Part shown: piece by piece, positions 1 through 64,000 of the stretch
Numbering within the stretch: the first letter of the stretch is position 1
How the letters are laid out: every line of letters begins with the position of its first letter
Assembly: GCA_012729555.1 (NCBI GenBank)
Contig: JAAYCX010000040.1
Location: forward strand, 1-64,000
DNA length: 64,000 nt
From: Acidobacteriota bacterium
Lineage (GTDB): Bacteria; Acidobacteriota; UBA6911
Direction: 5' to 3'
Position numbers and translations under genes: made by a program
The notes under the pieces: model-generated
Told to the model about the DNA's origin: nothing
The model's database searches: none
Seen by the model: only the letters and a program-made list of their open reading frames with translations

Positions 1-2
1 CC

Positions 3-1133
3 AACCTCAAGCTGGCCAACCTCGACCTGACCCTGACCGACAGCGAGTTCAAGCAGAAGGTCACCGACACGATCTCCAACATCCAGACCGCCTACTGGGA
101 CCTGGTGAGCGCGATCCGCAACTACGAGATCCGGCGCAACTCGGTCAAGCTGGCCCAGATCAACCTCCGCGACAGCCGCAAGAAGGTGGAGGTCGGGACC
201 TCCGCCCCGATCGACGTCACGGACGCCGAAGCCACGGCCGCCAGCCGCGAGGTGGACCTGATCTCGGCCGAGGAAACGATCCTGCGCGCGCAGAACACCC
301 TGCGCTCGCTGGTGTCCAACGACCGTAACGCCGACATCTGGCGCAAGGTCATCGTCCCGACCGACCGGCCCGATTTCAAGGAGTTCAAGGTCGACGTCGA
401 GACCGCCATCAACACCGCGCTCCAGAACCGGCCGGAACTGCGGCAGGCCGACCTCAACCTGCAGCAGCTCGATATCCGCAAGCGCCTGAACCAGAACAAC
501 CGGAAGTGGCAGTTCGACCTCACCGGGCAGTTCGGCGGCACCGGCACGGCCGGCCCCCAGGGGTGCCAGAAAAACCAGTTCACGGGGGAATGCGTCCTGG
601 ACACCAGCGGCAACCCCATCCTCCTGACCCCCCCCGCCCTGGTCGGCGGCATCGGCAACGCCTACAAGACGATGTGGACCGAGGGCTACACCAACTGGCA
701 GCTGCAGCTGCAGGTCACCATCCCCCTGCGCAACCGCAGCATCGACGCCCAGATCGCCCAGCAGAATATCCAGAAGCGGCAGCAGCTGATGACCATCCGC
801 AAGACGGAGCAGTCGATCCAGGTCGAGATCCGCAACGCGCTGCAGGCCCTCGAGACCAACCGCAAGCAGGTGGAGACTTCGGGCGTCGCCCGGCGCCTGG
901 CGCAGGAACGGCTGGAAGGGGAGGAAAAACGCTTCCAGGCGGGGCTGAGCCAGAACTACCTGGTACTGCAGCGGCAGAACGAGCTGTCCACGGCCGAGTA
1001 CCAGGAACTGCAGTCCCTGATCCGCTACAAGCAGGCGGTGGTCACGGTCCAGAAGGCGATGTACACCCTGCTCGAGTCGAACGACTTCGAGATCGCCAAG
1101 GGGAGCAGTGCCAACGTGCCCGATCTCAAGTAA
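3..1133 (+). CDS. TolC-family outer membrane efflux protein, C-terminal part
   Basis: This is the 3' part of a TolC/OEP-family gene whose start lies before the window; the frame is open from base 3. The family forms trimeric outer-membrane channels with periplasmic alpha-helical barrels that serve RND, ABC or type I export systems. About 376 residues are visible. They show long heptad-rich helices with the family's alternation of amphipathic helices and short beta-strand segments, for example AYWDLVSA near the start and LQLQVTIPLRNR in the middle. A Gly/Pro-rich insertion with two cysteines (around CQKNQFTGEC) lies in the middle, in a likely surface loop. The partner transporter is not in the window, so the substrate is unknown. 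The family call is confident; the specific role is not. Confidence 0.85.
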   Translation, partial: NLKLANLDLTLTDSEFKQKVTDTISNIQTAYWDLVSAIRNYEIRRNSVKLAQINLRDSRKKVEVGTSAPIDVTDAEATAASREVDLISAEETILRAQNTLRSLVSNDRNADIWRKVIVPTDRPDFKEFKVDVETAINTALQNRPELRQADLNLQQLDIRKRLNQNNRKWQFDLTGQFGGTGTAGPQGCQKNQFTGECVLDTSGNPILLTPPALVGGIGNAYKTMWTEGYTNWQLQLQVTIPLRNRSIDAQIAQQNIQKRQQLMTIRKTEQSIQVEIRNALQALETNRKQVETSGVARRLAQERLEGEEKRFQAGLSQNYLVLQRQNELSTAEYQELQSLIRYKQAVVTVQKAMYTLLESNDFEIAKGSSANVPDLK

Positions 1134-1140
1134 CCCTTCC

Positions 1141-1190
1141 GCGGCGGGCGGGGACCGCTGAGTCCCCGCCCGCCGCAAATTTCCTTTTCC
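1141..1190 (+). terminator. Strong intrinsic terminator after the tolC-like gene
   Basis: A perfect 15-bp stem (1141-1155 with 1162-1176, 6-nt loop CGCTGA) starts 7 nt after the stop codon. AAATTTCCTTTTCC follows it. The T-tract is broken but the stem is very GC-rich, so it probably ends the efflux operon before the prepilin peptidase gene. Confidence 0.8.
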
Positions 1191-1220
1191 ATCCCCCACC
1201 GGATCCATTAGAATCTGCCC

Positions 1221-2054
1221 ATGCCGATAGAGACCGCCGCCTATACCCTGCTGGGCCTCGTCGTGGGGAGCTTTTTGAACGTCTGCATCTACCGCATCCC
1301 GCGGGGAAAATCGATCGTCTTCCCCGGTTCCGCCTGTCCCGATTGCGGCCGCCCGGTGCGCCCCTGGGACAACATCCCGGTGCTCTCGTATCTCCTCCTC
1401 GGGGGGAAATGCCGCGCCTGCCGCCGCCCGATCCCGGCCCGCTACCCGGCGGTCGAACTCCTGACGGCCCTCGCCTTTTTCGTCTCGATCCGCACCTGGG
1501 GCCTTTCCTCCCCCACCCTGGTCAATTCCCTCTTTCTGGCGGCCGTGATCGTCCTGGTCTTCACCGACTACGACCACCGCGTCCTCCCCAACAAGATCAC
1601 CCTCCCCGGGACGGTGGCCGGGATCGTGCTGAGCCCCTGGCAGGAGCCCGCATTCTACATGGACGCGGTTTCCGTGGCCGCCGCCTCCCTTTTCGGGGAC
1701 GCCGCGCCCGCCGCCCTCCCCTGGATCGGGTCGGTGCTGGGGGCCCTCATCGGCGGGGGGCTCCTGCTGGCCGTCGGTTTCGCCTATGAAAAACTGCGCC
1801 GGCGCCAGGGGCTCGGGATGGGGGATGTCAAGATGATGGCGATGGTGGGGGCCTTTCTCGGCTGGCCGCTGGCGCTGCTGACCATCTTCGCCGGCTCCCT
1901 GCTCGGCACCCTCCTGGGGATCTTCCTGATCCTCTTCCGCAGGTCGAACCTTCAGACCAAGCTCGCCTTCGGCGTGTTTCTGGGGGCCGCATCGGCCCTC
2001 GCCCTCTTCAGGGGACTGGACTTCCTCCGCTGGTACCTCGCCGCGCCCCGGTAG
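1221..2054 (+). CDS. pilD: Type IV prepilin peptidase (leader peptidase / N-methyltransferase)
   Basis: This is a 277-residue A24-family aspartic peptidase of the inner membrane. It cleaves the leader of type IV prepilins and pseudopilins and methylates the new N-terminus. The cytoplasmic N-terminal domain has the zinc-type cysteine pairs C39-x2-C42 and C64-x2-C67. The catalytic aspartates are in FTDYDH (D116/D118) and in the GxGD motif GMGDVK (D202). Several hydrophobic segments follow, as usual for the family, and the length is typical. The next genes downstream encode pseudopilins that are its expected substrates. The shine-dalgarno is weak, but residue 1 sits directly before the first membrane segment, which supports the start. 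Confidence 0.95.
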   Translation: MPIETAAYTLLGLVVGSFLNVCIYRIPRGKSIVFPGSACPDCGRPVRPWDNIPVLSYLLLGGKCRACRRPIPARYPAVELLTALAFFVSIRTWGLSSPTLVNSLFLAAVIVLVFTDYDHRVLPNKITLPGTVAGIVLSPWQEPAFYMDAVSVAAASLFGDAAPAALPWIGSVLGALIGGGLLLAVGFAYEKLRRRQGLGMGDVKMMAMVGAFLGWPLALLTIFAGSLLGTLLGIFLILFRRSNLQTKLAFGVFLGAASALALFRGLDFLRWYLAAPR

Positions 2055-2102
2055 CGGCAAACGATTTTTTCGCTCAAAACCGCCCTGCCTCATTAGAAAG
2101 GG

Positions 2103-2552
2103 GTGACCGGAACACGCCCCGCACTTTACCGATCCACGGCAGGCTCGAGCCTGGCCGAGCTCCTCCTCGCGCTGGCCCTGGCCGCGGTCCTGGCTTCCGT
2201 CGCCCTGCCCGGCGTTGCACGCATCGAGCGGGCGTGGACTCTGTGGGAGAGCGCCAAGGCGGTCGAGGCGTCGCTCCAGTGGGGCCGCATGCGCTCCATC
2301 ACGGCCAACACCTCGGTCCGGTTCGACGTCTCCGCCGACGGCTACGGCTGGAGCGACCCGGAGAGCGGCGAGCCCTATGCGGCGTCGCTCCGTGACTTTC
2401 CGCGGGGGATCCGGATCACCTCGCTGCCCTCGCACCCGCTCCGGTTCCATCCCCGGGGGAACGCGGCGCCGGCGGGGTCCTTCACCGTCGCGGACGGCAC
2501 CGGCGCCTACCGCATCGTCGTGAGTCCCGGGGGGCGGATCCGATTCGAGTAG
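2103..2552 (+). CDS. GspH/FimT-type pseudopilin
   Basis: This 149-residue protein has a type III (prepilin) signal: a short leader ending in Gly, then SSLAE with the conserved Glu at +5, then a hydrophobic helix (LLLALALAAVLASVALPG). The rest resembles the small beta-rich domain of GspH/FimT minor pseudopilins, with an N-terminal alpha helix and a C-terminal segment ending VVSPGGRIRFE. It would be processed by the adjacent prepilin peptidase and join the tip or body of a type IV pilus or type II secretion pseudopilus. The GTG start sits directly after AAAGGG, an unusually tight spacing, so a slightly different start is possible. It is convergent with trpD. Confidence 0.8.
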   Translation: MTGTRPALYRSTAGSSLAELLLALALAAVLASVALPGVARIERAWTLWESAKAVEASLQWGRMRSITANTSVRFDVSADGYGWSDPESGEPYAASLRDFPRGIRITSLPSHPLRFHPRGNAAPAGSFTVADGTGAYRIVVSPGGRIRFE

Positions 2553-2560
2553 CGCCGGCC

Positions 2561-3622
2561 CTACCGGGAGGGGGCCATGCCTTGAGAGAGTTCCCTGAGA
2601 GTTTCGAGACAGGCGAGCGCCCGGCCGGAGCGGATCGACTCCCGCGCCATTTCGATCCCCTCCCGCAGGCCGGAGGCCTTTTCGCCGACCACCAGCCCGG
2701 CGGCCGCGTTGAGCAGGACCACGTCCCTCTGCGCCCCCTCCGCGCCGGAGAGGATGGAGCGGATCAACTCCGCGTTCTCGGCCGCGTCCCCCCCGCGGAG
2801 GGCGGAGATCGGGGCGCGGGCGATGCCGAAATCCTCCGGGGTCACGTAGTAGGTCCGGACCCCGCCCCCCGTCACCTCCGAGATCTTGCTCTCGCCGCTG
2901 GTGGTGATCTCGTCCAGGCCGTCGGCGCCGTGAACCACGAACGCGCGCCGGGTCCCGAGTTCGCACAGGACCTGGGCCATGATTTCGGTGAGGTCCTCGT
3001 CGTAGACGCCGAGGACCTGGGCCGTGGCCCGGGCGGGGTTGCAGATCGGCCCCAGGAGGTTGAACACGGTCCAAATCTTCATCTCCCGGCGGGCCAGCAC
3101 GACGTAGCGCATCGCCTCGTGCAGCAGCGGCGCGTAGAGAAACCCGATCCCCGCCTCGTCGATGCAGCGCGCCACGGCTTCGGCCGGCAGATCGATCCGG
3201 ATGCCGAGGGCTTCCACCACGTCCGCGCTGCCGCAGAGGCTGGAGACGCTGCGGTTGCCGTGCTTGGCGACCCGGACGCCGGCCCCGGCGACGACGAAGG
3301 CGGTGGCGGTGGAAATATTGAACGTGCCGGTGGCGTCCCCCCCGGTGCCGCAGGTATCCACGAGCATTTCGCGATCGGTGCCCGAGAATGCGGCGTCGAC
3401 CATCGACCGGGGGGAGACGCGCGACGCCTTGTCCCGCATCACCCGGGCGAAACCGATCAGCTCCTCCACGGTCTCGCATTTCATGCGCAGGGCGGTCAGG
3501 AACGACGCGATCTGCGCGTGGGTGGCCCGGCCGGACATGATCTCGTTCATGAGACTTTCGGCCTCGGCGCGGCTGAGGTGCCGGCCGGCGACGACCTTCT
3601 GTATTCCTTCGGTTATGTGCAT
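2561..3622 (-). CDS. trpD: Anthranilate phosphoribosyltransferase
   Basis: The 353-residue enzyme transfers phosphoribose from PRPP to anthranilate, the second committed step of tryptophan synthesis. The glycine-rich PRPP loop DTCGTGGDATGT, the NISTA segment and KHGNR are all present, as is the N-terminal helical domain. The ATG at 3622 (MHITEGIQK) gives the family's normal length. The frame stays open far upstream, but that part overlaps a pilin gene and is not TrpD-like. No other trp gene lies in the window. It sits antisense between two minor pilin genes that run on the other strand, so it is isolated from its pathway and splits what looks like a pilin operon. Confidence 0.96.
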   Translation of the reverse strand: MHITEGIQKVVAGRHLSRAEAESLMNEIMSGRATHAQIASFLTALRMKCETVEELIGFARVMRDKASRVSPRSMVDAAFSGTDREMLVDTCGTGGDATGTFNISTATAFVVAGAGVRVAKHGNRSVSSLCGSADVVEALGIRIDLPAEAVARCIDEAGIGFLYAPLLHEAMRYVVLARREMKIWTVFNLLGPICNPARATAQVLGVYDEDLTEIMAQVLCELGTRRAFVVHGADGLDEITTSGESKISEVTGGGVRTYYVTPEDFGIARAPISALRGGDAAENAELIRSILSGAEGAQRDVVLLNAAAGLVVGEKASGLREGIEMARESIRSGRALACLETLRELSQGMAPSR

Positions 3623-3748
3623 TCGGAGGAGTATATCCTGAACGGGCGGGAATTGAAGCAAAAACCGGGGACAAAACCGCTGGGAAAACAGCCAGGAAAT
3701 TTTACGGATCGCGCCGCCGCTGCCGATGAGATAAAGGGACTTAATCCC

Positions 3749-4222
3749 GTGACCGGATCGGACCGCACCGGGGATTGCGGGGGGTTCTGCCTGGCCGAAC
3801 TGCTCCTGGCCTTCGGCCTCTTGACCTTCGGCCTGCTGGCGGTCGGACAGCTGCTGGCGGTGACGGCGGCCCTCGGCTGCCTGGACCGCTCGAAGGGGAC
3901 CGCGGCCATTGCCGCGCGGAGCACGATGGAATCGCTTTCCGATCTCTACCGGCGGAACCCTTCGGACGGGGCGTTCGCGCCGGGGGTCCACGGCCCGCGG
4001 ACGATCGGGATCCGGGATCCGTGGAGTGGTGCGGCGCTGAATCTGTACCGCATCACCTGGGAAACGGACGCGGTCGGCGATCCGCGCCCGGGCATACACG
4101 TGAGGGCAAGGAGGGTGACGGTGCACGTGGTACCGATCGGGGAGGGGGGGGAGGTCAACATCCGTCCGATGTTCAACCAATCCCTCGATCTCACAACGGT
4201 TTTCGGTCCCGGAACGCCATGA
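3749..4222 (+). CDS. PilV-like minor pseudopilin
   Basis: The predicted product is a 157-residue prepilin-like protein. After a short leader, GGFCLAELLLAF gives the cleavage Gly, the +1 Phe and the +5 Glu, followed by a hydrophobic helix. The GTG start is chosen because AAAGGGA lies 9 nt upstream and the leader is then the usual length. The frame is open on the 5' side through the whole of trpD, but that is the antisense shadow of a real gene. The C-terminal domain is unassigned. It overlaps the next pilin gene by 4 nt (ATGA), so the two are translationally coupled. FimT-, PilV- and PilW-type proteins usually form a pilus-tip initiation complex. Confidence 0.75.
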   Translation: MTGSDRTGDCGGFCLAELLLAFGLLTFGLLAVGQLLAVTAALGCLDRSKGTAAIAARSTMESLSDLYRRNPSDGAFAPGVHGPRTIGIRDPWSGAALNLYRITWETDAVGDPRPGIHVRARRVTVHVVPIGEGGEVNIRPMFNQSLDLTTVFGPGTP

Positions 4223-4833
4223 CCGGCCCACGGCCCGACGGCATCCGCGGCAGGGGTGAAGAAGGCTTTTCGCTGGCCGAGCTGCTGGTGTGCGCGCTGA
4301 TCTTTCTCGTCCTCGGGGCCTCGGTCTTCGCCCTCCTGGGGGAGCTCCAGCAGAAAGCGGCCTATCAGGCCGAAATGCGGTCGCTGATCCAGGACACGCG
4401 CCTGGCGCTCGACACCGTCGAGCGCTTTGCGCGCCAGGCGGGGAACGACCCGCACAGGACCGGGATCGAGGGGGTCAGCCTCCGGAGCCCCTCCTCCGTG
4501 AGGCTCAGAACCGATATCAAGGGAGCGGCCGGGGGGGACAAGGGAGACCCCGACGGGGACATGGAAGATTCCGACGAGGATGTGGTCCTCCGGTTCAACC
4601 CCTCCGCTGGCACCCTGGAAATGGTCTCCGGCTCGGGCCCGCCCCAGATTGTGACCGGCCGCATTTCCGATCTGGCGTTTCGGTATTACAATGAGTCCGG
4701 GGGGATGGCGGCCGAGGGGGAGCGGGTGTGCAGAATCGGGATCACCCTCCGGGGCGCCACCCTGTCGGCCGACCCCCGAACGGGTCGCCGCCACGGGGTG
4801 GAACTCGAGGGGGAGGTCCGGGTAAGAACCTGA
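4219..4833 (+). CDS. PilW-like minor pseudopilin
   Basis: This 204-residue prepilin carries a class III signal: basic leader, EEGFSLAELLVCALIFL, with cleavage after Gly, Phe at +1 and Glu at +5. The long N-terminal helix includes LIQDTRLALDTVERFARQAG, a pattern common in PilW/GspJ-like minor pilins. A low-complexity acidic stretch (DKGDPDGDMEDSDEDVV) sits in the middle and could bind divalent cations. The ATG overlaps the stop of the preceding pilin gene. Together with the GspH-type and PilV-type genes it looks like a minor pilin set for type IV pilus assembly. Confidence 0.75.
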   Translation: MTGPRPDGIRGRGEEGFSLAELLVCALIFLVLGASVFALLGELQQKAAYQAEMRSLIQDTRLALDTVERFARQAGNDPHRTGIEGVSLRSPSSVRLRTDIKGAAGGDKGDPDGDMEDSDEDVVLRFNPSAGTLEMVSGSGPPQIVTGRISDLAFRYYNESGGMAAEGERVCRIGITLRGATLSADPRTGRRHGVELEGEVRVRT

Positions 4834-4919
4834 AGCATTACATTATGACTTTAGGTCTATTTAGCTATGTATTATCATTTTTTGGACATGATTCAGGATA
4901 TCCAAAACGAGGTGTTCCC
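4834..4919 (+). promoter_or_regulatory. AT-rich promoter-like island
   Basis: This short gap is far more AT-rich than its surroundings. It contains TTTAGG, TATGTATTATCA and TTGGAC-like hexamers, but no pair with ideal spacing stands out. It probably carries the promoter of the secreted coiled-coil gene that starts at 4920. Confidence 0.35.
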
Positions 4920-5465
4920 ATGAGAGTATCCGTTTTTGCCGTCGCACTCAGCCTGGCCCTGGCGGTTGCGCTCCAGGCGCAATCGCTGGGCGATCTCGCC
5001 AAAAAGGAAAAAGAGCGCCGGGAGGCGATCGGACAGGTCCGGGTGATCACGGGCGAGGAAGCGGCCCGGTACTCCACCGGCCAGGCCGAGGAGCCGGCCA
5101 CCGCCGAGAGTGCGCCGCCGGCGGAGAAGGAAGCCGCCGCGGTTGCCGCCGACCCGGACGAGCCGGTAGATTTCGAGGGGCGCCCCGAAAGCTTCTGGCG
5201 CAAGACCATGGCCGAAGCGCGCCTCGCGGTCAAGGACCTCGAGAGGGAGCGGGACACCCTCGTCCTCAAGATCAACCAGCTCCAGGATCAATTCTACAAG
5301 CAGTCGGACGGCTTTCACCGGGAAGACATTCAGCGGGAATTGCAGAAAAGCTACTACCTGCAGGACCTGAACAAGGAAAACCTGGCCAAAGCCAGGGACG
5401 CGCTCGCCGACCTGGAGAAAGAGGCGCGCAGGAGCGGCGCCCTTCCCGGCTGGATCGAGGATTAA
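4920..5465 (+). CDS. Secreted coiled-coil protein of unknown function
   Basis: The product is a 181-residue protein with a Sec signal peptide (MRVSVFAVALSLALAVALQAQ, cleavage probably after AQA or LQA). It begins the mature part with SLGDLAKKEKERRE, followed by a Pro/Ala/Glu-rich linker and then a long charged coiled coil from about residue 95 to 170, with repeated KDLERERD and DLEKEAR-type heptads. I do not recognise a named family. Small periplasmic proteins starting with a SLGDxARxxRxx-like motif are common in Acidobacteria, but that is a recollection, not a search result. It has its own AT-rich upstream region and is not obviously part of the pilin operon. Confidence 0.7.
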   Translation: MRVSVFAVALSLALAVALQAQSLGDLAKKEKERREAIGQVRVITGEEAARYSTGQAEEPATAESAPPAEKEAAAVAADPDEPVDFEGRPESFWRKTMAEARLAVKDLERERDTLVLKINQLQDQFYKQSDGFHREDIQRELQKSYYLQDLNKENLAKARDALADLEKEARRSGALPGWIED

Positions 5466-5508
5466 GCTCCTCCGGCGCGGACGCGCCCGCCGGGGTCCCG
5501 GCCGGGGG

Positions 5509-6231
5509 TCACTCTCCCAGCGGCCGGGACCCCGTGAGCAGCACCGTGATCCCCCCGCTCACCCGCCGGCAGTGCACCCCCTCGAGCCCGGCACGGATGG
5601 CCCGTTCCCTCAGCTCCTCGGCGGGCGGAAACTCCTCCACGCTCCGGGGAAGGTAGCCGTAGGCCCCGTCCACCCCCGACACCCATTTCCCGATCCGGGG
5701 CAACACCCTCAGAAAATAGAACCGGTAGCACCCCGACACCACCGGCAGCCGCGGCATGCCGAAATCGAGCACGGCCAGGACCCCCCCGGGACGCAGCACC
5801 CGCCTCATTTCCTCGAGTCCCCGGTCGAGGTCGGCGAGGTTCCGCAGCACGAAGGCGCTGACGACGGCGTCGAACGACCGGTCGCCGAAAGGAAGGTGCA
5901 GCGCGTCGGCTTCCAGGAGTTCGATCGCGCGGCCGGCGCGCGCGACCTTTTCGGCCCCCCGCTCGAGCATGGGACGGCTGAAGTCGCAGCCGACCACCCG
6001 CCCGAGGCGCGAAACCGCCAGGGCGAGATCGGCCGTCCCGCATCCCACGTCCAGGATCAGGGGAGAGGGGGCGCGGAGCCGCCGCCCGACCTCGCGTACG
6101 CACGCGGCGCGCCAGCGCCGGTCCAGGTTGGCCGACAGGGCATGATTGAGAAAATCGTAGCGGCCGGCGATCGCCCCGAAAATGCGGCGGACACTGCGCG
6201 CCCTTTCCTCGCCTCCCGGGAGCCTAGTCAA
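5509..6231 (-). CDS. ubiE: Demethylmenaquinone/ubiquinone C-methyltransferase (UbiE/MenG)
   Basis: This 240-residue class I SAM-dependent methyltransferase carries out the C-methylation step of menaquinone or ubiquinone synthesis. Family signatures are YDFLNHALS near residue 25, the SAM motif LDVGCGTADLAL, FVLRNLADL in the middle and GYLPRSVEEFP near the C-terminus. The length matches the family. Its start overlaps the end of aroB by 8 nt, so it is cotranscribed with aroB; both feed aromatic or quinone metabolism. Which quinone is made cannot be told from this gene alone. Confidence 0.92.
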   Translation of the reverse strand: MTRLPGGEERARSVRRIFGAIAGRYDFLNHALSANLDRRWRAACVREVGRRLRAPSPLILDVGCGTADLALAVSRLGRVVGCDFSRPMLERGAEKVARAGRAIELLEADALHLPFGDRSFDAVVSAFVLRNLADLDRGLEEMRRVLRPGGVLAVLDFGMPRLPVVSGCYRFYFLRVLPRIGKWVSGVDGAYGYLPRSVEEFPPAEELRERAIRAGLEGVHCRRVSGGITVLLTGSRPLGE

Positions 6232-7327
6232 GGTCGCCGTTCCCGCCGAGGAACCGCCCGAGGAACCGCCGCAGGGACCGGGCGTCGATCCCGTTGAAGA
6301 CCGCCCCCTCCCCCAGGCCGCGCAGGAGCACCATCCGGACGTCCCCCCCGCCGAATTTCTTGTCGCGCAGAAGCGCGCGCCACACCGCTTCCGGTCCCAG
6401 CCCGCCGACGGCCGGGAGCGGGCCCGCTTTTCGTATCAGCCGGTTCAGGCGCCCGGTCTCCTCCGCGCCGAGCACCCCCAGTTCCCTGCCGTACCCCAGG
6501 GCGGCGATCATGCCCCAGGCGACCGCCTCCCCGTGCGTGAACCTGCGGTAACCCCCCGCCGCCTCGATGGCATGGCCGATGGTATGCCCGTAATTCAGGA
6601 TCATCCGCAGCCCGCCCTCCGTTTCGTCCAGGGAGACCACCTCCGCCTTGATCCCGGCCGCGGCCACGATGATGTGCTCCAGGGCTCCCGGGTGGCGGTT
6701 CAGGATGTCGGGAAGTCTCCGGTCGATGTAATCGAGCAGCGGCCGGCTGCGGATGGCGCCGCACTTGAGGACCTCGAAAAGGCCCGATCGCAGCTGCCGG
6801 CCTGGGAGGGTCTCGAGCACGCCGGTGTCGGCGAGAACGGCCGAGGGCTGGTGAAAGGCGCCGACGAGGTTCTTCCCCTGGGGGACGTTGATGCCCGTCT
6901 TCCCGCCGATGGAGCTGTCCACCTGGGAGAGGAGGGTCGTCGGGACCATCACGAAACGGATGCCGCGCATGAAGGTGGCGGCGGCGAACCCGGCGATGTC
7001 CCCGGTCACCCCGCCGCCGAAGGCCAGGATCCAGGAGCGCCGGTCGGCGCGGGCCCGGAACAGGCCGTCATAGATTTTCAGAAGGGTCTGGTGGTTCTTG
7101 TACCGTTCCCCGTCGGGGATCCGGATGAGGGGGGAGGGGCCGAAAGCGCCCCTGAGCGCCCCGAGCAGCCGGTCGCCGTGGAGCCGCAGAACGGTACTGT
7201 TGGCCACGATGACGGGGGCCGTCCGGAACCCCTGCCGGGAGAGGATATCCCCGGAACGGGCGAGCGCCCCTCCTCCGACGACGACGCGGTAGCTGCGTTC
7301 CTTCAGGTTTACTGTGAGAGTCTTCAC
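6224..7327 (-). CDS. aroB: 3-dehydroquinate synthase
   Basis: This 367-residue NAD- and metal-dependent enzyme converts DAHP to 3-dehydroquinate, the second step of the shikimate pathway. Visible signatures are DGERYKN, the NAD-binding GGGVTGDIAGFAAA, PTTLLSQVDSSIGGKTG, and the metal ligands in NYGHTIGHAIEA and HGEAVAWGM. The length is normal. It is followed on the same strand by ubiE with an 8-nt overlap, and preceded by thiG with a 40-nt gap that holds a GC palindrome. Confidence 0.97.
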   Translation of the reverse strand: MKTLTVNLKERSYRVVVGGGALARSGDILSRQGFRTAPVIVANSTVLRLHGDRLLGALRGAFGPSPLIRIPDGERYKNHQTLLKIYDGLFRARADRRSWILAFGGGVTGDIAGFAAATFMRGIRFVMVPTTLLSQVDSSIGGKTGINVPQGKNLVGAFHQPSAVLADTGVLETLPGRQLRSGLFEVLKCGAIRSRPLLDYIDRRLPDILNRHPGALEHIIVAAAGIKAEVVSLDETEGGLRMILNYGHTIGHAIEAAGGYRRFTHGEAVAWGMIAALGYGRELGVLGAEETGRLNRLIRKAGPLPAVGGLGPEAVWRALLRDKKFGGGDVRMVLLRGLGEGAVFNGIDARSLRRFLGRFLGGNGDLD

Positions 7328-7347
7328 GATTCCGGTCCCGAAACGAA

Positions 7348-7361
7348 GGGGCGGCCGCCCC
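7348..7361. other. GC palindrome between thiG and aroB
   Basis: GGGGCGGCCGCCCC is a perfect 14-nt palindrome in the short thiG-aroB spacer. It can form a 5-bp hairpin, but no T-tract follows, so a terminator role is doubtful. Confidence 0.3.
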
Positions 7362-7367
7362 GCACGC

Positions 7368-8153
7368 CTAACGCGAGATCCCCTCCGAGGGGCTGCTGGC
7401 CGTGGCGTAGAGTTTTCTGGGGATGCGGCCCGCCTTGAACGCCGCCCGGCCGGCTTCCACGGCCAGGTTCATCGCCCGGGCCATGGCGACCGGATCCCCG
7501 GCCCCGGCGATCCCCGTGTTCATCAGCACGGCGTCGCTGCCCAGTTCCATCGCCAGGCTGGCGTCCGAGGCCGTCCCCACCCCCGCGTCGACGATGACGG
7601 GGAGGTTGACGGTCTCCATGATGATCCGGAGGTTGGCGGGGTTCTGGATCCCCATTCCCGACCCGATCGGGGCGCCCAGGGGCATGATGGCGGCCGCGCC
7701 GGCGTCCTCCAGTTTCCGGGCCATGACGGGGTCGTCGTTGGTGTAGGGCAGGACCACGAACCCTTCCCGGACCAGGATGCGGGTGGCCTCGAGCAACGCG
7801 CCGGTATCGGGGAAGAGGGTCTTCTCGTCCCCGATGACCTCGAGCTTCACCCAGTCGCTCAGTCCCGCCTCCCGCCCGAGCATCGCCGTCCGGACGGCAT
7901 CGTCGGCCGTATAGCAGCCGGCCGTGTTGGGCAGAAGCGTGTAGCGCTCCGTGTCGATGTAGTCGAGCATCGATTCCGAGGAACGGTCCAGGTTCACCCG
8001 GCGCACCGCCACCGTCACGATTTCGGCGCCCGAGGCCTCGAGCGCTTCCTTCATGAGGGGGAAGGTCTCGTATTTTCCCGTCCCCACCAGGAGGCGCGAG
8101 CGGAATGTCTTCCCTCCCAGAACCAGTGGATCCGTTTCCCGTGCATAGGCCAT
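7368..8153 (-). CDS. thiG: Thiazole synthase
   Basis: This 261-residue TIM-barrel enzyme builds the thiazole phosphate of thiamine from deoxyxylulose 5-phosphate, dehydroglycine and the ThiS thiocarboxylate. Conserved parts include the Schiff-base lysine in [19 protein letters not shown], the phosphate-binding [13 protein letters not shown] and [10 protein letters not shown] with VLMNTGIAG. The ATG at 8153 gives a family-length protein. It lies 5 nt downstream of thiS on the same strand, the usual thiS-thiG pairing. No TPP riboswitch sequence was seen upstream. Confidence 0.97.
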
Positions 8154-8158
8154 GACCG

Positions 8159-8368
8159 CTATCCTCCGCCGACGAATTGGACAATCTCGACGCGATCCCG
8201 GTCGGCTATCGGCGTTGCGTCCCACTCCGCCCGGCGCACGATGGCGCGGTTCAGTTCGACCGCGACCTGATTCCCCTCGATCCCCAGGACCCCGAGCAGT
8301 TCCCGGACGCTGGCCACCGGGGGTATCGTGCGCATCTTGCCGTTGATTTCGAGCGTTATGGTTTTCAT
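8159..8368 (-). CDS. thiS: Sulfur carrier protein ThiS
   Basis: This 69-residue beta-grasp protein ends in the essential GGG tail ([10 protein letters not shown]), whose last glycine is thiocarboxylated. It carries sulfur to ThiG. It is about the usual 66-70 residues and is directly followed by thiG. The N-terminus ([11 protein letters not shown]) is a typical first beta strand. GGGG 5 nt upstream serves as a modest ribosome binding site. Confidence 0.95.
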
Positions 8369-8377
8369 GGACCCCAC

Positions 8378-8407
8378 ATCATAAGCGCCGCGCGAAAGAC
8401 AAATCAA
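8378..8407 (-). promoter_or_regulatory. Candidate sigma-70 promoter for thiSG
   Basis: On the minus strand TTGATT and TATGAT are separated by 18 nt. Transcription would begin only about 3 nt before the thiS ATG, giving a nearly leaderless message. That conflicts somewhat with the GGGG upstream of the start, so confidence is limited. Confidence 0.35.
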
Positions 8408-8450
8408 GTCCCGCCTGCTCCCCGGCCGCGGAAACCGGGCGCTTTCGCGC
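8390..8450. repeat. Long-spaced inverted repeat between thiS and the divergent phosphatase gene
   Basis: GCGCGAAAG at 8390-8398 is matched by CTTTCGCGC at 8442-8450, a perfect 9-bp inverted repeat with a 43-nt spacer. A smaller CCCGG/CCGGG hairpin lies inside. It could be a two-site operator or an RNA stem in the thiS or phosphatase leader. Confidence 0.4.
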
Positions 8451-8488
8451 ATGGACGCCGGCCCGCCGATGATGTAGGGTATCCTCTC

Positions 8489-9289
8489 ATGAACACCTAC
8501 GCGCGCGAACTGGAAAAAGCCCTGGAAATAGCCACCGCCGCCGGAGAAGTGGCCCTCGGCCACTTCGGCGCCCCCCCGCCGGTCGAGGAGAAGGAAGACG
8601 CGTCCCCCGTGACGCGCGCCGACCGGGAAACCGAGCACCGCATCGCCCGGATGCTCGAGGAGCGCTTCCCTCTCGACGGCATCCTGGGGGAGGAGGGGGC
8701 GGTCCTTCCCTCCCGCTCGGGCCGCCGCTGGCTCGTCGATCCCATCGACGGGACCAAGGACTTCGTCCGCGGCTCCCCTTACTGGGCCGTCCAGCTGGCG
8801 CTGGAGGAAGGGGGCCGGGTGCGCGTGGGGGTGATCCACTGCCCCGCCCTCGACGAGACCCTCCACGCCGCCGCGGGGGCCGGCTGCTTCCTGAACGGCA
8901 CCCGGGTCGCGGCATCGGCCGTCTCGAGGCTGGACCGGTCCATCGTGACCGTCAGCGGGTTCAACGCGGCGTCGGCCTCGTGGCCCGGTGAGGGCGTCCG
9001 GCGCCTGCTCGAGGAGTGCTGGACCGTGCGTGCCTACGGGGGCGCCTGCAACGTCGTGATGCTGGCGCGGGGGAAGGCCGACGTCTGGCTGAGCGGCCGG
9101 GGGATGGAGTGGGACTATGCCCCCGCCCGGGTCGTCGCCGACGAATGCGGGGCCCGTTTCCTGACGCGGACCGGGGACGGGCGCATCGACCGCGCCCACT
9201 GCGTCCTCTGCGCGCCCGGGGTGGAGCGGGAGGTCCGCCGCCTCCTGGACATTTCCTGTTGCGCGGGCGCCGATTCCATGGAAGATTAG
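8489..9289 (+). CDS. Inositol monophosphatase-family phosphatase, possibly histidinol-phosphatase
   Basis: The 266-residue protein belongs to the Mg2+-dependent IMPase/FIG fold. The metal-binding elements are GILGEEGA (first Glu pair), WLVDPIDGTKDF (the DPxDGT motif) and the C-terminal MEWDYAPARVVADECG. Substrates in this family include inositol phosphates, PAP and, for HisN-type enzymes, histidinol phosphate; WDxxPxxVIVxEAG-like endings with this overall length fit HisN-like members, but no his gene is nearby. The ATG at 8489 places an IMPase-like first helix at the start. It is divergent from thiS. Confidence 0.82.
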   Translation: MNTYARELEKALEIATAAGEVALGHFGAPPPVEEKEDASPVTRADRETEHRIARMLEERFPLDGILGEEGAVLPSRSGRRWLVDPIDGTKDFVRGSPYWAVQLALEEGGRVRVGVIHCPALDETLHAAAGAGCFLNGTRVAASAVSRLDRSIVTVSGFNAASASWPGEGVRRLLEECWTVRAYGGACNVVMLARGKADVWLSGRGMEWDYAPARVVADECGARFLTRTGDGRIDRAHCVLCAPGVEREVRRLLDISCCAGADSMED

Positions 9290-9326
9290 GTGCGGGCGAT
9301 GGTACCGCACAGACCCTGGAGGGACG

Positions 9327-9584
9327 ATGAGCCACATACAGCTGTTCGCCGTGCAACCCGATAACCGAGAACGGAAGCTGCTGGGAACGATCACCGAAGC
9401 CGATCTCGATTTCCTCATCGACAACCTCGAGGAGGAATTTGAAGAGGACGACGACTATTTCCTCAACCGGGACACGCTCGACTACCTCGAGGGGAAGGGG
9501 ATCGACGCGGAACTGGCCGCCCTGCTGCGCACCGCGCTGGACGAAAACCCGGACGGCGTCGACATCCTGTACATCTACGGCTGA
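9327..9584 (+). CDS. Small acidic protein of unknown function
   Basis: The 85-residue product is strongly acidic (EEEFEEDDDYFLN) and predicted mostly helical, with a C-terminal segment GVDILYIYG. No signal peptide or membrane segment is present and I do not recognise a family. It starts 37 nt after the phosphatase gene and probably belongs to the same transcript. Its last 10 nt overlap the end of the convergent radical SAM gene. Codon use is like its neighbours, which supports a real gene. Confidence 0.6.
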   Translation: MSHIQLFAVQPDNRERKLLGTITEADLDFLIDNLEEEFEEDDDYFLNRDTLDYLEGKGIDAELAALLRTALDENPDGVDILYIYG

Positions 9585-10645
9585 GGCCCCGTTCCCTCCC
9601 CCCACCGGCCCGGGACCGCGCGGCCGCAGGAGGGGCACCGTCCCTCCGCGCCGAGGGCGCGGCCGGTAATACGGTACCCGCGCCGCTCGATGAGGAGCCG
9701 CCCGCAGCCGGGGCAGCGGGTGTTCTCCCATTCCCCCAGCCGGCCCGGGAGATTGCCGGCATAGACGTAGCGGAGGCCGCTCGCGCGGCCGATCCCGGCG
9801 GCGCGCACGAGGTCCGCGGGCGCCGTGCGCCTGGAGTCCGTCATCCGGTAATCGGGGTGAAACGCGGTCACGTGCCAGGGGATGTCCGGAGAGACGCCGG
9901 CGATGAATTCGGCCATCCCCCGGAGCTGCGGGTCCGAATCGTTGAAGCCGGGAACGAGGAGCGTCACCACTTCCACCCAGACCCCGCGGCGGAAAAGGGT
10001 GCGGATCGAATCGAGCACCGGCTCGAGCCCCCCTCCCAGGCGGCGGTAGCCGCTCTCGTCGAACGTCTTCAGGTCGATCTTGCACAGGTCGAGCCAGGGG
10101 CCGATATAGTCCCATGCTTCGGGGGTCGCGAAGCCGTTGGAGACATAGCCCGTCAGCAGTCCCGCCGCGCGCGCCTCCCTGAAAACGGCCGCCGCCCACT
10201 CGCCCGTGATGAGGGGCTCGTTGTAGGTGCTGACCACGATCCCGGCGCCGCCGTCGAGCGCCGCGGCGACCAGCCCGCCCGCCGTCGCCTCCTGCGGGAA
10301 GACGGCCGAGCCGGGGTCCCGCAGGGCCTGCGACGTGATCCAGTTCTGGCAGTAGTCGCAGCAGAGGTTGCACCCGAGCATGCCGAAGCTGTAGGCCAGC
10401 GCGCCCGGGCGCACATGAAAAAAGGGCTTCTTTTCGATCGGGTCGCATTGCGCCCCGGAGACGTAGCCGAAGGGGACGTAGAGCTCCCCCCCGCGGTTGC
10501 GGCGCACCCGGCAGGCGCCGCGCGCCCCTTCGGCCATCAGGCAGCGGTGGGCGCAGGCGCGGCAGCGCACCCACCCCCCGTCGAGAATTTCCCGCAGTTC
10601 TCCCCGCCCGGTCCGTTCGTCCAGGATGTCCGACAGCGTCCGCAT
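9575..10645 (-). CDS. amrS: AmmeMemoRadiSam-system radical SAM protein (AmrS)
   Basis: This 356-residue radical SAM enzyme resembles AmrS (pyruvate formate-lyase activase-like). An N-terminal cysteine cluster (C28, C31, C35, C45) precedes the 4Fe-4S radical SAM motif GCNLCCDYCQNW with C92, C96 and C99. Further family features are STYNEPLITGEW, YVSNGF and DLKTFDE. The C-terminus adds a zinc-ribbon-like pair CPGC and CPSC. AmrS normally associates with AMMECR1/AmrA and Memo/AmrB proteins, which are not in the window. The reaction of the family is not established. The gene converges on the small acidic gene with a 10-nt overlap. Confidence 0.88.
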   Translation of the reverse strand: MRTLSDILDERTGRGELREILDGGWVRCRACAHRCLMAEGARGACRVRRNRGGELYVPFGYVSGAQCDPIEKKPFFHVRPGALAYSFGMLGCNLCCDYCQNWITSQALRDPGSAVFPQEATAGGLVAAALDGGAGIVVSTYNEPLITGEWAAAVFREARAAGLLTGYVSNGFATPEAWDYIGPWLDLCKIDLKTFDESGYRRLGGGLEPVLDSIRTLFRRGVWVEVVTLLVPGFNDSDPQLRGMAEFIAGVSPDIPWHVTAFHPDYRMTDSRRTAPADLVRAAGIGRASGLRYVYAGNLPGRLGEWENTRCPGCGRLLIERRGYRITGRALGAEGRCPSCGRAVPGRWGEGTGPQP

Positions 10646-10750
10646 GGGTCCTCCTTCCCGCCCGGCCCCCTCCCGCGGGCAAAAGGAATGTTCGGGCCGC
10701 CCGAGCTTCGCGTTACACTCTTCCTTCTTTTATTATAAAATGGAATCCCT

Positions 10751-11590
10751 ATGGAAAAAATCACCGACTGGAGTCAGCTCTGGGAAGAGCTCGTCGAGAT
10801 CCGGGCGGCGGGGCGCGCAGGCGGCGGCGCCGAAGCCCCCCCGCGCGATCCCTGGAACGAGCGGGCGCGGCAGTTCAAGCAGGGGGTCCGGCGGCGCTGG
10901 GAGCGCCCCGACTCGAGCCGCGATTTCATCCTCTCGCAGCTCGACGCCGGTTCGACGGTGCTGGACATAGGCGCCGGGACCGGCTCCTGGGCCGCCCTGC
11001 TCGCCCGGCGCGCGCGCCACGTCACCGCCGTGGAGCCCTCGGAGTCCATGATCGCCGTGATGCGCGAAAGCCTCGAGGAGGAGAAGATCGGCAACGTGTC
11101 GATCGTGGAGGGGAGCTGGCCCGACGTCTACGTCGAGCCCCACGACTTTTCCCTCTGCTCCCACGCCATGTACGGCTATCCGGACCTGGAAGCCTTCGTC
11201 CTGCGCATGATCGCCTGCACCCGCCGCACCTGCTTCCTCCTGTTGCGGGCGCCGTCGCTCGACGGGATCCGCGCCGAGGCGGCGCGCCACATCTGGGGGC
11301 AGCCCCTCGACAGCCCCAATTTCACGATCGCCTACAACATCCTCATCGAGATGGGCGTCTATGCCAACGTGCTGATGGAAAACACCGGGCTCTGGAAGCC
11401 GCGGGTGAGCGCGAGCATCGAGGAGGCCCACGGGGACCTGAAGCGCTTTCTCGGCCTCACCGACGACCCGGAGCATGACGGCTACCTGCTCACGCTCCTG
11501 CGGCGCCGGCTGCACTGGCGCTGCGGCCGCTACCTGTGGCCTCCCGAGGTCCGCTCCGCCCTGGTCTACTGGAACGTGGGCGGCCGCTGA
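10751..11590 (+). CDS. Class I SAM-dependent methyltransferase
   Basis: This 279-residue protein has the SAM-binding motif VLDIGAGTGSWAALLA (around residue 74) followed by the acidic end of strand 2 in TAVEPSESMI. The substrate cannot be deduced. The N-terminal 60 residues are helical and basic. The C-terminal third contains WRCGRYLWPPEVRSALVYW, which I do not recognise. An AT-rich stretch with TATAAA and TAAAAT (10736-10741) immediately upstream is a probable -10 region, which would leave a very short leader. It stands alone between divergent and convergent neighbours. Confidence 0.8.
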   Translation: MEKITDWSQLWEELVEIRAAGRAGGGAEAPPRDPWNERARQFKQGVRRRWERPDSSRDFILSQLDAGSTVLDIGAGTGSWAALLARRARHVTAVEPSESMIAVMRESLEEEKIGNVSIVEGSWPDVYVEPHDFSLCSHAMYGYPDLEAFVLRMIACTRRTCFLLLRAPSLDGIRAEAARHIWGQPLDSPNFTIAYNILIEMGVYANVLMENTGLWKPRVSASIEEAHGDLKRFLGLTDDPEHDGYLLTLLRRRLHWRCGRYLWPPEVRSALVYWNVGGR

Positions 11591-11599
11591 CCCCCGCCG

Positions 11600-12985
11600 T
11601 CAATCGGGGACCCGGGCCCAGCGCACCAGCGTCCGGAGAGTCGGGGGCTTGCCGTACATCAGGACCCCCACGCGGAACACCTTCGCCGCGAACCAGAGCG
11701 AGGCGCAGGCGCCCGCGGCGCTCGCCGCGACCGCCAGGGCCACCTGCCAGGCGGGGGGGGGCGTGTTCGACGCCATGCGCAGGAGGGTCACGAAGCTCCC
11801 GATCGGCGGGATGAAGCTCAAAACGACGGCCATGAGCGAATTCGGGTGACTGCTGATGGGGACCATGAGCAGCCAGGGGACCATGAAAACCGTCATGATC
11901 GGCGTCATCAGGGGCTGCGCGTCGCGCAGTTCGCTCACGGCCGAGCCGACGGCCGCCATCAGGGCCGCGACCGTAAAGTACGACAGCACGAAAAAGATCA
12001 GCAGGAACAGGAGGAGGACCGGGTCGACCAGCCCGGTCAGGGTGAAGGAGGCGAGCGCCGCGATCCCCATCCCCGCGTACAGGACCAGGATCACGAGCCC
12101 CACCGCCATCTGCCCCAGGATCTTCCCCGCCATCAGTTGCCGCGAGGAGAGGGCGCTGAGCAGCAGTTCGACGATGCGGTTCGATTTCTCCTCGATCGTG
12201 GTCGTGAGCAGGCTGCTGCTCGAGGTGAGCACCGAAATCAGCAGCAGCACCATGAAGGAGATCGGCAGGATCTGGTTCAGGATCCGGTTCGACCGGCGCT
12301 CGCCCTCCTCGGTCAACACCCGCGGGTGCGGGCGCTCGACCCGGGCCAGTTCGGCCACGAGTCCCGGCTCGATCCCGGAACCCCGCAATCTCGCCCCCCG
12401 GATGGAATCCTCGAGCCCCTCGTGCAGCTCGTCGACCAGGCGGTCATCCAGCCCGTCCCGCACCAGCAGGTTGTAGTCTTCGAAGCGCCCCCCCTCCCGC
12501 GTCACCGCGCCCGCGGGGACCAGGGCGAGGGCCAGGAGCGCCCCCTCCGCCGGCCGGGGCGAGAGGGGGAGCTTCAGCCGCTCCTTCTCCCTTTCGAGAT
12601 CGGCCCCGGGCGGGAGCGCGGCCACCGTCAGGCGCGGCACCTCATCGGGCGGCTCCTCCAGGGAGGAGCCGATGAGGGCGCCGGCCGCGGCCCCGTCCCC
12701 GATTTCGGAGGAGGCGAACGCCCGCAGCCGCCGGAGCTCCTCGAGCCGCCGCTCCCGGATGGCGGCGGGCGAGAGATAGCGGGCGAGCCCCGGGGCCACC
12801 TCGCCGGAGATATCGATGACGGCCACCGTCCCGTCCACCCGCGGCGCATTCTTCGCCGTCAGGCGCGGGAGGAGGAAAACCATGAGGAGCACGATGACGG
12901 GGGTCAGGAGGATCCCGAACAGGAAACCCCTGGCCGTCACCGTGGCGATGAATTCGCGCACGGCCACGTGCAGCACCTTTCTCAT
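11600..12985 (-). CDS. ABC-2 type exporter permease (NatB-like)
   Basis: The 461-residue membrane protein has an N-terminal membrane helix, an extracytoplasmic domain of about 180 residues and a C-terminal set of five to six membrane segments, the layout of ABC-2/NatB-type permeases. SSSLLTTTIEEKSNRIVELLLSALS is the family's conserved coupling region. NatAB-type systems export Na+ or other substrates; the substrate here is unknown. The ATG overlaps the ATPase gene's stop by 4 nt, so the two subunits are translationally coupled. Confidence 0.88.
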   Translation of the reverse strand: MRKVLHVAVREFIATVTARGFLFGILLTPVIVLLMVFLLPRLTAKNAPRVDGTVAVIDISGEVAPGLARYLSPAAIRERRLEELRRLRAFASSEIGDGAAAGALIGSSLEEPPDEVPRLTVAALPPGADLEREKERLKLPLSPRPAEGALLALALVPAGAVTREGGRFEDYNLLVRDGLDDRLVDELHEGLEDSIRGARLRGSGIEPGLVAELARVERPHPRVLTEEGERRSNRILNQILPISFMVLLLISVLTSSSSLLTTTIEEKSNRIVELLLSALSSRQLMAGKILGQMAVGLVILVLYAGMGIAALASFTLTGLVDPVLLLFLLIFFVLSYFTVAALMAAVGSAVSELRDAQPLMTPIMTVFMVPWLLMVPISSHPNSLMAVVLSFIPPIGSFVTLLRMASNTPPPAWQVALAVAASAAGACASLWFAAKVFRVGVLMYGKPPTLRTLVRWARVPD

Positions 12986-13953
12986 GCGTCCCCCTCCCCG
13001 GCCCCTTCCCCGAGACCGGCCCGCAACCCGTCCCCGCCCTCCCCCCCTCCGCCGGAGACGATGTCGATGAAGATGTCCTCGAGCGTGGGGCGCCGGAGCA
13101 GGACCCGGGCGGGGGTCACCGCGGAGGCGAGTGCGGGGATCACCTCCGCGAGGTCCGCCCCGGGTTCGAGGAGGAGGTTCCAGGCGCTTCCTTCGATCTC
13201 GATCCCCTGGACGCCGTCGACGCGGCCGAGGGCCGCCGGGAGCGTACCGCGATCGAGCGGCTCGAAGAGGATGCGGCGCCCGTCACGCGACTCGAGGATG
13301 GAGGAGAGCGGCCCGTCGAGCACCTTGTCTCCCCGGTGGATCATCACGACGTGGTCGCACAGTTCCTCGGCGTGCTGCATGATGTGGGTGGAGAACAGGA
13401 CGGTCGCCCCGCGCCGGTGCTCCCCGAGGACCAGTTCCTTCATCCGCCTCTGGTTCACGGGATCCAGCCCGCTGAAAGGCTCGTCGAGGATCAGGAGTTC
13501 GGGCCGGTGGATCACGGAGGTGATGAACTGGACCTTCTGCTGCATCCCCTTGGACAGTTCCTCGCACCGGCGGCCGGCGGCGTCGCCGAGCCCGACCCGG
13601 TCGAGCCAGGACCGCGTTTCGGCGGCGATTTCCGGATCGCGCATCCCCTTGATCCGGGCCATGTAGGCAAGGAAATCCCGGACCCGCATCTTCCGGTAGA
13701 GCCCCCGCTCCTCGGGGAGGTAGCCGATCCGGTCCCTGGCCTCCAGGGCCGAGCCGCACCCCAGCACCGACAACCGGCCGCTGTCGGGAAGGAGGATCCC
13801 CAGGATCATGCGGATCAGGGTGGTCTTCCCCGCCCCGTTCGGACCGATGACGCCGCACAGCGCCCCGGCCGGGACCTCCAGGGTGAAACCGCGCACCGCC
13901 GTGGTGGGGCCGAAGGTCTTGGTGACCCTGTCCAGCGTGATCGCCGCCGTCAT
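12982..13953 (-). CDS. ABC transporter ATP-binding protein (NatA-like)
   Basis: The 323-residue nucleotide-binding subunit has Walker A GPNGAGKTT, a Q-loop region near GYLPEERGLY, the signature ELSKGMQQKVQF, Walker B ELLILDEPFSGLDP and the H-loop FSTH. The YLPEERGLY segment and the DUF4162-like C-terminal part ending RRPTLEDIFIDI are typical of NatA-like exporters. The start at 13953 (MTAAITLDRVTKTFG) is the normal N-terminus; the frame extends further upstream without family similarity. It is coupled to the permease gene and would act as a homodimer with it in the inner membrane. Confidence 0.93.
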   Translation of the reverse strand: MTAAITLDRVTKTFGPTTAVRGFTLEVPAGALCGVIGPNGAGKTTLIRMILGILLPDSGRLSVLGCGSALEARDRIGYLPEERGLYRKMRVRDFLAYMARIKGMRDPEIAAETRSWLDRVGLGDAAGRRCEELSKGMQQKVQFITSVIHRPELLILDEPFSGLDPVNQRRMKELVLGEHRRGATVLFSTHIMQHAEELCDHVVMIHRGDKVLDGPLSSILESRDGRRILFEPLDRGTLPAALGRVDGVQGIEIEGSAWNLLLEPGADLAEVIPALASAVTPARVLLRRPTLEDIFIDIVSGGGGEGGDGLRAGLGEGAGEGDA

Positions 13954-13997
13954 ACCACCCCCCGAAAATGAGCCCGCTCTCCACCCCCGCCGGGCCT

Positions 13998-14573
13998 CTA
14001 CCTCACGTCGGTCGCCAGCATCCCGGCCGCGCGCGCGGCCTCGAGCCCCAGGTCGCCGTCCTCGAAGACCTGGCACGTCTCCGGGGGGACGCCCAGCCTC
14101 CGGGCGGCTTCGAGGAAGAGGTCGGGGGCCGGTTTGGGCCGGATCGCGTCATCGGCGGTGAGGATGACGCTGAAACAGTCCCCGACCCCGATCGCGTCCA
14201 GTTCCAGCGCGACGATTTCCAGGATTCCGCCCGAGGCCACCGCCATCGGCAGGCGGCCGCGGTATTCCCTGGCGACGCGGACCACGTGGGGGATCGGCTG
14301 AAAGAGGTCGGCGTGGGCGTGGAAGAAGGCGTGCTTGACCCGGACCGTCTCCTCCGGGTCCCACGCGGTCCCGTAGTACTCGTTGTAGAGCCCGACGATG
14401 CGCCTTTCCGGCATCCCCTTCTTGGAGGAGAAGAACTCCGGGTTCCATCGCCCCCCCAGGGAGGCGACCGCGTGTTCCCAGGCGCGCATGTGCAGCGGCA
14501 TGGAATCCACCAGCGTCCCGTCGCAGTCGAAAATCAACCCCCGGACGTGCCCCGGCACCTCGATGACGCGCAT
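13998..14573 (-). CDS. HAD-superfamily sugar-phosphate phosphatase
   Basis: This 191-residue HAD hydrolase of the beta-phosphoglucomutase-like type has the nucleophile motif FDCDGTLVDS at residue 15, a helical cap domain, motif II VASGG, and motif IV FEDGDLGLEAARAAGM. It lies 12 nt downstream of the isomerase gene at the end of the arabinose operon, so it may act on a sugar phosphate made by this pathway, for example to relieve phosphate stress. The exact substrate is inference. Confidence 0.82.
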   Translation of the reverse strand: MRVIEVPGHVRGLIFDCDGTLVDSMPLHMRAWEHAVASLGGRWNPEFFSSKKGMPERRIVGLYNEYYGTAWDPEETVRVKHAFFHAHADLFQPIPHVVRVAREYRGRLPMAVASGGILEIVALELDAIGVGDCFSVILTADDAIRPKPAPDLFLEAARRLGVPPETCQVFEDGDLGLEAARAAGMLATDVR

Positions 14574-14585
14574 GGCACTCCCGCC

Positions 14586-16064
14586 CTAAAAGGGATTCTC
14601 GCCGGGGTAAGGCAACCCCTTCGGGTGGTTGAAAAAGAGCTCTTCGATCCCGAGCATCCGGCATGCGGCGAAGAGCGCTTTCCCCGCATGGCCGAAGGCG
14701 ACGGCCGTATGGTGGGGGAACCGCTTTTCGATCAGGACGTGACGATAGAAACGCCCCATCTCCCGGACGGCGAACACCCCGATGGAACCGAAGGAGCGCG
14801 GGTTGAGGTCGAGCACCTCCCCCTGCGCGACATAGGCCCGGAGGCGCGCCTCGGAAGTCGACTGGACGCGGAAGACGGAGACGGGACCCGGCTGGATCCG
14901 CCCCTCGAGCGTGCCGCGGGTGATATCGGGCTCCTGCCCGGGCTCCTGGAGCCTATGCATGATCAGCTGGTGTTTCATGGCCGGTTCGAGCATGCATCCC
15001 GAGGAGGTATTGCCGCAGTGGAATCCCATCCAGAGATCGGAGAGCGCGTAATCGCCCGTGGCGGCCCGGTTCCCCTCGTACATATCCCTGGGAACCGAAT
15101 TGTTGATGTCGAGGATGCCGGGAGGACGCCCGGTGGCCGAGACGCACATGTATTCGCTCAGGGCGCCGTAGATGTCCGCCTCGCAGGCCACGGGAACGCC
15201 CCGGGCCGCCAGCCGGGAGTTGATATAGCACGGGACGTGGCCGAAGTACTTTTCGAACGCGGGCCAGCACTTGTTGGCGAATGCGGCGTAGCGGCTCGCC
15301 CCCAGGTTCGCCGCCATGAACTTCTCCAGGGCGCTCTCGTACCGGGCCAGCTTCGGCACCAGGTCGGGGTAGGTGTTCCCCCCGCCGAGCTCGGCGGCGA
15401 TCTCGAGCTCGATGCGCCGGAGCCCCGGGTCCCTCTCCTCCGCCTGCACCAGGTCGTAGAGATCCAGCTCGCTGTTTTCCATGACCTCGACCCCGAGGTC
15501 GAACAACGGCTGGATCGGGGCGTGGCAGGTCAGGAAATCGAACGGGCGCGGGCCGAACGAGAGGATTTTCAGGTGGCGCACCCCCTCCACCACGCGCGCG
15601 ACCGGGAGGAACTCGCCGATCATGGCGGCGACGTCCCGGGGGTCCCCCACGGGGTACTCCGGGATGTGCGGCCGCTGACGCCGCAGCCCCAGGTTGTAGG
15701 AGGCGCTGAGCAGGCCGCAGTAGGCGTCCCCCCGCCCCTGGACCAGGTCGTCCCCTCTCTCCTCCGCGGCCGCGGCGAGCATGGCGGGCCCGGAAAACTT
15801 CTGCACCAGCAGCGTCTCCGGCCCTTCCGGGCCGAAATTCCCGAGATAGACCACGAGCGCGTCGACCCCCCTGCGCCCGATCTCTTCGAGGGCCGTGCCG
15901 ACATCCCGCTCGTTCTCGACGACGGTCTCGATTTCCGTAACGGGCACCCCCGCCTCCCTGCAGGCGGCCGCCACCCGGCCCCGCCGCTCGCGGGAGAGTT
16001 CGATCGGAAAACAGTCGCGGCTGACGGCCACGATCCCCAGATGGATGGATGGAATATTTTTCAT
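14586..16064 (-). CDS. L-fucose/L-arabinose isomerase-family protein
   Basis: The 492-residue product resembles the FucI/AraA-like sugar isomerase superfamily: an N-terminal Rossmann-like domain (VVYLGNFGPEGPETLL), the central CWPAFEKYFG and CEADIYGALSEYM region, and a C-terminal segment with the likely metal ligands in GFHCGNTSSG. It does not look like canonical AraA. It lies between araD-like and HAD genes and downstream of a ribulokinase, so it probably supplies L-ribulose from L-arabinose or a related pentose or deoxyhexose. The ATG at 16064 is followed by a typical first strand (IHLGIVAVSRD). Substrate assignment rests on context. Confidence 0.8.
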   Translation of the reverse strand: MKNIPSIHLGIVAVSRDCFPIELSRERRGRVAAACREAGVPVTEIETVVENERDVGTALEEIGRRGVDALVVYLGNFGPEGPETLLVQKFSGPAMLAAAAEERGDDLVQGRGDAYCGLLSASYNLGLRRQRPHIPEYPVGDPRDVAAMIGEFLPVARVVEGVRHLKILSFGPRPFDFLTCHAPIQPLFDLGVEVMENSELDLYDLVQAEERDPGLRRIELEIAAELGGGNTYPDLVPKLARYESALEKFMAANLGASRYAAFANKCWPAFEKYFGHVPCYINSRLAARGVPVACEADIYGALSEYMCVSATGRPPGILDINNSVPRDMYEGNRAATGDYALSDLWMGFHCGNTSSGCMLEPAMKHQLIMHRLQEPGQEPDITRGTLEGRIQPGPVSVFRVQSTSEARLRAYVAQGEVLDLNPRSFGSIGVFAVREMGRFYRHVLIEKRFPHHTAVAFGHAGKALFAACRMLGIEELFFNHPKGLPYPGENPF

Positions 16065-16078
16065 AAAGGCTCCTGTCG

Positions 16079-16789
16079 CTAGGAAGGGGGGGTTTTCCCC
16101 TGGCCGTAATAGGCATCGGGCCCATGCTTGCGGCGGTAGTGTTTTTCCTGGATATATTCCGGAAGCGCGCCGATTCCGGGATCGAGCCCGAGGGTCCCCA
16201 GCGCCAGCTGCGCCACCCGCTCGAGGACCAGGCTGTTCTCGACGGCGGCGGCGGCATGCGCTCCCCATGCGAACGGCGCGTGCCCGGCGACGAGAACGCC
16301 CGGCGTCGCCAGCGGGTCGAGCCCGCGGAAGCGTTCGACGATGAGCCGGCCCGTTTCCCGTTCGTATTCCCCGCGCACTTCCTCTTCCGAAAGGAACCGG
16401 GTCACCGGCACGGCGCCCCTGAAATGATCGGCGTGCGTGGTGCCCAGGCAGGGGATCTCCCTCGAGGCCTGCGCGAACATGGTCGCATAAGGACTGTGCG
16501 TGTGGACCACGCCCCCGATCCCTTCGAACGCCCGGTAGAGCTCCAGGTGCGTCGCCGTATCGGAAGAGGGGCGCAACCCGGGGCCGACCTCCCTGCCGTC
16601 CAGGTCCACGACAGCCATGTCCCCGGGGGCCATCGACGCGTAGTCGACGCCGCTCGGCTTGATCACCACGATCCCGCGGGAGCGGTCGACGGCGCTGGCG
16701 TTCCCCCAGGTCCCGGTCACCAGCCCCAGGCGCACCAGCTCCGTGTTGGCCCTGAAAACCTCTTCCTTGAGCGCGTCCAGATCCGTCAT
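16079..16789 (-). CDS. araD: L-ribulose-5-phosphate 4-epimerase
   Basis: The 236-residue class II aldolase-fold enzyme interconverts L-ribulose 5-phosphate and D-xylulose 5-phosphate. Signatures are GNASAVDR, the phosphate-binding KPSGVDY, the zinc ligands in HTHSPYATMFAQ and GTTHADHF, AGHAPFAWG and the C-terminal KHGPDAYYGQ. All match AraD/UlaF/SgbE. The start overlaps the stop of araB by 4 nt (ATGA). Position in a cluster with a ribulokinase favours AraD over ascorbate-pathway homologues. Confidence 0.93.
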   Translation of the reverse strand: MTDLDALKEEVFRANTELVRLGLVTGTWGNASAVDRSRGIVVIKPSGVDYASMAPGDMAVVDLDGREVGPGLRPSSDTATHLELYRAFEGIGGVVHTHSPYATMFAQASREIPCLGTTHADHFRGAVPVTRFLSEEEVRGEYERETGRLIVERFRGLDPLATPGVLVAGHAPFAWGAHAAAAVENSLVLERVAQLALGTLGLDPGIGALPEYIQEKHYRRKHGPDAYYGQGKTPPS

Positions 16790-18483
16790 GCCCGCCGCAC
16801 TTCATCCCGGATATCGAGAAGTTCCTTCATCACACCGTACATGTTACCCGATCCCTCCCGGGTTCCAAAGGCATCGTGCATCCGGCGGTACAGGGCGTAG
16901 AGGCGCCGGTAGACCGCGTGGCTGCGGGGGTCGGGCGCGTATACCCTGCCGGTCCCCGCCATCGCCCGCTGCGCCGCGGCCACGGAATCGTACCCCCCGG
17001 CCGCCCGGCCCGCGGCGACCGCGGCGAAGATCGCGGCGCCGAGCGCCGGGGCCTGTTCGCTCCGGGAAATCTTCATCGGGCGCCCGGCGATATCGGCGTA
17101 GATCTGCATCAGGAGAGGGTTCCGGGCCGCGAGCCCGCCGCAATTGACGACCTCCCGGACCGGCACGCCGTACTCCTCGATCCGGTCGATGATGGCCAGC
17201 GCTCCGAACCCGGTGGCCTCCATCAGCGCGCGGTAGATCTCGTGCGCCCGCGTATGGAGGGTCTGCCCGATCAGCAATCCCGTGAGGCGCACGTCCACCA
17301 GCACCGTCCGGTTGCCGTTGTTCCAGTCGAGGGCCAGCAGCCCGCTTTCACCGGCCCGCAGCTGGGCCGCCGCCCGCCCGAGGCGCTCGAAGCGCTCCTC
17401 CGGAGTCCCGCCATAGCCCTCCGGCGCGAGCTGGTGGACGCACCAGAGAAAGAGGTCCCCGACCGCCGACTGTCCGGCCTCGATGCCGTAATAACCCTCC
17501 ATCACGGACCCCTCGACGATGCCGCAGACCCCGGGGATGTCGCCGAGGGGGTCCCCGGCGGGATGGATCATGATGTCGCAGGTGCTGGTCCCCATGATCT
17601 TCACGAGGGTCCCGGGCGCGATTCCGGCGCCGACGGCCCCCATGTGCGCGTCGAAAGCCCCCACGGCGACGGCCACCGAGGGCGAAAGCCCCAGCCGGAG
17701 CGCCCACTCCCGTGACAGCGTGCCGGCGCGCCGGTCGGCCGTCGACGTCTCGGAGTAGAGGCGCTCCCGCAGCGCGCCGAGACCGGGAGCGAGGGCCTCG
17801 AGAAACTCGCGGTCCGGCAACCCGCCCCACGACGGGTGAAACATCGCCTTGTGCCCGGCGGCGCAAACGCTGCGCCGGATCGTTTTCGGGTCCAGCTCAC
17901 CGGTCAGAACCGCCGGGATCCAGTCGCAGATCTCGACCCAGCTCGACGCGGCGTCGAACACGTCCCGGGCGACGTTACGGCAGCGGAGGATCTTGCTCCA
18001 CCACCACTCCGACGAATACACCCCGCCGATCTTCGAGAGGAACCGCGGCCGCGTCGCGGAGGCCAGGCGCGTGATCTCCGCCGCTTCCGCGTAGGAGGTG
18101 TGGTCCTTCCACAGCCATACCATGGCGTCCGGGTTCCCGCGGAATTTCTCCTGAAAACAGAGCGCCTGTCCCGTGGCGTCGACCGGCATCGGGCTGCTGC
18201 CGGTCGTATCGACCCCGATGCCGATCACGGCCTCGGGGCGGAAACCGGGGTCCGCCGCCCGCCCGGCGCGGAGCACCCCGACGACCGATTCCTCGATCCC
18301 CGTGACGTAATCGGCGGGGTCCTGGCGCGCCAGGTTCGGTTCGGCCGGGTCCAGCCATACCCCGTCCGTTCCCGAAGGATAGGCGAAGACATGGGTGGCC
18401 AGTTCCCTGCCGGAACCCGCGTCCACCAGCAGGGCCCGGCAGGAGTTGGTGCCGAAATCGAGTCCGATCGTGTAGCGAGTCAC
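16786..18483 (-). CDS. araB: Ribulokinase
   Basis: The 565-residue FGGY-family carbohydrate kinase begins with YTIGLDFGTNSCRALLVD, the phosphate-1 loop of the ASKHA fold. Later elements are GIGVDTTGSSPMPVD, VAVGAFDAHMGAVGAG and VNCGGLAARNPLLMQIYADI, the FGGY signature region of ribulokinase. It phosphorylates L-ribulose for AraD, whose gene overlaps by 4 nt. Length and order are normal for AraB. Confidence 0.94.
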   Translation of the reverse strand: MTRYTIGLDFGTNSCRALLVDAGSGRELATHVFAYPSGTDGVWLDPAEPNLARQDPADYVTGIEESVVGVLRAGRAADPGFRPEAVIGIGVDTTGSSPMPVDATGQALCFQEKFRGNPDAMVWLWKDHTSYAEAAEITRLASATRPRFLSKIGGVYSSEWWWSKILRCRNVARDVFDAASSWVEICDWIPAVLTGELDPKTIRRSVCAAGHKAMFHPSWGGLPDREFLEALAPGLGALRERLYSETSTADRRAGTLSREWALRLGLSPSVAVAVGAFDAHMGAVGAGIAPGTLVKIMGTSTCDIMIHPAGDPLGDIPGVCGIVEGSVMEGYYGIEAGQSAVGDLFLWCVHQLAPEGYGGTPEERFERLGRAAAQLRAGESGLLALDWNNGNRTVLVDVRLTGLLIGQTLHTRAHEIYRALMEATGFGALAIIDRIEEYGVPVREVVNCGGLAARNPLLMQIYADIAGRPMKISRSEQAPALGAAIFAAVAAGRAAGGYDSVAAAQRAMAGTGRVYAPDPRSHAVYRRLYALYRRMHDAFGTREGSGNMYGVMKELLDIRDEVRRA

Positions 18484-18496
18484 CGCCGCCCCCCTC

Positions 18497-20254
18497 CTAG
18501 CCCACGAAGTAGAGATAGGCCGCCAGGATCAGGACCAGGACCAGGGCCGAAAGAACCACGTCGGTGGCGGTCCAGCTCTCGCGCGACGCCCGCTTGTGCT
18601 CCACCGTCCGCGTGGCGTAGGTGAGTCCGCCGATCCTCGAGTAGTCGGGCGCCGCCGTCAGGTGGCTGGCGACGATCATCACCGCCGCCGACACGGCGAG
18701 GATGATCATGCTGTAGTACTGGAAGAAAATGTGGTTGATGATCCAGAACATCGACCCTTCCGGGTACTGGAAACCGGGAATCATCTTCACCGGCGTATCG
18801 ATGGCCAGGCGCACGATCCCCAGGATGAAGCCGGATACGAGGGCCCAGAGGCACCCGGTGGAGTTCAGCCGCTTGTAGAACACCCCGAGGAAAAAGACCA
18901 CGAAGATGGGGGGCGCCAGGTAGGACTGGACCCCCTGCAGGTAATCGTACAGGCCGCGCCCCCCCCGGATCACCGGGATCCAGAGGATTCCGATCAGGAC
19001 CATGACCCCGGTGGCCATCCTCCCCATCCACACCAGTCTTTCCTGGGACACGCCGCGGCGCAGCCGCCCGTAGAAATCGATCGTGAAGAGGGTGGCGCTG
19101 GCGTTGAAGGCCCCCGCCAGGGAGCTCATCAGGGCGGCGAGCAGCCCGGCCACGACGATGCCGCGGATGCCGACGGGCAGGACCGTGGCCACCATCAGCG
19201 GAAACGCCTGCTGGGCGCTGTCCCGGATGACGGCGCCGTCGGGCCCGATCAGGCTCTGGAACTGGGGCATCCGCCCGGAAACAGCCAGGGCGTAGCAGAT
19301 GATACCCGGGATGATGAAGATGAAGACCGGGAGGAGCTTGAAGAAGGCCGCGGCGATCGTGCCGCGCCGCGCCTGGGTCTCGTTTCTGGCCGTCAGGGCG
19401 CGCTGGACGATGTACTGGTCCGTGCACCAGTACCAGAGCCCGATCACGGGCGCGCAGATCAGCATCCCCAGCCAGGGGTAGTTGTCGTTGAAATACCACG
19501 CCATCTGCCTGGCGTTGCTGACGGGCGCCCAGGTCCCCTCGAGACCGTCGGGGACCAGCGGCTTCCAGAGGTTGAACATGTCGCTCGGGACGATGGCGCG
19601 CAGTTCCGACCAGCCCCCCAGCGCCTGCAGCCCGAAAAAGGTGACCAGGGCGCTGCCGACGACCAGCACGATGGTCTGCACCGCCTCGGTGTAGGCCACC
19701 GCCCTCATCCCGCCGACGATGGTGTACAGCCCGGTGATCACCACCACCAGGAAGGAGCCGATCCAGAAGCTGTCCAGCCCCCAGAGGTTGATTTCGGGAA
19801 GGAGGACGGAAAAGACGATGCCCCCGGCGAAAATTCCCACGGCGATCTTGGTCAGCACGTAGGCGACCAGCGAAATGACCGACAGGACCGTGCGCGCCGC
19901 CGGGGAGAAGCGCCGCTCCAGGAATTCGGGCATCGTGAAAACTCGTGAGCGCGTGTAGAAGGGGACCATGATCCAGCCGAGCACCAGCAGGCACCAGGCG
20001 TGCAGCTCGTAGTGGGCCATGGCGACCCCGTCGGTGGTCCCCGAGGCCGCCAGCCCCACCAGGTGCTCCGACCCGATGTTGGAGGCGAAGATCGAGGCCC
20101 CGACGATGAACCACCCCAGTTCCCGGCCGGCCAGGAAATAGCCGGCGGATGTCTTGTTCTGCTTCTTGGCGACCCAGACCACGATCCCCGCGATCAGGGC
20201 GAAATAGCACGCGATCACCAGCCAGTCGATAGGATGCAGCACGGTCATGCCCAA
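18497..20254 (-). CDS. Sodium/solute symporter (SSS family), probably sugar uptake
   Basis: The 585-residue inner-membrane protein has about fourteen hydrophobic helices and SSS-family landmarks: FLAGRELGWFIVGASIFASN, GSEHLVGLAASG near residue 65, and WYWCTDQYIVQRAL. These resemble SGLT-type Na+/sugar symporters. It lies directly between the mutarotase and ribulokinase genes with 13-nt gaps, so it is the likely uptake system for the pentose metabolised by the operon. Ion preference is inferred from the family. Confidence 0.9.
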   Translation of the reverse strand: MGMTVLHPIDWLVIACYFALIAGIVVWVAKKQNKTSAGYFLAGRELGWFIVGASIFASNIGSEHLVGLAASGTTDGVAMAHYELHAWCLLVLGWIMVPFYTRSRVFTMPEFLERRFSPAARTVLSVISLVAYVLTKIAVGIFAGGIVFSVLLPEINLWGLDSFWIGSFLVVVITGLYTIVGGMRAVAYTEAVQTIVLVVGSALVTFFGLQALGGWSELRAIVPSDMFNLWKPLVPDGLEGTWAPVSNARQMAWYFNDNYPWLGMLICAPVIGLWYWCTDQYIVQRALTARNETQARRGTIAAAFFKLLPVFIFIIPGIICYALAVSGRMPQFQSLIGPDGAVIRDSAQQAFPLMVATVLPVGIRGIVVAGLLAALMSSLAGAFNASATLFTIDFYGRLRRGVSQERLVWMGRMATGVMVLIGILWIPVIRGGRGLYDYLQGVQSYLAPPIFVVFFLGVFYKRLNSTGCLWALVSGFILGIVRLAIDTPVKMIPGFQYPEGSMFWIINHIFFQYYSMIILAVSAAVMIVASHLTAAPDYSRIGGLTYATRTVEHKRASRESWTATDVVLSALVLVLILAAYLYFVG

Positions 20255-20267
20255 TGTCCTCCGGGTG

Positions 20268-21407
20268 TTATCTCGTTGAGAATTGGTAGAGCGTCACCTG
20301 GCGATAGGTCTCGCCCGGCCGAAGCGTCGCCTGCGGAAATTGCGGCCGGTTCGGGGTATCGGGAAAAGCCTGCGTTTCCAGGCACAGGCCCGAGCGGGCG
20401 CCGTGGGCGACGCCCCCCTTCCCCGTCTGGCTCCCGTCCAGAAAGTTGCCGCTGTAAAACTGGATCCCGGGCTGGTCGGTGGAGACCGTCATCACACGCC
20501 CGCTCCCCGGTTCGTAGAGCTCCGCCGCGCGGCGGACCTCCCCCCGCTCCCCCCGCAGGACCCAGTTGTGGTCATAGCCTCCGCCCACCGCCAGTTGCCC
20601 GTCCGGCTCCCCGATGCGGGCGCCGATCTCCGTCGAGGAGCGGAAGTCGAAGGGAGTGCCGGCGACGTCCAGCAGCCGCCCGGTCGGGATGAGGCCGGGG
20701 CCCACCTCCGTTATGGCGTCCGCCTCCAAGGAGAGCCGGTGGCCCAGGATGGTCCGGGTGAAGTCCCCCGAGAGGTTGAAGTAGGAATGCTGCGTCGGGT
20801 TCAGGACCGTCGGTTTGTCCGTGGTCCCCTCGTATTCGATCCGCAGCTCGTTCTTGTCCGTGAGGGTGTAGGTGACCTTGAGCCGCACCGTGCCGGGGTA
20901 CCCCTCCTCGCCGTCCGGGCTGACCAGGCGGAGCGAGACGGAGGGCCCGGCCGGGTCCTCGACCACCGCCCCCTCCCAGAGGGCCCGGTCGAAACCGCGC
21001 CTCCCCCCGTGCAGGTGATTCGGCCCGTCGTTGACCGCGAGCTCGACGATCCCGCCGTCGAGGGGGAAACGCCCCCCGGCGATGCGGTTGCCGTACCGGC
21101 CCACGACGGCGCCCAGGTAGCCGCCGCCGCGCTCGTAGCCTTCGACGGTATCGTACCCCAGCACCACGTCCGCCATTTTCCCCTCCCGGTCGGGCGCCAC
21201 GATCCGGCGGATCACCGCCCCGTAGTCGAGGACCTCGACGAGGACGCCCGAGGGGTTTTCAAGCAGGTAGCTTTTTACGGCCCTGCCGTCGGCGAGCCGT
21301 CCGAACGTATTCGTGGTCACGGAACCCTCCTCCTCTTTGTCAGGGGCGCAACCTGCCGCCGAGAGGAGGGGGAAAAGCGCGAAACAGAGAACCAACGACC
21401 TCACCAT
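20268..21407 (-). CDS. galM: Aldose 1-epimerase (mutarotase), lipoprotein form
   Basis: The 379-residue protein has a lipoprotein signal ending in LLSAAGC, so it should be anchored in the periplasm. The mature domain is the galactose mutarotase fold, with the family's NRIAGGRFPL, NDGPNHLHGGRRGFDRALWE, PTQHSYFNLSG and the catalytic region DHNWVL. It interconverts alpha and beta anomers of aldoses. As the first gene of the arabinose operon it could supply the anomer preferred by the symporter. A 174-nt AT-variable gap upstream separates it from the divergent iorA. Confidence 0.92.
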   Translation of the reverse strand: MVRSLVLCFALFPLLSAAGCAPDKEEEGSVTTNTFGRLADGRAVKSYLLENPSGVLVEVLDYGAVIRRIVAPDREGKMADVVLGYDTVEGYERGGGYLGAVVGRYGNRIAGGRFPLDGGIVELAVNDGPNHLHGGRRGFDRALWEGAVVEDPAGPSVSLRLVSPDGEEGYPGTVRLKVTYTLTDKNELRIEYEGTTDKPTVLNPTQHSYFNLSGDFTRTILGHRLSLEADAITEVGPGLIPTGRLLDVAGTPFDFRSSTEIGARIGEPDGQLAVGGGYDHNWVLRGERGEVRRAAELYEPGSGRVMTVSTDQPGIQFYSGNFLDGSQTGKGGVAHGARSGLCLETQAFPDTPNRPQFPQATLRPGETYRQVTLYQFSTR

Positions 21408-21581
21408 GGCTCATGCTCCCTTATGATTTTGGATTTAGGGGCGTAGTGTGTCACAACACCCTCCCGAGGGCAATTCATTTCCTTTCCCCCCCCGCGAGAG
21501 AGGGGGAGGCCCCTGCAGACGCGGGGGGAATATGCTAAAATCCGCCAGGACCGGCGACAGCGGCCGCGCCAAGGAGGAGGG
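21408..21581. promoter_or_regulatory. Divergent control region for the sugar operon and iorA
   Basis: The gap contains a GTGT/ACAC-flanked motif (around GTGTGTCACAACAC), a TATGCTAAAAT stretch that could be the -10 of iorA, and a very strong ribosome binding site AAGGAGGAGGG before iorA. No activator or repressor gene for the sugar operon is adjacent. Confidence 0.35.
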
Positions 21582-23402
21582 ATGAAAAGGATTCTTCAGG
21601 GGAACGAAGCCATCGCCCGGGGCGCCTGGGAGGCGGGGGTTGCGGTCGGGTGCGCCTATCCCGGGACGCCGAGCAGCGAGATCATGTCCGAGCTCTCCCG
21701 CTACCCGGAGGTCTACACGGAATGGTCGACGAACGAAAAGGTCTCCCTGGAGGTGGCCTTCGGGGCCTCCCTGGCGGGGGGGCGGGCGCTCGTCGCCATG
21801 AAGCATGTGGGCCTGAACGTGGCCGCCGACCCCCTGATGAGCATCGCCTACACCGGCGTCAAGGGGGGGCTCGTCATCGTGGTGGCGGACGATCCCGGGC
21901 AGCACAGCTCCCAGAACGAGCAGGACAGCCGCCACTGGACCCGGTTTGGCAAGGTGCCGATGCTCGAACCCGCCGATTCGGCCGAATGCAGGGACTTCAC
22001 CCGGATCGCCTTCGACATGAGCGAACGCTTCGACACCCCCGTCCTCGTGCGGAGCGAGACCCGCGTATCCCACAGCGATTCCCCGGTGGAGACCGGGGAG
22101 CGGACCGAACCGGCGCTCCCGAAGGGCCTCAGCCGCGCCGACGCGCCCAAGCAGGTGATGGTCCCCGCCTACGCCCGCGTGCGGCGCCTGGAGATCGACC
22201 GGCGCATGGAGAGACTCGAGGCCTACGCCGAGGAGGAGTTCCCCGGCAACGTCACCGAGTTCGGGGACCTGTCCGTCGGCTTCATCGCCTCCGGCGTGTC
22301 CTGCCTTTACGCCAGGGAGCTCTTCCCCGGCTATTCGTTTCTGAAGCTCGGCATGGTCTGGCCCCTGCCCCGCAGGAGGATCGCCGATTTCTGCCGGAAG
22401 GTCAAAAAGGTGATCGTGGTGGAGGAACTGGACCCCTTCCTGGAGACCGAGATCCGCGCCATGGGGATCAGGGTGCGGCACGGAAAGGACCTGGTCCCCT
22501 CGATCGGGGAGCTGACGCCCGCGATCCTGGAAGCCTCCCTGACGAAAGCGGTCACGGGAAGGAAATGCCGTCCGGCCAAACCGCGCGCGCGGACGGCCGA
22601 ACTCCCCGGCCGTCCGCCCAATTTCTGCGCGGGGTGCGGCCACCGGCCGCTCTTTTACGCGCTGAAAAAGCTGGGGGTCTTCGTCTTCGGCGACATCGGG
22701 TGCTACACCCTGTCGGTCGCGCCCCCCCTTTCGGCCATGCACGCCTCGACCTGCATGGGGGCGAGCGTCGGGGGCGCCTACGGCGCGGGGAAGGTCCTCG
22801 GCAAGGAGGGGCTCGGCAAGGTGTGCGCCGTGCTCGGGGACTCCACCTTCCTGCACGGCGGCGTCGCCCCGCTCATGGATGCGGTATACAACCAGGGGTA
22901 TTCCACGACCCTCATCCTGGACAACCGGATCACGGCGATGACGGGCCAGCAGGATCACCCCGGAACCGGCCGCACCATCCGCGGGGGTGAAGCCCCGACG
23001 GTCGATTACGCCGGGCTCGCCCGCGCCGTGGGGGTCCGGCACGTGCGCCACGTCGACCCCTACAATATCGCCGAAACGATCGCCGTGGTCCGCGAAGAGC
23101 TCGAGCGCGACGACGCCTCGGTCATCATCACCCGCGACAGCCCCTGCATCCTGCTCCGCCGCGAGCGCCCCCGGGACCGTTTCCCCCACCCGCTCTACCG
23201 GGTGAACGAGGAGACCTGCCGTGGATGCCGCGCGTGCCTCAATGTCGCCTGTCCCGCCATCAGCTGGCGGCCGGAGCCGGGGATGACGGCGGAAGGACAG
23301 AAGAGGAAGGGGACGGCCGTCATCAACCCCGAGCAGTGTGTCGGCTGCGGGGTCTGCGGCCAGGTCTGCACGTTCGGGAGCATCATACCGAAGGAAAGTT
23401 GA
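21582..23402 (+). CDS. iorA: Indolepyruvate ferredoxin oxidoreductase, alpha subunit
   Basis: The 606-residue subunit binds thiamine pyrophosphate and two 4Fe-4S clusters and oxidises aryl pyruvates to aryl-acetyl-CoA with ferredoxin. Domains in order are the pyrimidine-binding N-terminal part (AYPGTPSSEIM), a middle transketolase-like domain, the TPP-binding part NFCAGCGHRPLFY, GDIGCYTLS, GDSTFLHGGV and DNRITAMTGQQDHPGTG, and a C-terminal ferredoxin domain with CRGCRACLNVACP and CVGCGVCGQVC. The beta subunit gene follows 8 nt later. Such enzymes support amino acid fermentation or aromatic acid turnover and point to anaerobic metabolism. Confidence 0.96.
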   Translation: MKRILQGNEAIARGAWEAGVAVGCAYPGTPSSEIMSELSRYPEVYTEWSTNEKVSLEVAFGASLAGGRALVAMKHVGLNVAADPLMSIAYTGVKGGLVIVVADDPGQHSSQNEQDSRHWTRFGKVPMLEPADSAECRDFTRIAFDMSERFDTPVLVRSETRVSHSDSPVETGERTEPALPKGLSRADAPKQVMVPAYARVRRLEIDRRMERLEAYAEEEFPGNVTEFGDLSVGFIASGVSCLYARELFPGYSFLKLGMVWPLPRRRIADFCRKVKKVIVVEELDPFLETEIRAMGIRVRHGKDLVPSIGELTPAILEASLTKAVTGRKCRPAKPRARTAELPGRPPNFCAGCGHRPLFYALKKLGVFVFGDIGCYTLSVAPPLSAMHASTCMGASVGGAYGAGKVLGKEGLGKVCAVLGDSTFLHGGVAPLMDAVYNQGYSTTLILDNRITAMTGQQDHPGTGRTIRGGEAPTVDYAGLARAVGVRHVRHVDPYNIAETIAVVREELERDDASVIITRDSPCILLRRERPRDRFPHPLYRVNEETCRGCRACLNVACPAISWRPEPGMTAEGQKRKGTAVINPEQCVGCGVCGQVCTFGSIIPKES

Positions 23403-23410
23403 GGATCCGC

Positions 23411-24022
23411 ATGTCGACGAGTCAAGCCACCACCAATGTGTTCTTCTCCGGCGTCGGGGGGCAGGGGACCATTCTCGCCAGCAACATCCTCGGCCAGGTT
23501 CTCCTCCGGGCGGGCTACGACGTCAAGAAGGCCGAGGTGCACGGAATGGCGCAGCGCGGGGGGGACGTCACCACCCATTTCCGCTTCGGCGCCCGGGTCC
23601 ATTCCCCCCTCATCCGGCAGGGGGACGTCGATCTCCTGATCGCCTTCGAACTGCTCGAGGGGCTGCGCTACATCGACTGGCTCAAGCCGGATGCCAGGAT
23701 CGTGCTGAACAATCACCGGATCCTCCCCCCGGCCGTGAGCCTCGGAAAGATGGAATACCCGGCCGACGTCGCGGGGACCTTCCGGAAGCATTTCGGGGGG
23801 AACGCGCACCTCGTCGAAGGGACGGGCATCGCCCGCGCCCTCGGCAACGTCCAGGTGGCCAACGTGGTCCTCCTCGGGGCCCTGTCCTTCCTTTTTCCTG
23901 ACCTCGGCGAGGAGCGGTGGCTCGAAGCCCTCCGCGAGATCCTTCCACCCCGTCTGCAGGAGATCAATGTCCGGGCCTTCCTCGAGGGGAGGGGGTGCCT
24001 GGCGGGAAGAGGGCAAGGATGA
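23411..24022 (+). CDS. iorB: Indolepyruvate ferredoxin oxidoreductase, beta subunit
   Basis: The 203-residue gamma-domain-type subunit has the signature SGVGGQGTILASNILG and the segment KKAEVHGMAQRGGDVTTHFRFG. It completes the enzyme with IorA. The ATG at 23411 is used; the frame runs on upstream inside iorA. Its stop overlaps the start of the tsaC gene by 4 nt. Confidence 0.95.
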   Translation: MSTSQATTNVFFSGVGGQGTILASNILGQVLLRAGYDVKKAEVHGMAQRGGDVTTHFRFGARVHSPLIRQGDVDLLIAFELLEGLRYIDWLKPDARIVLNNHRILPPAVSLGKMEYPADVAGTFRKHFGGNAHLVEGTGIARALGNVQVANVVLLGALSFLFPDLGEERWLEALREILPPRLQEINVRAFLEGRGCLAGRGQG

Positions 24023-24984
24023 TGGCCCGAATCGCCGATGCATCGGACCCGGACGCCGTCAGGGAGGCGGCCCGGATCCTCCGCCGGGGGGGCCTGGTCG
24101 CCTTTCCGACCGAGACGGTCTACGGGCTGGGAGCCGACGCTCTCAATCCCCTGGCCGTGGCCCGGATCTTCGAGGTCAAGGGGCGCCCGCGCCTGGACCC
24201 CCTGATCGTCCATGTCGCCGACGCCGAGGACGCCGCCCTGTACGGGGTCTTTTCCGATCGGGCGCGGGCCCTGGCGCCGCGGTTCTGGCCCGGGCCGCTG
24301 ACCCTGGTCGTGCCCAAAACGCCCCGGGTTCCCGACATCGTCACGGCCGGCCTCGAGACGGTGGCTATCCGCGTCCCGTCCCACCCCGCCGCCCTGGCCC
24401 TGATCCGCGCGGCCGGGCGGCCCGTCGCCGCCCCCAGCGCCAACCCCTTCGGCTACGTCAGCCCGACCGAAGCCTCCCATGTCGCCGCCCAGCTCGGCGG
24501 GAGGATCGACCTGATTCTCGACGGCGGCGCTTCTTCGGTGGGGGTGGAATCGACCATCCTGTCACTCGCCGGGCCCAACCCCGCGCTGCTGCGGGCCGGG
24601 GGCGTGACGCTCGAGGACCTCTCGGCCCTCCTGGGGCCGGTGGAGGTCTCGACCGACCCCGGGGCCCGCCCGCAGGCCCCGGGGCAGCTCCGGCGGCACT
24701 ACGCCACCCGCACGCCGCTCGAGATCGCAGAGGCGGGCGCCTTCTCCCCCTCTGCGGGGGAGAAGGCGGGGCTGCTCAGCCTCCGCCCGGAAGAGGTCCG
24801 CGGGTACGCCGCCGTCGAGGTCCTCTCCCCGACGGGGGACATGAGGGAGGCGGCGGCGCGCTTTTTCGGCGCCCTGCGCCGCCTGGACGGAATGGCCCTC
24901 GACCGCATCGTCGCCCGCCCCTTCCCGGAAACGGGGCTGGGGCGGGCGCTGATGGACCGGCTGCGCCGCGCCGCGGCGCGCTGA
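24019..24984 (+). CDS. tsaC: L-threonylcarbamoyladenylate synthase (Sua5 type)
   Basis: The 321-residue product has the YrdC/Sua5 catalytic domain (GLVAFPTETVYGLGADA, KGRPRLDPLIVHV, SANPFGYVSPTEA, GVESTILSL) and an added C-terminal Sua5 domain of about 110 residues (QAPGQLRRHYATRTPL). It makes threonylcarbamoyl-AMP for the t6A37 modification of ANN-decoding tRNAs. The tandem ATG at 24019/24022 overlaps the iorB stop, so it appears translationally coupled to an unrelated metabolic gene. Confidence 0.95.
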   Translation: MMARIADASDPDAVREAARILRRGGLVAFPTETVYGLGADALNPLAVARIFEVKGRPRLDPLIVHVADAEDAALYGVFSDRARALAPRFWPGPLTLVVPKTPRVPDIVTAGLETVAIRVPSHPAALALIRAAGRPVAAPSANPFGYVSPTEASHVAAQLGGRIDLILDGGASSVGVESTILSLAGPNPALLRAGGVTLEDLSALLGPVEVSTDPGARPQAPGQLRRHYATRTPLEIAEAGAFSPSAGEKAGLLSLRPEEVRGYAAVEVLSPTGDMREAAARFFGALRRLDGMALDRIVARPFPETGLGRALMDRLRRAAAR

Positions 24985-25031
24985 TGCGTTAAACGGAAAC
25001 CCGCGGATTGCGCGGCGGAGCGGAAACGTCC

Positions 25032-25895
25032 ATGTCCAAAGAACCGATCTCCCAGTTTTATTATTCCCACCGGCTGAAACTCCATTTCTGGGACTGGGGG
25101 GACGACGGGAAGCCGTGCCTGATCCTGGTCCATGGGGGGATGGACCACGCCCGCAGCTGGGACCGGATCGCCGACGCTTTTTCCGAAGACTTCCGGATCA
25201 TCGCCCCCGACCTGCGCGGGCACGGGGACAGCAGCTGGGCGCCCGGGGCGGTCTACAGCTTCGCCGAATACCTCCTCGATCTCGCCACCCTGGTCGACAT
25301 CGTCGGCGGCCGGACCGTCCACCTGATCGGCCATTCCCTGGGGGCCGCCATCGTGCTGCAGTACGCCGGCCTCTTTCCGGACCGGGTGTGCAAGGCGGTG
25401 GCCGTCGAGGGGGTCGTCCCCCCACCCGCACTGGCCGTGCCGCGGCCGGCCTGGGAACGGATGCGGGAGTGGATCGAGGCGGTGAGGGATTGCGAGCGGC
25501 GGACGCCGCACCGTTACCCCGATCTCGCGGCCGCCAGCGAACGGATGCACCGGGAGAACCCCTACCTCACGGACGAAATGGCGCGCCACCTGACGCTCTT
25601 CGGATCGAACTGGAACCCCGACGGGACCCTTACCTGGAAATTCGACAATTTTATCCGCGCCATCCCCCCGTATTCCTTCAACATGAGGGAGGCACGCGAG
25701 ATCTGGAGCCAGATCCGCTGCCCGGTACTCCTGTTTCACGGGCTGGAGAGTTTCACGGAGGATCCTGAAAAGGGGGGGCTGGTGGACGCAATCCCCCGAT
25801 ACCGGCTGGTCCGGGTCCCCGAAGCCGGCCACTGGGTGCACCACGACCGGCGGTCGCTCTTCATCGAGGAAACGCGCCGTTTCTTCGCCGGGTAG
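25032..25895 (+). CDS. Alpha/beta-fold hydrolase
   Basis: This 287-residue protein is an alpha/beta hydrolase. The oxyanion-hole strand is LILVHGGMDH, the nucleophile elbow is LIGHSLGAAIVLQYAG (Ser of GHSLG), an acid follows late in the chain, and the catalytic His is in VPEAGHWVHHD. The N-terminus (QFYYSHRLKLHFWDWG) is typical of small-molecule esterase or epoxide-hydrolase-like members. The physiological substrate is unknown. ATG at 25032 is preferred over a GTG 24 nt upstream. It is convergent with mglA. Confidence 0.88.
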   Translation: MSKEPISQFYYSHRLKLHFWDWGDDGKPCLILVHGGMDHARSWDRIADAFSEDFRIIAPDLRGHGDSSWAPGAVYSFAEYLLDLATLVDIVGGRTVHLIGHSLGAAIVLQYAGLFPDRVCKAVAVEGVVPPPALAVPRPAWERMREWIEAVRDCERRTPHRYPDLAAASERMHRENPYLTDEMARHLTLFGSNWNPDGTLTWKFDNFIRAIPPYSFNMREAREIWSQIRCPVLLFHGLESFTEDPEKGGLVDAIPRYRLVRVPEAGHWVHHDRRSLFIEETRRFFAG

Positions 25896-25910
25896 GGAGC
25901 GGCGCGCCCC

Positions 25911-26498
25911 TCAGGCGCTTTTTCTCAACTCGACCAGGACCTGCCGGGCCACCGCCTTCAGGGTGGGGAGCACCCCGACCCCCTGCGGGGCCACCGCCTC
26001 GATGCAGGGCTCCCCCTTGACCAGGAGCTGCCTCCGGAGTTCCTCGACCGGCAGGGCGCCGGGGAGATCGCGCTTGTTCAGCTGCAGCACGTAGGGGATC
26101 GTGGCGAGATCGAACCCCTGCTCCCTGAGGTTCTCCGCGAGGTTGGACACCGATTCCAGGTTGGCGTCCATGCGCTCCTCCTGGGAATCGGCAACGAAAA
26201 CCACCCCGTCCACCCCCTTGAGGATCAGCTTGCGGCTGCTGTCGTAAAACACCTGGCCCGGCACCGTGTAGAGGTGGAACCGGGTGCGGAACCCCCGGAT
26301 CTGCCCGAATTCGATCGGGAGGAAATCGAAAAAGAGGGTCCTTTCGGTCTCGGTGGCCAGGGAAATCAGCTTCCCCTTGTTCTCGGCGCTGGTGATCTGG
26401 TACACGTACTGCAGGTTGGTGGTCTTCCCCCCCAGTCCGGGCCCGTAGTAAACGATCTTGCAGTTGATTTCCCGTGCTACGTAATTTATGAAAGTCAC
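25911..26498 (-). CDS. mglA: MglA-type small Ras-like GTPase
   Basis: The 195-residue GTPase has the P-loop [10 protein letters not shown] at residue 19, the MglA-specific TVPGQVFY in the switch II region (in place of DxxGQ), and NKRD for guanine specificity. In Myxococcus and Thermus, MglA sets the leading cell pole for type IV pili and gliding machinery and is switched by its GAP MglB. The mglB gene lies 30 nt upstream on the same strand. Type IV pilus genes at both ends of the window suit a role in twitching or polar pilus control. Confidence 0.93.
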
Positions 26499-26528
26499 CG
26501 TTGATCCCTTGCGTTACATGGAAATGAT

Positions 26529-27011
26529 TTAGCTGCCCAGGAGTTCTTCAAGCTCCGCATCGCTGAACTGGGGCAGGGAGGAGGCCGGCTCCGTCTTTTC
26601 GATCCGGCGCTGAAAATCCCGGATCACGTCCTCGATCAGCAGCGTGGTGTGCTTGCATTTGTAGCGCACCAGCCCGGAGGATGCGGTGGCGTCGAAGACC
26701 AGGACCAGGGAAAACCGCTTCATCAGGTCGGAAATGAACAGGCTGCGCTGCCTTCCCTGATGGACCAGTACGGAAAACTCCCGTTCCCCGACAATATTGG
26801 CCAGGCCGTCGGTGGCGGCGAGATTGGCCGCCGCCAGCGATGAAAGCGCCGTGCAATCAATATTTTCGGTCGATCCGGATATGACGATGGGTTGCCCGCT
26901 CCGGCTGATCAGCAGCACCAGCTCCGCCCGCAACTCCCTCTGCATCTTGGACAAAATCGCCTGAATGCGCTGAAACTCCAGTTCATGCAAATCGAAAGTG
27001 GGAGAACTCAC
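26529..27011 (-). CDS. mglB: MglB-type Roadblock/LC7 protein
   Basis: The 160-residue protein has the Roadblock/LC7 fold: LVLLISRSGQPIVISG, a helix rich in small residues (ALSSLAAANLAAT), and the paired strands FSVLVHQGRQRSLFISDL and FSLVLVFDATASSGLVRYK. An extra charged helical tail of about 40 residues follows. MglB homodimers act as GTPase-activating protein for MglA. The start is GTG at 27011. The order mglB-mglA and short gap are the normal arrangement. An inverted repeat lies just upstream. Confidence 0.88.
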   Translation of the reverse strand: MSSPTFDLHELEFQRIQAILSKMQRELRAELVLLISRSGQPIVISGSTENIDCTALSSLAAANLAATDGLANIVGEREFSVLVHQGRQRSLFISDLMKRFSLVLVFDATASSGLVRYKCKHTTLLIEDVIRDFQRRIEKTEPASSLPQFSDAELEELLGS

Positions 27012-27025
27012 GTTTCCGCTGCCTA

Positions 27026-27053
27026 CATAAGATGTTTATGATCAACATTTATG
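27026..27053. promoter_or_regulatory. Inverted repeat upstream of mglB (operator-like)
   Basis: CATAAGATGTT at 27026-27036 is matched by AACATTTATG at 27044-27053, giving two 10-bp arms with one bulged G and a 7-nt spacer. It lies 15 nt upstream of the mglB GTG in AT-rich DNA, where a repressor would block the promoter. The protein is unknown. Confidence 0.45.
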
Positions 27054-27152
27054 TCGATGGGAGCGATCCCCGTCCGACACGGCCGCCTGCTTCCGCCTCC
27101 GCCCCGCCGCGGTTGCTCCGGACGCGGCCCGCGGGGCGTTCCTATCTTGCAC

Positions 27153-27181
27153 TTGACTTATCGACGGAATTTTCCTAATAA
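27153..27181 (+). promoter_or_regulatory. Sigma-70 promoter for the TPR-protein gene
   Basis: TTGACT and TAATAA are separated by exactly 17 nt in an AT-rich patch. Transcription from here would give a leader of about 75 nt before the ATG at 27264. Confidence 0.7.
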
Positions 27182-27263
27182 TAACGTCAAATTAGGGGAT
27201 CTTTGGTCCCTGCGGGGTAAGTATTTAACAGTTAATGATTTATTAGGCTTAAGCGGGATATTG

Positions 27264-28055
27264 ATGGCGAGGGCGGCGGCACAGAAGGGAAAGGCGAAAC
27301 CAAAGGCCAAAGAGGCGGCGCGGGCGGCGGCGAAGAAAAAGCCGAAAACGGCTCCCGGCGGCGCCAAGGGGGGCGCCACCCCGAAAGCCAAAGCTTCCCC
27401 GGGGAAGGAAAAGCCCAAAAAGGCCGCCACGGGAGGAAAACGGGCGGCTCCCCCGGCCCGCAAACGGGCTGCGGCCCCGGCCGGACGGACGTTCACGGGT
27501 ACATCCCTCGTCCCTCCCCCGGAAGCCCCGCGCCTGCTGCGCCAGACCAAAAATACCTCCGCCGCCCTGACGCTCCTGGAAAAGGGGATCGAACTCCTCT
27601 TCGCCAGGGAGATCCGGAAGGCGCGCGCGGAATTCGACGCCCTCCTCTCCCATTACCCCGCGGAACTGGAGATCGTGGCGCGCGCACGCACCTACCTGCA
27701 GATCTGCGACCGGGAGGAGGCGGGCCGGAAGAAGTCCCCCGCAAACCCCGACGAGATCTACGCCCTCGGAATCATGGAACACAACCAGGGCGACTACGAC
27801 CGGGCGATCGCCCATTTCCGCAAATCCCTGGAAAAGCACCCGGAAGCGGACTACATCCACTATTCCATGGCCGCTTCGCTGGCGATGAAGGGGGAAGCGG
27901 ACGCGGCGGTCGAAAACCTGCGCCGGGCGATTGAGCTCAACGAAGACAGCCGGGTTCACGCCAGGAACGATGCCGACTTTGCCTCGCTGGAGTCGCATCC
28001 GGAATTCCAGGCGCTGGTCGGCCTTCCCTCTCCCCAGCCCTCAGGCCCGGCATAG
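27264..28055 (+). CDS. Lysine/alanine/proline-rich TPR protein
   Basis: The 263-residue protein has two parts. Residues 1 to about 75 are rich in Lys, Ala, Gly and Pro, with repeats such as KPKAKEAARAAAKKKPK, like bacterial histone-H1-type tails. From about residue 95 there are TPR-like helices, the clearest being YALGIMEHNQGDYDRAIAHF and the following YSMAASLAMKGEADAAVENL. The ATG at 27264 lies after a good promoter; the frame is open upstream to 27051 but that part has promoter-like DNA. Function is unknown; the basic tail suggests nucleic-acid or acidic-polymer binding. It is divergent from mglBA. Confidence 0.65.
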   Translation: MARAAAQKGKAKPKAKEAARAAAKKKPKTAPGGAKGGATPKAKASPGKEKPKKAATGGKRAAPPARKRAAAPAGRTFTGTSLVPPPEAPRLLRQTKNTSAALTLLEKGIELLFAREIRKARAEFDALLSHYPAELEIVARARTYLQICDREEAGRKKSPANPDEIYALGIMEHNQGDYDRAIAHFRKSLEKHPEADYIHYSMAASLAMKGEADAAVENLRRAIELNEDSRVHARNDADFASLESHPEFQALVGLPSPQPSGPA

Positions 28056-28088
28056 ACGTCCCCGGAAAATGGAGCTCCCCCGACCGTC

Positions 28089-28508
28089 ATGACCAGCATG
28101 ATCTTCTGCAGGAATTGCACCCATTGGGTGGACGAGCCCCTGGACGAGATCGAATCGGACCGGGGGGCGCACCCCCACCTCTTCATGGCATGCCGGCTGC
28201 TCGGGCCGGTCGAGCACCCGGAACAGGCACGGAGCTGCGCCCATTACGCGGAGAGCCAGGAGCTCTTCTCCCTCTGCCGCAGTTGCGGCATCGTGGTTCC
28301 CAAGGTCTGCATCTCGCTGGGGGAATGCGTCAACTGTACCGACACCGATCTCTTCTGCACCGAATCGTGCATCGGGGGGGAAAAGCGCAAGTACTGCACC
28401 CATTTCGTGCGCCTCCACACCGAGGGTCTCAAGCTCATCGACGACCGGAACCAGGTCTTCGACCTCTTCCCCACCCTGGATCTGCCGGGGAAGAAAAAGA
28501 CACCCTGA
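28089..28508 (+). CDS. Cysteine-rich protein of unknown function
   Basis: The 139-residue product has twelve cysteines (C7, C10, C35, C50, C63, C66, C74, C80, C83, C90, C94, C103), several as CxxC pairs, plus histidines at 12, 28, 30 and 43. This is a probable metal-binding protein, such as a zinc or iron-sulfur protein. There is no signal peptide. It starts 33 nt after the TPR gene and probably shares its transcript. I do not recognise the family. Confidence 0.7.
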   Translation: MTSMIFCRNCTHWVDEPLDEIESDRGAHPHLFMACRLLGPVEHPEQARSCAHYAESQELFSLCRSCGIVVPKVCISLGECVNCTDTDLFCTESCIGGEKRKYCTHFVRLHTEGLKLIDDRNQVFDLFPTLDLPGKKKTP

Positions 28509-28524
28509 CCCGCATCGACGCCGC

Positions 28525-31500
28525 CTACCCGGCATGGTATTCCTGGAGGCTGCGGACCGTCAGCTCCTCGTTCTGAAGGGCGCGGATGGCGCTCCCCGCC
28601 GCCGCGGCCCCGCTCAGGGTGGTGATGCAGGGGACCCCGTACTGCAGCGCCGCCCGCCGGATCACCTTGTCGTCCAGGTGCGACCTCCTCCCCAGCGGCG
28701 TGTTGATGATCAGGTCGATCTTGCGGCTCTTGATCAGGTCCTCCACGTTGGGCCGGCCCTCCTCCACCTTGAACACCGAATCGACACGGAGACCGCGCTC
28801 GGCGAGGAAATTCCGGGTTCCCGCGGTGGCCACGAGCCCGAGCCCCAGCGCCGCGAGGTCCCGGGCGATGGGCAGAAGGGTCTCCTTGTCCTCGTCGTTG
28901 ACGCTCAGAAACACCCTCCCGCTTTTCGGCAGGCGGAGGCCCGCGGCCAGCTGGGCCTTGGCGAAGGCGCTGCCGAAGCTCGCGGCCACCCCCATCACCT
29001 CCCCGGTCGATTTCATCTCGGGCCCGAGAATGGGGTCGACCCCCGGGAACTTCCCGAAGGGGAAGACGGGGGACTTCACGAAGCAGTGCCGCACCTGGAG
29101 ATCCCCCGTGATCCCGAGGTCGCGCAGCTTCTCCCCCGCCATGACCCGCGCGGCGATCTTCGCCAGCGGGACTCCGGTGGCCTTGCTGACATAGGGGACG
29201 GTGCGCGAGGCGCGGGGGTTCACCTCCAGCACGTAGACGTCGTCGTTCTGGGTGGCGAACTGGATGTTCATCAGGCCGACCACGCCCAGCGCCCTGCCGA
29301 GCCGCCGGGTGAAATCCCTCATCCGCTCGAGCATCCCGGGGTCGATCATGATGGGGGGGAGCACCGAAGTGCTGTCCCCGCTGTGGATGCCCGCCGCCTC
29401 GATATGCTCCATCACCGCCGCGATAACCACCGCATCGCCGTCACAGAGCGCGTCCACGTCGTACTCGAACGCGTTCTCCAGAAACCGGTCGATCAGCACC
29501 GGGTGCTCCGGGGAGGCCTCTACCGCGTTGGCCATGTAATCGTCGAGCGAGTCCCGGTCGTACACGATCGACATGGCCCGGCCGCCGAGCACGTAGGAGG
29601 GACGGACCAGGACCGGGTACCCGATCCGGGCGGCCACCTCCCGGGCCTCCTCCCGGCTCCTCGCGGTGCCGTTTTCGGGCTGCGGGATCCCGAGCTCCCC
29701 GAGCAGCCGCCCGAACCGGCTGCGGTCCTCGGCCAGGTCGATATTCCCCGGCGCGGTGCCGATGACGGGGACCCCCGCCCGCTCGAGCGCCAGGGCGAGC
29801 TTGAGGGGCGTCTGCCCCCCGAACTGGACGATGACGCCCGCCGGCTTCTCGACGGCGACGATCTCCATCACGTCTTCGTACGTCAGCGGCTCGAAATAGA
29901 GGCGGTCGGAGGTGTCGTAGTCGGTCGAGACCGTTTCCGGGTTGCAGTTCACCATCAGGGTCTCGTAGCCCGCCTCCTTGAGCGCGAACGCCGCGTGGCA
30001 GCAGCAGTAGTCGAACTCCAGCCCCTGCCCTATCCGGTTGGGTCCGCTGCCGAGCACCATGATCTTCTTCCGGTCCGTGGGGGCCGCCTCGCACTCGCTC
30101 TCGTAGGTGGAGTAGAGATAGGGGGTGAAGGACTCGAATTCCGCGGCGCAGGTGTCCACCCGCTTGAAGACCGGGCGCACGCCCGCCTCGCGCCGCCGCC
30201 GCATCACCTCGAGGGCGGAGGGGGCGCCGCCCACAGCGGCGGGGGGGACTTCGCCGGGAGCGGCGCCCGCGGCGGCGCCGGAAGCCAGCAGCTCGGCGAT
30301 CCCCGCGTCGGAAAACCCCGAGCGCTTGCACTCGAGGAGCAGGCCGGGCGGCAGGCTCCCGGGCGTGTGCCCCTCGAGCCGGCGCTCGAGTTCGACGATC
30401 TCCCGGAGCTGGCCGAGAAACCAGGGGTCGATGCGGGTCTTGGAATGGAGCTCCTCCACCCCCATTCCGGCGCGCAGCGCGTGGTGGACGGCGGCCAGGC
30501 GTTCGGGCCGCGGCGTGACCAGAAAATGGTCCAGCGACTCGGGGCTCACCCGTTCCGACAGGAGCGTCTTCCCGCTTTCGAGCGAGCGCACCCCCTTGAG
30601 CAGAGCCTCCTTGAACGTGCGCCCGATCGCCATCACCTCCCCCACCGACTTCATCTGGGTGCCCAGGGTGGGGTCGGAGTCCCGGAATTTCTCGAAATTC
30701 CATTTGGGGATCTTGGCGACGACGTAATCGATGGTGGGCTCGAAGCAGGCGGGAGTCTTTTTCGTGATGTCGTTGGGGATCTCGTCGAGCGTGTACCCGA
30801 CCGCGAGCCTGGCGGCGATCTTCGCGATCGGGAAGCCCGTCGCCTTGGAGGCGAGCGCCGAGCTGCGCGAGACCCGCGGGTTCATCTCGATCACGACCAT
30901 CTCCCCGTTTTCCGGGTTGACGGCGAACTGGATGTTGGATCCCCCCGTCTCCACCCCCACCCTGCGGATCACCCGGATGGCGGCGTCGCGCAGGCCCTGG
31001 TACTCCTTGTCGGAAAGGGTCTGTGCCGGCGCCACGGTGATGGAATCGCCCGTGTGCACCCCCATGGGGTCGAAGTTCTCGATGGAGCAGATGATCACGA
31101 CGTTGTCGACCAGGTCCCGCATGACCTCCAGTTCGTATTCCTTCCACCCTATCAGCGACTGCTCGACCAGCACCTCGTGCACGGGGGAGATGTCCAGACC
31201 CCTGGCTATGATGGCGGCGTATTCCTCGGCGTTGAACGCCGTCCCGCCGCCCGACCCCCCCAGGGTGAAGCTGGGGCGGATGATGGCCGGCAGGCCGTTT
31301 TCCGGGAGGTAGTCCATCGCCTCGGCCATGCTCCTGACGACGCGCGACCGGGCGGACCGGAGGCCGATCTCCGTCATCGCGTCCTTGAACTTCCGCCGGT
31401 CCTCGGCCACCTCCACCGCGTCGAGCTGGGCGCCGATCATCTCCACGCCGTAGCGCTCCAGGACCCCCGACCGGGCCAGTTCCACGGAAATGTTGAGCCC

Positions 31501-31782
31501 GGTCTGGCCCCCGACGGTGGGAAGGAGCGCGTCGGGCCTTTCCCGCGCGATGATGGCCTCCACGGTCTCGGCCGTCAGCGGTTCCACGTAGGTGCGGTCC
31601 GCCAGGTCGGGATCGGTCATGATGGTCGCCGGGTTGGAATTCACCAGGACGACCTCGAACCCCTCCTGCTTGAGCGCCTTGCAGGCCTGGGTCCCCGAAT
31701 AATCGAATTCGCAGGCCTGGCCGATCACTATCGGTCCGGACCCGATGATCAGGATCTTGTGAATGTCGGTTCGCTTGGGCAT
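28525..31782 (-). CDS. carB: Carbamoyl-phosphate synthase, large subunit
   Basis: The 1085-residue subunit makes carbamoyl phosphate from bicarbonate, ammonia and two ATP for arginine and pyrimidine synthesis. Two ATP-grasp halves are visible, beginning [22 protein letters not shown] and [20 protein letters not shown], each with its EMNPR/EVNPR metal-binding motif, and a C-terminal MGS-like allosteric domain. The length is standard. The ATG at 31782 overlaps carA by 34 nt. No deletion or frameshift is seen. Confidence 0.98.
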
Positions 31783-32879
31783 GGGCGTTTCCGGAATTCC
31801 AGCATGAGGCGCCTGAATTCCTCGAAAAGATAGTGGGAGTCGTGAGGCCCGGGCGAAGCCTCGGGATGGTACTGCACCGAGAAGGCGGGAACGGCGCGGT
31901 GGCGGATTCCCTCCAGGGTCTGGTCGTTCAGGTTCATGTGCGTCAGCTCCACCTGCCCCGCGTCCAGGGAATCGGGGTCCACCGCGAAACCGTGGTTCTG
32001 CGCCGTGATCTCCACCCGCCCGTTGTCGAGGTTCCTCACCGGCTGGTTTCCGCCCCGGTGGCCGAACTTGAGCTTGTACGTCTTTCCGCCGAAGGCGAGC
32101 CCCATCAGCTGATGCCCCAGGCAGATGCCGAAGACGGGGGTCCGGCCCAGCAACCGGCGGATGTTGTCGACCGGGGTCTCGAGCGGCTCGGGGTCCCCGG
32201 GGCCGTTGGAAAGGAAAACCCCGTCCGGCCTGAGCGCGAGCACGTCCTCGGCCGACGTGGAGGCCGGGACCACCGTCAGCCGGCACCCCGCCGCGGCGAG
32301 GCGGACCAGGATGTTGCGCTTGATCCCGTAATCGTAGGCGACGACGCTGAGCGGTTCCCGCTCCGGGGCCCCGGCCCCGAACCCGTAGGGTTTCGCGCAG
32401 GTGACCGACAAAGCCAGGTCGCGTCCCAGCATGGCGGGGATGGAGCGGGCCCGCCGGACCAGTTCCTCCGGGTCGGCCCCTTCCCCGCCGATCACCCCGC
32501 GCATCGCCCCGAGGCTGCGGATGTGGCGCACCAGCGCCCGCGTGTCGACTTCGGAGATCGCGACGATCCCGTGCCGCCTCAGGTAGGCGTCCAGCATCTC
32601 CTCCGATCGCCAGTTGGACGCCGTCACGCTGAATTCGCGCGCTACGAAACCCTCGGCGTGGGGGCGGCCCGATTCGACATCCTCCCCGGTGGCGCCGTAA
32701 TTCCCGATGTGGGGATACGTCATCACCACGATCTGCCCGGCGTAGGAGGGGTCGGTCAGAATCTCCTGGTAGCCCGACATGGAGGTGTTGAAAACCACCT
32801 CGCCGCCGGCTTCCCCCAGGGCCCCGAACGCACGCCCGCCGAACATTCTTCCGTCTTCCAGTGCCAGAATCGCCTTCAT
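31749..32879 (-). CDS. carA: Carbamoyl-phosphate synthase, small (glutaminase) subunit
   Basis: The 376-residue amidotransferase has the CPSase N-terminal domain ([20 protein letters not shown]) and a class I glutaminase domain with the nucleophile in [13 protein letters not shown] and the catalytic His-Glu in [13 protein letters not shown]. It supplies ammonia to CarB. Its last 34 nt overlap the start of carB in another frame. It is preceded by lepB with a 56-nt gap. Confidence 0.98.
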
Positions 32880-32935
32880 GGTCAGGATACCCGTATGGAT
32901 GGAGGGGGGCCGGGGGGGGGCGACGCGGCTTGCGC

Positions 32936-33538
32936 CTACTTCACCCTGCCGGCCCGGTAAACGGGCCAGTAGCTGAAAAACGCCTTGCCGCAGATCAGCC
33001 TCTCGGCCACGAAACCCCAGTTACGACTGTCATTGCTGGAATTGCGGTGATCCCCCAGTACGAAGTACTCTCCTTCGGGGACCACCACCTTGGGAAAGGA
33101 CCGGGTATCCATATATTCGGGCTTGATATATGGCTCTTCCACCCGCTCCCCGTTCACGACCACGGCGCCGTCACGGATCTCGATTTCGTCCCCCGGCACT
33201 CCCAGCACCCTCTTGATGAAGCTCTTGCTGGGATCGCGGGGGTAGGAAAAGACGACCACGTCACCCCGGGCTATGTCCGCAAACTGGTAGACGAAACGGT
33301 TTACAAAGATCCGCTCCTGGTCGGCCAGCCGGGGCTGCATACTCGTCCCCTCGACTTTGACCGGCTGGATGACAAAAACCACGATGAAAACGGCTATGGC
33401 GAAGGCGACGAGAATATCGCGGAGCCAGGACTTGATTTCGAACGCCCACTTGAATACGGGATCCCCCCGGGGGGATTCCGTTTCAAACGTGCTCTCTTCG
33501 TTCATTGTCAAACGCGCTTTTTCCTCAATCTCCGGCAT
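32936..33538 (-). CDS. lepB: Signal peptidase I
   Basis: The 200-residue type I signal peptidase has one membrane segment (about residues 40-58), then the catalytic Ser in EGTSMQPRL, the catalytic Lys in [12 protein letters not shown], and the C-terminal box [17 protein letters not shown]. It is oriented with the catalytic domain in the periplasm and removes Sec/Tat signal peptides. The start at 33538 is used; MNEEST at 33505 is an alternative. It lies between rnz and carA on one strand. Confidence 0.95.
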
Positions 33539-33580
33539 TCGAGGCCTGAAAATTTAAGCTACCAGAGCGGCCGCCCAAAC

Positions 33581-34528
33581 TCAAATGCTTTTAGATGCGG
33601 CCCGTGCCCCCAAACGCGGAATCGGGACGCGGTCCAGGTCGGCGAGCACCGTCACGTCGGGAAAGACGCTCCGGGCCTCCTCCAGGTGCTCCCCCGCATC
33701 GGGGTACCGCTGGGAGAAATGGCCCAGGGCCAGCCGCCGCGCCCCGGCCTCCCTGGCTGTCCGCGCGGCGTCGGCCGCCGTCGAATGCCCGTACCGGTCC
33801 GCCAGCTCCCGGTGAGCGGACAGGAAAGTGGCCTCCATGAGGAGCAGGTCGGCCCCCCGGGCCAGTTCCAGCGCCGTCCGGCAGGGGCGCGTGTCCATGA
33901 CGAAGGCGAACACGTTGCCGGGCCTCGGCCCGCTCACCTCCTCGAGGCGGACAATGCCCCCCGGCGTCCGCACGCTCCCCCGGCGCTCGAGCTCCCCCAC
34001 CATCGGTCCGCTCACCCCCGCCGCCGCCAGTCTTTCGGGCAGGAAGCGCCGCCCCTCCGGCTCCTCGATCCGGAAGCCCAGGGCGGGGACCGAGTGGTCG
34101 AGTTCCCCCGCCCGCAGCGACCAGTCTTCCGTGCGCCAGACCTCGGCCGTTTCCCCCGCGGCGAGCGCGACCGGGTGCAGGATCATGTCCACCGAAGACT
34201 TGTAGATTGCGGCGCGGCAGAGCGCGTCCATGTACTCCTGCCCGCTCGCAGGGTAAAAGAGGTGCACGGGGTGGCGGCAGGACTCGAGCGACAGCCGCTG
34301 CACGATTCCCGGGAGCCCCAGGCAATGGTCCCCGTGAAAGTGGGAGATGCAGATGGCGCCGACAACCCCGGCCGGCACTCCCGCCAGCGTCATCTGCCTC
34401 TGGGCCCCCTCCCCCGGATCGAACAGAATGCCCGTACCCTCCCAGCGGACGAGGTAGGCGTTGTGGCTCCTCTCCCTCGTGGGGACCTGGCTGCTGGTGC
34501 CCAGCGCTATCAATTCCCTGCCGCTCAT
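33581..34528 (-). CDS. rnz: Ribonuclease Z
   Basis: The 315-residue metallo-beta-lactamase-fold nuclease has the zinc motif HFHGDHCLGLPG near residue 65, ALGTSSQVPTRERSHNAYLV at the N-terminus and later ligands in AFVMDTRP and LALGHFSQRY. RNase Z cuts tRNA precursors 3' of the discriminator base. The size and the PTRERSHN/exosite-like middle region fit the short, homodimeric bacterial form. It starts just upstream of lepB on the same strand. Confidence 0.92.
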   Translation of the reverse strand: MSGRELIALGTSSQVPTRERSHNAYLVRWEGTGILFDPGEGAQRQMTLAGVPAGVVGAICISHFHGDHCLGLPGIVQRLSLESCRHPVHLFYPASGQEYMDALCRAAIYKSSVDMILHPVALAAGETAEVWRTEDWSLRAGELDHSVPALGFRIEEPEGRRFLPERLAAAGVSGPMVGELERRGSVRTPGGIVRLEEVSGPRPGNVFAFVMDTRPCRTALELARGADLLLMEATFLSAHRELADRYGHSTAADAARTAREAGARRLALGHFSQRYPDAGEHLEEARSVFPDVTVLADLDRVPIPRLGARAASKSI

Positions 34529-34616
34529 ATCCCCTCATTATGCCCTTTCACCCCTTCGCTTTCAGCCGTTCTTTTCACGGCTGCCCCCCGGCCCCGATTA
34601 TTTTCCCCGGGGATCA

Positions 34617-34645
34617 TTGGCATTTGACCCGGGGGTTGCTATAAT
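34617..34645 (+). promoter_or_regulatory. Near-consensus sigma-70 promoter for the radical SAM operon
   Basis: TTGGCA, a 17-nt spacer and a perfect TATAAT are followed by a leader of about 50 nt before the GTG at 34704. It is the best promoter-like match in the window and predicts strong housekeeping expression. Confidence 0.8.
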
Positions 34646-34703
34646 TGCCCGTTTTCCGTTGCAGGGTCGTTTCCATTCGGGGCATTCAGGAACAGGACTA
34701 TCC

Positions 34704-36050
34704 GTGGACATCGTCGTACTCAGCGCCAGCAGACACAAGAACTGTACCCTCAAGGACGTCGCCGGGGGATTCGGAACCGTTTTCACCGTGGGGGATTCCC
34801 CATTCGCACGGCTGCTGGAAATCGCCAAGCGCCGGATCGCGGCGATCCCCAACATCACCCTCGCCTACCTCGACTCCCTGCTGACCTCGCACGGGGCCTC
34901 CGTCCGCATCCTCGACGTCCGGCGCGCCGACCAGCTCGTCCCGGCCGACCTCTACCTCGTCTCCTCCTCGATCGTCGACTGCAATTTCGAGCGCGAACTC
35001 GGCTGGGAGGCCAGGAGCCGCTTCGGCGCCCGCGTCGGCTATTTCGGGACCTTCGCCTCGGCCGTGCCCGATTTCTACTCCGAAAGCGCCGATTTCGTCC
35101 TGCGGGGGGAGATCGAGAACATGGCCCCGGCCCTGGCCCGCGGGGACATCCCCTCCGGCGTGGTGGACGCCGGTTTTGTCGGCGACCTGGACGCCCTCCC
35201 GTTCCCGAGCTGGGACCAGTTCGATATCCAGCGCTTCCGGTACCAGATCGTCACGGGCCGGGGCATCACCCTCCCCATGCTCGGAAGCCGGGGATGCCCC
35301 TATACCTGCAACTACTGCCCCTACCGGGTCAACTCGAAATACCGCGTCCGCACCCCCGAGAGCGTCGTCGACGAGATCGACTACCTGCACCGGAAATACA
35401 GCATCCACGGCATCTCCTTCCGCGACCCCAACATGACCTTCAGCCGCAGCCGCGCACGGCGGTTCGCCGATCTCCTGCTCCGCCACAACCTCGATATCCG
35501 CTGGGGGATGGAGGCGCGCACCGACCGGCTGGACCCCGAACTCATCGGGCTCCTTTACCGCTCGGGGCTGCGCAGCGTCGAGGTGGGGGTGGAATCCTCC
35601 GACCCGGACACCCTGCGGGCCAGCCACCGCAAGGCCATCGCGCGCGAGCAGCAGGAGCGCGTCATCGAGTGCTGCCACCGGCTGGGGATCCGCGTCATCG
35701 CCAATTACACCTTCGGTCTCCCCGACGACACGGTCGAGGGGATCCGGGACACCATCCGCTACGCCAAGAAGCTGAACACCTTCGCCATCCAGTTCACGGT
35801 CACCACCCCCTACCCCGGCACCCCGTTCTACGACAACGTCAAGGACGATATCTTCGAGCGGGACTGGGAGTGCTTCAACGGGTGGACCAACGTCTTCCGC
35901 CATCCCTCCATCGGGACGGAGGACCTTCACCGGCTCAGGGAATTCGCCTACGTGTCCTATCACCTCCGGCCGCGCTACGTCTGGCGCTTCCTGGAATCGA
36001 CCGTCCTGCACCCGTGGCGCTTCCCCGACCCGCGGCCCGCGGCCGCCTGA
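34704..36050 (+). CDS. Radical SAM protein with B12-binding-like N-terminal domain
   Basis: The 448-residue protein has an N-terminal Rossmann-like domain of about 150 residues, as in B12-binding radical SAM proteins (LTSHGASVRILDVR), but the DxHxxG cobalamin motif is not evident. The radical SAM core begins at GCPYTCNYCPY with C198, C202 and C205, followed by a TIM-barrel (ISFRDPNMTF, EVGVESSDPDTL, IANYTFGLPDD, YPGTPFYD). The substrate is unknown; relatives modify lipids, cofactors or small molecules. The GTG start is placed after a strong promoter. It is followed 6 nt later by a kinase-like gene, so the pair is likely an operon. Confidence 0.85.
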   Translation: MDIVVLSASRHKNCTLKDVAGGFGTVFTVGDSPFARLLEIAKRRIAAIPNITLAYLDSLLTSHGASVRILDVRRADQLVPADLYLVSSSIVDCNFERELGWEARSRFGARVGYFGTFASAVPDFYSESADFVLRGEIENMAPALARGDIPSGVVDAGFVGDLDALPFPSWDQFDIQRFRYQIVTGRGITLPMLGSRGCPYTCNYCPYRVNSKYRVRTPESVVDEIDYLHRKYSIHGISFRDPNMTFSRSRARRFADLLLRHNLDIRWGMEARTDRLDPELIGLLYRSGLRSVEVGVESSDPDTLRASHRKAIAREQQERVIECCHRLGIRVIANYTFGLPDDTVEGIRDTIRYAKKLNTFAIQFTVTTPYPGTPFYDNVKDDIFERDWECFNGWTNVFRHPSIGTEDLHRLREFAYVSYHLRPRYVWRFLESTVLHPWRFPDPRPAAA

Positions 36051-36056
36051 GGCGCC

Positions 36057-36677
36057 ATGACGCAGAGCGACCCCGAAAGGCACCGGCGCCGCCTCGAAGC
36101 CCTGGGCCGGATCTCGCCCGCCGTCGCCCACGACATCAACAACCTCCTCTCGGGGATTCTGGGCTACTGCCAGATGGCGCAGGGAGATCCCGGGAGGGAG
36201 GAGCTCGGCCTCTGCCTGGAGGAGATCGACAGATCGGGCCGGCGCATCGCCTCGCTGGCCAAAATTCTCCAGATCCTGCGCCCCCGCTCCGAGGGCTTGC
36301 CGGAGACCTTCGACCTCGACGCCCTCATAGGGGACCTGGAGAAATACCTCCGCTTCCTGGTCGAGCCCGAAAACGGCTTTTCCTTCACCCCCGGGAGCGG
36401 CCTGCCCCCGGTCCGCGCCGACCGCTGGCTCCTTGGCCGGGCCCTCTTCCTCCTGGCCGTCGATGCCGCGGGCCCAGGCCCGAAACCGGGTGTCTTCGAG
36501 CTCGAAACCCGGCCCGCCGCCGGGGGGGAGGTCCTGCTGCTGGCCACCCTGCCCGGAATCCCGGACCCGGGAGATCTGAGTGAGGATATCGGGGAGATCG
36601 TCCGACGGTGCGGCGGAAGGCTGACGACCGGGCCCGTGCCGGCCCTTCACCTCTATTTCCCGGCCGCGACCGGCTAG
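36057..36677 (+). CDS. Histidine-kinase-like DHp protein with degenerate ATPase domain
   Basis: The 206-residue protein has a DHp dimerisation helix with the H-box region ALGRISPAVAHDINNLLSGI (candidate phospho-His at H25). The C-terminal part resembles a shrunken HATPase domain: the N-box Asn, the DxGxG G1 box and the G2 box are not visible (GEVLLLATLPGIPDPGDLS stands where G1 would be). It therefore probably cannot autophosphorylate and may act as a phosphotransfer protein like Spo0B or ChpT. It is cotranscribed with the radical SAM gene and shares a CTAG stop overlap with the convergent response regulator. Confidence 0.75.
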   Translation: MTQSDPERHRRRLEALGRISPAVAHDINNLLSGILGYCQMAQGDPGREELGLCLEEIDRSGRRIASLAKILQILRPRSEGLPETFDLDALIGDLEKYLRFLVEPENGFSFTPGSGLPPVRADRWLLGRALFLLAVDAAGPGPKPGVFELETRPAAGGEVLLLATLPGIPDPGDLSEDIGEIVRRCGGRLTTGPVPALHLYFPAATG

Positions 36678-37465
36678 GCTTCGTCCGCGCCGCTCTTCAG
36701 GAGCAGTTCCAGCTTTTTCCGGATATCGGCGAGATCCTTGGACTTGAAGGAGTTCTTCGTCTTGACGAGCACGTCGACCGTTTCCCGGACGGCCGACTCG
36801 TAGGCCGCCAGCCTGCGGCAGTGCATCAGGCGGCACACGTCGGCCTGCCCCTCGGGAATCCCCCGGTTGAGGGTACCGATGGCGTTGACCAGGCTCAGGG
36901 AGAGGTCGGTGAAGCCCTGCACCGCTTCCCCGAGGTACCAGTTGAGGTCGCCGCTGTGAACCCCTCCCCGCCCGCCGGCGTCGGCCTTCATCACCGCCGC
37001 CTCCAGCCGGTTCACCCGCTCGAGCCAGGAACCGAAGCCCTTGCGCGCGCTTCGCATGACGCGGACCACGCGCGCCTTCTCGATGGCGCCGCGCGCGGTC
37101 TCCAAAAACTCGGGGAGGTCCAGCGGTTTTTCCCGGTAGTCCACCACCGCCAGCCGCAGCGACTCCACCGCCGTGTGCAGGGTGGGGTTCCCGGTGACGA
37201 CGATGACGGGGAGGAAATCGCTGGCCTGCGGCCGGTCGCGCAGGAATTCCAGGTCGGTGTTCCCGGGCATGTTGATGTCGATCACGAGCAGGTCGTAGGG
37301 CGCCTCGGCCAGGGCGCGGGCCGCCTCCTCGGAGGTGCGGACGCAGTCGCACACGTACCCGTGGTTGCGGAAGAAGAGGGAGGTCGGCTCGAGGAACACG
37401 TCCTCGTCGTCGGCGATCAGAATCCTGTCGGCCGCCGTCCCCGTCGCATCGATCGCTGTTTGCAT
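36674..37465 (-). CDS. Response regulator with unrecognised C-terminal domain
   Basis: The 263-residue protein starts with a complete receiver domain: acidic pair D19/D20, phosphoacceptor D63 (VIDINMPG), T91 and K113 (YREKP). The remaining 140 residues form a mostly helical domain (SWLERVNRLEAAVM, KDLADIRKKLELLLKS) that is not a known HTH, GGDEF, HD-GYP or kinase. The start at 37465 is used; the frame extends a little upstream. It is convergent with the degenerate DHp gene and is its likely partner in a phosphorelay. Confidence 0.8.
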   Translation of the reverse strand: MQTAIDATGTAADRILIADDEDVFLEPTSLFFRNHGYVCDCVRTSEEAARALAEAPYDLLVIDINMPGNTDLEFLRDRPQASDFLPVIVVTGNPTLHTAVESLRLAVVDYREKPLDLPEFLETARGAIEKARVVRVMRSARKGFGSWLERVNRLEAAVMKADAGGRGGVHSGDLNWYLGEAVQGFTDLSLSLVNAIGTLNRGIPEGQADVCRLMHCRRLAAYESAVRETVDVLVKTKNSFKSKDLADIRKKLELLLKSGADEA

Positions 37466-37666
37466 GTTCCTAACCCCCTGGTCTCCGTGCTCCAGCCTAG
37501 CATCGGCCGCTTTCGGTGTCAATCATGCCTCCGCCGGCCGGCGCAGACAGGTGGCGACGGCGGACCGTTTTGCGGTATGATGGCGCCCGGGCGCCGACCG
37601 GCGCATAATGGCCCGGGCCGGAGCCGTCGATAAGGCAGGCGGCTCGAAAGACTGGAGCGTTTCCGC

Positions 37667-37969
37667 ATGCAGAGCGAGGATGAAAAACCGGCGGCGCCGA
37701 GGGTCAAGGTGACCGGCCTGAACGACAACCTGGATTTTCTGGGCACGCCGCTGCACGTCCAGACCGAGAGCCTGCAGCTGCCCGAAGCCCGCATCGTGAC
37801 CCAGGTCTTCAGCAAGGGCCGCATCCTCTTCTCCCGGAAATCGGACATCCCCCCGGAGTTCCTCCTGTCGGGCGATCCCGAACCGGTGCGCGCCCTCATG
37901 CGCTCCCAGCACTCGAGCGTCCTGGGCGAGATCGCCGACAAACAGAAGCGGATCCAGGCGAAATCCTGA
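37667..37969 (+). CDS. Small protein of unknown function upstream of a GNAT gene
   Basis: The 100-residue product has a basic, charged C-terminus and a beta-rich core (VKVTGLNDNLDFLGTPLHVQTESL). No signal or membrane segment is seen and no family is recognised. It is followed 2 nt later by the GNAT gene, which indicates a two-gene operon. An upstream TATGAT (37576-37581) precedes a GGCGCC palindrome at 37582-37595 and may be its -10 element. Confidence 0.6.
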   Translation: MQSEDEKPAAPRVKVTGLNDNLDFLGTPLHVQTESLQLPEARIVTQVFSKGRILFSRKSDIPPEFLLSGDPEPVRALMRSQHSSVLGEIADKQKRIQAKS

Positions 37970-37971
37970 AC

Positions 37972-38910
37972 ATGGCCGACCGGCGCTTCCTCCCCATAAG
38001 CCGCGTGGCCCCCGAGAGCCTCCTGCCGCTGCTCGAGGAGGAGGCGGCGGCCTGGCTCGCCGATCTCCGGTGGGACTACGCCCCGATCCGGCAGATCCTG
38101 GTTTCCCTCGCCCGGCGCAGGCTCCTGCCCGGCTACGCGGCGCTGGACGGCGCCGGCCGGGCGGTGGCCTACAGCTATTTCCTCGTCACCCGCTCGAAGG
38201 GCGTCATCGGCGCCCTGTACGCCTCCCGCTCCCTCCCGCCCGAGGAGCCGCTCGACCGCCTGCTCGCGCTCACCGTGGACGGCCTCAAGGGGTCCCCCGC
38301 CATCCGGCGCGTGGAGGCCCAGATCATGCCCTTCCACCGGCGGGACCCCACCGAGGGATTCACCCGCCGCGCTTTCCGCCACTGGGCGCGCCAGTACCTC
38401 GAGCGCGCGCTCACCGCGGGGGACGAACACCACGCGCCGGCGCCCGGGAAGATCATCCCCTGGGACGCCGCCCGCCTGGAGGACACCGGGGGGGTGACGC
38501 TCGCGGCCTACCGCGAACAGGCCGACGCGGAAATCTGCGCCGATTACGGCACCCGGGCGGGGTGCGAGGCGTACGTGCGGAGCCTGGTCGGCAACCCCGG
38601 CTGCGGCATCTTCATGCCCGCGGCCTCCTTCATGGCCCTGGACGAGGCGGGAGCCCCCTGCGCCTACATCGTCTGCAGCCGCATCTCCGCCCGCGCTGCG
38701 ATGATCCCCCAGATCGCCGTCCACCCCGCGCGCCAGGGGAACGGACTCGGGCGCGCGCTGATGGCCCGCACCCTGGCCCGGCTGTACCACACCGGCTTCG
38801 AGTCGGTCAGCCTCACGGTCACCGAGCGCAACGCCCGCGCCTTCGACTGGTACCGCCGGCTCGGCTTTCTCCCCCGCAGGCGATTCGGCGCCTACGTCTG
38901 GGAGCGGTGA
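37972..38910 (+). CDS. GNAT-family N-acetyltransferase (tandem GNAT layout)
   Basis: This 312-residue protein appears to hold two GNAT-like halves. The C-terminal half has the acetyl-CoA loop QIAVHPARQGNGLGRALMA and the family ending LTVTERNARAFDWYRRLGF. The N-terminal half is a degenerate copy with no recognisable pyrophosphate loop, as in tandem GNATs such as MshD. The acceptor is unknown. It is cotranscribed with the small upstream gene. Confidence 0.82.
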   Translation: MADRRFLPISRVAPESLLPLLEEEAAAWLADLRWDYAPIRQILVSLARRRLLPGYAALDGAGRAVAYSYFLVTRSKGVIGALYASRSLPPEEPLDRLLALTVDGLKGSPAIRRVEAQIMPFHRRDPTEGFTRRAFRHWARQYLERALTAGDEHHAPAPGKIIPWDAARLEDTGGVTLAAYREQADAEICADYGTRAGCEAYVRSLVGNPGCGIFMPAASFMALDEAGAPCAYIVCSRISARAAMIPQIAVHPARQGNGLGRALMARTLARLYHTGFESVSLTVTERNARAFDWYRRLGFLPRRRFGAYVWER

Positions 38911-38946
38911 ATCCCGTCTCCCATAAAGCATTTTCACCCGGTCCTG

Positions 38947-38955
38947 TGATATATT
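38947..38955 (+). promoter_or_regulatory. Extended -10 promoter element before the CDF-SPFH operon
   Basis: TGA directly followed by TATATT forms an extended -10 about 76 nt upstream of the ATG. A -35 hexamer is not obvious, as expected for extended -10 promoters. Confidence 0.45.
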
Positions 38956-39030
38956 GGCCCGTCGATGCCGATACCATGAGAGCCCTCCCGAAGGCGCATC
39001 GGGCGGTGGACCCTGAATGAAGGCGGATTG

Positions 39031-40800
39031 ATGAACACCAAGATCCGGACCTCGCTGATCGCGATTTCCATCACGCTCGGCCTCACGCTGCTCAAGTTCC
39101 TTTTCTATTTCCTGTCGGGAAGCATCGCGGTCCTGTCGGAAGCGTGGCACAGCTTCAGCGACATCACCACGTCGGTGCTGGTTCTCTTCGCCCTCTGGAG
39201 GAGTGCGTCCCTGGCCCGGCGCCCCCCCCAGCCCGCCGCCGAAGGCGGGCGGGCCGACGGGCCGGCGCGCCCCCTTGGTTTTTGGCGATTCATGGGCCGG
39301 CTCTTCGGCGAACAGATCGAGAGCACCAGTTCCCTCCTGATCGGCGTCTTCCTCACCTTCATCTCCGTCTCCCTGATCCTCAACGCCTGGTCCACGAAGA
39401 TCGTCCTCATCCAGCGGCCGCTGCTGACCGGGATCCTGTTTTTGATCCTTTCGGCCGGCTCCTATTTTCTTTTCAGGTTTCTTTCGGACGTGGGGCGCGC
39501 CGAGAACTCCGCGGCCCTGATCTCCGACGGGCTGCATTCCAAGGGGGACATGGCATGCTCCTCCCTGGCCGGCCTGTCGCTCATCCTCTACCATTTCGGC
39601 ATCAACATCGACCGCTGGGTGAGCCTCGCCATCGCGCTGCTGATCCTCTCTTTCGGGGTGGAAATCCTCTTCAACGTCTTCGCCCACCTCTACGGGAAGC
39701 GCCGGGACTTCCGGATGCGCTACCGCTTCCTCGAGATCCTGGGCATCGGGTTCGAAAAAGAGACCTATCTCCGCCTCTTCCGGTGGATCGACCGGAAATA
39801 CAGCGTCGACATCCTCAGGTCGACCCTGGTCCGGTACGCCCGCCTGTCGCTCCGGTACTCAGGCTACGCCCTCGCCGGCGCCGCCCTGCTGGCCCTCCTG
39901 TACGACATGCGCTTCCAGCTCGAGATGGACGAGCAGGCCGTCGTCGAACGGTTCGGAAAACCCCGGACGACGGAGCCGCTCGGGCCGGGCCTCCATTTCA
40001 AGCTGCCGCGGCCCATCGACCGGGTCCGGGTGGTCCAGACCGGCCGGATCCAGGAGCTGTTCCTCGGGAACGTGTCCCAGGAGGAAGAGCGGCCCCTGAT
40101 CTGGGGAAACGAGCACGGCGAGGAGGTCCACTTCCTCTCGGGCGACAACAACTTCCTCAACCCCTACATCACCCTCCACTACCGGATCCGGAACCTGTAC
40201 GCCTATTTCTACAACATCGAGAATCCGACGGTGCTGATGGAAAACATCTCCTACAAGATCCTGCAGGATCTCTTCACCGCCAAGCCCTTCTACGACATCG
40301 CCATCACCTACCGCCGGGAAATGGAATCGGCCGTGGCCACCGCCCTGCAGCAGAGACTCGACGCTCTCGATACCGGAATCGAGGTGGTCGCGGTCAACGT
40401 CAAGGACATTCACCCGCCGGTCATGATCTCCGACTCCTTTGAAAACGTGATCGCCTCCTACCAGAAGAAGGAGGAAACGATCAACCTCGCCCTGGAATAC
40501 CGGAACACCGAAATCCCCGCCTCCCGGGGGGAGGCCTACACCAACGTCAGCGACGCCCGGGCCTACGTCCAGGAAGAGGTGCTCAAGTCGCAGGCCGCGG
40601 TGGCCGGCTTCAGGGCGAAGTGGAGCGCCTACCGCAGCCACAAGCCCGTCATCCGCCAGGTGCTCTATTTCACCAGCATCGTGACCGCCCTCGGGGAGCG
40701 GGAAAAGATCCTCGTGGACCCCCGTACCGGGGAGCTGGATCTCTACCTGACTTCGGGGGCCGCCGCCCCCCTTCCCGGACCGGGCGGCACAGAGGAATGA
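39031..40800 (+). CDS. Fusion of a cation diffusion facilitator membrane domain with an HflK-like SPFH domain
   Basis: This 589-residue protein joins two unrelated modules. Residues 1 to about 220 are a CDF transporter core with six membrane segments. The metal site is complete: H40-x3-D44 in helix 2 (AWHSFSD) and H169-x3-D173 in helix 5 (DGLHSKGD), the HxxxD form typical of zinc carriers. No CDF cytoplasmic domain follows; instead a basic linker (about 222-275) leads to a seventh hydrophobic helix (about 276-291) and then an HflK-type SPFH/Band 7 domain (VVERFGKPRTTEPLGPGLHF) to residue 560. An even number of CDF helices would place the linker in the cytoplasm and the SPFH domain in the periplasm, as in HflK. 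The ATG has AAGGCGG upstream. Two further SPFH genes follow. Confidence 0.85.
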   Translation: MNTKIRTSLIAISITLGLTLLKFLFYFLSGSIAVLSEAWHSFSDITTSVLVLFALWRSASLARRPPQPAAEGGRADGPARPLGFWRFMGRLFGEQIESTSSLLIGVFLTFISVSLILNAWSTKIVLIQRPLLTGILFLILSAGSYFLFRFLSDVGRAENSAALISDGLHSKGDMACSSLAGLSLILYHFGINIDRWVSLAIALLILSFGVEILFNVFAHLYGKRRDFRMRYRFLEILGIGFEKETYLRLFRWIDRKYSVDILRSTLVRYARLSLRYSGYALAGAALLALLYDMRFQLEMDEQAVVERFGKPRTTEPLGPGLHFKLPRPIDRVRVVQTGRIQELFLGNVSQEEERPLIWGNEHGEEVHFLSGDNNFLNPYITLHYRIRNLYAYFYNIENPTVLMENISYKILQDLFTAKPFYDIAITYRREMESAVATALQQRLDALDTGIEVVAVNVKDIHPPVMISDSFENVIASYQKKEETINLALEYRNTEIPASRGEAYTNVSDARAYVQEEVLKSQAAVAGFRAKWSAYRSHKPVIRQVLYFTSIVTALGEREKILVDPRTGELDLYLTSGAAAPLPGPGGTEE

Positions 40801-40813
40801 GGTCAAGACAGGC

Positions 40814-41692
40814 ATGAAAAGAAACATCATCGTTCTCATAGCGTTGCTGCTGGCCGCCCTTTTCGCCTACGGGTCGTTCTTCACCGTCAACGAGGGGACG
40901 AGCGTCATCCTCACCCAGTGGGGGAAGCCGGTCAGGAACCTGGAGGCGGCCGGACTCTATGCCAAGTGGCCCTGGCAGAAGGTGAACGCGTTCGACAAGC
41001 GGATCAACTGTTTCGAAGCCCAGACCCTGCAGCTGCTGCTGAAGGACAAGAATCCGATCGTCGCCACCTGTTACGTGGCCTGGAAACTGCACGACCCGAA
41101 GCTCTTCTTCCAGTCGCTCAACAACGTCGACAACGCCCGGCTGAAGCTGGGGGACATGGTGAATTCCCAGCTCGGCATCATCGTCAGCGACTACGAGATC
41201 GACAAGATCATCAACACCGTGCCCGAACAGGTCAAACTGGGGGAAATCTACAGCCGCCTGCAGGCGGAGTCGGACACGCGCGCGCGGCAGAAGTACGGGA
41301 TCGAGATCACCGAGGTCGGCATGAAGAAGATCCTCTACCCCGCCCTCGTCAGCAACGCGGTCTACCAGAGGATGAAGGCGGAAAGAACCAAGGAGGCGGT
41401 GAAGTACATCGCCGAAGGGGAGGAGGAGGCGACCAGGATCCGGGCCAACACCGACCGGGAGGTCAAGGAGGTGCTGGCCACGGCCTACAAGGAGGCGGAG
41501 GAGATCCGGGGGGAGGGGGACCGGCAGGCGCTGAAGATCTACGCCGACGCCTACAGCAAGGACCCGGAGTTCTTCAAGTTCACGAAATCGCTGCAGGTCT
41601 ATTCCGAGATCATGGACAAGAACACCACCCTGGTTCTTTCGACCGATTCCGAGCTCTTCGAATACCTGAACTCGAGAAAGCTGGTCCGCTGA
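40814..41692 (+). CDS. hflC: HflC-like SPFH/Band 7 protein
   Basis: The 292-residue inner-membrane protein has an N-terminal signal anchor (IIVLIALLLAALFAYGSFF), an SPFH domain starting TVNEGTSVILTQWGKP and a long helical region with YPALVSNAVYQRMKAERTKEA and KYIAEGEEEATRIRA, the HflC hallmark. HflK and HflC build a large periplasmic cage around FtsH. It starts 13 nt after the CDF-SPFH gene and ends 4 nt before the next SPFH gene. No ftsH is in the window. Confidence 0.9.
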   Translation: MKRNIIVLIALLLAALFAYGSFFTVNEGTSVILTQWGKPVRNLEAAGLYAKWPWQKVNAFDKRINCFEAQTLQLLLKDKNPIVATCYVAWKLHDPKLFFQSLNNVDNARLKLGDMVNSQLGIIVSDYEIDKIINTVPEQVKLGEIYSRLQAESDTRARQKYGIEITEVGMKKILYPALVSNAVYQRMKAERTKEAVKYIAEGEEEATRIRANTDREVKEVLATAYKEAEEIRGEGDRQALKIYADAYSKDPEFFKFTKSLQVYSEIMDKNTTLVLSTDSELFEYLNSRKLVR

Positions 41693-41696
41693 CCGG

Positions 41697-42677
41697 ATGA
41701 GCGCACCCATGGAAAAGACGACGCTCCAGCACCTGGAATCGACGGCACGTGCGCTGCTGCGCCATTACGCCCTGGGGATAGGCGCCCTGCTGGCCGTCAT
41801 CTACCTCGGCTCGGGGTTTTACAAGATTTCGGAAAGCGAGATCGGGGTGGTGCAGCGCTTCGGGAAGGTGATCGACGGCAGCGTGGGGCCCGGCGCCCAT
41901 TACCGGATCCCCTGGCCCGTCGACAGGGTCACCAAGGTGCCGGTCAGGACGACGCACACCCTGGAAATCACCGACCTGTCCCTCAAGCAGAGTCCGGCCG
42001 CCGCCCGCCCCCAGGCGACGCAGCCCCTCTCGGCCTACTGCATCACCGGGGACAACAACATCGTCTTCATCGACTTCCTGATCCGCTACAACATCGTGGA
42101 ACCGGTCAAGTACCTCTTCATCCTCAACAGCGGCGAGGACTACCTCAGGCACATCGCCTCGGCCGCCGCCGTCCAGAGCCTGGCCACCAAAACGGTGGAC
42201 GACATCCTCACGGTGGGCAAAAAGAGCGTGGAGGTCTACCTGAAGGAGGAAATCCAGAAGCGGCTCGACCTGCACGACACCGGCCTGGGGGTCGGCGCCA
42301 TCGAGATCGGCGACGTCTCCCCCCACCGCGGGGTCCGCACCTTCTTCGAGCGCGTCATCAACGCCCAGATCCAGCAGCGGGAGGTGGTGAACAACGCCGA
42401 GTCCTACGCCAATGAAAACCTCCCCAGGGCCAAGGGGGAGGCGAGCCGGATCCTGGAGGAGGCCGAGGCCTACAAGTTCGACGTCGTCAGCCGGGCCGAG
42501 GGGGACGCCGACCGCTTCAAGAAGCAGTATGACGAATACCGCAAGGCCAAAACGGTGACCAGGCAGAGGCTCTACCTGGACTTCATCCAGCGGAAATTCC
42601 CCGAGCTGAAGAAAATCATCCTCGTCGACAACTCCGGCCGGCAGCGGGTCCTGAACCTGCGCATGCTGTCCAACTGA
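41697..42677 (+). CDS. hflK: HflK-like SPFH/Band 7 protein
   Basis: The 326-residue protein has a membrane segment near residues 22-40, the HflK-type start GVVQRFGKVIDGSVGPGAHY, the PVDRVTKVPVRTTHTLEI strand pair, and a helical tail with AKGEASRILEEAEAYKFDVV. Unlike E. coli HflK it lacks a long Gly/Pro-rich N-terminal tail. The order here is CDF-SPFH, hflC-like, hflK-like, with gaps of 13 and 4 nt, so three SPFH proteins are made together. Confidence 0.88.
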   Translation: MSAPMEKTTLQHLESTARALLRHYALGIGALLAVIYLGSGFYKISESEIGVVQRFGKVIDGSVGPGAHYRIPWPVDRVTKVPVRTTHTLEITDLSLKQSPAAARPQATQPLSAYCITGDNNIVFIDFLIRYNIVEPVKYLFILNSGEDYLRHIASAAAVQSLATKTVDDILTVGKKSVEVYLKEEIQKRLDLHDTGLGVGAIEIGDVSPHRGVRTFFERVINAQIQQREVVNNAESYANENLPRAKGEASRILEEAEAYKFDVVSRAEGDADRFKKQYDEYRKAKTVTRQRLYLDFIQRKFPELKKIILVDNSGRQRVLNLRMLSN

Positions 42678-42710
42678 TCCCGGAGAATCGCCGCAGGCCT
42701 TTTCCTTCTC

Positions 42711-43424
42711 CTACCGGTCCCTGGCGGCCAGGGCCGCCTCATAGAAATCGGAACGGATCACGTCCAGGTTGGACCCCTCCATGAGGGCGCGGCAGAGGCG
42801 CGCGTCCCCGTCGACCCAGACGAGCAGCGTCAGGCCGTCCTCGAATTCGATCCGGTAGTTTTTCAGCTCTATCTTTTTTCCGCCGCTCTCGACCATGTCG
42901 GCGTCAAGGGGGAACACCGAAACCCGTTCCACGGCGCCGCCCGGGAGGAGATAGGTCCGGAAGAACTGCTGCCCCCCCTTTCGGAGGTCGTAATGCCGGA
43001 TCCAGTAGTCGAGGGTATGAAAAGCCGTCGGGTTGAGCAGGAGCATGTCGGGCAGAAAGGGGGTCCTGGATTCCCCGGCGCCCCCTCCCGTCCTGAGGAT
43101 CTGCTCCCCTTCCAGTTTCATCTCGTACGAATTGTCCTCGCCGGACTCCTGAGCATAGGAGACGGGAAAACGCCCCTCTTTCGGAATCACCATCCGCGTC
43201 CGGATCACCCGTTTTTCACTCGAATTCGGGGGCGTCATCTCCTGCTCGGACAGGCACACCCTGTTCCCCCTCAGGTCGGTTTTTTCCGATACGACTTCCT
43301 TTCCGACCTGCCGGGTGCCCAGCAGAATGACGTAGGACTGGGAATAACTCTTAAAAAAATTGCACGCATTCACCCCGACCAGGCAGGCCAGGGCAAAAAC
43401 CACCCACAGCATTCGATTCTTCAT
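42711..43424 (-). CDS. Lipoprotein of unknown function
   Basis: The 237-residue product begins MKNRMLWVVFALACLVGVNAC, a lipoprotein signal with Cys 21 as probable acylated residue, so it should be membrane-anchored in the periplasm. The mature part is beta-rich and contains paired repeats of hydrophobic and charged strands (IRTRMVIPKEGRFPVSY, KNYRIEFEDGLTLLVWVDGD). No family is recognised. It faces the SPFH operon from the 3' side (convergent, 33-nt gap). Confidence 0.68.
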   Translation of the reverse strand: MKNRMLWVVFALACLVGVNACNFFKSYSQSYVILLGTRQVGKEVVSEKTDLRGNRVCLSEQEMTPPNSSEKRVIRTRMVIPKEGRFPVSYAQESGEDNSYEMKLEGEQILRTGGGAGESRTPFLPDMLLLNPTAFHTLDYWIRHYDLRKGGQQFFRTYLLPGGAVERVSVFPLDADMVESGGKKIELKNYRIEFEDGLTLLVWVDGDARLCRALMEGSNLDVIRSDFYEAALAARDR

Positions 43425-43429
43425 GTCAC

Positions 43430-43483
43430 AAAAAGCATCGGGGGGAGTCGATATGTCGTCCAAAGCCGACCTCGGCTCCCCCC
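43430..43483 (-). terminator. Probable terminator after the metallophosphatase gene
   Basis: On the minus strand a 7-bp G/C stem (43441-43447 with 43476-43482) enclosing a smaller hairpin is followed after a few bases by TTTTT. It lies between the metallophosphatase and the downstream lipoprotein gene. Confidence 0.5.
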
Positions 43484-43555
43484 GACCTTCTCCGGCAAGG
43501 GGACAGGGCCCCCCTGCTTCAAGTCCCATTCACAAACACCTGACGGGCCGGCCCT

Positions 43556-45580
43556 TTACTTCTTGGGGCCGTTCCCGTTCTTCACCGTGTTTCCGTTGGC
43601 CTTGCCGGGCACGGGCTCGACATCCATGGCCACCGCGAAATCGGCGTTGTAGTTGAGCACGGCCCAGGCCGTCTTCGTGGCCGGGTCCACTCCGTAGGTC
43701 CCGAGGCCGTACTTCGGCTTGTAGGGTCCCACCACGAACTTCGGGGTTCCGCCGAAATTCTCCCTCACCGCGGTGACCCACTCCCCGTCGACGAAGGTGG
43801 CGATACCGATCCCGCCGTATCCGAGCCCGTTCATCCTCTTGAAATCGACCGACATCGAAAGGACGTAGGGGTCGGTCATCCCCCCGGCGCCCAGCTCCGA
43901 CATCCCCCACAGGGAGAAGATGTCGCTCTTGAGGGTGTACGGATCGGGATTGGGCACCCAGCCGGTGTTGACCACCTTGTTGAGCGGCCGCGGCGCGCTC
44001 AGGACGACATCGTCGCTCGGGTCGTCCGGGGTGTCGTTGTCGTCGATCGATTCCGGAGTGGAGTCGGTGCTGGTGCTGTTGTTCTTGCCCGCGAGGATCC
44101 GCGCCCTGGTCTTTCCGAAGGTGTCCTCGACCGCGGCATAGGAGCCGCCCTGGGCGACCAGGAACTGCCGCCCGTTGGTGCTGTATCCGTAGCTTTCCTT
44201 CTCGATGAAATCCAGGGGCGGCAGGTAGAGCTTGCCGTTGATGGAATCATCTCCATCAGGATATTCTTCGTTATCCTGGTAGTCGTTGACGCGGTCGCCA
44301 TAGTAGGTGGCCGTCACGCGCGGGCCGTCGATCTTGTAGACATAGTACCCCACGTTGAAAAGCTCCTGGGAAATCTGGGTTTCCCGGGGTTTCGCCCCGC
44401 TGAAGCCGTCCAGCGCGGCGGCGGCGTAGAATTTGGTGCTGCCGGCCATGTGGATGATCTGCTGCACCTGGAACTGGCCGGTGGGGTCGGTCACCAGCGC
44501 GCGGTTGTGCAGGTGGTCATGGCCCGAAAGCATGTAGCGCACCCCGTTTTCCATCAGGCTCTGGTAGAACGGCGTCTGGGTGGCGGCTTTCGAAGCCGGG
44601 GAACTCCCGAAGAAGCCGTCGGCGTGGTTGGCCCCCATCAGGCCGCGGTGGGAAAATACGAAGGCGTGCTCCGTCCCGCGCGTGCTCTTGTCGAGCCGCT
44701 CGGCGATCCACTCCTGCTGCATCCCGGGCCAGTATTCGGTTCCGGAGATGTCGTATTTTGCTTTGGCGATATAGTCGGCAAATGGCCAGTAGTTTTCAAA
44801 TCCGTAAAAATTGGTCGACGCGCTGCCCGAGCTGCTGATGCGGAACCATGTCCCGGGCTCGAATGTGGTCCCGAACTCCTCTTTCCACTGGTACACGATC
44901 CAACCCAGATAGTACCAGGCGTTGTCGTTGGCGCCATATATCGGGTCGACCGATGGATCTGACAGGATTTGACTCTCAATGAATCTCGTGGCTTCCACAT
45001 CGACGATGACGAACCGTGCGCTCCCGGTCTGGTTCGCGTAATCGAAGGAGTAGCTGAGCCCGGCCAGGTCGTCGATGTCGGGGGCGCTGAAATTGGTGGC
45101 GCCGTAGACGGTCCCCATCCCCTGGGTCTGGGGGAAGGCGGCCCTCCATCCCGGAACGTTGACGTTCCAGTCGGGGTCACGGCCATACAGATAGCCATAG
45201 GTTTCGTGGTTGCCGCGCAGGGGGAAGAACCCGATCCCGGCGTCCAGCAGGGGCTGCGCCGCCGCGGCGCGGGCCACAAACCCCTCGTCCCCGGCCCGGT
45301 CGGTCAGATCCCCCACCTGGACGACCAATTTGACTCCGGCGTTGATGAACTGCTGCTGGAAAGTCCGCGCCAGGGCCGCGCTGACGTACTCCGGGTTCTC
45401 GCCCGAAGGGTCTTCGTCCACGGTCCACTGGGTGTCCGCCATCACGCCGAAGGACCAGGGGTTGACCTCGTACCGCCCGCCCCCTTCGGCGAAGACCATC
45501 GTTGTGAAGGAAAGCGTCACAATCATGGCGGCCAGGGCCAGCCGGCCGGCCATGTTGAATCTTTTCCGTGTCCCGTTCAT
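43556..45580 (-). CDS. Secreted calcineurin-like metallophosphoesterase
   Basis: The 674-residue protein starts with a Sec signal (RLALAAMIVTLSFTTMVFAEG) and is probably periplasmic or extracellular. The dimetal phosphoesterase motifs are GVMADTQW, VVQVGDLTDR, LRGNHETYG, FVFSHRG and LSGHDHLHN. The N-terminal half is the catalytic domain. The C-terminal third is beta-rich, with Asp/Ser-rich stretches (STDSTPESIDDNDTPDDPSD) that look like calcium-binding or surface linkers. The substrate could be a phosphomonoester or nucleotide. The AAAGGAGA site 6 nt before the ATG is one of the strongest in the window. It is divergent from a regulator gene with an intervening operator-like array. Confidence 0.85.
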   Translation of the reverse strand: MNGTRKRFNMAGRLALAAMIVTLSFTTMVFAEGGGRYEVNPWSFGVMADTQWTVDEDPSGENPEYVSAALARTFQQQFINAGVKLVVQVGDLTDRAGDEGFVARAAAAQPLLDAGIGFFPLRGNHETYGYLYGRDPDWNVNVPGWRAAFPQTQGMGTVYGATNFSAPDIDDLAGLSYSFDYANQTGSARFVIVDVEATRFIESQILSDPSVDPIYGANDNAWYYLGWIVYQWKEEFGTTFEPGTWFRISSSGSASTNFYGFENYWPFADYIAKAKYDISGTEYWPGMQQEWIAERLDKSTRGTEHAFVFSHRGLMGANHADGFFGSSPASKAATQTPFYQSLMENGVRYMLSGHDHLHNRALVTDPTGQFQVQQIIHMAGSTKFYAAAALDGFSGAKPRETQISQELFNVGYYVYKIDGPRVTATYYGDRVNDYQDNEEYPDGDDSINGKLYLPPLDFIEKESYGYSTNGRQFLVAQGGSYAAVEDTFGKTRARILAGKNNSTSTDSTPESIDDNDTPDDPSDDVVLSAPRPLNKVVNTGWVPNPDPYTLKSDIFSLWGMSELGAGGMTDPYVLSMSVDFKRMNGLGYGGIGIATFVDGEWVTAVRENFGGTPKFVVGPYKPKYGLGTYGVDPATKTAWAVLNYNADFAVAMDVEPVPGKANGNTVKNGNGPKK

Positions 45581-45921
45581 AGAATATCTCCTTTGGTTTG
45601 GCCCCCCGGCCGATAAAGCACAGGGAGGAGCCCCGTGCTGCGGCTCGGTTGCTGCTCGATTGCAGGATGTGGATTCGCCGGGAGAAGCTGTTGGCGGCAA
45701 GGGCGAAAATGATAGACCGCTATCATGGGCTTGAGATACACTGTTCCCTTGCGCCCGAAAAGTGCTGCGCTACCAATAGCCAAGAAGGACGAACCAGCAA
45801 ACTGCACTCAGTACAATGCCTATTTGATAGCATTAGTAGCTTTGATAAATCATGTAACTGTAGTGTAATTTCGGTGTAATTTACATTTTCCTGGCATTGA
45901 TCGATTTCCGGTGTCCGCGCC
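45581..45921. other. AT-rich divergent control region (341 nt)
   Basis: This gap separates the metallophosphatase (minus) from the winged-helix regulator (plus). The half nearest the regulator is AT-rich and holds a promoter and three direct repeats. The half near the phosphatase has its ribosome binding site and no gene I can support. Open frames reaching into it are short and lack starts with ribosome sites. Confidence 0.6.
45842..45882 (+). promoter_or_regulatory. Promoter with three 11-bp direct repeats
   Basis: TGTAACTG at 45853, TGTAATTT at 45864 and TGTAATTT at 45875 repeat with exact 11-bp spacing, one turn of the helix. They overlap a promoter-like pair TTGATA (45842-45847) and TGTAAT (45864-45869) with a 16-nt spacer. 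OmpR-type winged helices commonly bind such tandem sites, and the adjacent gene encodes one. Confidence 0.6.
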
Positions 45922-48873
45922 ATGATCGATAACCGGCCGATCCAGTTCGACCCCTTCACCCTCGATCCCGCCAACGAGCTGCTCTGGAAGGGGGAGGAAA
46001 AGGTGCGGTTGCGGCCGAAGACCTTCGCCCTGCTCCGCCACCTGGCGCTGCGGCCGGGGGCGCTGGTTACGAAGACCGACCTGCTCAACGCCGTCTGGGG
46101 GGAGTGCAACGTCGGGGACGAGGCGCTCAAGCACTGCGTGGCCGAGATCCGCCGCGCCCTGGACGACAGCGCCGAGGCCCCCCGCTTCGTCGAGACGGTG
46201 CACCGGCGGGGGTACCGTTTCATCGGCCGGACCGCCAGGGTCGGGAGTCTGCGCAAGATCGGGGCGGGCGGACGCGACCGGGCGCCCGCCGTCCCGGCGG
46301 CGGAAGCCGCCCCGGCGGCCGCGGCCGAAACCAGGAGGGCGGAGGACGCTTTCGTGGGGCGGGGGGCCGAGCTTGCCACGCTCCACCGCGCGCTGGCCGA
46401 GGCCACGGCGGGCAGGCGGCAGGTGGTCTTCGTCGGCGGGGCCCGGGGGATGGGGAAAACGAGCCTCGTCGACGCTTTCGTCGACAGCGTCCGCCCCGCC
46501 GTCGCGGGCAGACAGCGCGCCCTCCGGCCGGTGGTGGCGCGGGGCCAGTGCCTCCGCTCCCTCGGCGCCGGGGAGGCCTACATGCCGGTGCTCGAGGCGG
46601 TCACCGCCCTGGGCGCCTCAGGCCACAGGCGCGCGGTCCTGCCCGTCCTGCGCCGCCACGCGCCGCTCTGGCTCGCCCAGATGCCTGCGCTCATCCCCGC
46701 GGCCGATCTCGCAAGGGTGCGGCGGGCGACGATCGACGCCTCGCGCCAGCGGATGCTGCGCGAAATGGCCGAGGCGCTGGAGGCGCTGACGGCCGACCGG
46801 TCGCTCATCCTGGTGCTGGAGGACCTGCACTGGAGCGACAGCGCCACGCTCGACCTCGTCTCCTACTGGGCCCAGCGCCGCGGCCCGGCCCGGCTCCTGC
46901 TCGTGGGCACCTACCGTACGGGCGAGGCCGCCGACGGCCATCCCCTCGGGGAGATCCTCCACGAGCTGCAGGCGCACCGGCAGTGCGTGAGCATCGGTCT
47001 CGGCCCCCTGGGGGAGGCGGATATGGCCGATTACCTGGCGCGCCGCTTCCCCGGGCACCGCTTCCCCGAAGAAACGGCCCCCTGCCTGGCCCGGCGCACC
47101 GGCGGCCATCCCCTGTTCCTGGTCAAGGTGCTGGAGGGGATGTGCGAGCGCGGCCTCGCCCGGCAGCAGGACGGCCATTGGAGACTCGGTGTTCCGCTCG
47201 AGGAGGCGGCGCGTCTCGTCCCCCCGACCGCCGGTCAGGTCATCGAGCGATGGCTCGACCGCTGCACGATGGAGGAGCGGGGGTTGCTCGGGGCCGCGAG
47301 CGTCGAGGGGGAGGCGTTCTCGGCCTCCGCCGTGGCGGCCATGCTGCGCAAGAAGCCGGGGAGGATCGAATCCCGGCTCCGGGACCTCGCCGCGCGGGGG
47401 GATTTCCTGTCGGCTCCCGCGCCGGACGGCACGGGCGGAAACGGCCGCTTCCGGTTCACGAACACCCTCCGGCGCGACGTCTGCTACCGGCTCCTGCCCG
47501 GCGAGACGCGCGCGCTGTATCACCTGAGGGCGGCCCGACACCTCGAACGCTCCCGCCCGGACGGTGACGGGAACCCGGCCGCGCCGCTGGCGCGCCATTA
47601 CGACCGCGCGGGGGAACCGGGGCGCGCCCTCCCATTTTACGCCGAGGCGGCCGAAAGCGCCCTCGCCCGTCTGGCCGGGCGCGAGGCCCTCGAGGCGGCC
47701 GGGCGCGGCCTCGAGCTGCTGGCGGCCGTCGCCGCCCCCCGCCGCGCCGAGCACGAGGCGCGCCTCCGTAACGCCCTGGGGGAAGGGCTGTGGATCACCC
47801 GCGGCGCCGGGGAGGAGGAGGTGCGCCGCTCCTTCGAGCGGGCGCGCGAAATCCATTCCGGGTGGCGCCCGGACCGGGGGGCGCGGCAGGGGGAGCTCCT
47901 CTCCCGCTCGCTCTACGGCCTCTGGTGGTATCACCGGGTGCGGGCCGAACCGGGACAGGCGCACGAGCTGGCGGGACGCCTGATGGGTCTCGCCGGAGCC
48001 GGGGGAAACGCCTCCCTCCTCGACCGCGCCCGCCACGCGCTCGGGTCGAGCCTCTTCGATCAAGGCGAATTCACCGCGGCCCTCTCGCACCTGGAGCGGA
48101 GCCGGAGCCCGCTCAGCCGCTCCCTGCTTGCCCTCCTGCAGTGGCACCTGGGCTTCCCCGAAAGGGCGCTCGAGGCGGTCGCCGGGGTTCTCTCCCGGGC
48201 GCGCACGGAGCCGCAGGCGGGGATCGGCATCTTCGCCGGTCTCTGCAAGGCGTGGATTCACAAGGAGCGCCGGGAGCCGCAGGCGGCCCTCGACTGCGCC
48301 GAGGAGTCTCTCAGGCTCGGGCGCGGGCGGCGCCTGGCGGAATCGTGGCTGGCACCGATGGAAAGCATCCGGGGATGGGCGCTGGCCCGGCTGGGGCAGG
48401 TCCACCACGGCCTGGAACAGTCACGCCGGGCGTTCGGCGAGGCCGCGGCCGCCGGCGCCCTCGGCCTCGCCCCGCTGCTGCTCGCCGTTTTCGCCGAAAC
48501 CTGCCTGGAGGCGGGCAAGGCGGGAGAGGGGCTCGAGGCGGTCGACCGCGCCCTGGAAATCGCGCGCCGGACCGGGACGCATCACCAGGACGCGGAACTG
48601 TACCGGATCAGGGGGGAGCTGCTGGCGCGGCGCATCGTCAGGGAGGGGGGGGACCGGGACCCGGCCGCCTGCTTCGAACGGGCGATCCGCACGGCCCATG
48701 ACCAGGGCGCCCTCTCGATCCAGCTGCGGGCGGCGACGAGCCTCGCCGTTTATATGAGGGAACGGGACGGGGAGGCCGGGGCGCGCGCCCGGCTCGAACG
48801 TCTCTACGGAAGGTTCGATGAAGGCTTCGGCACCGGCGACCTCGTGAAGGCCCGGGCGCTATTGGGATCCTAG
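45922..48873 (+). CDS. Winged-helix (OmpR/CadC-type) regulator with ATPase and TPR-like domains
   Basis: The 983-residue protein has an OmpR-type DNA-binding domain at residues 5-105 (FDPFTLDPANELLW to HRRGYRFIG), a linker, then a large AAA-type ATPase with FVGRGAELATLHRAL, Walker A GGARGMGKTSLV and Walker B SLILVLEDLHWSD, and a helical C-terminal half of alpha-solenoid repeats (AAESALARLAGREALEAAGRGL). The layout resembles STAND/MalT-like signal proteins but with an N-terminal winged helix. There is no receiver domain, so the input is probably a ligand bound by the solenoid. It likely regulates itself and perhaps the divergent phosphatase. It shares a CTAG stop with flgM. Confidence 0.82.
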   Translation: MIDNRPIQFDPFTLDPANELLWKGEEKVRLRPKTFALLRHLALRPGALVTKTDLLNAVWGECNVGDEALKHCVAEIRRALDDSAEAPRFVETVHRRGYRFIGRTARVGSLRKIGAGGRDRAPAVPAAEAAPAAAAETRRAEDAFVGRGAELATLHRALAEATAGRRQVVFVGGARGMGKTSLVDAFVDSVRPAVAGRQRALRPVVARGQCLRSLGAGEAYMPVLEAVTALGASGHRRAVLPVLRRHAPLWLAQMPALIPAADLARVRRATIDASRQRMLREMAEALEALTADRSLILVLEDLHWSDSATLDLVSYWAQRRGPARLLLVGTYRTGEAADGHPLGEILHELQAHRQCVSIGLGPLGEADMADYLARRFPGHRFPEETAPCLARRTGGHPLFLVKVLEGMCERGLARQQDGHWRLGVPLEEAARLVPPTAGQVIERWLDRCTMEERGLLGAASVEGEAFSASAVAAMLRKKPGRIESRLRDLAARGDFLSAPAPDGTGGNGRFRFTNTLRRDVCYRLLPGETRALYHLRAARHLERSRPDGDGNPAAPLARHYDRAGEPGRALPFYAEAAESALARLAGREALEAAGRGLELLAAVAAPRRAEHEARLRNALGEGLWITRGAGEEEVRRSFERAREIHSGWRPDRGARQGELLSRSLYGLWWYHRVRAEPGQAHELAGRLMGLAGAGGNASLLDRARHALGSSLFDQGEFTAALSHLERSRSPLSRSLLALLQWHLGFPERALEAVAGVLSRARTEPQAGIGIFAGLCKAWIHKERREPQAALDCAEESLRLGRGRRLAESWLAPMESIRGWALARLGQVHHGLEQSRRAFGEAAAAGALGLAPLLLAVFAETCLEAGKAGEGLEAVDRALEIARRTGTHHQDAELYRIRGELLARRIVREGGDRDPAACFERAIRTAHDQGALSIQLRAATSLAVYMRERDGEAGARARLERLYGRFDEGFGTGDLVKARALLGS

Positions 48874-49112
48874 CCGGATTCTTCCGGGGTGTGGTCGGCG
48901 ATGATCTTTTCCGCGATTGTATCCGAGTCGACGTGGTAGCCGCCGCTCCGGATCTGCTCGCGCAGTTCCGCGACCCGGTCTTCCCGGATGTCGGGGACCG
49001 AGCGGGCGAGTCCTTCCAGCCTCGCCAGGTCGGGGCTGCGGGCGGTGGTGCCCGCCCGCTTCATCCTCCGGGCGTCCGGGCCGGCCCGGGGTTCCGTGCG
49101 CTCGATCTCCAT
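48870..49112 (-). CDS. flgM: Anti-sigma-28 factor FlgM
   Basis: The 80-residue protein matches the short FlgM pattern: a disordered N-terminus, then VPDIREDRVAELREQIRSGGYHVDSDTIAEKIIADH, whose C-terminal helices bind and block sigma-28. fliA lies 32 nt upstream on the same strand. FlgM is normally exported through the flagellar hook-basal body, so its presence implies a flagellum encoded elsewhere. It ends in a CTAG shared with the regulator. Confidence 0.85.
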   Translation of the reverse strand: MEIERTEPRAGPDARRMKRAGTTARSPDLARLEGLARSVPDIREDRVAELREQIRSGGYHVDSDTIAEKIIADHTPEESG

Positions 49113-49144
49113 GGCGCCCCCCCTCGAGGGGATTCGCGACCGGC

Positions 49145-49906
49145 CTATTCGTTGACCCGGCGGAGCTTGGTGCGCAGCCGCAGCATCGCCTTGGTGTGCA
49201 GCTGCGACACCCGCGACTCGTTCACCCCCAGCACCTTCCCGATCTCCTTCATGGTCAGTTCGTCGAAATAGTAGAGGGATACCACCAGCCGTTCCTTCTT
49301 GGGCAGGGTGTCGATGGTGGTGGCGAGGATCTCCTGGATCTCCGATTTGTGGCAGACGAAGAAGGGGTCCATCTGGGGGGCGTCAGGCACGTACTTGACC
49401 AGGGGGTCGCTGTTCCTGTCGTCGTCCTGCCCGGCGAGTTCGTGGAAGCTGCCGAGGTTCAGCCCCTTGATCTGGTCCACCAGCTCGTAGAACTCATCGA
49501 GCGTGATCTCCATCTCGTCGCAGATTTCCTTTTCGGTCGCCGGCCGGCCGAGCCGCTGCTCCAGTTCGCGGTGGACCCGCTCGAGGTCCTTGCTCTTCTT
49601 GCGCAGTGAGCGCGGCGCCCAGTCCAGGTTCCGGAGGCTGTCCAGGATCGCCCCCTTGATGCGCAGTTCGGCGTAGGTCTTGAACTTGACCCCGCGGCTG
49701 CGGTCGAATTTCTCGATGGCGTCGAGCAGCCCGAGGATCCCGGCGCTCACCAGGTCGTTCAGTTCGACGTGGGAGGGGAGCTTGGTCGATATCCGCTGGG
49801 CGATGTACTTGATCTGGGGGAGGTGTTCGAGGATCAGGGCGTCGCGCTCGGCGCCGGTCTGATCGATCGATTCGAAGCTCTTTGTCTGCTGTGCCGCGTT
49901 CTGCAT
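49145..49906 (-). CDS. fliA: Flagellar sigma factor sigma-28 (FliA/WhiG family)
   Basis: The 253-residue sigma factor has region 2 (LNDLVSAGILGLLDAIEKFD, FKTYAELRIKGAILDSLR), region 3 (DWAPRSLRKKSKDLERVH) and region 4 (LVVSLYYFDELTMKEIGKVLGVNESRVSQLH), the order and length of FliA. It directs RNA polymerase to late flagellar and chemotaxis promoters. Gene order flhG-fliA-flgM is plausible for a flagellar control island. Confidence 0.95.
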   Translation of the reverse strand: MQNAAQQTKSFESIDQTGAERDALILEHLPQIKYIAQRISTKLPSHVELNDLVSAGILGLLDAIEKFDRSRGVKFKTYAELRIKGAILDSLRNLDWAPRSLRKKSKDLERVHRELEQRLGRPATEKEICDEMEITLDEFYELVDQIKGLNLGSFHELAGQDDDRNSDPLVKYVPDAPQMDPFFVCHKSEIQEILATTIDTLPKKERLVVSLYYFDELTMKEIGKVLGVNESRVSQLHTKAMLRLRTKLRRVNE

Positions 49907-49969
49907 CGTCGTATCCTCGTGGCGGCGCCGGGTTCGAGAAAGCGTGGCCGGCCCGCAGGCTATTCGAAA

Positions 49970-50851
49970 TCAGTTGACCCAGTCGTTGAGCAGTGTTTCC
50001 CAAAGCAAAAGTTCGGATGAACGGATCTCCCCCTCCCGCTGCGTCAGCCGGTGCGCCAGGAGACGGAAGCAGCGGCCGGCGGGGGAGTCGGGGAACCGGT
50101 GCGCCACCGGGACCTGGGCGCGCACCGCCTCGGGCACGCGGGGGTCGCGCTCGATATGCCCGAGGTATTCGATTCCGCGGTCGAGAAAGCGCCGGACCAC
50201 CGAGTCGATCTGGCCGAATACCTCCCGGGCATCGGAGGCGGATTCCGCGCAGTTGACGACGACCTGGATATTCTTGTCCGGAGCCTCCGCCAGGACGATC
50301 TTGATGACGGCGTAGGCGTCGACGATGGCCGCGGGTTCCGGGGTGCTGACGACGATGACCTCGCCCGCCAGGAGCAGGAACTGGATCACGTTGCGCGAAA
50401 TCCCCGCCGCGGTGTCGATGATGACGTAATCGGTGTCCGCGTCGATCCGGGCGAATTCCCCGGCCAGCCGGCTCCTCTGGGCGCGCGTCAGTTCCGCCAT
50501 GCGCTGCAGCCCGCTCCCCGAGGGAATGATCCGGACCCCCGCCGGTCCCTGGACGCAGATGTCGCCCATGGTCCGGTCGCCGCAGAGCACGTGGCCCAGG
50601 TGGTACCGCGGCGCGATGCCGAAGAGGATGTCCAGGTTTGCCAGTCCGAAGTCGCCGTCCAGGGCGATGACCTTGCGGTCCAGTTCCGCCAGGCTCACCG
50701 ATAGGTTGGCGACGATATTGGTCTTCCCGACCCCCCCCTTCCCGCTGGTCACCGCGATCACGCGGGGCGTCCGCCCCCCGGGCGCCGCCAGGCCCCGTAC
50801 CGCAGCCGTCCGGCCGCAATTGTGCGGGCTCAACCGATCGGGGGGTGTCAT
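49970..50851 (-). CDS. flhG: MinD/ParA-family ATPase FlhG (YlxH-like)
   Basis: The 293-residue ATPase has the deviant Walker A SGKGGVGKTNIVANL, switch I/II regions DGDFGLANLD and IIDTAAGISRN, and the FlhG/YlxH-type flow VVSTPEPAAIVDAYAVIK and NCAESASDAREVF. FlhG limits flagellar number and place, normally with FlhF. Neither flhF nor flhA is upstream; 598 nt of non-coding DNA are instead. The ATG at 50851 is chosen because GAGGAG lies 6 nt upstream. Confidence 0.9.
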   Translation of the reverse strand: MTPPDRLSPHNCGRTAAVRGLAAPGGRTPRVIAVTSGKGGVGKTNIVANLSVSLAELDRKVIALDGDFGLANLDILFGIAPRYHLGHVLCGDRTMGDICVQGPAGVRIIPSGSGLQRMAELTRAQRSRLAGEFARIDADTDYVIIDTAAGISRNVIQFLLLAGEVIVVSTPEPAAIVDAYAVIKIVLAEAPDKNIQVVVNCAESASDAREVFGQIDSVVRRFLDRGIEYLGHIERDPRVPEAVRAQVPVAHRFPDSPAGRCFRLLAHRLTQREGEIRSSELLLWETLLNDWVN

Positions 50852-50906
50852 GAACAGCTCCTCAAGCGGGGTGACGGGAACACCGAAAAGCGCGGCGGCT
50901 GCAGGA

Positions 50907-50928
50907 GGCCGGCCGAAACCGGCCGGCC
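50907..50928. other. Perfect hairpin in the flhG leader
   Basis: A 9-bp stem (GGCCGGCCG with CGGCCGGCC, loop AAAC) lies about 55 nt before the flhG ATG. It could act as an RNA structure in the leader or as a protein site; no T-tract follows on the minus strand. Confidence 0.5.
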
Positions 50929-51137
50929 GGAAAATCCGTGATTCAGGCATGCGGGGAGGCTTGCGGTGGCGGCAGGCATGGGCTGCGCCGCGGCCCGCGT
51001 TGTTCCCGGCACCCCGGATTGGCTCACCAAGTGGAGTTTGACGAGGCCTTTGAAGCAACGGTAACGCATTGTTTTTTTTGCAGCGCGCATCGGCTTTTCG
51101 GATCTCCCGTGCATTTCCTGAATCACGCCCGTCTTCG

Positions 51138-51155
51138 TTGCAATTCGCATTCCAA
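51138..51155 (-). promoter_or_regulatory. Sigma-54-like promoter element reading toward flhG
   Basis: On the minus strand TTGGAATG, a 4-nt spacer and TTGCAA reproduce the -24 GG and -12 GC of sigma-54 promoters with the required 10 nt between them. The -24 box differs from consensus at two positions. It lies about 290 nt from the flhG start, so a long leader would result. Confidence 0.35.
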
Positions 51156-51449
51156 TTCGAACGCAAACGGGGATTTTCGAGGCCCGGACACCTTGCGGCG
51201 CCGCCGGGGCGGGAGCGCAACCGGTTCCGGGCCGCTTGAACACTGGACTGAATCGCATCTGCGCCCCGGAAAGATTTTGCGGCTGACGGCACCGCACCCC
51301 GGGGCGGGGAGCCGCCTCGCGAGGCCGGAAGACCCCGTTGCGCGCGGAAATGTCCATTTTCCGCGCGGGAATCAGCACTTTGGGTGTCATTATTTTGACG
51401 ATTTTGCCGAAAAGCTGATATCATGGCCCCGGTTCAGAACGGGAGAGCC

Positions 51450-52778
51450 ATGAAACCCGGAGACGTCCGGATCCTGGTCGTCGATGACGAGGGTCCCATG
51501 CGCCAGCTGGTTCGCAGCGCCCTGGGAGACGCGGGGCATGCGGTGGATGAGGCCGCCGACGGCCGGACGGCCCTGGCCATGCTCCGCCGATCCCCCTATG
51601 ACGCGATCGTCACCGGCCTCCGTCGCCCCGGAGCGGGGGGAGAAACCCTTTTCGATGAGGCACTTCGGCTCTTCCCCGGGACCGCCGTCCTCCTCCTGAC
51701 CGACCCCGCGGACATCCCCTCGGCCGTGGACGCCGTCCGCCGGGGGGCGTGCGACTTCCTCCCCAAGCCGTTCCAGCCCGCCGAGCTGGTCCTGCGGGTG
51801 GAACGGGGGCTCGAAGAAACACGGTTGAAGCAGGAAAACCTCCGGATGCGGGGTGAACTGGAAGAAAGGCAACGGTTTTCCGGCCTGGTGGGCGGGAGCG
51901 CCCCGATGCAGGATGTCTGCAACCTGGTCCGCCTGGTCGCCCGGAAAACCGGTACCGTCCTCGTCGAGGGGGAGCCGGGGACCGGCAAGGAACTGGTCGC
52001 GCGTGCCATCCACTCCAACAGCCCACGGAAGGACCAGCCGCTGGTCCCGATCCGCTGCGGCGCCACCCCCCCCCAATTGCTCGGAGAGGAGCTCTTCGGC
52101 CGGCTTTCGGAGGCCCGGCACGGGACCCTCTTCCTGGACGAGGTCTCCAGAGTGCCGATCGACCTGCAGCTCGAGCTGCTCCGCGCGCTCGGGGAGCGGG
52201 AGTTCGAGCTGATCATCGCCACCTCCAGCACCGACCTCGCCTCCGCCGTTCAGCAGGGGGGATTCCGAAGCGATCTCTACGACCGGCTGGGCGTGATCCC
52301 CATCCGCGTCCCCCCGCTGAGGAGGCGCAGGGAAGACATCCCGCTGCTCGCCGCCCATTTCGTCCGGAAGTTCTGCGCCGACCGGTCCCTGCCTCCCAAA
52401 CAGGTGTCCCATGACGCGTTGCGCCTCCTCGTGGCCCACGACTGGCCCGGAAACGTGCGCCAGCTCGAAAATGCCGTGGAAACAGCGGTTTCCCTCTCCG
52501 CGGAGCGCCCGCTGCTCGACCCGGGGGATTTTCCCGCCGTCGCCCGGCGGACGGGTCCCGACCCGGACCGGGGTGAGATCGAGATCCCCGAGGACGGCGT
52601 CCACTTCAACGCCGTGATATCGGACCTGGAGAAGCGCCTCATCCTCCGGAGCCTCGAGGCGACCCGGGGGAACAAGAAGAGGGCGGCCTCGCTCCTGCAC
52701 CTGAAACGGACCACCTTCGTCGAAAAGCTGCGCAAGCTCGGGACGGGGACCGGTCCCTCCCCCGAAGGCGGGGACTGA
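51450..52778 (+). CDS. Degenerate NtrC-family regulator (no phospho-Asp, no GAFTGA)
   Basis: The 442-residue protein has receiver, AAA+ and Fis-type HTH domains in the NtrC order. The receiver keeps D12/D13, T84 and K106, but the phosphoacceptor position in DAIVTGLRRPG is Gly 56. The AAA+ domain keeps Walker A (GEPGTGKE) and Walker B (GTLFLDE) but the stretch between ELFG (214-217) and GTLFLDE (225-231) is only 7 residues, so the GAFTGA loop that contacts sigma-54 is deleted. The C-terminal HTH (GNKKRAASLLHLKRTTFVEKL) is intact. It is probably a sigma-54-independent or repressor-type DNA-binding protein. The ATG at 51450 has GGGAG just upstream; 51423 is the alternative. Confidence 0.85.
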   Translation: MKPGDVRILVVDDEGPMRQLVRSALGDAGHAVDEAADGRTALAMLRRSPYDAIVTGLRRPGAGGETLFDEALRLFPGTAVLLLTDPADIPSAVDAVRRGACDFLPKPFQPAELVLRVERGLEETRLKQENLRMRGELEERQRFSGLVGGSAPMQDVCNLVRLVARKTGTVLVEGEPGTGKELVARAIHSNSPRKDQPLVPIRCGATPPQLLGEELFGRLSEARHGTLFLDEVSRVPIDLQLELLRALGEREFELIIATSSTDLASAVQQGGFRSDLYDRLGVIPIRVPPLRRRREDIPLLAAHFVRKFCADRSLPPKQVSHDALRLLVAHDWPGNVRQLENAVETAVSLSAERPLLDPGDFPAVARRTGPDPDRGEIEIPEDGVHFNAVISDLEKRLILRSLEATRGNKKRAASLLHLKRTTFVEKLRKLGTGTGPSPEGGD

Positions 52779-52842
52779 CGGCGCAATCGGCATTGTCCCC
52801 AGCCCCCCGATCTGAGAAAATCGCACTGACATGGAGGTGCAC

Positions 52843-54228
52843 GTGGCCAGAAAGAAGCTGTGGGGAGGACGTTTTTCCTCGGATGAAGACCCGCTCTTTG
52901 CACAGTTCAACGATTCCCTCCCCTTCGACCGGGAGCTGCTCGAAGCGGACATCGAGGGGAGTCTCGCCTATGCCCGCGCCCTCGAGCGCGCCGGCATTTT
53001 CACGCCGGCCGAGCGCGCGCGCGTCGAGAAAGGGCTCCGCGCGGTCCGGAAGGACGCGGAGCGGGACCCCGAAGCCGTGCTCCGGAGCGGGGCGGAGGAC
53101 GTGCACAGCTACGTGGAGCAGGCGCTCCACGCCCATGCCGGGGCCCTGGCCCTGAAGCTCCACACCGGGCGGAGCCGGAACGACCAGGTGGCCACCGACC
53201 TCCGCCTCTACCTGAAACGGAAAGAGGCCGGGATCGCCCGGGAGCTCGACCTCCTGCTCGGGTCCGTGGCGGATCTCGCCGCCCGCTACCCGCAGGCGGT
53301 CACCCCGGGGTACACCCACCTGCAGCGGGCGCAGCCGGTGCTTTTTTCCCACCACGTCCTGGCCTACGGCGAGATGTTCCTGCGCGACCGCGACCGGCTC
53401 CGGGACTCGCTCCGGCGCATCGACGTGAGCCCCCTGGGCTCGGGCGCCCTTTCCGGCACGGTCTACCCGGTCGACCGCGGCGCGCTCGCCGCCGATCTCG
53501 GCTTCGCCTCCGCGGCGCCCAACAGCATGGACGCGGTGTCCGACCGTGATTTCGTGCTCGATTTCCTCTTCTTCGCCGCCGCCCTGATGGTGCACCTCAG
53601 CCGGCTGGCCGAGGACCTGATCCTCTACAATTCCTCGGAGTTCGCCTTCGTCGAAATGGACGACAGCGTCTCCTCGGGCAGCAGCCTGATGCCGCAGAAG
53701 AAGAACCCCGACGCGCTGGAGCTCGTGCGCGGGAAGACGGGGCGCGTGTTCGGCCACCTGGCGGCCATGCTCACCGTATTGAAGGGCCTGCCCATGACCT
53801 ACAACAAGGACCTGCAGGAGGACAAGGAGGGGGTGTTCGACACCGTCCGGACCGTCGACGCCTGCGTCCGGATGGTCCGGAGGGTGCTGGAAAAGATCCG
53901 CCTGCGGCCGGAGCGGATGCGGGAGGCGGCCGCGCGCGGATATCTGAACGCGACCGAACTGGCGGACTACCTGGTCGCGAAAGGCCTCCCCTTCAGGGAG
54001 GCCCACGACCTGGTGGGGAAGATCGTCATGCGGGCTTCGGAACTCGGGCTCCCCCTGGAGCAGCTCCCCCTGAGGGAGTACCAGGCCTTCTCCCCCCTTT
54101 TCGAGGAAGGGGTCCACGAGGCGCTCGGCCTCGAGCGCACGATCTCGCGCAGGGAGGAACCGGGCGGAACCGCCCCGGCCGCCGTGCGCAAGGCCCTGGC
54201 CGCTTTCCGGAAGAGAATCCGCTCCTAG
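52843..54228 (+). CDS. argH: Argininosuccinate lyase
   Basis: The 461-residue enzyme of the fumarase/aspartase superfamily cleaves argininosuccinate to arginine and fumarate. Signatures are KLWGGRF near the N-terminus, HTGRSRNDQVATD, TPGYTHLQRAQPV and GSSLMPQKKNPD. GTG at 52843 is chosen because GGAGGT lies just upstream and proteins of the family start at xxKLWGGRF; an ATG at 52831 is in frame. No other arg gene is adjacent, though speA, which consumes arginine, is convergent with a CTAG stop overlap. Confidence 0.96.
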   Translation: MARKKLWGGRFSSDEDPLFAQFNDSLPFDRELLEADIEGSLAYARALERAGIFTPAERARVEKGLRAVRKDAERDPEAVLRSGAEDVHSYVEQALHAHAGALALKLHTGRSRNDQVATDLRLYLKRKEAGIARELDLLLGSVADLAARYPQAVTPGYTHLQRAQPVLFSHHVLAYGEMFLRDRDRLRDSLRRIDVSPLGSGALSGTVYPVDRGALAADLGFASAAPNSMDAVSDRDFVLDFLFFAAALMVHLSRLAEDLILYNSSEFAFVEMDDSVSSGSSLMPQKKNPDALELVRGKTGRVFGHLAAMLTVLKGLPMTYNKDLQEDKEGVFDTVRTVDACVRMVRRVLEKIRLRPERMREAAARGYLNATELADYLVAKGLPFREAHDLVGKIVMRASELGLPLEQLPLREYQAFSPLFEEGVHEALGLERTISRREEPGGTAPAAVRKALAAFRKRIRS

Positions 54229-56141
54229 TCTTCCAGGTAGGTATAACCTGCCAGCGCCGATTCGTAGGAGGCGCAGAAGGACTCCCGCTCCTCGGCGGTG
54301 ATCTTCTTCTGCGCTTCGGCGCTCTGGGCCATCTGCTTGAGGTTTTCCACCAGGTCGCGCGCCTGGTACCCGGCGGTCTCCAGCACCTGCCCGAGCGATT
54401 CGCCCCGGATCACCCTGTCGAGATGGGGCCTCCCGGCGTCATCCACGAGAAAGTGCGCCTCGTTGACCGACCCCAGCAGGTTGTGGTTCATCCCCAGCGA
54501 TTCCTGGTAGGCGCCGACGAGGAAGATGGCCAGGAAATAGGGGTCCGCGTTGACGCGGTGCAGCTCGAGCGCCTGCTTCACGTCGCGCAGGTCGACGAAC
54601 TTGTCGATCTGCCCGTCCGAGTCGCAGGTGATGTCGCAGAGCGTGGCGCGCACCGTCGGCTCCTCCGTCAGGCGCGTGACCGGGATGATGGGGAACAGCT
54701 GGTCGAGCGCCCAGCTGTCCGGGGTGGACTGGAAGACCGAGAAGTTGCAGATGTACTTGCTGGCCAGGATGTTCTCCAGGTCGATGAACTCCTCCGGGCG
54801 CTCCTTCATGGAACGGGAGAACTTGATCGCCTTGCGGCAGATCTCCCAGAAAAGCCATTCCCCCTGGGCCCGGTTCTGGAGGTTCAGGTAGCCGAGGTTG
54901 AACAGGGACTGGAGCTCCTCCCGGTGCTGCAGCGCGTCGTGGTAATACTCCCGGAAGTTCTTGGGGGTGATTTCGGTGTAGAGGTCCATCATCTCCTGCA
55001 CGACCTCGGAATCGACCTTCGCGGGATCGACCTCCGACCCCCCCAGGCCGGGGTTCAGAGTCCGGATGACGTTCATGATGAACAGGGCGTGATGCGCGGC
55101 GACCGCCCGGCCGCTCTCCGTCACGATCGTCGGCGGGGGCACGTTTTCCGACAGGCAGATTTCGTTGATGGTGTAGACGATGTCGTTGGCGAACTCCTGC
55201 ATGCTGTAGTTGACGCTGCAGTCCGAGGCCGTGCGGCTCCCGTCGTAATCGACGCCGAGCCCCCCGCCCACGTTGAGATATTCGACCGGGAACCCCATCT
55301 TGCGCACCTTGGCGTAAACCCGCGCCGCCTCCTTGATCGCGTTCTTGATCCGGCGGATATCGGTGATCTGGGACCCGATGTGAAAATGGAGCATCTTCAG
55401 CTGCCGGGTCCACCCCCGGTCGGAGACCGTTTTCAGGCAATCGAGCAGCTGGATGGTGTTGATGCCGAACTTGGAGGTCTCCCCCCCCGACTCCTCCCAC
55501 TTGCCCGCGCCCCGGGAGAAGACCCGCACCCGGAACCCCAGGCTGGGATCGATCCCCAGGGCGGCCGACACCTCGGAGATCTTCTGCAGGTCGGACACCT
55601 CCTCGATCACCAGCACCGGGTTCTTGCCGATCCGGGACGATTGCATGGCCCATTCCAGGTACCTGCGGTCCTTGATGCCGTTGCACACCATCAGCGCGTT
55701 CGGGTGGATCGAAAGGGTTAGCGCGGCGGCCAGCTCGGCCTTGGTGCCGACCTCGAGCCCGTATTCGTAGCGGTGGGCGGCGGCCATCAGGCGCTCCACG
55801 ACGCTCCGGTTCTGGTTCACCTTCATGGGGAAAACGCCCCGGTGCCGAGCCCCGTAGTTGTATTCGGCGATCGAGTTGCGGAACGCCTCGTGCAGTTCCC
55901 GGATCTGCGTGTCCAGGATCTGGGGGAAACGGAGGAGAAAGGGGGGTTTCACCTTCCGCTGGAGCAGCGTCTGGACGAGTCCGATCACTTCGACCCCCAT
56001 CAGGGGGTTGCGGGTCGGGTGAACGGTGAGGGCCCCCTGCTCGCTGACGCCGAAGTATCCCCCGCCCCAGTTCTCCACCCCGTAGATGCGGTTGGGGATT
56101 TCGCTCGGCGAGAGGCGAAGACTAGTCGTAAGTTCCTTCAT
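54225..56141 (-). CDS. speA: Biosynthetic arginine decarboxylase
   Basis: The 638-residue PLP enzyme of the alanine-racemase-fold type converts arginine to agmatine for polyamine synthesis. Residues include the PLP lysine in FPMKVNQN (K107), LEVGTKAELAAAL, LHFHIGSQITD, LNVGGGLGVDYDGS and ESGRAVAAHHALF. The length is typical of SpeA. The ATG at 56141 is preferred because GGAG lies upstream. It follows efp by 27 nt on the same strand. Confidence 0.96.
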   Translation of the reverse strand: MKELTTSLRLSPSEIPNRIYGVENWGGGYFGVSEQGALTVHPTRNPLMGVEVIGLVQTLLQRKVKPPFLLRFPQILDTQIRELHEAFRNSIAEYNYGARHRGVFPMKVNQNRSVVERLMAAAHRYEYGLEVGTKAELAAALTLSIHPNALMVCNGIKDRRYLEWAMQSSRIGKNPVLVIEEVSDLQKISEVSAALGIDPSLGFRVRVFSRGAGKWEESGGETSKFGINTIQLLDCLKTVSDRGWTRQLKMLHFHIGSQITDIRRIKNAIKEAARVYAKVRKMGFPVEYLNVGGGLGVDYDGSRTASDCSVNYSMQEFANDIVYTINEICLSENVPPPTIVTESGRAVAAHHALFIMNVIRTLNPGLGGSEVDPAKVDSEVVQEMMDLYTEITPKNFREYYHDALQHREELQSLFNLGYLNLQNRAQGEWLFWEICRKAIKFSRSMKERPEEFIDLENILASKYICNFSVFQSTPDSWALDQLFPIIPVTRLTEEPTVRATLCDITCDSDGQIDKFVDLRDVKQALELHRVNADPYFLAIFLVGAYQESLGMNHNLLGSVNEAHFLVDDAGRPHLDRVIRGESLGQVLETAGYQARDLVENLKQMAQSAEAQKKITAEERESFCASYESALAGYTYLED

Positions 56142-56168
56142 CGATCGGCTCCACCACAAAGACCGCGG

Positions 56169-56732
56169 TTACGATTTGACCCGTTCCTGGTATTTCCCCT
56201 CGCTCGTATCCACCCGGATCAGCTCCCCTTCGTTGACGAAAGGGGGCACCAGGATCACGAGCCCCGTCTCCAGCGTGGCCGGCTTGTTGACGTTGCTCAC
56301 CGTCGCCCCCCGCAGCCCCGGTTCGGTCGACGTCACCCGGAGCTCGACGCTCGCGGGGAGTTCCACCCCGATCGGCTTCCCCTCGCAGTATTCGATCTTG
56401 AGCTTGATGTTCGGGGTCATGTAGGGGATGGCGTCCTCGAGCCAGTCCGATGAAAGGTGGAACTGTTCGAAGGACTCGGTGTTCATGAAATAGTAGTCCG
56501 ACCCGTCCGAGTAGAGGAACTCCACCTCGTGGGTTTCCAGGTAGGCCTGTTCCACACGGTCCTCGGACCGGAAGCGGTGCTCGATGATCGATCCCGATTT
56601 GAGCGATTTCAGCTTCGTCTGCACCATGCCGCGCCAGTTCCCGGGCGTGATGTGCTGGAAGGAAAAGACCCGGTACAGTTCCCCGTTCAGTTTGATGGCC
56701 ATGCCCCGCTTGATCTGTGTCGCAGAAATCAT
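56169..56732 (-). CDS. efp: Elongation factor P with an Asn at the loop tip
   Basis: The 187-residue protein has the three beta-barrel EF-P layout (MISATQIKRGMAIKLNGELY, KPATLETGLVILVPPF). EF-P relieves ribosome stalling at polyproline. The loop that normally carries a modified Lys or Arg reads TPGNWRGMVQTK here: the position after PG is Asn 32 rather than Lys or Arg, with Arg 34 two residues on. No efp-modifying gene (epmA/epmB, earP) is in the window. It lies between frr and speA. Confidence 0.94.
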   Translation of the reverse strand: MISATQIKRGMAIKLNGELYRVFSFQHITPGNWRGMVQTKLKSLKSGSIIEHRFRSEDRVEQAYLETHEVEFLYSDGSDYYFMNTESFEQFHLSSDWLEDAIPYMTPNIKLKIEYCEGKPIGVELPASVELRVTSTEPGLRGATVSNVNKPATLETGLVILVPPFVNEGELIRVDTSEGKYQERVKS

Positions 56733-56775
56733 TCGCTAACCCCGTTGTGAATGCGTCATGTTACTGAAACCCGGG

Positions 56776-56794
56776 CCCCCGCACAAGCCGGGGG
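56776..56794 (-). terminator. Terminator-like hairpin between frr and efp
   Basis: A 6-bp CCCCCG/CGGGGG stem with a 7-nt loop lies in the 125-nt frr-efp gap. No clear T-tract follows, so it may slow rather than stop transcription. Confidence 0.4.
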
Positions 56795-56857
56795 ATCGCG
56801 CCTGCGGATCCGCCCCGCGCTCCGCGCGCGGGCCCGCGCCGGACGCATGGCCGGGCA

Positions 56858-57415
56858 TCAGATTTCGAGTATTTCGGACTCCTTCCGCTTCTGCAGTTCC
56901 CCGACCTTCTCGATGTACTGGTTGGTCAGTTCCTGCACCTTTTTCAGGGCGTCCTTCTCCTCGTCTTCGGATATCTTCTTTTCCTTGAGATGGCTCTTGA
57001 CCTGGTCGTTCGCCTGCTGCCGCACCAGGCGCACCGCGACGCGGTGCTGCTCGCCGATCTGCCCGACGTTCTTGGCCAGCTGCTTGCGCCTCTCCTGGGT
57101 GAGCGGCGGGATCGGCAGCCGGACCACCTTTCCGTCGTTGGTGGGATTCAGTCCCAGGTCGGAGGTCAGGATCGCCTTCTCGATGGCGGCGATCGTCGAG
57201 GTGTCCCAGGGCTGGATCACGATCAGGCTCGGGTCCGGGGTGGAGAGCGAAGCCATCTGGGAGAGCGGCGTCGGGGTGCCGTAGTAGTTGGCCTGAACGC
57301 CGTCGAGGATCCCGACGGAAGCCCTCCCCGTCCGGATCGTGGCCAGATTCCGCTCGAGGTCTTCAATGCACTTTTCCATGCCTTTCCTGGCAGCATCAAG
57401 TATCTGTCGAACCAT
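56858..57415 (-). CDS. frr: Ribosome recycling factor
   Basis: The 185-residue protein has the family's three-helix bundle and beta sandwich: NLATIRTGRAS near the start, YYGTPTPLSQMASLSTPD, and the C-terminal KISEDEEKDALKKVQELTNQYI. With EF-G it splits post-termination ribosomes. It follows pyrH by 39 nt, the common pyrH-frr order. Confidence 0.97.
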   Translation of the reverse strand: MVRQILDAARKGMEKCIEDLERNLATIRTGRASVGILDGVQANYYGTPTPLSQMASLSTPDPSLIVIQPWDTSTIAAIEKAILTSDLGLNPTNDGKVVRLPIPPLTQERRKQLAKNVGQIGEQHRVAVRLVRQQANDQVKSHLKEKKISEDEEKDALKKVQELTNQYIEKVGELQKRKESEILEI

Positions 57416-57454
57416 ACCGTTGTTCTCTCCTTTCGCTGGGCCTCGATATGCCGG

Positions 57455-58198
57455 TCAGGGCGCCTCAACCCGAATCAGGGAACCGACGCTCTTCCCCATC
57501 ACCACGTCCAGGATGTTCCCGCGGCGGAGAAGGTTGAACACCGCGATCGGCAGCTTGTTCTCCATGCAGAGGGTCACGGCCGTCGTATCCATCACCCTCA
57601 GGTCCTTTTCCAGGACTTCCCGGTAGGTCAGGGAGCGCAGGAGCACGGCGGAGGGGTTTTTCATGGGATCCGAATCGTAAATGCCGTCGACCTTGGTAGC
57701 CTTGAGGATCACTTCCGCGGCGATCTCCATGGCGCGCAGGGCGGCAGCGGTATCGGTGGAGAAGTAGGGGAGGCCGGTCCCGGCCGCGAAGATGACCACC
57801 CGCCCCTTTTCCAGATGGCGTATGGCGCGCCTGCGGATGAAGGGCTCCGCGACCTCCTTCATCTCGATGGCGGACTGCACCCGGGTATAGACGCCCAGCT
57901 TTTCGAGCGCGTTCTGCAGGGCCAGCGCGTTGATGACGGTCGCCAGCATCCCCATGTAATCGCCGCTGACCCGGTCCATGCCGGCCGCGCTGACCGAGAT
58001 CCCCCGGACTATGTTCCCCCCTCCCACGGTTGCGGCGACCTCGACGCCGATGGCGTGAAGCTCCGCGATCTCCTCCGCGATCCTGGAAGCCATGGCGGGA
58101 TCGACCCCGAAGCCCTGGGACCCCATGAGCGCTTCCCCGCTGAGCTTGAGCAGAACCCTCCCGAATTTTGGTTTGTCTCCCGGAACCTTCGCTCCCAT
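57455..58198 (-). CDS. pyrH: UMP kinase
   Basis: The 247-residue kinase of the amino-acid-kinase fold has the Walker-like [36 protein letters not shown] and [20 protein letters not shown]. It phosphorylates UMP to UDP and is placed, as usual, between tsf and frr. A 269-nt gap with AT-rich DNA separates it from tsf, so it may have its own promoter. Confidence 0.97.
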
Positions 58199-58467
58199 TG
58201 GCCCTCCCGCCCGGTGATGCCCGTTGTCGTCTGGATGCGGCCCCGACCCGGCACATGGCGGGGGGACGACCGGAAACCTCCGGCCGCCGGCGGCGCGCAG
58301 AGTGATTTTACGCTAATTGGGACTGGAGAAGGAGGCTATTTTGGCCAAATCGCCATCCGCCGGACGGCGCTGCCGCCGCCGTGCGCCCGGGGCCCGGCCG
58401 GGCCCCGCGTGACATCGGGCGCCGGGGTGTTTCGCCATACCCCGACGGCCCGGAGGGGACAACCCGG
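58199..58467. other. tsf-pyrH spacer (269 nt) with palindrome
   Basis: The gap has an AT-rich segment (58301-58345) near pyrH with a TAAAAT on the minus strand, which could be part of a promoter. Near tsf it has a perfect GC palindrome at 58388-58407 and a CGGGGT/ACCCCG stem around 58423-58444. No gene is supported. A terminator or attenuator between tsf and pyrH is plausible. Confidence 0.45.
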
Positions 58468-59058
58468 CTATTCTCCGAGTTTGTAACGCACGAAGCGCCG
58501 CACCTGGATATTTTCGCCGATCTTCTGGATATGGGCGGCGACATGGTCCCGCACGCTCACGGCGGGGTCTTTCACGAACGGCTGCTCCAGCAGGCAGGCC
58601 TCGGCGTAGTACTTGCCGATCCGCCCCTCCACGATCTTGTCCAGCACGTTATCGGGCTTGCCGGTGGACCGGGCCTGTTCCCGGTAGATCTCCCGTTCCT
58701 TGGCCAGCACGTCCTCGGTCACCTCGTCCTTGGAGACGAAGCGCGGGTCGCTGGCGGCGATGTGCATGGCGATATCCCTCACCAGGGACTGGAAATCGGG
58801 ATTGCGCGCGACGAAATCGGTCTCGCAGTTCACCTCGACCATGACTCCGATCTTGCCGTTGTGGACATAGGAACCGATCAGGCCTTCCTTGGTCTCACGC
58901 CCCGACTTTTTGGCCAGGGAGGCCAGCCCCCGCTTGCGCAGGATGGTGACCGCCTCCTCGATATCCCCGTTCGCCTCCTGCAGCGCATTCTTGCACTCCA
59001 TGAAGCCGACACCCGTTTTTTCCCTGAGTTCCTTCACCTGATCCGCGGAAATAGCCAT
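58468..59058 (-). CDS. tsf: Elongation factor Ts
   Basis: The 196-residue protein exchanges nucleotide on EF-Tu. The N-terminal UBA-like domain KELREKTGVGFMECKNAL and the core ELREK-type features with IGSYVHNGKIGVMVEVNCETDFVARN match the family. At 196 residues it is a short form of EF-Ts, with one core subdomain. It lies between rpsB and pyrH. Confidence 0.96.
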   Translation of the reverse strand: MAISADQVKELREKTGVGFMECKNALQEANGDIEEAVTILRKRGLASLAKKSGRETKEGLIGSYVHNGKIGVMVEVNCETDFVARNPDFQSLVRDIAMHIAASDPRFVSKDEVTEDVLAKEREIYREQARSTGKPDNVLDKIVEGRIGKYYAEACLLEQPFVKDPAVSVRDHVAAHIQKIGENIQVRRFVRYKLGE

Positions 59059-59226
59059 GAGATTCCTCCTAAGATTCCTGTTCCGGCATTGTATGGTCGA
59101 CGGAGATGCGCTGGCGCCGGCCGTCCCCCCGCGCCGATGCTTCTGTCCCGGTCTTCCCGGAACGGAGACAAGGATTGAATGGAAACAGGCCGCGTCCCGG
59201 GCCGTTCCTTCGCGGGAGCCGGAGAT

Positions 59227-59253
59227 CGGGCTTCCCGAAGGCCGGGAAGCCCG
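59227..59253 (-). terminator. Strong hairpin between rpsB and tsf
   Basis: A perfect 11-bp stem (59227-59237 with 59243-59253, loop AAGGC) lies 15 nt after the rpsB stop. It lacks a T-tract, so it may be an attenuator or an mRNA stability element that lowers tsf read-through. Confidence 0.55.
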
Positions 59254-59267
59254 TATTCAAAAGCCGG

Positions 59268-60371
59268 TTATTCCGGACGCCCGCCTTCGGGCCCGGCCGG
59301 AGGGACAGGCTCTTCCGCCGCGGCCGGAGCGGCCGGGGTTTCAGACGGAGCGGCCTGGACTTCAGACGGAGGGGCCTGGATTTCGGACGGAGAGGCCTCG
59401 ATTCCCGCCTCGGAGGAGGGGACCTCCGCGGCCGCCGCCCCGGAGTCCGCCCCGGTTTCCGCCTTTTTCGCCCTGGGCTTGCGCTGGAGGGTCTTGCGCA
59501 CCGTGGTTTTGGGCTTGGCGGAGGATTCCGCCCCTTCAGCCGCCGCCGGCGCGCCCGCGGCCTCTCCCCCTTCGGCCGCCCGGGCCGCAGCCCTTGCCGC
59601 CGCAGCCTCGCGCGCCGCCGCGGCCTGCTGGGCCTGCTGCTGACGCTGCTTCTCCGCCTGCTCGGCCAGTTCCTTCTGCCGGGCTTCATAAACCGCCTTG
59701 CCGTCGAGGTAGGCCTCGGCCACCGTCTCCGTGATCAGGCGGATCGCCCGCAGGGCGTCGTCGTTGCCGGGGATGATGTAATCGATGGCATCGGGATCGC
59801 AATTGGTGTCGGCGACGCCGATAATGGGGATCCCCAGCTTGGCCGCTTCCTTGATGGCGATCGACTCCATGTTGGTGTCGATGACGAAAAGCGCGTCGGG
59901 CAGGGCGCCCATGTCCTTGATGCCGGAAAGGTTCTTTTCCAGCTTCTTGCGTTCGCGCTCGTAACGGGCGACTTCCTTCTTGGAAAAGAGGTCGTACTGT
60001 CCCGTGCTCCGCATCGTCTCCAGTTCGCGGAAGCGCTTGATGCTCTTCTGGATCGTCACGAAGTTGGTCAGCAGCCCCCCCAGCCATCTCTGGTTGACGT
60101 AGTACAGTTCCGTCCGGCCGGCCGCTTCCTGGATCACTTCCTGGGCCTGGCGCTTGGTCCCGAGGAACAGAACCGTCTTCCCCTGGGCTCCCAGCTCGTA
60201 CACGAACTGAATGGCCTGCTTGAACAGCTTGAGGCTCTTCTGCAGATCGATGATGTAGATGCCGTTGCGTTGCCCGAAGATATACTCCTTCATCTTCGGA
60301 TTCCAGCGTTTGGTCTGGTGACCGAAATGAACCCCGGCCTCCAGCAGTTGTTTCATGGTTACCGAAACCAA
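59268..60371 (-). CDS. rpsB: 30S ribosomal protein S2 with long C-terminal extension
   Basis: Residues 1 to about 230 are a normal S2 ([48 protein letters not shown]). The TTG start at 60371 is chosen because GAGGAGG lies 7 nt upstream and the ATG 15 nt later would be too far from it; the N-terminal VSVTMKQLL matches family starts. Residues about 230-367 are an added tail: a Gln/Ala-rich helix ([18 protein letters not shown]), a basic patch [18 protein letters not shown] and an acidic repeat region [20 protein letters not shown]. The family is usually 230-260 residues. Confidence 0.94.
59341..59403. repeat. Three 21-bp tandem repeats in the rpsB tail
   Basis: Copies at 59341, 59362 and 59383 follow TC(A/G)GACGGAGNGGCCTNGANT with few differences. 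They encode 7-residue units of the PSExQAx kind in S2's C-terminal extension. Confidence 0.7.
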
Positions 60372-60387
60372 GTAGAACCTCCTCAGG

Positions 60388-60780
60388 CTAGCGTTTCGAG
60401 AATTGGAATCTCTTGCGAGCCCCCTTCTGACCGTATTTCTTTCGTTCCTTGACACGGGAGTCCCGGCTCAGCAGGCCCGCCTTCTTGAGCCTGGGTCGCA
60501 GTTCGGCGTTGAACTGCAAGAGGGCCTTGGCAATACCGAGCCGAATGGCGCCCGCCTGGCCGGAAGTGCCCCCGCCGCTCACGATGGCCCGGATGTCAAA
60601 CCTGCCCACGTTTTCCGTAACCGCCAGCGGGTAACGGATCACCGTGCGCTGGGTCTCGTTCTTGAAGTATTCGCTCAGGTCACGCTTGTTGACGATCACC
60701 TGGCCGGCGCCGGGCAAAAGGCGCACGCGCGCGGTGGAGCTTTTCCTCTTTCCTGTTCCGTAATACTCGACTGTCGCCAT
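60388..60780 (-). CDS. rpsI: 30S ribosomal protein S9
   Basis: The 130-residue protein has the S9 features [37 protein letters not shown] and the C-terminal [17 protein letters not shown], whose last Lys-Arg reaches the P site. It follows rplM with a 50-nt gap, the universal rplM-rpsI order. Confidence 0.97.
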
Positions 60781-60830
60781 TCCATTCCTCGGCTCGACGC
60801 AGAATGCAGCGCATTCCGTTTATTAAGGGA

Positions 60831-61259
60831 CTACAAGGCCAGCGGCGTGGGCTGCTGGGCCTCGTGCGGGTGCTGAGGTCCCGCGTACACCTTCAGTTTT
60901 TTCCTCATCGCCCGGCCCAGTTTCGTCTTGGGAAGCATGCCGAACACGGCTTCACGCAGCAGCCTCCCGGGATCCCTGGCCAGAACCTCGCCGGCGGTGG
61001 CTTCCCGCAACCCTCCGGGATACCCGGTGTGGTGACGGTATTTCTTGTCCGCGAGCTTGTTGCCCGTCAGTTTCACCTTTTCGGCGTTGACTATAATGAC
61101 ATGATCGCCGGTGTCCAGGAAAGGGGTATAAATCGGCTTGTTTTTGCCCGTAAGGAGGGTGGCCGCCCTGGTGGCGATCCTTCCCAGAACCTGCCCTTCG
61201 GCGTCAATGACGTGCCAGTGCTTCCGAATATCCTTCTCTCCGGGAATAAAACTCTTCAT
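60831..61259 (-). CDS. rplM: 50S ribosomal protein L13
   Basis: The 142-residue protein has WHVIDAEGQVLGRIATRAA, NKPIYTPFLDTGDHVIIVNA, HTGYPGGLREAT and GMLPKTKLGRAMRKKLKVY, all L13 marks. The ATG at 61259 gives the standard length; the frame upstream is not L13-like. It leads the ribosomal operon and has a good promoter upstream. Confidence 0.97.
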   Translation of the reverse strand: MKSFIPGEKDIRKHWHVIDAEGQVLGRIATRAATLLTGKNKPIYTPFLDTGDHVIIVNAEKVKLTGNKLADKKYRHHTGYPGGLREATAGEVLARDPGRLLREAVFGMLPKTKLGRAMRKKLKVYAGPQHPHEAQQPTPLAL

Positions 61260-61299
61260 CGTATTCTCCCTCAGTAAATACCAAGCAGAACAATCCTTT

Positions 61300-61328
61300 A
61301 GGCTATCCAAGAGCAGACAGCGTGTCAA
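61300..61328 (-). promoter_or_regulatory. Sigma-70 promoter of the rplM operon
   Basis: TTGACA and TAGCCT are 17 nt apart on the minus strand, about 40 nt before the rplM ATG. The -35 is perfect and the -10 is moderate. Confidence 0.7.
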
Positions 61329-61462
61329 GTATATTTGGAACAGGCGGCCATTTTTCGGGCTCCCGCCCTCCGGGCCGCCTCTCCTCACCCCGCCGCGGAG
61401 AGGCCCCGACGGCGCCGCTTTGGCCTGAAATATCCGCCCGGGGCGGGAAACATTCCCCGTAT

Positions 61463-61480
61463 TGGTGATCCCGGTCACCA
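61463..61480. promoter_or_regulatory. Inverted repeat upstream of the pilM operon
   Basis: TGGTGA and TCACCA are separated by 6 nt. The site sits just upstream of an AT-rich patch (TTTTAATTCAATAAAA) that is the likely pilM promoter and could be an operator. Confidence 0.45.
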
Positions 61481-61497
61481 TTTTAATTCAATAAAAA

Positions 61498-61582
61498 CGC
61501 AACAGGTTTGCGCCCCGGAACGATAAGGATAGCAGGAAGCCCGCGGCACCGGTAGGGAAATTGCCGAGGCGGGATCCTTTTT
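61498..61582 (+). ncRNA. Possible structured leader of pilM
   Basis: Two RNA stems can form: CGCAA with TTGCG (61498-61512) and CCCGC with GCGGG enclosing CGGTA/TGCCG (61540-61573). T5 follows the second stem at 61578-61582. The GGTAG...TTGCCG part resembles the 3' tail of GEMM-I (c-di-GMP or cGAMP) riboswitches, which in some deltaproteobacteria precede pilM, but the GCAAAGCC core of that family is not visible. Confidence 0.3.
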
Positions 61583-61701
61583 GCGGCACCTGGACGAAAC
61601 GACAATGTCAAACGCTTTCATTTCTTCCGAAGCTTCGCGGTTCCCGGACGATTCCGGGGTTTCCGCCGGGGCCGGGGAATGAACTGGGAATCGGCGAACC
61701 T

Positions 61702-62766
61702 ATGATGCTAAGTCTCCTGAATCGCAACCGGCAGCCCATCGGCCTCGACATCGGCAGCAGCGCGCTCAAGGCGGCGGAGTTGCGCCCGACGCGCAAGGGC
61801 GCCTACGAACTGCAGAGTCTCGGCTTCGAGGAACTGTCCCCGGACTGCATCGTGGACGGGGTCATCATCTCCAAGATACCGGTATCGGACGCCATCAACC
61901 GGATTTTCGCCCAGCAGGGGATCAAGAACGAACGGATCGCCACTTCCATCTCGGGCCATTCGGTCATCGTCAAGAAGATCTCGCTCCCGGTGCAGGGGGA
62001 GGAGGACCTGGCCGAATCGATCCGGTGGGAGGCGGAACAGTACATCCCCTTCGACATCGCCGACGTGAACATGGATTACCAGGTCCTCGGCGAAAATATC
62101 GGGACCGGGAACCTGGATATCCTCCTGGTGGCCGTCAAAAAGGACAAGATCACCGACTACACCAGCGTCCTCAACATGGCGGGGAAGAATCCCTCCCTCG
62201 TCGACGTGGACGCGTTCGCCCTCCAGAACGCCTACGAGGTCAACTACGAGCCCCGAAACGGGAGCACCGTGGCCCTGCTCGACATCGGCGCCGGCACGAT
62301 GACCATCGTCATCGTCTCCGGGACCGACTTCCTCTTTACGCGCGACGTCGGCGTCGGGGGACACCAGTACACGGAATTCCTCCAGAAGGAGTTCAACCTC
62401 ACCTACAGCCAGGCCCGGGCGCTGAAACACGGGGAGACGGTGGAAAACATCACCCCCCAGGAGGCGTCCCACGTGATCGATTCCGTGACCGAAATCCTCT
62501 GCATGGAAATCCAGAAAACCTACGATTTCTTCAAATCGACGACCACCGTGGACCGCATCGACCGGATGATCGTCAGCGGGGGGGGCGCGCACACGCCCGG
62601 GCTGATCGACGCGCTCCAGCGCAAGTTCGATCTCCCCGCGGAAAAATTCAACAGCTTCAGGAAGATCTCGTTCGATCCCAAGCGCTTCTCCCCCTCGCTC
62701 ATCGAGGACCGGGCGCCGGATCTGGCGATCGCAATCGGTTTGGCACTCCGGAGTGCGGAGGAATAG
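61702..62766 (+). CDS. pilM: Type IV pilus assembly ATPase-like protein PilM
   Basis: The 354-residue protein has the actin-like (FtsA-type) fold: GLDIGSSALKAAEL near the start, SLPVQGEEDLAESIRWEAEQYIPFDI, LLDIGAGTMTIVIVSG and MIVSGGGAHTPGL. PilM is a cytoplasmic ring protein that binds the short N-terminal tail of PilN. The tandem ATG at 61702/61705 is used; the frame runs upstream through the leader. pilN and pilO follow. Confidence 0.95.
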   Translation: MMLSLLNRNRQPIGLDIGSSALKAAELRPTRKGAYELQSLGFEELSPDCIVDGVIISKIPVSDAINRIFAQQGIKNERIATSISGHSVIVKKISLPVQGEEDLAESIRWEAEQYIPFDIADVNMDYQVLGENIGTGNLDILLVAVKKDKITDYTSVLNMAGKNPSLVDVDAFALQNAYEVNYEPRNGSTVALLDIGAGTMTIVIVSGTDFLFTRDVGVGGHQYTEFLQKEFNLTYSQARALKHGETVENITPQEASHVIDSVTEILCMEIQKTYDFFKSTTTVDRIDRMIVSGGGAHTPGLIDALQRKFDLPAEKFNSFRKISFDPKRFSPSLIEDRAPDLAIAIGLALRSAEE

Positions 62767-62773
62767 GGCGGCT

Positions 62774-63337
62774 ATGATCAAAGTAAATCTGCTGAAGGAT
62801 CAGACAGCCCGGACGCGCAAGACCTTTGTGAAGCCCAAGGTCTCGCGCACGGGGCTCATTTTCGCGGTTCTCCTCCTGGCGGCGGCGGGCGTCATGGGGG
62901 CGTGGGCCTTCACCGTCAACCACCAGATCTCCGTCGACACCGTCCGGAGGGAGGAACTCCGCCGGGAGGTGGCGCGCCTCGAGCTGCTGAAAAAAGAGGT
63001 CGAAAAATACGAGAAGCTCAAGGCGCAGCGGCAGAGCCGGATCGACGTCATCGAGACGCTGAAGGACAAGCAGAGCGGCCCGGTTCTCCTGCTCAACACC
63101 GTGATCCAGAGCATCCCGCGCGACGGCGACCTCTGGCTCACCTCCCTTTCGCAGAAGTCGGGCATCGTCAAGGTCGTGGGGAGCACTGCGGCCCCGAACG
63201 TCATCCCCCAATTGATGAGCAACCTCAAGGCGAGCGGAATTTTTGCAAGCGTCGACCTCGAGCTGATCGAGCGGCAGGAGGACTCTTCCAGATTTTCGCT
63301 CATATGCACCAGCGTCAAGCAACCCCAGGCGGAGTGA
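62774..63337 (+). CDS. pilN: Type IV pilus inner-membrane protein PilN
   Basis: The 187-residue bitopic protein begins with the conserved PilM-binding tail MIKVNLLKDQTA, then one membrane segment (about residues 26-44), a coiled coil (EELRREVARLELLKKEVEKY) and a periplasmic ferredoxin-like domain. The start MIKVNLL is diagnostic. It is 7 nt after pilM and 4 nt before pilO. Confidence 0.93.
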   Translation: MIKVNLLKDQTARTRKTFVKPKVSRTGLIFAVLLLAAAGVMGAWAFTVNHQISVDTVRREELRREVARLELLKKEVEKYEKLKAQRQSRIDVIETLKDKQSGPVLLLNTVIQSIPRDGDLWLTSLSQKSGIVKVVGSTAAPNVIPQLMSNLKASGIFASVDLELIERQEDSSRFSLICTSVKQPQAE

Positions 63338-63341
63338 AGGC

Positions 63342-63962
63342 ATGGCCATCAGCAATTTTCGTTTTGAAAACCTGTCGCGCGCAACCCAGATCGGCGTGTT
63401 TGCGGTCCTCGTCCTCTGTCTTTCTTTCGCGTTTTACATGTACTACCTGAAAGACAGGATCCAGAGGCACGACCAGATCCGGGCGGAGATCCAGGAGCTG
63501 GAAAAGTCCGTGCAGCAGGGTACGGCCATCGAGACCCAGCTGGCGCAGTTCAAGAAGGAGCTGGCCGAGCTCGAGCAGCGGCTGGCGGTGCTGCAGAGCA
63601 TCCTCCCTTCGGAAAAGGAGACGCCGGGCCTGTTGCGCGGCATCCAGCAGATGGCCGCGGCGAGCAACCTCAAGATCAACAAATTTCAGCCGCGGGCGAT
63701 GGTGCCGCGTGATTTCTATTCCGACTGGCCGATCGACATGGTCGTGGAGGGGAATTACCACGGCCTGGGGCTCTTCTTCGAAAAGGTCAGCCAGGCCACG
63801 CGCATCATCGACGTGGACACGCTCTCGCTCCAGAACGCCAAGGAACAGACCGATCCCAGCCGCACCCTGGTCGCGGGCTGCACCGCGACCACCTATGTCT
63901 TCAGGGACGTGCCGCTGGATCCGTCGAACGACAACCCGACCATGAAGGAGAAAAAGCGGTGA
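63342..63962 (+). CDS. pilO: Type IV pilus inner-membrane protein PilO
   Basis: The 206-residue protein has a cytoplasmic start, one membrane segment (VFAVLVLCLSFAFYMYYL), a coiled coil (LEKSVQQGTAIETQLAQFKKELAELEQ) and a periplasmic beta domain ending in strands such as GLGLFFEKVSQATRIIDV. It pairs with PilN in the alignment complex. Its stop overlaps the start of the next gene by 4 nt. Confidence 0.92.
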   Translation: MAISNFRFENLSRATQIGVFAVLVLCLSFAFYMYYLKDRIQRHDQIRAEIQELEKSVQQGTAIETQLAQFKKELAELEQRLAVLQSILPSEKETPGLLRGIQQMAAASNLKINKFQPRAMVPRDFYSDWPIDMVVEGNYHGLGLFFEKVSQATRIIDVDTLSLQNAKEQTDPSRTLVAGCTATTYVFRDVPLDPSNDNPTMKEKKR

Positions 63963-64000
63963 CACGCCTCCATTGTTCCACGCCCCCCTTCCCCGGGAAG
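63959..64000 (+). CDS. Start of the next gene, position of pilP
   Basis: A GTG overlaps the pilO stop (GTGA) and reads MTRLHCSTPPFPGK to the window end. In pilMNOP(Q) operons this position is pilP, which encodes an inner-membrane lipoprotein. With 14 codons visible, the assignment rests on position and coupling only. Confidence 0.4.
   Translation, partial: MTRLHCSTPPFPGK

Follow-up and report, generated by a model that had tools for sequence, protein, structure and literature searches.

What does a metal exporter gain from being joined, within one polypeptide, to an SPFH domain of the kind found in HflK? The purpose of bacterial SPFH complexes has long been an open question, because these assemblies enclose an area of membrane without an obvious client that they all share. 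We considered a locus that bears on both questions, found in a window (the whole stretch of DNA that was analysed) of 64,000 nucleotides from an acidobacterial draft genome (G000:C40; 3.83 Mb, 98 contigs, 98.9% complete). The features discussed below are collected in Table 1.

Table 1. Features of the fusion operon and its neighbours, in positions of the window
Feature	Position	Strand	Evidence
Gene 1, CDF exporter core and HflK-type SPFH domain, 589 aa	39031..40800	+	ORF, profiles, alignment, AlphaFold
CDF six-helix core, residues 1-222	39031..39696	+	Pfam Cation_efflux 9-219; Foldseek to YiiP/ZnT
TM2 metal motif H40xxxD44	39148..39162	+	invariant, 15/15
TM5 metal motif H169xxxD173	39535..39549	+	invariant, 15/15
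Linker, residues 223-264, positively charged, at the place of the CDF cytoplasmic domain	39697..39822	+	alignment charge
Seventh membrane helix, residues 265-292	39823..39906	+	AlphaFold helix; equivalent to the helix before SPFH in HflK/HflC
HflK-type SPFH domain with C-terminal coiled-coil and tail	39907..40800	+	Band_7 297-485; TIGR01933 299-571
Gene 2, HflC-type SPFH protein, 292 aa	40814..41692	+	TIGR01932 hflC 200.1 bits, cut-off 134.4
Gene 3, HflK-type SPFH protein, 326 aa	41697..42677	+	TIGR01933 hflK 204.9 bits, cut-off 159.4
Conserved, exported-looking neighbour without assigned function; system membership uncertain	42711..43529	-	neighbour clustering, five loci
Calcineurin-like metallophosphoesterase, apparent signal peptide, recurrent; membership uncertain	43556..45700	-	PF00149 E 2e-10

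Architecture of the fusion and its operon

Gene 1 is the first of three co-directional genes, with 13 bases between genes 1 and 2 and 4 bases between genes 2 and 3, and its reading frame runs uninterrupted through 589 residues. The preliminary description had read it as a single CDF-SPFH protein with two HxxxD metal motifs, no normal CDF cytoplasmic domain, and a seventh helix leading into an HflK-type SPFH domain, and each of these readings was borne out. Pfam assigns Cation_efflux to residues 9-219 (E 4e-17; 63 bits, cut-off 26.6) and Band_7 to residues 297-485 (E 6e-19), which makes the second half an SPFH domain. The product scores 89.5 against the NCBIfam CDF superfamily model TIGR01297 (cut-off 82.35) and 150.7 bits over residues 299-571 against the hflK equivalog TIGR01933, slightly below the cut-off of 159.4. 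The putative ligands H40, D44, H169, and D173 are the same in every one of the 15 aligned fusions. The Pfam and NCBIfam profiles detected no CDF C-terminal (ZT_dimer) domain in gene 1; this cytoplasmic domain is not universal within the CDF family.

Between the two halves lies a linker of 53-60 residues (reference positions 217-272) with a net charge of +2 to +9 in all 15 fusions, consistent with the positive-inside rule. Since the topology of both CDF proteins and HflK is known, we infer from this charge that the linker is cytoplasmic and the SPFH part periplasmic, a placement of the gene 1 SPFH domain that the linker and the seventh helix would fit. The AlphaFold model, for which the input was the 15 aligned fusions, has six long helices (3-29, 32-62, 96-121, 130-158, 161-188, and 194-222) followed by a short pair and then by the helix that spans residues 265-292; beyond it come the strands of the SPFH domain and long helices at the C-terminus. 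As a monomer model it is weak, with a mean pLDDT of only 67. In Foldseek searches the SPFH part resembles HflK/C, and the N-terminal part resembles YiiP and ZnT structures.

Gene 2 scores above the HflC equivalog cut-off and gene 3 above that for HflK, although gene 3 falls outside the canonical HflK clade in the SPFH tree despite this score. The window genome encodes FtsH, on contig 15 rather than on the contig of the operon, as well as five further SPFH proteins; no HflK was found in it outside the operon at E 1e-40, although a separate HflK does occur elsewhere in the genus (G113 and G242). Elsewhere in the window, an ORF at 34461-36050 (+) contains the stretch CPYTCNYC, which is similar to the radical SAM cysteine motif.

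The natural comparison is with HflK-HflC of Escherichia coli (SPFH3 family; PDB 7vhp, 7wi3, 9cz1, 9cz2). The likeness lies in genes 2 and 3, which pass the hflC and hflK cut-offs, and in the HflK domain order that follows the last membrane helix of gene 1; the differences are the presence of three SPFH genes instead of two, the metal exporter on gene 1, the separation of the gene-3 proteins from canonical HflK, and the lack of ftsH nearby. With CDF exporters (YiiP/FieF, ZnT, MamB/MamM) gene 1 shares the core of six helices and both HxxxD sites, but it is without their cytoplasmic domain and has the seventh helix and SPFH domain there. The putative pairing of an SPFH assembly with another membrane protein has counterparts in aquaporin-1/stomatin (PDB 9zd2) and in FtsH within HflK/C, structures of both of which are among the Foldseek matches; in those complexes the client is a separate chain, whereas in gene 1 the transporter is covalently attached. 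In the open-access literature we found no description of a CDF, cation efflux, or P-type ATPase protein fused to SPFH, HflK, or band 7, and the words “ATPase,” “fused,” and “transporter” are absent from the text of a 2009 survey of prokaryotic SPFH proteins.

Recurrence of the operon and variety of its exporters

A scan of the collection recovered 15 loci with a CDF-SPFH fusion, and a sample of Thermodesulfobacteriota added five beyond these. Genes 2 and 3 lie directly downstream at every such locus whose contig reaches that far; at L018 the contig ends too early for the three-gene order to be read. Together, the window and 19 further loci with all three genes make up 20 CDF loci from several phyla. 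Identity to the window fusion in other genomes ranges from 30% to 95%, and the closest named relative, L006 (an Acidobacteria metagenome genome), is 95% identical across the whole fusion. Because dN/dS against L006 is 0.20, alike in the CDF half and the SPFH half, both halves are maintained.

The window type is rare and patchy. It occurs in four of the nine genomes of its own genus, among 297 of the phylum, in 8/395 genomes of the phylum of L010, and in 1/398 and 1/294 genomes of the phyla of L017 and L013, respectively, these single positives being the search centres themselves. The genome samples are partial, the loci are mostly metagenome assemblies, and the search, which had the CDF fusion as its starting point, is biased toward relatives of that fusion. 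We found no plasmid record covering 80% of the fusion, and most matches are annotated as ordinary hflK. Of the first 15 fusion genomes recovered, 11 have an additional HflK-like gene on a different contig, and replacement of canonical HflK/C by the operon was on this ground rejected as a general rule.

Other exporters occupy the position of the CDF core in the same three-gene order. P1B heavy-metal ATPases were assigned by sequence to gene 1 at L061, L062, L063, L064, L065, L100, L156, and L178, with CPC and DKTGT motifs present where checked, and such fusions occur in ~15 genomes of the window’s phylum, some of them assigned by frame length. SO_0444 Cu/Zn efflux permeases score above the equivalog cut-off on gene 1 at L161, L169, and L172, and the shorter reads at L167 and L171 resemble these fusions; more CDF lineages with intact HxxxD pairs were found at L096, L099, L101, L170, and L174. 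In the search of the window’s own phylum, all 19 same-contig HflK-like pairs 2-3 kb apart were pump-fused operons (some by frame length only). By sequence assignment, CDF, P1B-ATPase, and SO_0444 are three unrelated transition-metal exporter families joined at the same fusion point, and the curated family models of the latter two contain no SPFH domain.

Because the same operon bears several exporter types, the SPFH set seems tied to metal export and not to one pump, and since the pump varies while the SPFH set does not, the enclosure would be the constant part. With two unrelated metal pumps at the same position in relatives from other phyla, the operon has the look of a modular system, so far undescribed, that would put metal export inside a membrane cage. 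The same observation weakens the earlier proposal that the SPFH part substitutes for the missing metal-sensing domain of the CDF core: P1B-ATPases and SO_0444 permeases carry it too, and, as these pumps never had a CDF sensor domain, the SPFH part would not be specifically a CDF repair.

In a second SPFH tree, all gene-3 proteins fall in one group (82/80), and canonical HflK forms its own (100/99), separate from them. The SPFH domains of P1B-fused gene-1 proteins cluster with four CDF-fused ones (94/88). Deep branches of the tree are weak, and the AU test rejected neither the grouping of every gene-1 SPFH domain in a single clade (p 0.22) nor that of every CDF-fused one (p 0.28). The tree is consistent with one old three-gene scaffold on which pumps have been exchanged.

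Several features of individual operons deserve mention. Two operons can share a genome, as with the CDF operon (L016) and P1B operon (L100) of G307 and the two CDF-type operons (L008, L099) of G299. The gene-2 HflC partner of the P1B fusion has a very His-rich N-terminus at three loci (L061:7174-8145, L062:7053-8078, and L178:6332-7294); this stretch, in a part expected to be cytoplasmic, is possibly a metal-binding tail on the SPFH subunit. The HP signature of P1B-ATPases is usually SEHPL; in the gene-1 proteins of L061, L063, L064, and L100 it reads SEHLL, and HQ occurs in the last pump helix. The SPFH-fused P1B-ATPases are possibly a distinct subfamily.

In a large group from Planctomycetota, the N-terminal multi-helix module of gene 1 has no Pfam match. 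When aligned, seven of these modules match the CDF core of A1 at an hhalign probability of 97.6% (E 4e-12), but their ligands are gone (e.g., WQILGG and WHFLAG vs. WHSFSD in the window). The group also includes L151, L154, L157-L159, L162-L164, and L166, of which L157, L158, and L163 fall with some of the seven compared modules in the SPFH tree (96/80). A P1B-ATPase gene lies directly downstream in 17 of 18 Planctomycetota operons with such a module; in the exception, L162, the available sequence shows no gene 3 and no P1B gene. Of 31 operons in which the fused pump is intact and the sequence continues for 1 kb or more downstream, one (L174) has a separate P1B-ATPase gene. Fisher’s test, computed on 17/17 versus 1/32, gives p ~3e-12, a value that overstates the case because related loci are treated as independent. 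The direction is nonetheless clear: an operon whose fused pump has lost its predicted metal sites still has a metal pump. At L097 (3500-5038, minus strand), a CDF-SPFH fusion of one of the further CDF lineages has lost both metal-site aspartates (HSVQG, HCRIH), with no P1B or other pump gene within 1.3 kb downstream.

Metal-related genes and phosphatases beside the operons

The window operon has no adjoining metal gene. Five of the Thermodesulfobacteriota loci have feoB alongside, accompanied in three cases by feoA and a DtxR-type regulator; NicO and DUF1007 adjoin two, and MntP is near one. That the transported metal is zinc is a guess from the motifs; iron and manganese genes adjoin five related loci. 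At L161, the SO_0444-SPFH gene begins within a ZIP-family gene (PF02535; 655-1548).

Metal-dependent phosphatases, mostly with apparent signal peptides, adjoin several operons. They are found at the window (43556-45700), L007, L008 and L102 (two each, same strand, both sides), and also at L020 and L096; those at L105 and L106 are of the 5'-nucleotidase type and lie ~10 and 77 bases 3' of gene 3, and an alkaline phosphatase adjoins the operon of L017. Against a metallophosphoesterase background of ~2 genes per Mb (from ten genomes, several picked for having the neighbour), the chance of finding one within 5 kb in 4 of ~19 lineages is ~4e-4, a figure from a test picked after the pattern was seen and with a lineage count that is our own. 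The metallophosphoesterase and the conserved exported-looking protein encoded at 42711-43529, for which a Pfam search returned no match, recur jointly beside the window-type operon at L007, L008, and L102, on the strand of the operon at L008 and L102. The exported-looking protein is also encoded at L009.

Possible roles of the SPFH assembly in metal export

Of the readings considered, we lean modestly toward one in which the operon encodes a metal-export complex, with the exporter built structurally into an SPFH assembly that resembles HflK/HflC. That an SPFH assembly organises metal export, as first suggested for this locus, is still the best reading, given the fusion beside two SPFH genes, the linker, and helix 7. 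The CDF core would move a divalent metal from cytoplasm to periplasm (Zn2+ by motif, with Fe2+ or Mn2+ possible), and helix 7 would lead the polypeptide across the membrane, placing its SPFH part on the periplasmic side. Together, the three SPFH proteins would encircle the metal exit in a ring, either closed or open in part, with the exporters in the membrane base of the hetero-oligomer; metal would be released into the periplasmic space thus enclosed or next to it. By confining the pump and its discharge point, the ring may wall off the exported metal within the periplasm or hand it to clients. This arrangement is favoured by the constancy of the gene order at the 20 CDF loci, the invariant ligands, purifying selection on the CDF half, the three exporter families joined at one point, the separate P1B genes where ligands are lost, and the metal genes beside related operons; it is disfavoured by the low pLDDT of the monomer (67), the lack of a metal gene next to the window operon, and the exceptions L097 and L162. 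For E. coli HflK/C, a closed cage and an open, nautilus-like form have both been described, the open ring for the native complex (PMC13220708); a tight seal is therefore not to be taken for granted, and an open ring of that kind would not confine small ions.

A possible, if rather unlikely, alternative is that the SPFH proteins act as a lateral scaffold, clustering the exporter in a membrane patch where it is shielded from or exposed to FtsH; the amount of pump would then be set by membrane quality control, and the ions would be unconfined. E. coli HflK/C encloses FtsH and influences how stable TonB and other proteins are (PMC12005517; PMC13220708), and the window genome does have FtsH. Yet there is no ftsH among the neighbours examined, an extra dedicated set would be needed in the 11 of 15 genomes that have a further HflK-like gene, and scaffolding alone leaves unexplained why only metal exporters were seen fused, in what was a CDF-seeded search.

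More doubtful is a role of the SPFH enclosure as a chamber for metal loading in the periplasm: the built-in exporter would fill it, and secreted metalloenzymes would acquire their metal there, the clients being notably the metallophosphatases encoded beside several operons. Golgi zinc transporters load alkaline phosphatases and would be the eukaryotic counterpart of such a chamber.

We regard as improbable that the CDF core is a former transporter that now serves as a metal-binding membrane sensor or anchor and opens or closes the SPFH ring. The retention of ligand-less CDF-like modules in Planctomycetota suggests that the fold can be useful without transport, and the regulatory CDF domain is absent; but the ligands are invariant in the window type, the P1B-ATPases and SO_0444 pumps at the same position would hardly be sensors, and loss of the ligands coincides with the presence of a separate P1B gene. 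There is next to no chance that an error of sequencing or assembly, or accidental read-through, produced the fusion, and we found nothing in favour of this beyond the draft state of the genome (98 contigs): an artefact or frameshift is ruled out by recurrence in 19 further three-gene loci, in independent assemblies from several phyla at 30-95% identity, and by the dN/dS of 0.20.

Returning to the exporter as a built-in part of an SPFH assembly, the client is here encoded in the gene itself, and three unrelated metal exporters are joined to the same SPFH set. This would offer a direct and testable client and function for an SPFH cage, perhaps the handling of exported metal. The fused construct, in which pump and cage would be inseparable, may be convenient for structural work. 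If true, the arrangement would be a new bacterial means of controlling the destination of exported metal.

Follow-up and report, generated by a model that had tools for sequence, protein, structure and literature searches.

A metal exporter fused to an HflK-like subunit in a three-gene SPFH operon suggests a metal-export relative of the HflK/HflC cage

Three same-strand open reading frames at positions 39031-42677 of the window (the whole 64,000-nucleotide stretch of DNA analysed, from an Acidobacteriota bacterium) encode, in this order, K1 (an SPFH protein fused to a CDF exporter), C (HflC-like) and K3 (HflK-like), and the same set recurs across many bacterial phyla with three unrelated pump families in the slot occupied here by the CDF exporter. 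Our preferred reading, to which we give a probability of roughly 0.6, is that the three genes specify an SPFH complex for metal export: a specialised relative of the HflK/HflC cage that carries its exporter on one HflK-type subunit, K1. A literature search found no description of an exporter-SPFH K1-C-K3 set, and the gene comparisons presented below suggest a so far undescribed metal-export machine.

The ORF coordinates and domain matches bear out the three-gene SPFH operon proposed in the first-pass annotation, with intergenic gaps of 13 nt (K1-C) and 4 nt (C-K3) (Table 1). The ATG was taken as the start of K1, three nucleotides downstream of the TTG at which the ORF list begins. All three proteins belong to the SPFH superfamily, with Band_7 (PF01145) above cut-off in each; C and K3 pass the NCBIfam equivalog cut-offs for HflC (134.4 bits) and HflK (159.4 bits), respectively, and K1, at 150.7 bits, falls just below the latter. 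Our own profiles of the triple proteins outscore the canonical ones on the window sequences, with 379 vs 266 bits for C (canonical HflC) and 350 vs 260 bits for K3 (canonical HflK). A second copy of the window operon, 95% identical, exists, and dN/dS against this copy is ~0.20 for K1, ~0.11 for C and ~0.21 for K3. An artefact or frame error as the origin of the fusion is ruled out by this copy, the low dN/dS and an example on a closed plasmid, and a local oddity of the window genome by the many further loci that carry exporter-SPFH fusions. No metal gene was found among the scanned neighbours of the window operon.

Table 1. Positions of the operon genes and of the K1 segments in the window
Feature	Position	Strand	Basis
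K1 (CDF exporter + TM + HflK-like SPFH/coiled-coil part)	39031..40800	+	589 aa, ATG start
K1 CDF transmembrane domain, aa 1-223	39031..39699	+	PF01545, model, match to YiiP
K1 metal-site residues H40 + D44 (TM2 HxxxD)	39148..39162	+	motif
K1 metal-site residues H169 + D173 (TM5 HxxxD)	39535..39549	+	motif
K1 linker from CDF to SPFH anchor helix, aa 224-276	39700..39858	+	model, low confidence
K1 anchor helix (aa 259-292) + SPFH domain + long helices (to aa 553)	39805..40689	+	PF01145, model
C (HflC-like SPFH subunit)	40814..41692	+	292 aa; TIGR01932 200.1 bits
K3 (HflK-like SPFH subunit without transporter)	41697..42677	+	326 aa; TIGR01933 204.9 bits

K1 joins two recognisable halves: a Cation_efflux domain (PF01545, residues 9-219, E 4e-17) and a Band_7 domain (PF01145, residues 297-485, E 6e-19). 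The CDF cut-offs are passed on both PF01545 (63 bits; cut-off 26.6) and TIGR01297 (89.5 bits; cut-off 82.35). In an AlphaFold2 model (mean pLDDT 76.4, pTM 0.43), the CDF half consists of six helices (residues 3-29, 32-62, 82-121, 130-157, 161-188 and 194-220) and matches YiiP (8f6k_B) in VIA-align with Z 22.4 over 194 aligned residues (rmsd 2.4); the SPFH half matches HflK (7vhq_E) with Z 16.6 over 252 aligned residues (rmsd 33.1). Judging from the topology of CDF proteins and HflK, the linker would be cytoplasmic, and the anchor, SPFH and long-helix part would, as in HflK, be periplasmic. A C-terminal cytoplasmic dimerisation domain is typical of CDF exporters, though not universal. It is absent from K1, where no such Pfam domain was found at E 0.1 and the structural match, confined to YiiP residues 8-210, ends at YiiP residue 210. 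A sub-threshold alignment (E 0.069) places the TM2 pair H40/D44 against the AHLLID segment of human ZnT8, and in TM5 H169 is invariant and D173 nearly invariant across 26 CDF-SPFH proteins. By analogy with ZnT, the metal handled at this HD-HD site would be Zn2+. As a hallmark of K1, a histidine that precedes PP within the SPFH domain proved not specific and was dropped.

After removal of duplicates of the same contig and of short cut copies, the locus set analysed contains 68 distinct loci in which SPFH gene and metal exporter are fused: 39 with a CDF protein, 24 with a P1B-type ATPase and five with an SO_0444/ArsP permease, many of them from related species, so that these counts are not independent events. 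The culturable carriers include Chelativorans multitrophicus DSM 9103, Aminobacter aganoensis DSM 7051 and Allosediminivita pacifica DSM 29329. Wherever the sequence extends far enough, fused loci have the order K1-C-K3 (64/64), and all 36 unfused pairs are of the ordinary HflK-HflC kind. The triple-SPFH neighbourhood with a fused member, a survey of which the first-pass annotation proposed, is thus conserved, with C and K3 following every complete fused gene, and the prospect that homologues might occur only as isolated genes did not materialise. Its metal-homeostasis reading is likewise strengthened by the two further, unrelated exporter families in the slot of K1: the P1B fusions reach 533-557 bits on TIGR01525 (cut-off 346) and permease fusions 356 and 385 bits on NF033936, the SO_0444 Cu/Zn efflux permease family (cut-off 300). 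Some P1B fusions have His-rich linkers, and one genome (G050) holds two triples, one P1B-type and one ArsP-type. Fifteen further three-SPFH loci have no detected pump; eight are copies of ~3.9 kb whose upstream part lies outside the data, two are at contig ends (L110, L142) and five belong to a plasmid variant.

The phylogeny separates these proteins from their canonical relatives. In a tree of 90 of the 110 rows, made without the plasmid variant, truncated rows and seven named long- or odd-branch rows (among them L039 K1/K3 and L045 K1), canonical HflK forms one clade (100/98) apart from all K1 and K3. C of the triples separates from canonical HflC (99); the window proteins lie within neither canonical clade. 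The P1B type forms a clade in each of K1, K3 and C and the permease type a clade in K1. Since K1 sorts largely by pump type, the pump family was probably exchanged during evolution on a conserved scaffold, and a scaffold that outlasted such changes is probably of general use to metal export. The window K1 is a long branch, placed beside K3 and away from the other K1s; a single K1 clade is not rejected by a tree test (p 0.415). Taken together, the comparisons show, at the level of sequence, three SPFH lineages that are distinct from canonical HflK/HflC and have been inherited as a set. Over 34 non-redundant loci, the distances of the three proteins correlate at 0.88-0.89 (as high in 0/500 shuffles), a correlation also expected from co-inheritance of neighbouring genes without any contact.

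HflK/HflC act on FtsH and in E. coli form a 24-mer around it, and it is conceivable, though unlikely, that the exporter domain is not a pump but a sensor or anchor, signalling metal load to an HflK/C-type cage that controls proteolysis and then releases or restrains FtsH. The window genome does encode FtsH (one Peptidase_M41 match, on another contig, C15), and one metal-site residue is missing in two loci, L099 (TM5) and L127 (TM2). The transport motifs are nevertheless kept: both HxxxD motifs in 36/39 CDF fusions, TGE, DKTGT, GDGxND and CPC together in 23/24 P1B fusions (the remaining one is truncated), and CSC with YxCA in 5/5 permease fusions; ATPase catalysis in particular would not be needed by a mere sensor. 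Furthermore, a separate canonical HflK-HflC pair accompanies the triple in 8/10 carrier genomes examined, so that the triple is an extra system there, and its role as a replacement of the FtsH modulator is ruled out for these eight; the window genome has no canonical pair among its eight Band_7 matches. The absence of a nearby FtsH gene, also pointed out in the first-pass annotation, is true of the window locus and uninformative, because E. coli hflK-hflC has no FtsH gene in the surrounding 10 kb either.

The genomic surroundings bear on a second alternative, in which the SPFH part would act as an adaptor for quality control: through it FtsH, or proteases and chaperones of the periplasm, could inspect exporters damaged by metal, and the gain would lie in pump turnover and not in clustering. 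Among 97 neighbouring ORFs scanned, seven encode PPIC-type isomerases and three trypsin-like proteins, and a PPIase gene adjoins the operon in Aquibium. We judge this reading improbable, as PPIase neighbours are not general, those assigned to a locus lying beside CDF operons of Chloroflexi, Alphaproteobacteria and Desulfobacula, and no protease gene recurs within the operon itself. Neighbours at other loci are mixed, with two-component systems below heavy-metal cut-offs, PPIases and gyrase genes; heavy-metal two-component regulators were rejected as a signature, since they give the best match, though below cut-off, in one Chloroflexi locus (L117) and the regulators in Alphaproteobacteria are EnvZ/OmpR-like. 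One of the plasmid copies adjoins copper-resistance genes (PCu(A)C, SCO, Nramp and a P-type ATPase), and the triple system or its variant is found on conjugative plasmids. In the plasmid variant (five loci), the leading SPFH gene starts with a multi-TM region of unrecognised kind, for which no kinship to CDF was detected in four compared (hhalign probability 0.1); in these four annotated loci, a P-type ATPase is encoded by a gene of its own downstream. In a plasmid tblastn search with a whole P1B fusion, no record reached 80% query coverage, and the 40 matches listed are ordinary ATPases. That adjacent exporter and SPFH genes simply merged and travel together without joint function fits the patchy occurrence of the system (CDF-SPFH in 4/15 genomes of the window's family) but is very hard to reconcile with low dN/dS and with the finding, over many phyla, that exporters of three unrelated families occupy one slot and that every complete locus also has C and K3.

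How would a metal-export SPFH complex be built? The third, transporter-bearing SPFH subunit proposed in the first-pass annotation survives as a fusion within a conserved triple; a third ring type is less likely, because K1 is itself HflK-like and would more readily share HflK positions with K3. By analogy with the HflK/HflC cage, K1, C and K3 may form a joint cage with pumps around it, in which K1 and K3 would both occupy HflK positions, alternating with C, in a ring of ~24 subunits if the E. coli number applies. Several exporters would thereby come to lie in one ring and one membrane patch, at a density set by the K1:K3 ratio; ring assembly would bring the protomers together in place of the missing CDF dimerisation domain; and the exported metal, putatively Zn2+ for the window CDF, would emerge inside the periplasmic dome or at its base. 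Such a scaffold might help metal export through clustering, through the lipid environment or curvature, by confining release or by giving protection from FtsH. More tentatively, and with somewhat less than even confidence, we propose a new class of efflux machine, made of SPFH domes with an exchangeable pump covalently attached to one of two K-types, a ring of pumps and a shared periplasmic compartment. If so, one genome could hold several domes with different pumps, as the P1B and ArsP triples of G050 would illustrate. The Aquibium plasmid fusion, the one annotated pump-fusion record, is labelled merely ‘FtsH protease activity modulator HflK’, which points to a metal-tolerance system hidden by annotation.

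Among known systems, the HflK-HflC cage of E. coli shares with the triple the SPFH fold, the N-terminal anchor and adjacent K- and C-type genes. It is built from two genes, whereas the triple has three, with C between two K types, an exporter on one K-type subunit, separate clades and a presence in genomes that also have the canonical pair. As the triples encode the cargo, in the form of three unrelated kinds of metal pump, within one subunit, bacteria offer a direct test of the idea that SPFH cages do more than hold FtsH and serve to organise transport proteins. Stomatin domes enclose AQP1 and UT-B (PMC12407830) and resemble the proposed cage as an SPFH ring that gathers transport proteins in one membrane patch; their cargo is separate and their ring made of stomatin only, whereas in the triple the cargo is part of one of the three kinds of subunit from which the ring is predicted to be built. 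YiiP/FieF and ZnT have the six-helix domain and HxxxD-type metal-site motifs of K1, which differs in having an SPFH part in place of the C-terminal cytoplasmic dimerisation domain. Finally, the fused pumps resemble the SO_0444 permease and P1B ATPases in exceeding the NCBIfam cut-offs with motifs intact and, unlike them, are fused to an SPFH part of the HflK type and share their operon with C and K3.

ORF and domain searches bore out the first-pass annotation's account of three co-directional genes in the window, termed here K1 (the metal exporter-SPFH fusion), C (HflC-like) and K3 (HflK-like, no transporter), together the triple. Pfam and NCBIfam searches found no metal family in the convergent gene on the opposite strand or in genes upstream of the operon. 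Homologues of that convergent gene adjoin the operon in all three other carrier genomes of the window genus, at 47-88% identity. The FtsH gene lies on contig C15 of the window genome, and no second SPFH pair was seen among that genome's eight Band_7 matches.

Features in the window and at related loci (L numbers)
Sequence	Positions	Strand	Feature
Window	37667-37969	+	small gene, RomY N-terminal-like domain, 47.3 bits, just under the 50-bit cut-off
Window	39031-40800		K1: CDF exporter, then anchor helix and HflK-like SPFH part
Window	40814-41692		C: second gene, same strand as K1
Window	41697-42677		K3: third gene, same strand as K1 and C
Window	42711-43529	-	272-aa protein, lipoprotein-like by eye, convergent to operon; no family over cut-off
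L130	1466-2470		extra C-type SPFH gene upstream of Bradyrhizobium permease triple
L134	1522-2550		as in L130
L095	3190-3976		unrelated ORF, ~137 aa, between K1 and C
L094	1791-4217		CDF-SPFH operon immediately preceded by DNA gyrase A gene (coordinates of the gyrase gene)
L117	7956-10115		PPIC-type peptidyl-prolyl isomerase gene adjoining CDF-type operon
L145	7968-10142		as in L117
L138	2700-4313		as in L117
L061	12137-13831		as in L117
L062	5809-11535		plasmid-variant operon, Klebsiella aerogenes conjugative plasmid
L060	5176-11188		plasmid-variant operon, Burkholderia ubonensis conjugative plasmid

The AlphaFold2 model of the window K1, built on 26 CDF-SPFH proteins, has a mean pLDDT of 76.4 and a pTM of 0.43, so that its domains are usable but their relative placement is not. 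Its six long helices are followed by a weak linker and an anchor helix, and then by the SPFH domain, which has long helices of its own. Structure alignment, run alongside Foldseek, matches the CDF half to YiiP, in its membrane part only (Z 22.4, 194 residues, rmsd 2.4), and pairs the other half with E. coli HflK (Z 16.6, 252 residues, rmsd 33.1), the high rmsd being attributable, we take it, to bending of the long helices.

Among the proteins scanned with Pfam and NCBIfam, the fused partner is a CDF exporter, a heavy-metal P-type ATPase (P1B; TIGR01525) or an SO_0444 Cu/Zn efflux permease (NF033936); the remaining fusions were typed with profiles built from those so identified. After removal of duplicates, 68 fusions were counted: 39 CDF, the window included, 24 P1B and five permease. 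The annotation had called for a survey of conserved triple-SPFH neighbourhoods with a CDF-fused member. In the available sequence, C and K3 are both present at 64 of 68 fused loci, and the other four (L072, L101, L127, L138) reach the contig or locus end. All 36 unfused SPFH pairs of the same locus set are plain HflK-HflC. Outside the five counted there is one more permease fusion, the sixth, truncated at the end of its contig. It belongs to genome G050, where a P1B triple was found as well; this genome apparently carries two pump-SPFH triples (L151, contig C31; L050, contig C77) that differ in their pumps, one being a P1B ATPase and the other an ArsP-like permease. The extra C-type genes of the Bradyrhizobium permease triples score 293 and 291 bits against the triple C, versus 239 and 236 against canonical HflC.

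HxxxD, ATPase, CSC and YxCA motifs are taken here as marks of transport function. Both HxxxD motifs are kept in 36 of 39 CDF fusions (L099 and L127 each miss one residue; L121 is truncated), the ATPase motifs in 23 of 24 P1B fusions (L067 is truncated), and CSC and YxCA in all five permease fusions; by sequence, the motifs needed for transport are conserved in the fused pumps. For the window CDF, whose site is of the HD-HD type, Zn2+ is the likely metal; its first motif aligned with ZnT8 at no better than E 0.069. Several P1B fusions have histidine-rich linkers; in L050 and L071 a stretch of ~50 residues between the ATPase and the SPFH anchor is a possible metal buffer.

In a careful tree of 90 K-type sequences, canonical HflK forms one clade (100/98), and every K1 and K3, whatever the pump, lies on the opposite side. 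Clades follow the pump for K1-P1B (97/92), K1-permease (98/84) and K3-P1B (99/95); K3 with permease forms none. K1 and K3 otherwise each group together, the one exception being K1 of the window genus, a long branch that falls beside K3; a single K1 clade is not rejected (p 0.415). A quick tree of C proteins separates those of triples from canonical HflC at 99. Scored with our own profiles, whose members included the window sequences, the three window genes come out as K1, C and K3 ahead of the canonical types. The simplest history would be a single origin of the triple, in which K1 and K3 are paralogues, followed by at least two replacements of the pump on K1. Distances of K1, C and K3 correlate at 0.88-0.89 across 34 non-redundant loci, as would be expected for a unit inherited whole, which is no proof of contact.

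Of 297 Acidobacteriota genomes searched with K1, with the DNA of matches then examined, 16 were confirmed to hold pump-fused SPFH genes (one of them, G290, on a contig that stops within C); a further seven, all from a single genus, gave search-level SPFH matches within open frames of >1000 aa. The CDF form occurs in four of 15 genomes of the window's family, all in its genus, and the P1B form in G180, of another genus of that family. A scan of 84,980 species genomes used a profile of five SPFH sequences, all taken from fusions, and for that reason yields no frequency. Among the best 80 of 208 relatives, the titles of records with pump-fused loci name Acidobacteria, Abditibacteriales, Armatimonadetes, Zixibacteria, Eisenbacteria, Anaerolineales/Chloroflexi, Desulfobacula and Actinomycetota; isolates of Alphaproteobacteria (Allosediminivita, Aminobacter, Tianweitania, Chelativorans, Bradyrhizobium) carry such loci too.

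The genomic setting supports metal handling, foremost at the Aquibium oceanicum conjugative plasmid, where the operon adjoins PCu(A)C, SCO, Nramp and P-type ATPase genes; neighbours are mixed at other loci. A plasmid variant, known from five loci (Paraburkholderia, Burkholderia, Klebsiella aerogenes, two Rhizobium), encodes a multi-TM N-terminus of unrecognised type on its first SPFH protein. All four annotated examples have a separate P-type ATPase gene downstream, the fifth record being without annotation; in L062 and L060 the layout is multi-TM SPFH, HflC, SPFH, separate P-type ATPase. A two-component system is often upstream of the CDF-type operons with a PPIC-type neighbour. Gyrase A and B domains each occur in four of 97 neighbours scanned, and the gyrase adjacency perhaps marks a fixed chromosomal place in an Eisenbacteria-related lineage.

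The proposed mechanism starts from the operon, the fusion, the conserved sites and the separate lineages, which are established at the sequence level. Given the topology of CDF, P1B and HflK proteins, the SPFH part would lie in the periplasm, because the number of pump helices is even; K1 and K3 would both occupy HflK positions, and the ring would substitute for the missing CDF dimerisation domain. Among the papers listed by searches of 5.39 million open-access texts, none concerned a pump-SPFH fusion or triple SPFH operon. PMC12407830 describes stomatin domes enclosing AQP1 and UT-B, and PMC12048511 describes HflK/C as 24-subunit assemblies around FtsH. In ten carriers a further SPFH region was examined, and a canonical HflK-HflC pair lies elsewhere in eight (G012, G059, G089, G113, G184, G214, G238, G280), a figure that gives no frequency because the regions were chosen for a further match in the K1 search; in the other two, the region is the second triple (G050) or a stretch without an SPFH gene (G180). 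Where the canonical pair is also present, the triple is thus a system separate from the usual HflKC.

Follow-up and report, generated by a model that had tools for sequence, protein, structure and literature searches.

The EBP1 locus and its gene neighbourhood

The analysed window is a 64,000 nt stretch of an Acidobacteriota genome (GenBank assembly GCA_012729555.1, contig JAAYCX010000040.1, positions 1 to 64,000), and the comparison set comprised 15 genomes of the family (G000-G014, with G000 being the genome of the window). On the forward strand, at 51450-52778, the window encodes a FleQ/FlrA-like regulator of the NtrC family with 442 aa, identified by Pfam domains, alignment and the match of its HTH. 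We refer to this gene and its orthologs as EBP1. Beyond a divergent intergenic region of 598 nt (50852-51449), whose length a first-pass annotation of the letters had given correctly, the reverse strand carries flhG (49970-50851), encoding a FleN/MinD-like ATPase with intact Walker A, as well as fliA (sigma-28, 49145-49906) and flgM (anti-sigma-28, 48870-49112). FlgM was found next to fliA in G000 and G004, and none was called beside fliA in G006. It persists here without the flagellar export gate, which is its normal removal route. Adjoining flgM, at 45922-48873, is a gene for a fast evolving 983-aa protein (dN/dS 0.50 vs G004) with an OmpR-type DNA-binding domain and AAA_16.

In flagellated members of the family, for example G009 and G012, EBP1 has argH nearby and is oriented divergently from a histidine kinase gene, EBP2, flgB and fliF, continuing to flhA, flhF, flhG and fliA. 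There the EBP1 orthologs appear to be placed to activate flagellar genes with sigma-54. EBP2 is a FleR-like second enhancer-binding protein which bears GAFTGA and has a recognition helix unlike that of EBP1. In G000, G004 and G006, flhG and fliA directly face EBP1, and the cluster from the histidine kinase and EBP2 over the flg genes to flhF, which in flagellates lies between EBP1 and flhG, is therefore gone in these three genomes.

Flagellin and FliF were not found in exactly four of the 15 genomes (G000, G004, G006 and G011), and FlhA was not found in these four and in G002, which is 76% complete. The sigma-54 gene rpoN was present in 15/15. The three genomes without this cluster thus encoded no FlhA, flagellin or FliF but retained rpoN, and activation of flagellar genes with sigma-54, as is characteristic for FleQ and FlrA, does not apply to EBP1 of G000. 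The N-terminus of FlhG was uninformative as a marker for a lost FlhF, as flagellates showed no clear motif either. A literature search on flagella of this acidobacterial group found nothing.

Domain architecture and lesions of EBP1

Pfam analysis of EBP1 showed a receiver, Sigma54_activat, an AAA lid and HTH_8, which is the architecture of the NtrC family. The first-pass annotation had reported that both the phosphoacceptor and the sigma-54 contact loop are missing, and the alignments bear this out. Residue 56 is Gly (IVTGLRRP); of the 12 orthologs aligned, 11 carry Asp there and G002 carries Asn, so that EBP1 lacks the phosphoacceptor Asp of phospho-activated response regulators and is not activated by phosphorylation at this position. 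Between ELFG and GTLFLDE there are exactly 7 residues (RLSEARH), and 15 residues including GAFTGA (the L1 loop) are gone in comparison to the orthologs. A second in-frame deletion, overlooked in the first-pass annotation, took 12 residues out of the pre-sensor-I hairpin (EREFE----LIIATS), the loop that acts with L1 against sigma-54 in known members (PspF/NtrC1). Furthermore, the switch Asn (VNCGA) is changed to Arg and the sensor-I Asn to Ser. Walker A (GEPGTGKE), Walker B (LFLDEV), the two arginines in FRxDLYxRL and WPGNVRQLEN were kept. Among the features of active sigma-54 enhancer-binding proteins EBP1 therefore has Walker A and Walker B and is without GAFTGA, hairpin, switch Asn and sensor-I Asn; with L1 and hairpin deleted it is not a usual protein of this kind, as the first-pass annotation had concluded.

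An AlphaFold2 model of EBP1 had a mean pLDDT of 84.8, and its AAA+ core superposed on that of FlrC over 219 residues at 1.5 Å. The retention of this core in the model suggests that both deletions are compatible with a folded domain. NtrC1 (Z 32.3) and NtrX (Z 31.8) were the best full-length structural matches; their rmsd values were large owing to a different arrangement of the domains.

The same 15-aa L1 deletion was present in EBP1 of G004 (a Zodletone spring MAG, 77% identical) and G006 (MAG AS06rmzACSIP, 69%). With three genomes carrying the deletion, a sequencing or assembly artefact, which would have undone the original observation, was rejected. All remaining full-length orthologs of the family have the loop, with GAFTGA or, in G001, G003 and G008, GAFTNA. 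We also used the HTH to fetch 80 loci from a set covering 84,980 species; the relatives obtained were Acidobacteriota, and among ORFs long enough to show the loop region only the G004 and G006 records were loop-less. In the EBP1 tree the three loop-less genes clustered together beside G005 and G002, both with GAFTGA. GAFTNA as a stepping stone to loop loss is not supported by this placement, which is not with the GAFTNA genomes.

Among the three loop-less genes about four indel events were counted, all in frame, and the ORFs were intact with no stops. Other lesions differed between them. EBP1 of G004 has a complete hairpin, LLLEEV at Walker B and Leu for Arg in FRxDLYYRL; that of G006 has a hairpin shortened by four residues and LLLDKV at Walker B. 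Both kept the receiver Asp and lost the conserved Thr, making the change from Asp to Gly specific to G000. The earlier statement that the Walker motifs and the Fis-type HTH remain is hence accurate for the window protein, and for Walker B it does not extend to the two relatives. Neither does the description of EBP1 as an ATPase hold well, given that the protein has lost the switch Asn, sensor I and the two remodelling loops and that the relatives have a mutated Walker B or Arg-finger. Since Walker A alone was kept throughout all three proteins, nucleotide binding is plausible and hydrolysis-driven work doubtful. Judging from these residues, ATPase-driven activation by EBP1 is unlikely.

The flagellum loss, which was invisible to the first-pass annotation, is the context that explains the loss of the loop. 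G011 (L081:12850-16005) lost the flagellum independently and kept GAFTGA, and loop loss is thus no automatic consequence of flagellum loss. In G011 a sigma-54-like site precedes a 109-aa ORF and fliA, with a match that does not exceed the shuffled control. G002 (L082:2552-3988) has flagellin, FliF and an intact GAFTGA, yet Asn as phosphoacceptor (IITNRNLP), showing that Asp loss alone is not coupled to loop loss. Relatives with an EBP1-type HTH, mostly from Holophagaceae, have GAFTDA in place of GAFTGA (L123, L124, L127, L128, L132-L143), and several of them align to the EBP1 query only from the AAA+ domain onward. Together with GAFTNA in G001, G003 and G008, this represents a recurrent change at the same Gly in flagellar-type regulators.

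Predicted DNA recognition and candidate target promoters

Among solved structures the HTH of EBP1 alone was most similar to FleQ (8p53, E 2e-5), with RTTxVEKxRK in common, and the comparison with FleQ made in the first-pass annotation was apt in this respect. The recognition helix was absent from the other enhancer-binding proteins read from G000, where the closest EBP1 paralog shares 47% identity with it and differs in its HTH. Upstream of EBP1, at 51386-51399, is a FleQ-type box, GTCATTATTTTGAC, which is identical in G004 and G006. Eight of 13 genomes have an exact GTCA-N6-TGAC box within 700 nt upstream of EBP1, with about 0.01 expected per region by our own estimate from base composition. 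Genome-wide, the AT-rich exact box occurred at two sites in G000 and at none in the reversed control, and a one-mismatch search gave no extra site in G000. Judged by sequence, EBP1 has a FleQ-type HTH and its candidate target promoters have a FleQ-type box. For P. aeruginosa the consensus cited for FleQ reads GTCaNTAAAtTGAC; the paper that cites it also reports that it cannot be relied on in P. fluorescens (PMC6120874).

The context of the box differed between genomes. In G003, G007, G009, G012 and G014 it has no -10 element after it and is separated by 116-136 bp from a downstream sigma-54 promoter that faces the kinase operon. In G000, G004 and G006 GTCATTATTTTGAC overlaps the -35 element of a sigma-70-type promoter of EBP1 itself, TTGAC(G/A)-N18-TA(T/A)CAT, which in the window reads TTGACG-N18-TATCAT (51395-51424, forward strand). 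Recognition helix and box are unchanged across the three genomes and the -35 and -10 elements nearly so. Just upstream of this promoter we found a second dyad, CGCGCGGAAA-N7-TTTCCGCGCG (51341-51367), a perfect 10-bp inverted repeat whose exact core occurs once in the G000 genome.

The other exact box in G000 precedes the gene of a small PEP-CTERM protein (L213 / G000:C92:191-807) which G000, G004 and G006 possess and for which the searched flagellates gave no full-length match. Here a consensus sigma-54 promoter, TGGCACGTAGATTGCA, follows the box at a distance of about 130 bp; its counterparts are TGGCACGGGGATTGCA in G004 and TGGAACGCAGATTGCA in G006, where the box reads GTTAATTTGTTGAC. Further upstream, next to the box, is a TGTAAA-N5-TTTACA dyad. 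For PEP-CTERM genes of Proteobacteria under PrsR control, the pattern that has been proposed is a TTTACA motif with a sigma-54 site after it (PMC1569441).

Strict sigma-54 patterns found no promoter before flhG. That it had simply been deleted was rejected, as a weight matrix found the sigma-54-like site TGGAATGCGAATTGCA (51139-51154, reverse strand) facing flhG, which is also present in G004 and G006. Its GG/GC core is intact, TGGC is changed to TGGA, and its score was above the shuffled control. The PEP-CTERM promoter of G006 also has TGGA, and TGGAATGCGAATTGCA may therefore be live. If so, a different enhancer-binding protein would have to serve flhG-fliA.

An identical FliA-type promoter-like site, TAAACAATCCCCCTGTTTTGCCGATA, was observed in G000 and G004 (L204:1501-1526 and L199:1501-1526) directly before a 113-aa ORF that was assigned by eye as PilZ-like. 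From its position this ORF is a possible remaining target of FliA; genome-wide, FliA-type promoters showed no excess over the reversed control.

Selection on EBP1 and its predicted function

We propose that EBP1 is a relic FleQ-type regulator which turned into a DNA-binding protein that works independently of sigma-54, probably as an autorepressor, a reading that these sequence features make fairly probable. In flagellates, full EBP1 with an intact AAA+ domain and GAFTGA or GAFTNA would probably bind GTCA-N6-TGAC about 120 bp upstream of the sigma-54 promoter and switch on the divergent operon of histidine kinase, EBP2 and flagellar genes. The cluster between EBP1 and flhG would have been lost, L1 then deleted, and the residues for ATP coupling would have decayed, presumably in this order. 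The HTH remained, with the box now on the -35 of the sigma-70 promoter of EBP1. EBP1 would bind this box by its Fis-type HTH, independent of phosphorylation and ATP-driven remodelling, and by occluding its own -35 would repress itself. At the PEP-CTERM sigma-54 promoter it may compete with an active enhancer-binding protein, and FlhG, encoded next door, may still bind to it in the way that FleN binds FleQ. The conserved Walker A counts against this reading, as a pure DNA-binding protein would not need it, and so do possible sigma-54 control of flhG-fliA through another enhancer-binding protein, the GAFTGA kept in flagellum-less G011 and the dispute over the FleQ consensus in other pseudomonads.

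The strongest rival is slow pseudogenisation, in which EBP1 would have been functionless since the flagellum was lost and would now be decaying. We consider this unlikely, though the rates give it some weight. Within the loop-less clade dN/dS of EBP1 was 0.46-0.55 for the receiver and 0.43-0.57 for the AAA+ domain, compared to 0.06 for the whole gene in the flagellate pair G012/G014. Values in the same clade were 0.006-0.21 for fliA, argH, speA, frr and pyrH and 0.25-0.32 for flhG; dS is only rough owing to high GC. Catalytic residues were hit differently in each loop-less genome, and neighbouring flgM had a dN/dS of about 1.1 (G000 vs G004). Against decay, the ORF stayed intact in three genomes that are 69-77% identical, with every indel in frame, and whole-gene dN/dS in the clade was 0.40-0.47 with bootstrap confidence intervals below 1. 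The unchanged recognition helix and box and the nearly unchanged -35 and -10 likewise speak against decay. The HTH had the lowest dN/dS of the domains (0.09-0.26), and between G000 and G004 it differed at 2/52 amino acids vs 91/363 in the rest (Fisher p = 0.00026). This HTH-specific constraint is clear for G000/G004 only, being not significant for G000/G006 (p = 0.33) and G004/G006 (p = 0.09).

The first-pass annotation had suggested control by a ligand or a partner. For a ligand we found no evidence; with regard to c-di-GMP, R144 of FleQ (named in PMC10723142) aligns with Ser in EBP1. A partner-controlled EBP1 would be a nucleotide-bound, non-remodelling protein that acts with FlhG at sigma-70 promoters, as FleQ-FleN does at biofilm genes; such complexes are known (PMC10723142), flhG was kept adjacent with its Walker A, and all three EBP1 proteins kept theirs. 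The Ser at R144 and the losses of Walker B and Arg-finger in the relatives, which speak against an ATP cycle, make this quite improbable. Very improbable is that EBP1 still works at sigma-54 promoters, as DNA-tethering subunit in mixed rings with a GAFTGA-bearing protein or as blocking competitor, because in spite of the box and dyad before TGGCACGTAGATTGCA and the site kept before flhG, even the closest paralog in the genome reaches just 47% identity and carries another HTH.

Returning to the relic repressor, we tentatively suggest as one possible wider outcome that an enhancer box became an operator after flagellum loss. Activation at a distance with sigma-54 would have given way to promoter occlusion, ATP coupling would have been lost, and EBP1 together with FliA, FlhG and FlgM would have been rewired to PEP-CTERM and PilZ genes. 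The family represents a natural experiment with controls, as within one genus-level group intact orthologs would drive the flagellar operon and three flagellum-less relatives lost exactly the parts for sigma-54 contact and not the DNA reader. It could reveal how an activator driven by ATP turns into a simple DNA-binding regulator, and which role FliA, FlhG and FlgM have without a flagellum and without an export gate for FlgM.

Comparison with known systems

EBP1 resembles FleQ of Pseudomonas and FlrA of Vibrio in the Fis-type HTH with RTTxVEKxRK, the GTCA-N6-TGAC box and the nearby flhG (fleN), and its flagellate relatives further share the divergent operon of a kinase and a second enhancer-binding protein, as in fleSR. 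Unlike FleQ and FlrA it is devoid of GAFTGA and of the pre-sensor-I hairpin, its switch and sensor residues are degenerate, R144 is not conserved, and its genome encodes no flagellum. VpsR of Vibrio cholerae, which binds c-di-GMP and activates biofilm genes, is similar in having the enhancer-binding-protein fold without GAFTGA and matched the EBP1 model structurally, but is not known to have a flagellar ancestry. NtrX of Brucella and related Alphaproteobacteria has the same order of receiver, AAA+ and HTH, and its GAFTGA region aligns as a shortened one; it differs in keeping the pre-sensor-I region and in gene context. NtrC of Rhodobacter capsulatus and Caulobacter shares the L1 deletion including GAFTGA, whereas it keeps the phospho-Asp and needs it for activation, has NtrB as partner and serves nitrogen control. 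These NtrC proteins and VpsR act without GAFTGA at sigma-70 promoters (PMC10274813). The missing loop itself is therefore already known in the family, and the surprise is where the protein descends from and that its change goes with the loss of the flagellum. We do not class EBP1 as an active sigma-54 activator; it is of the known GAFTGA-less kind, reached from a FleQ-type flagellar ancestor, and is filed by descent with the FleQ-type regulators.
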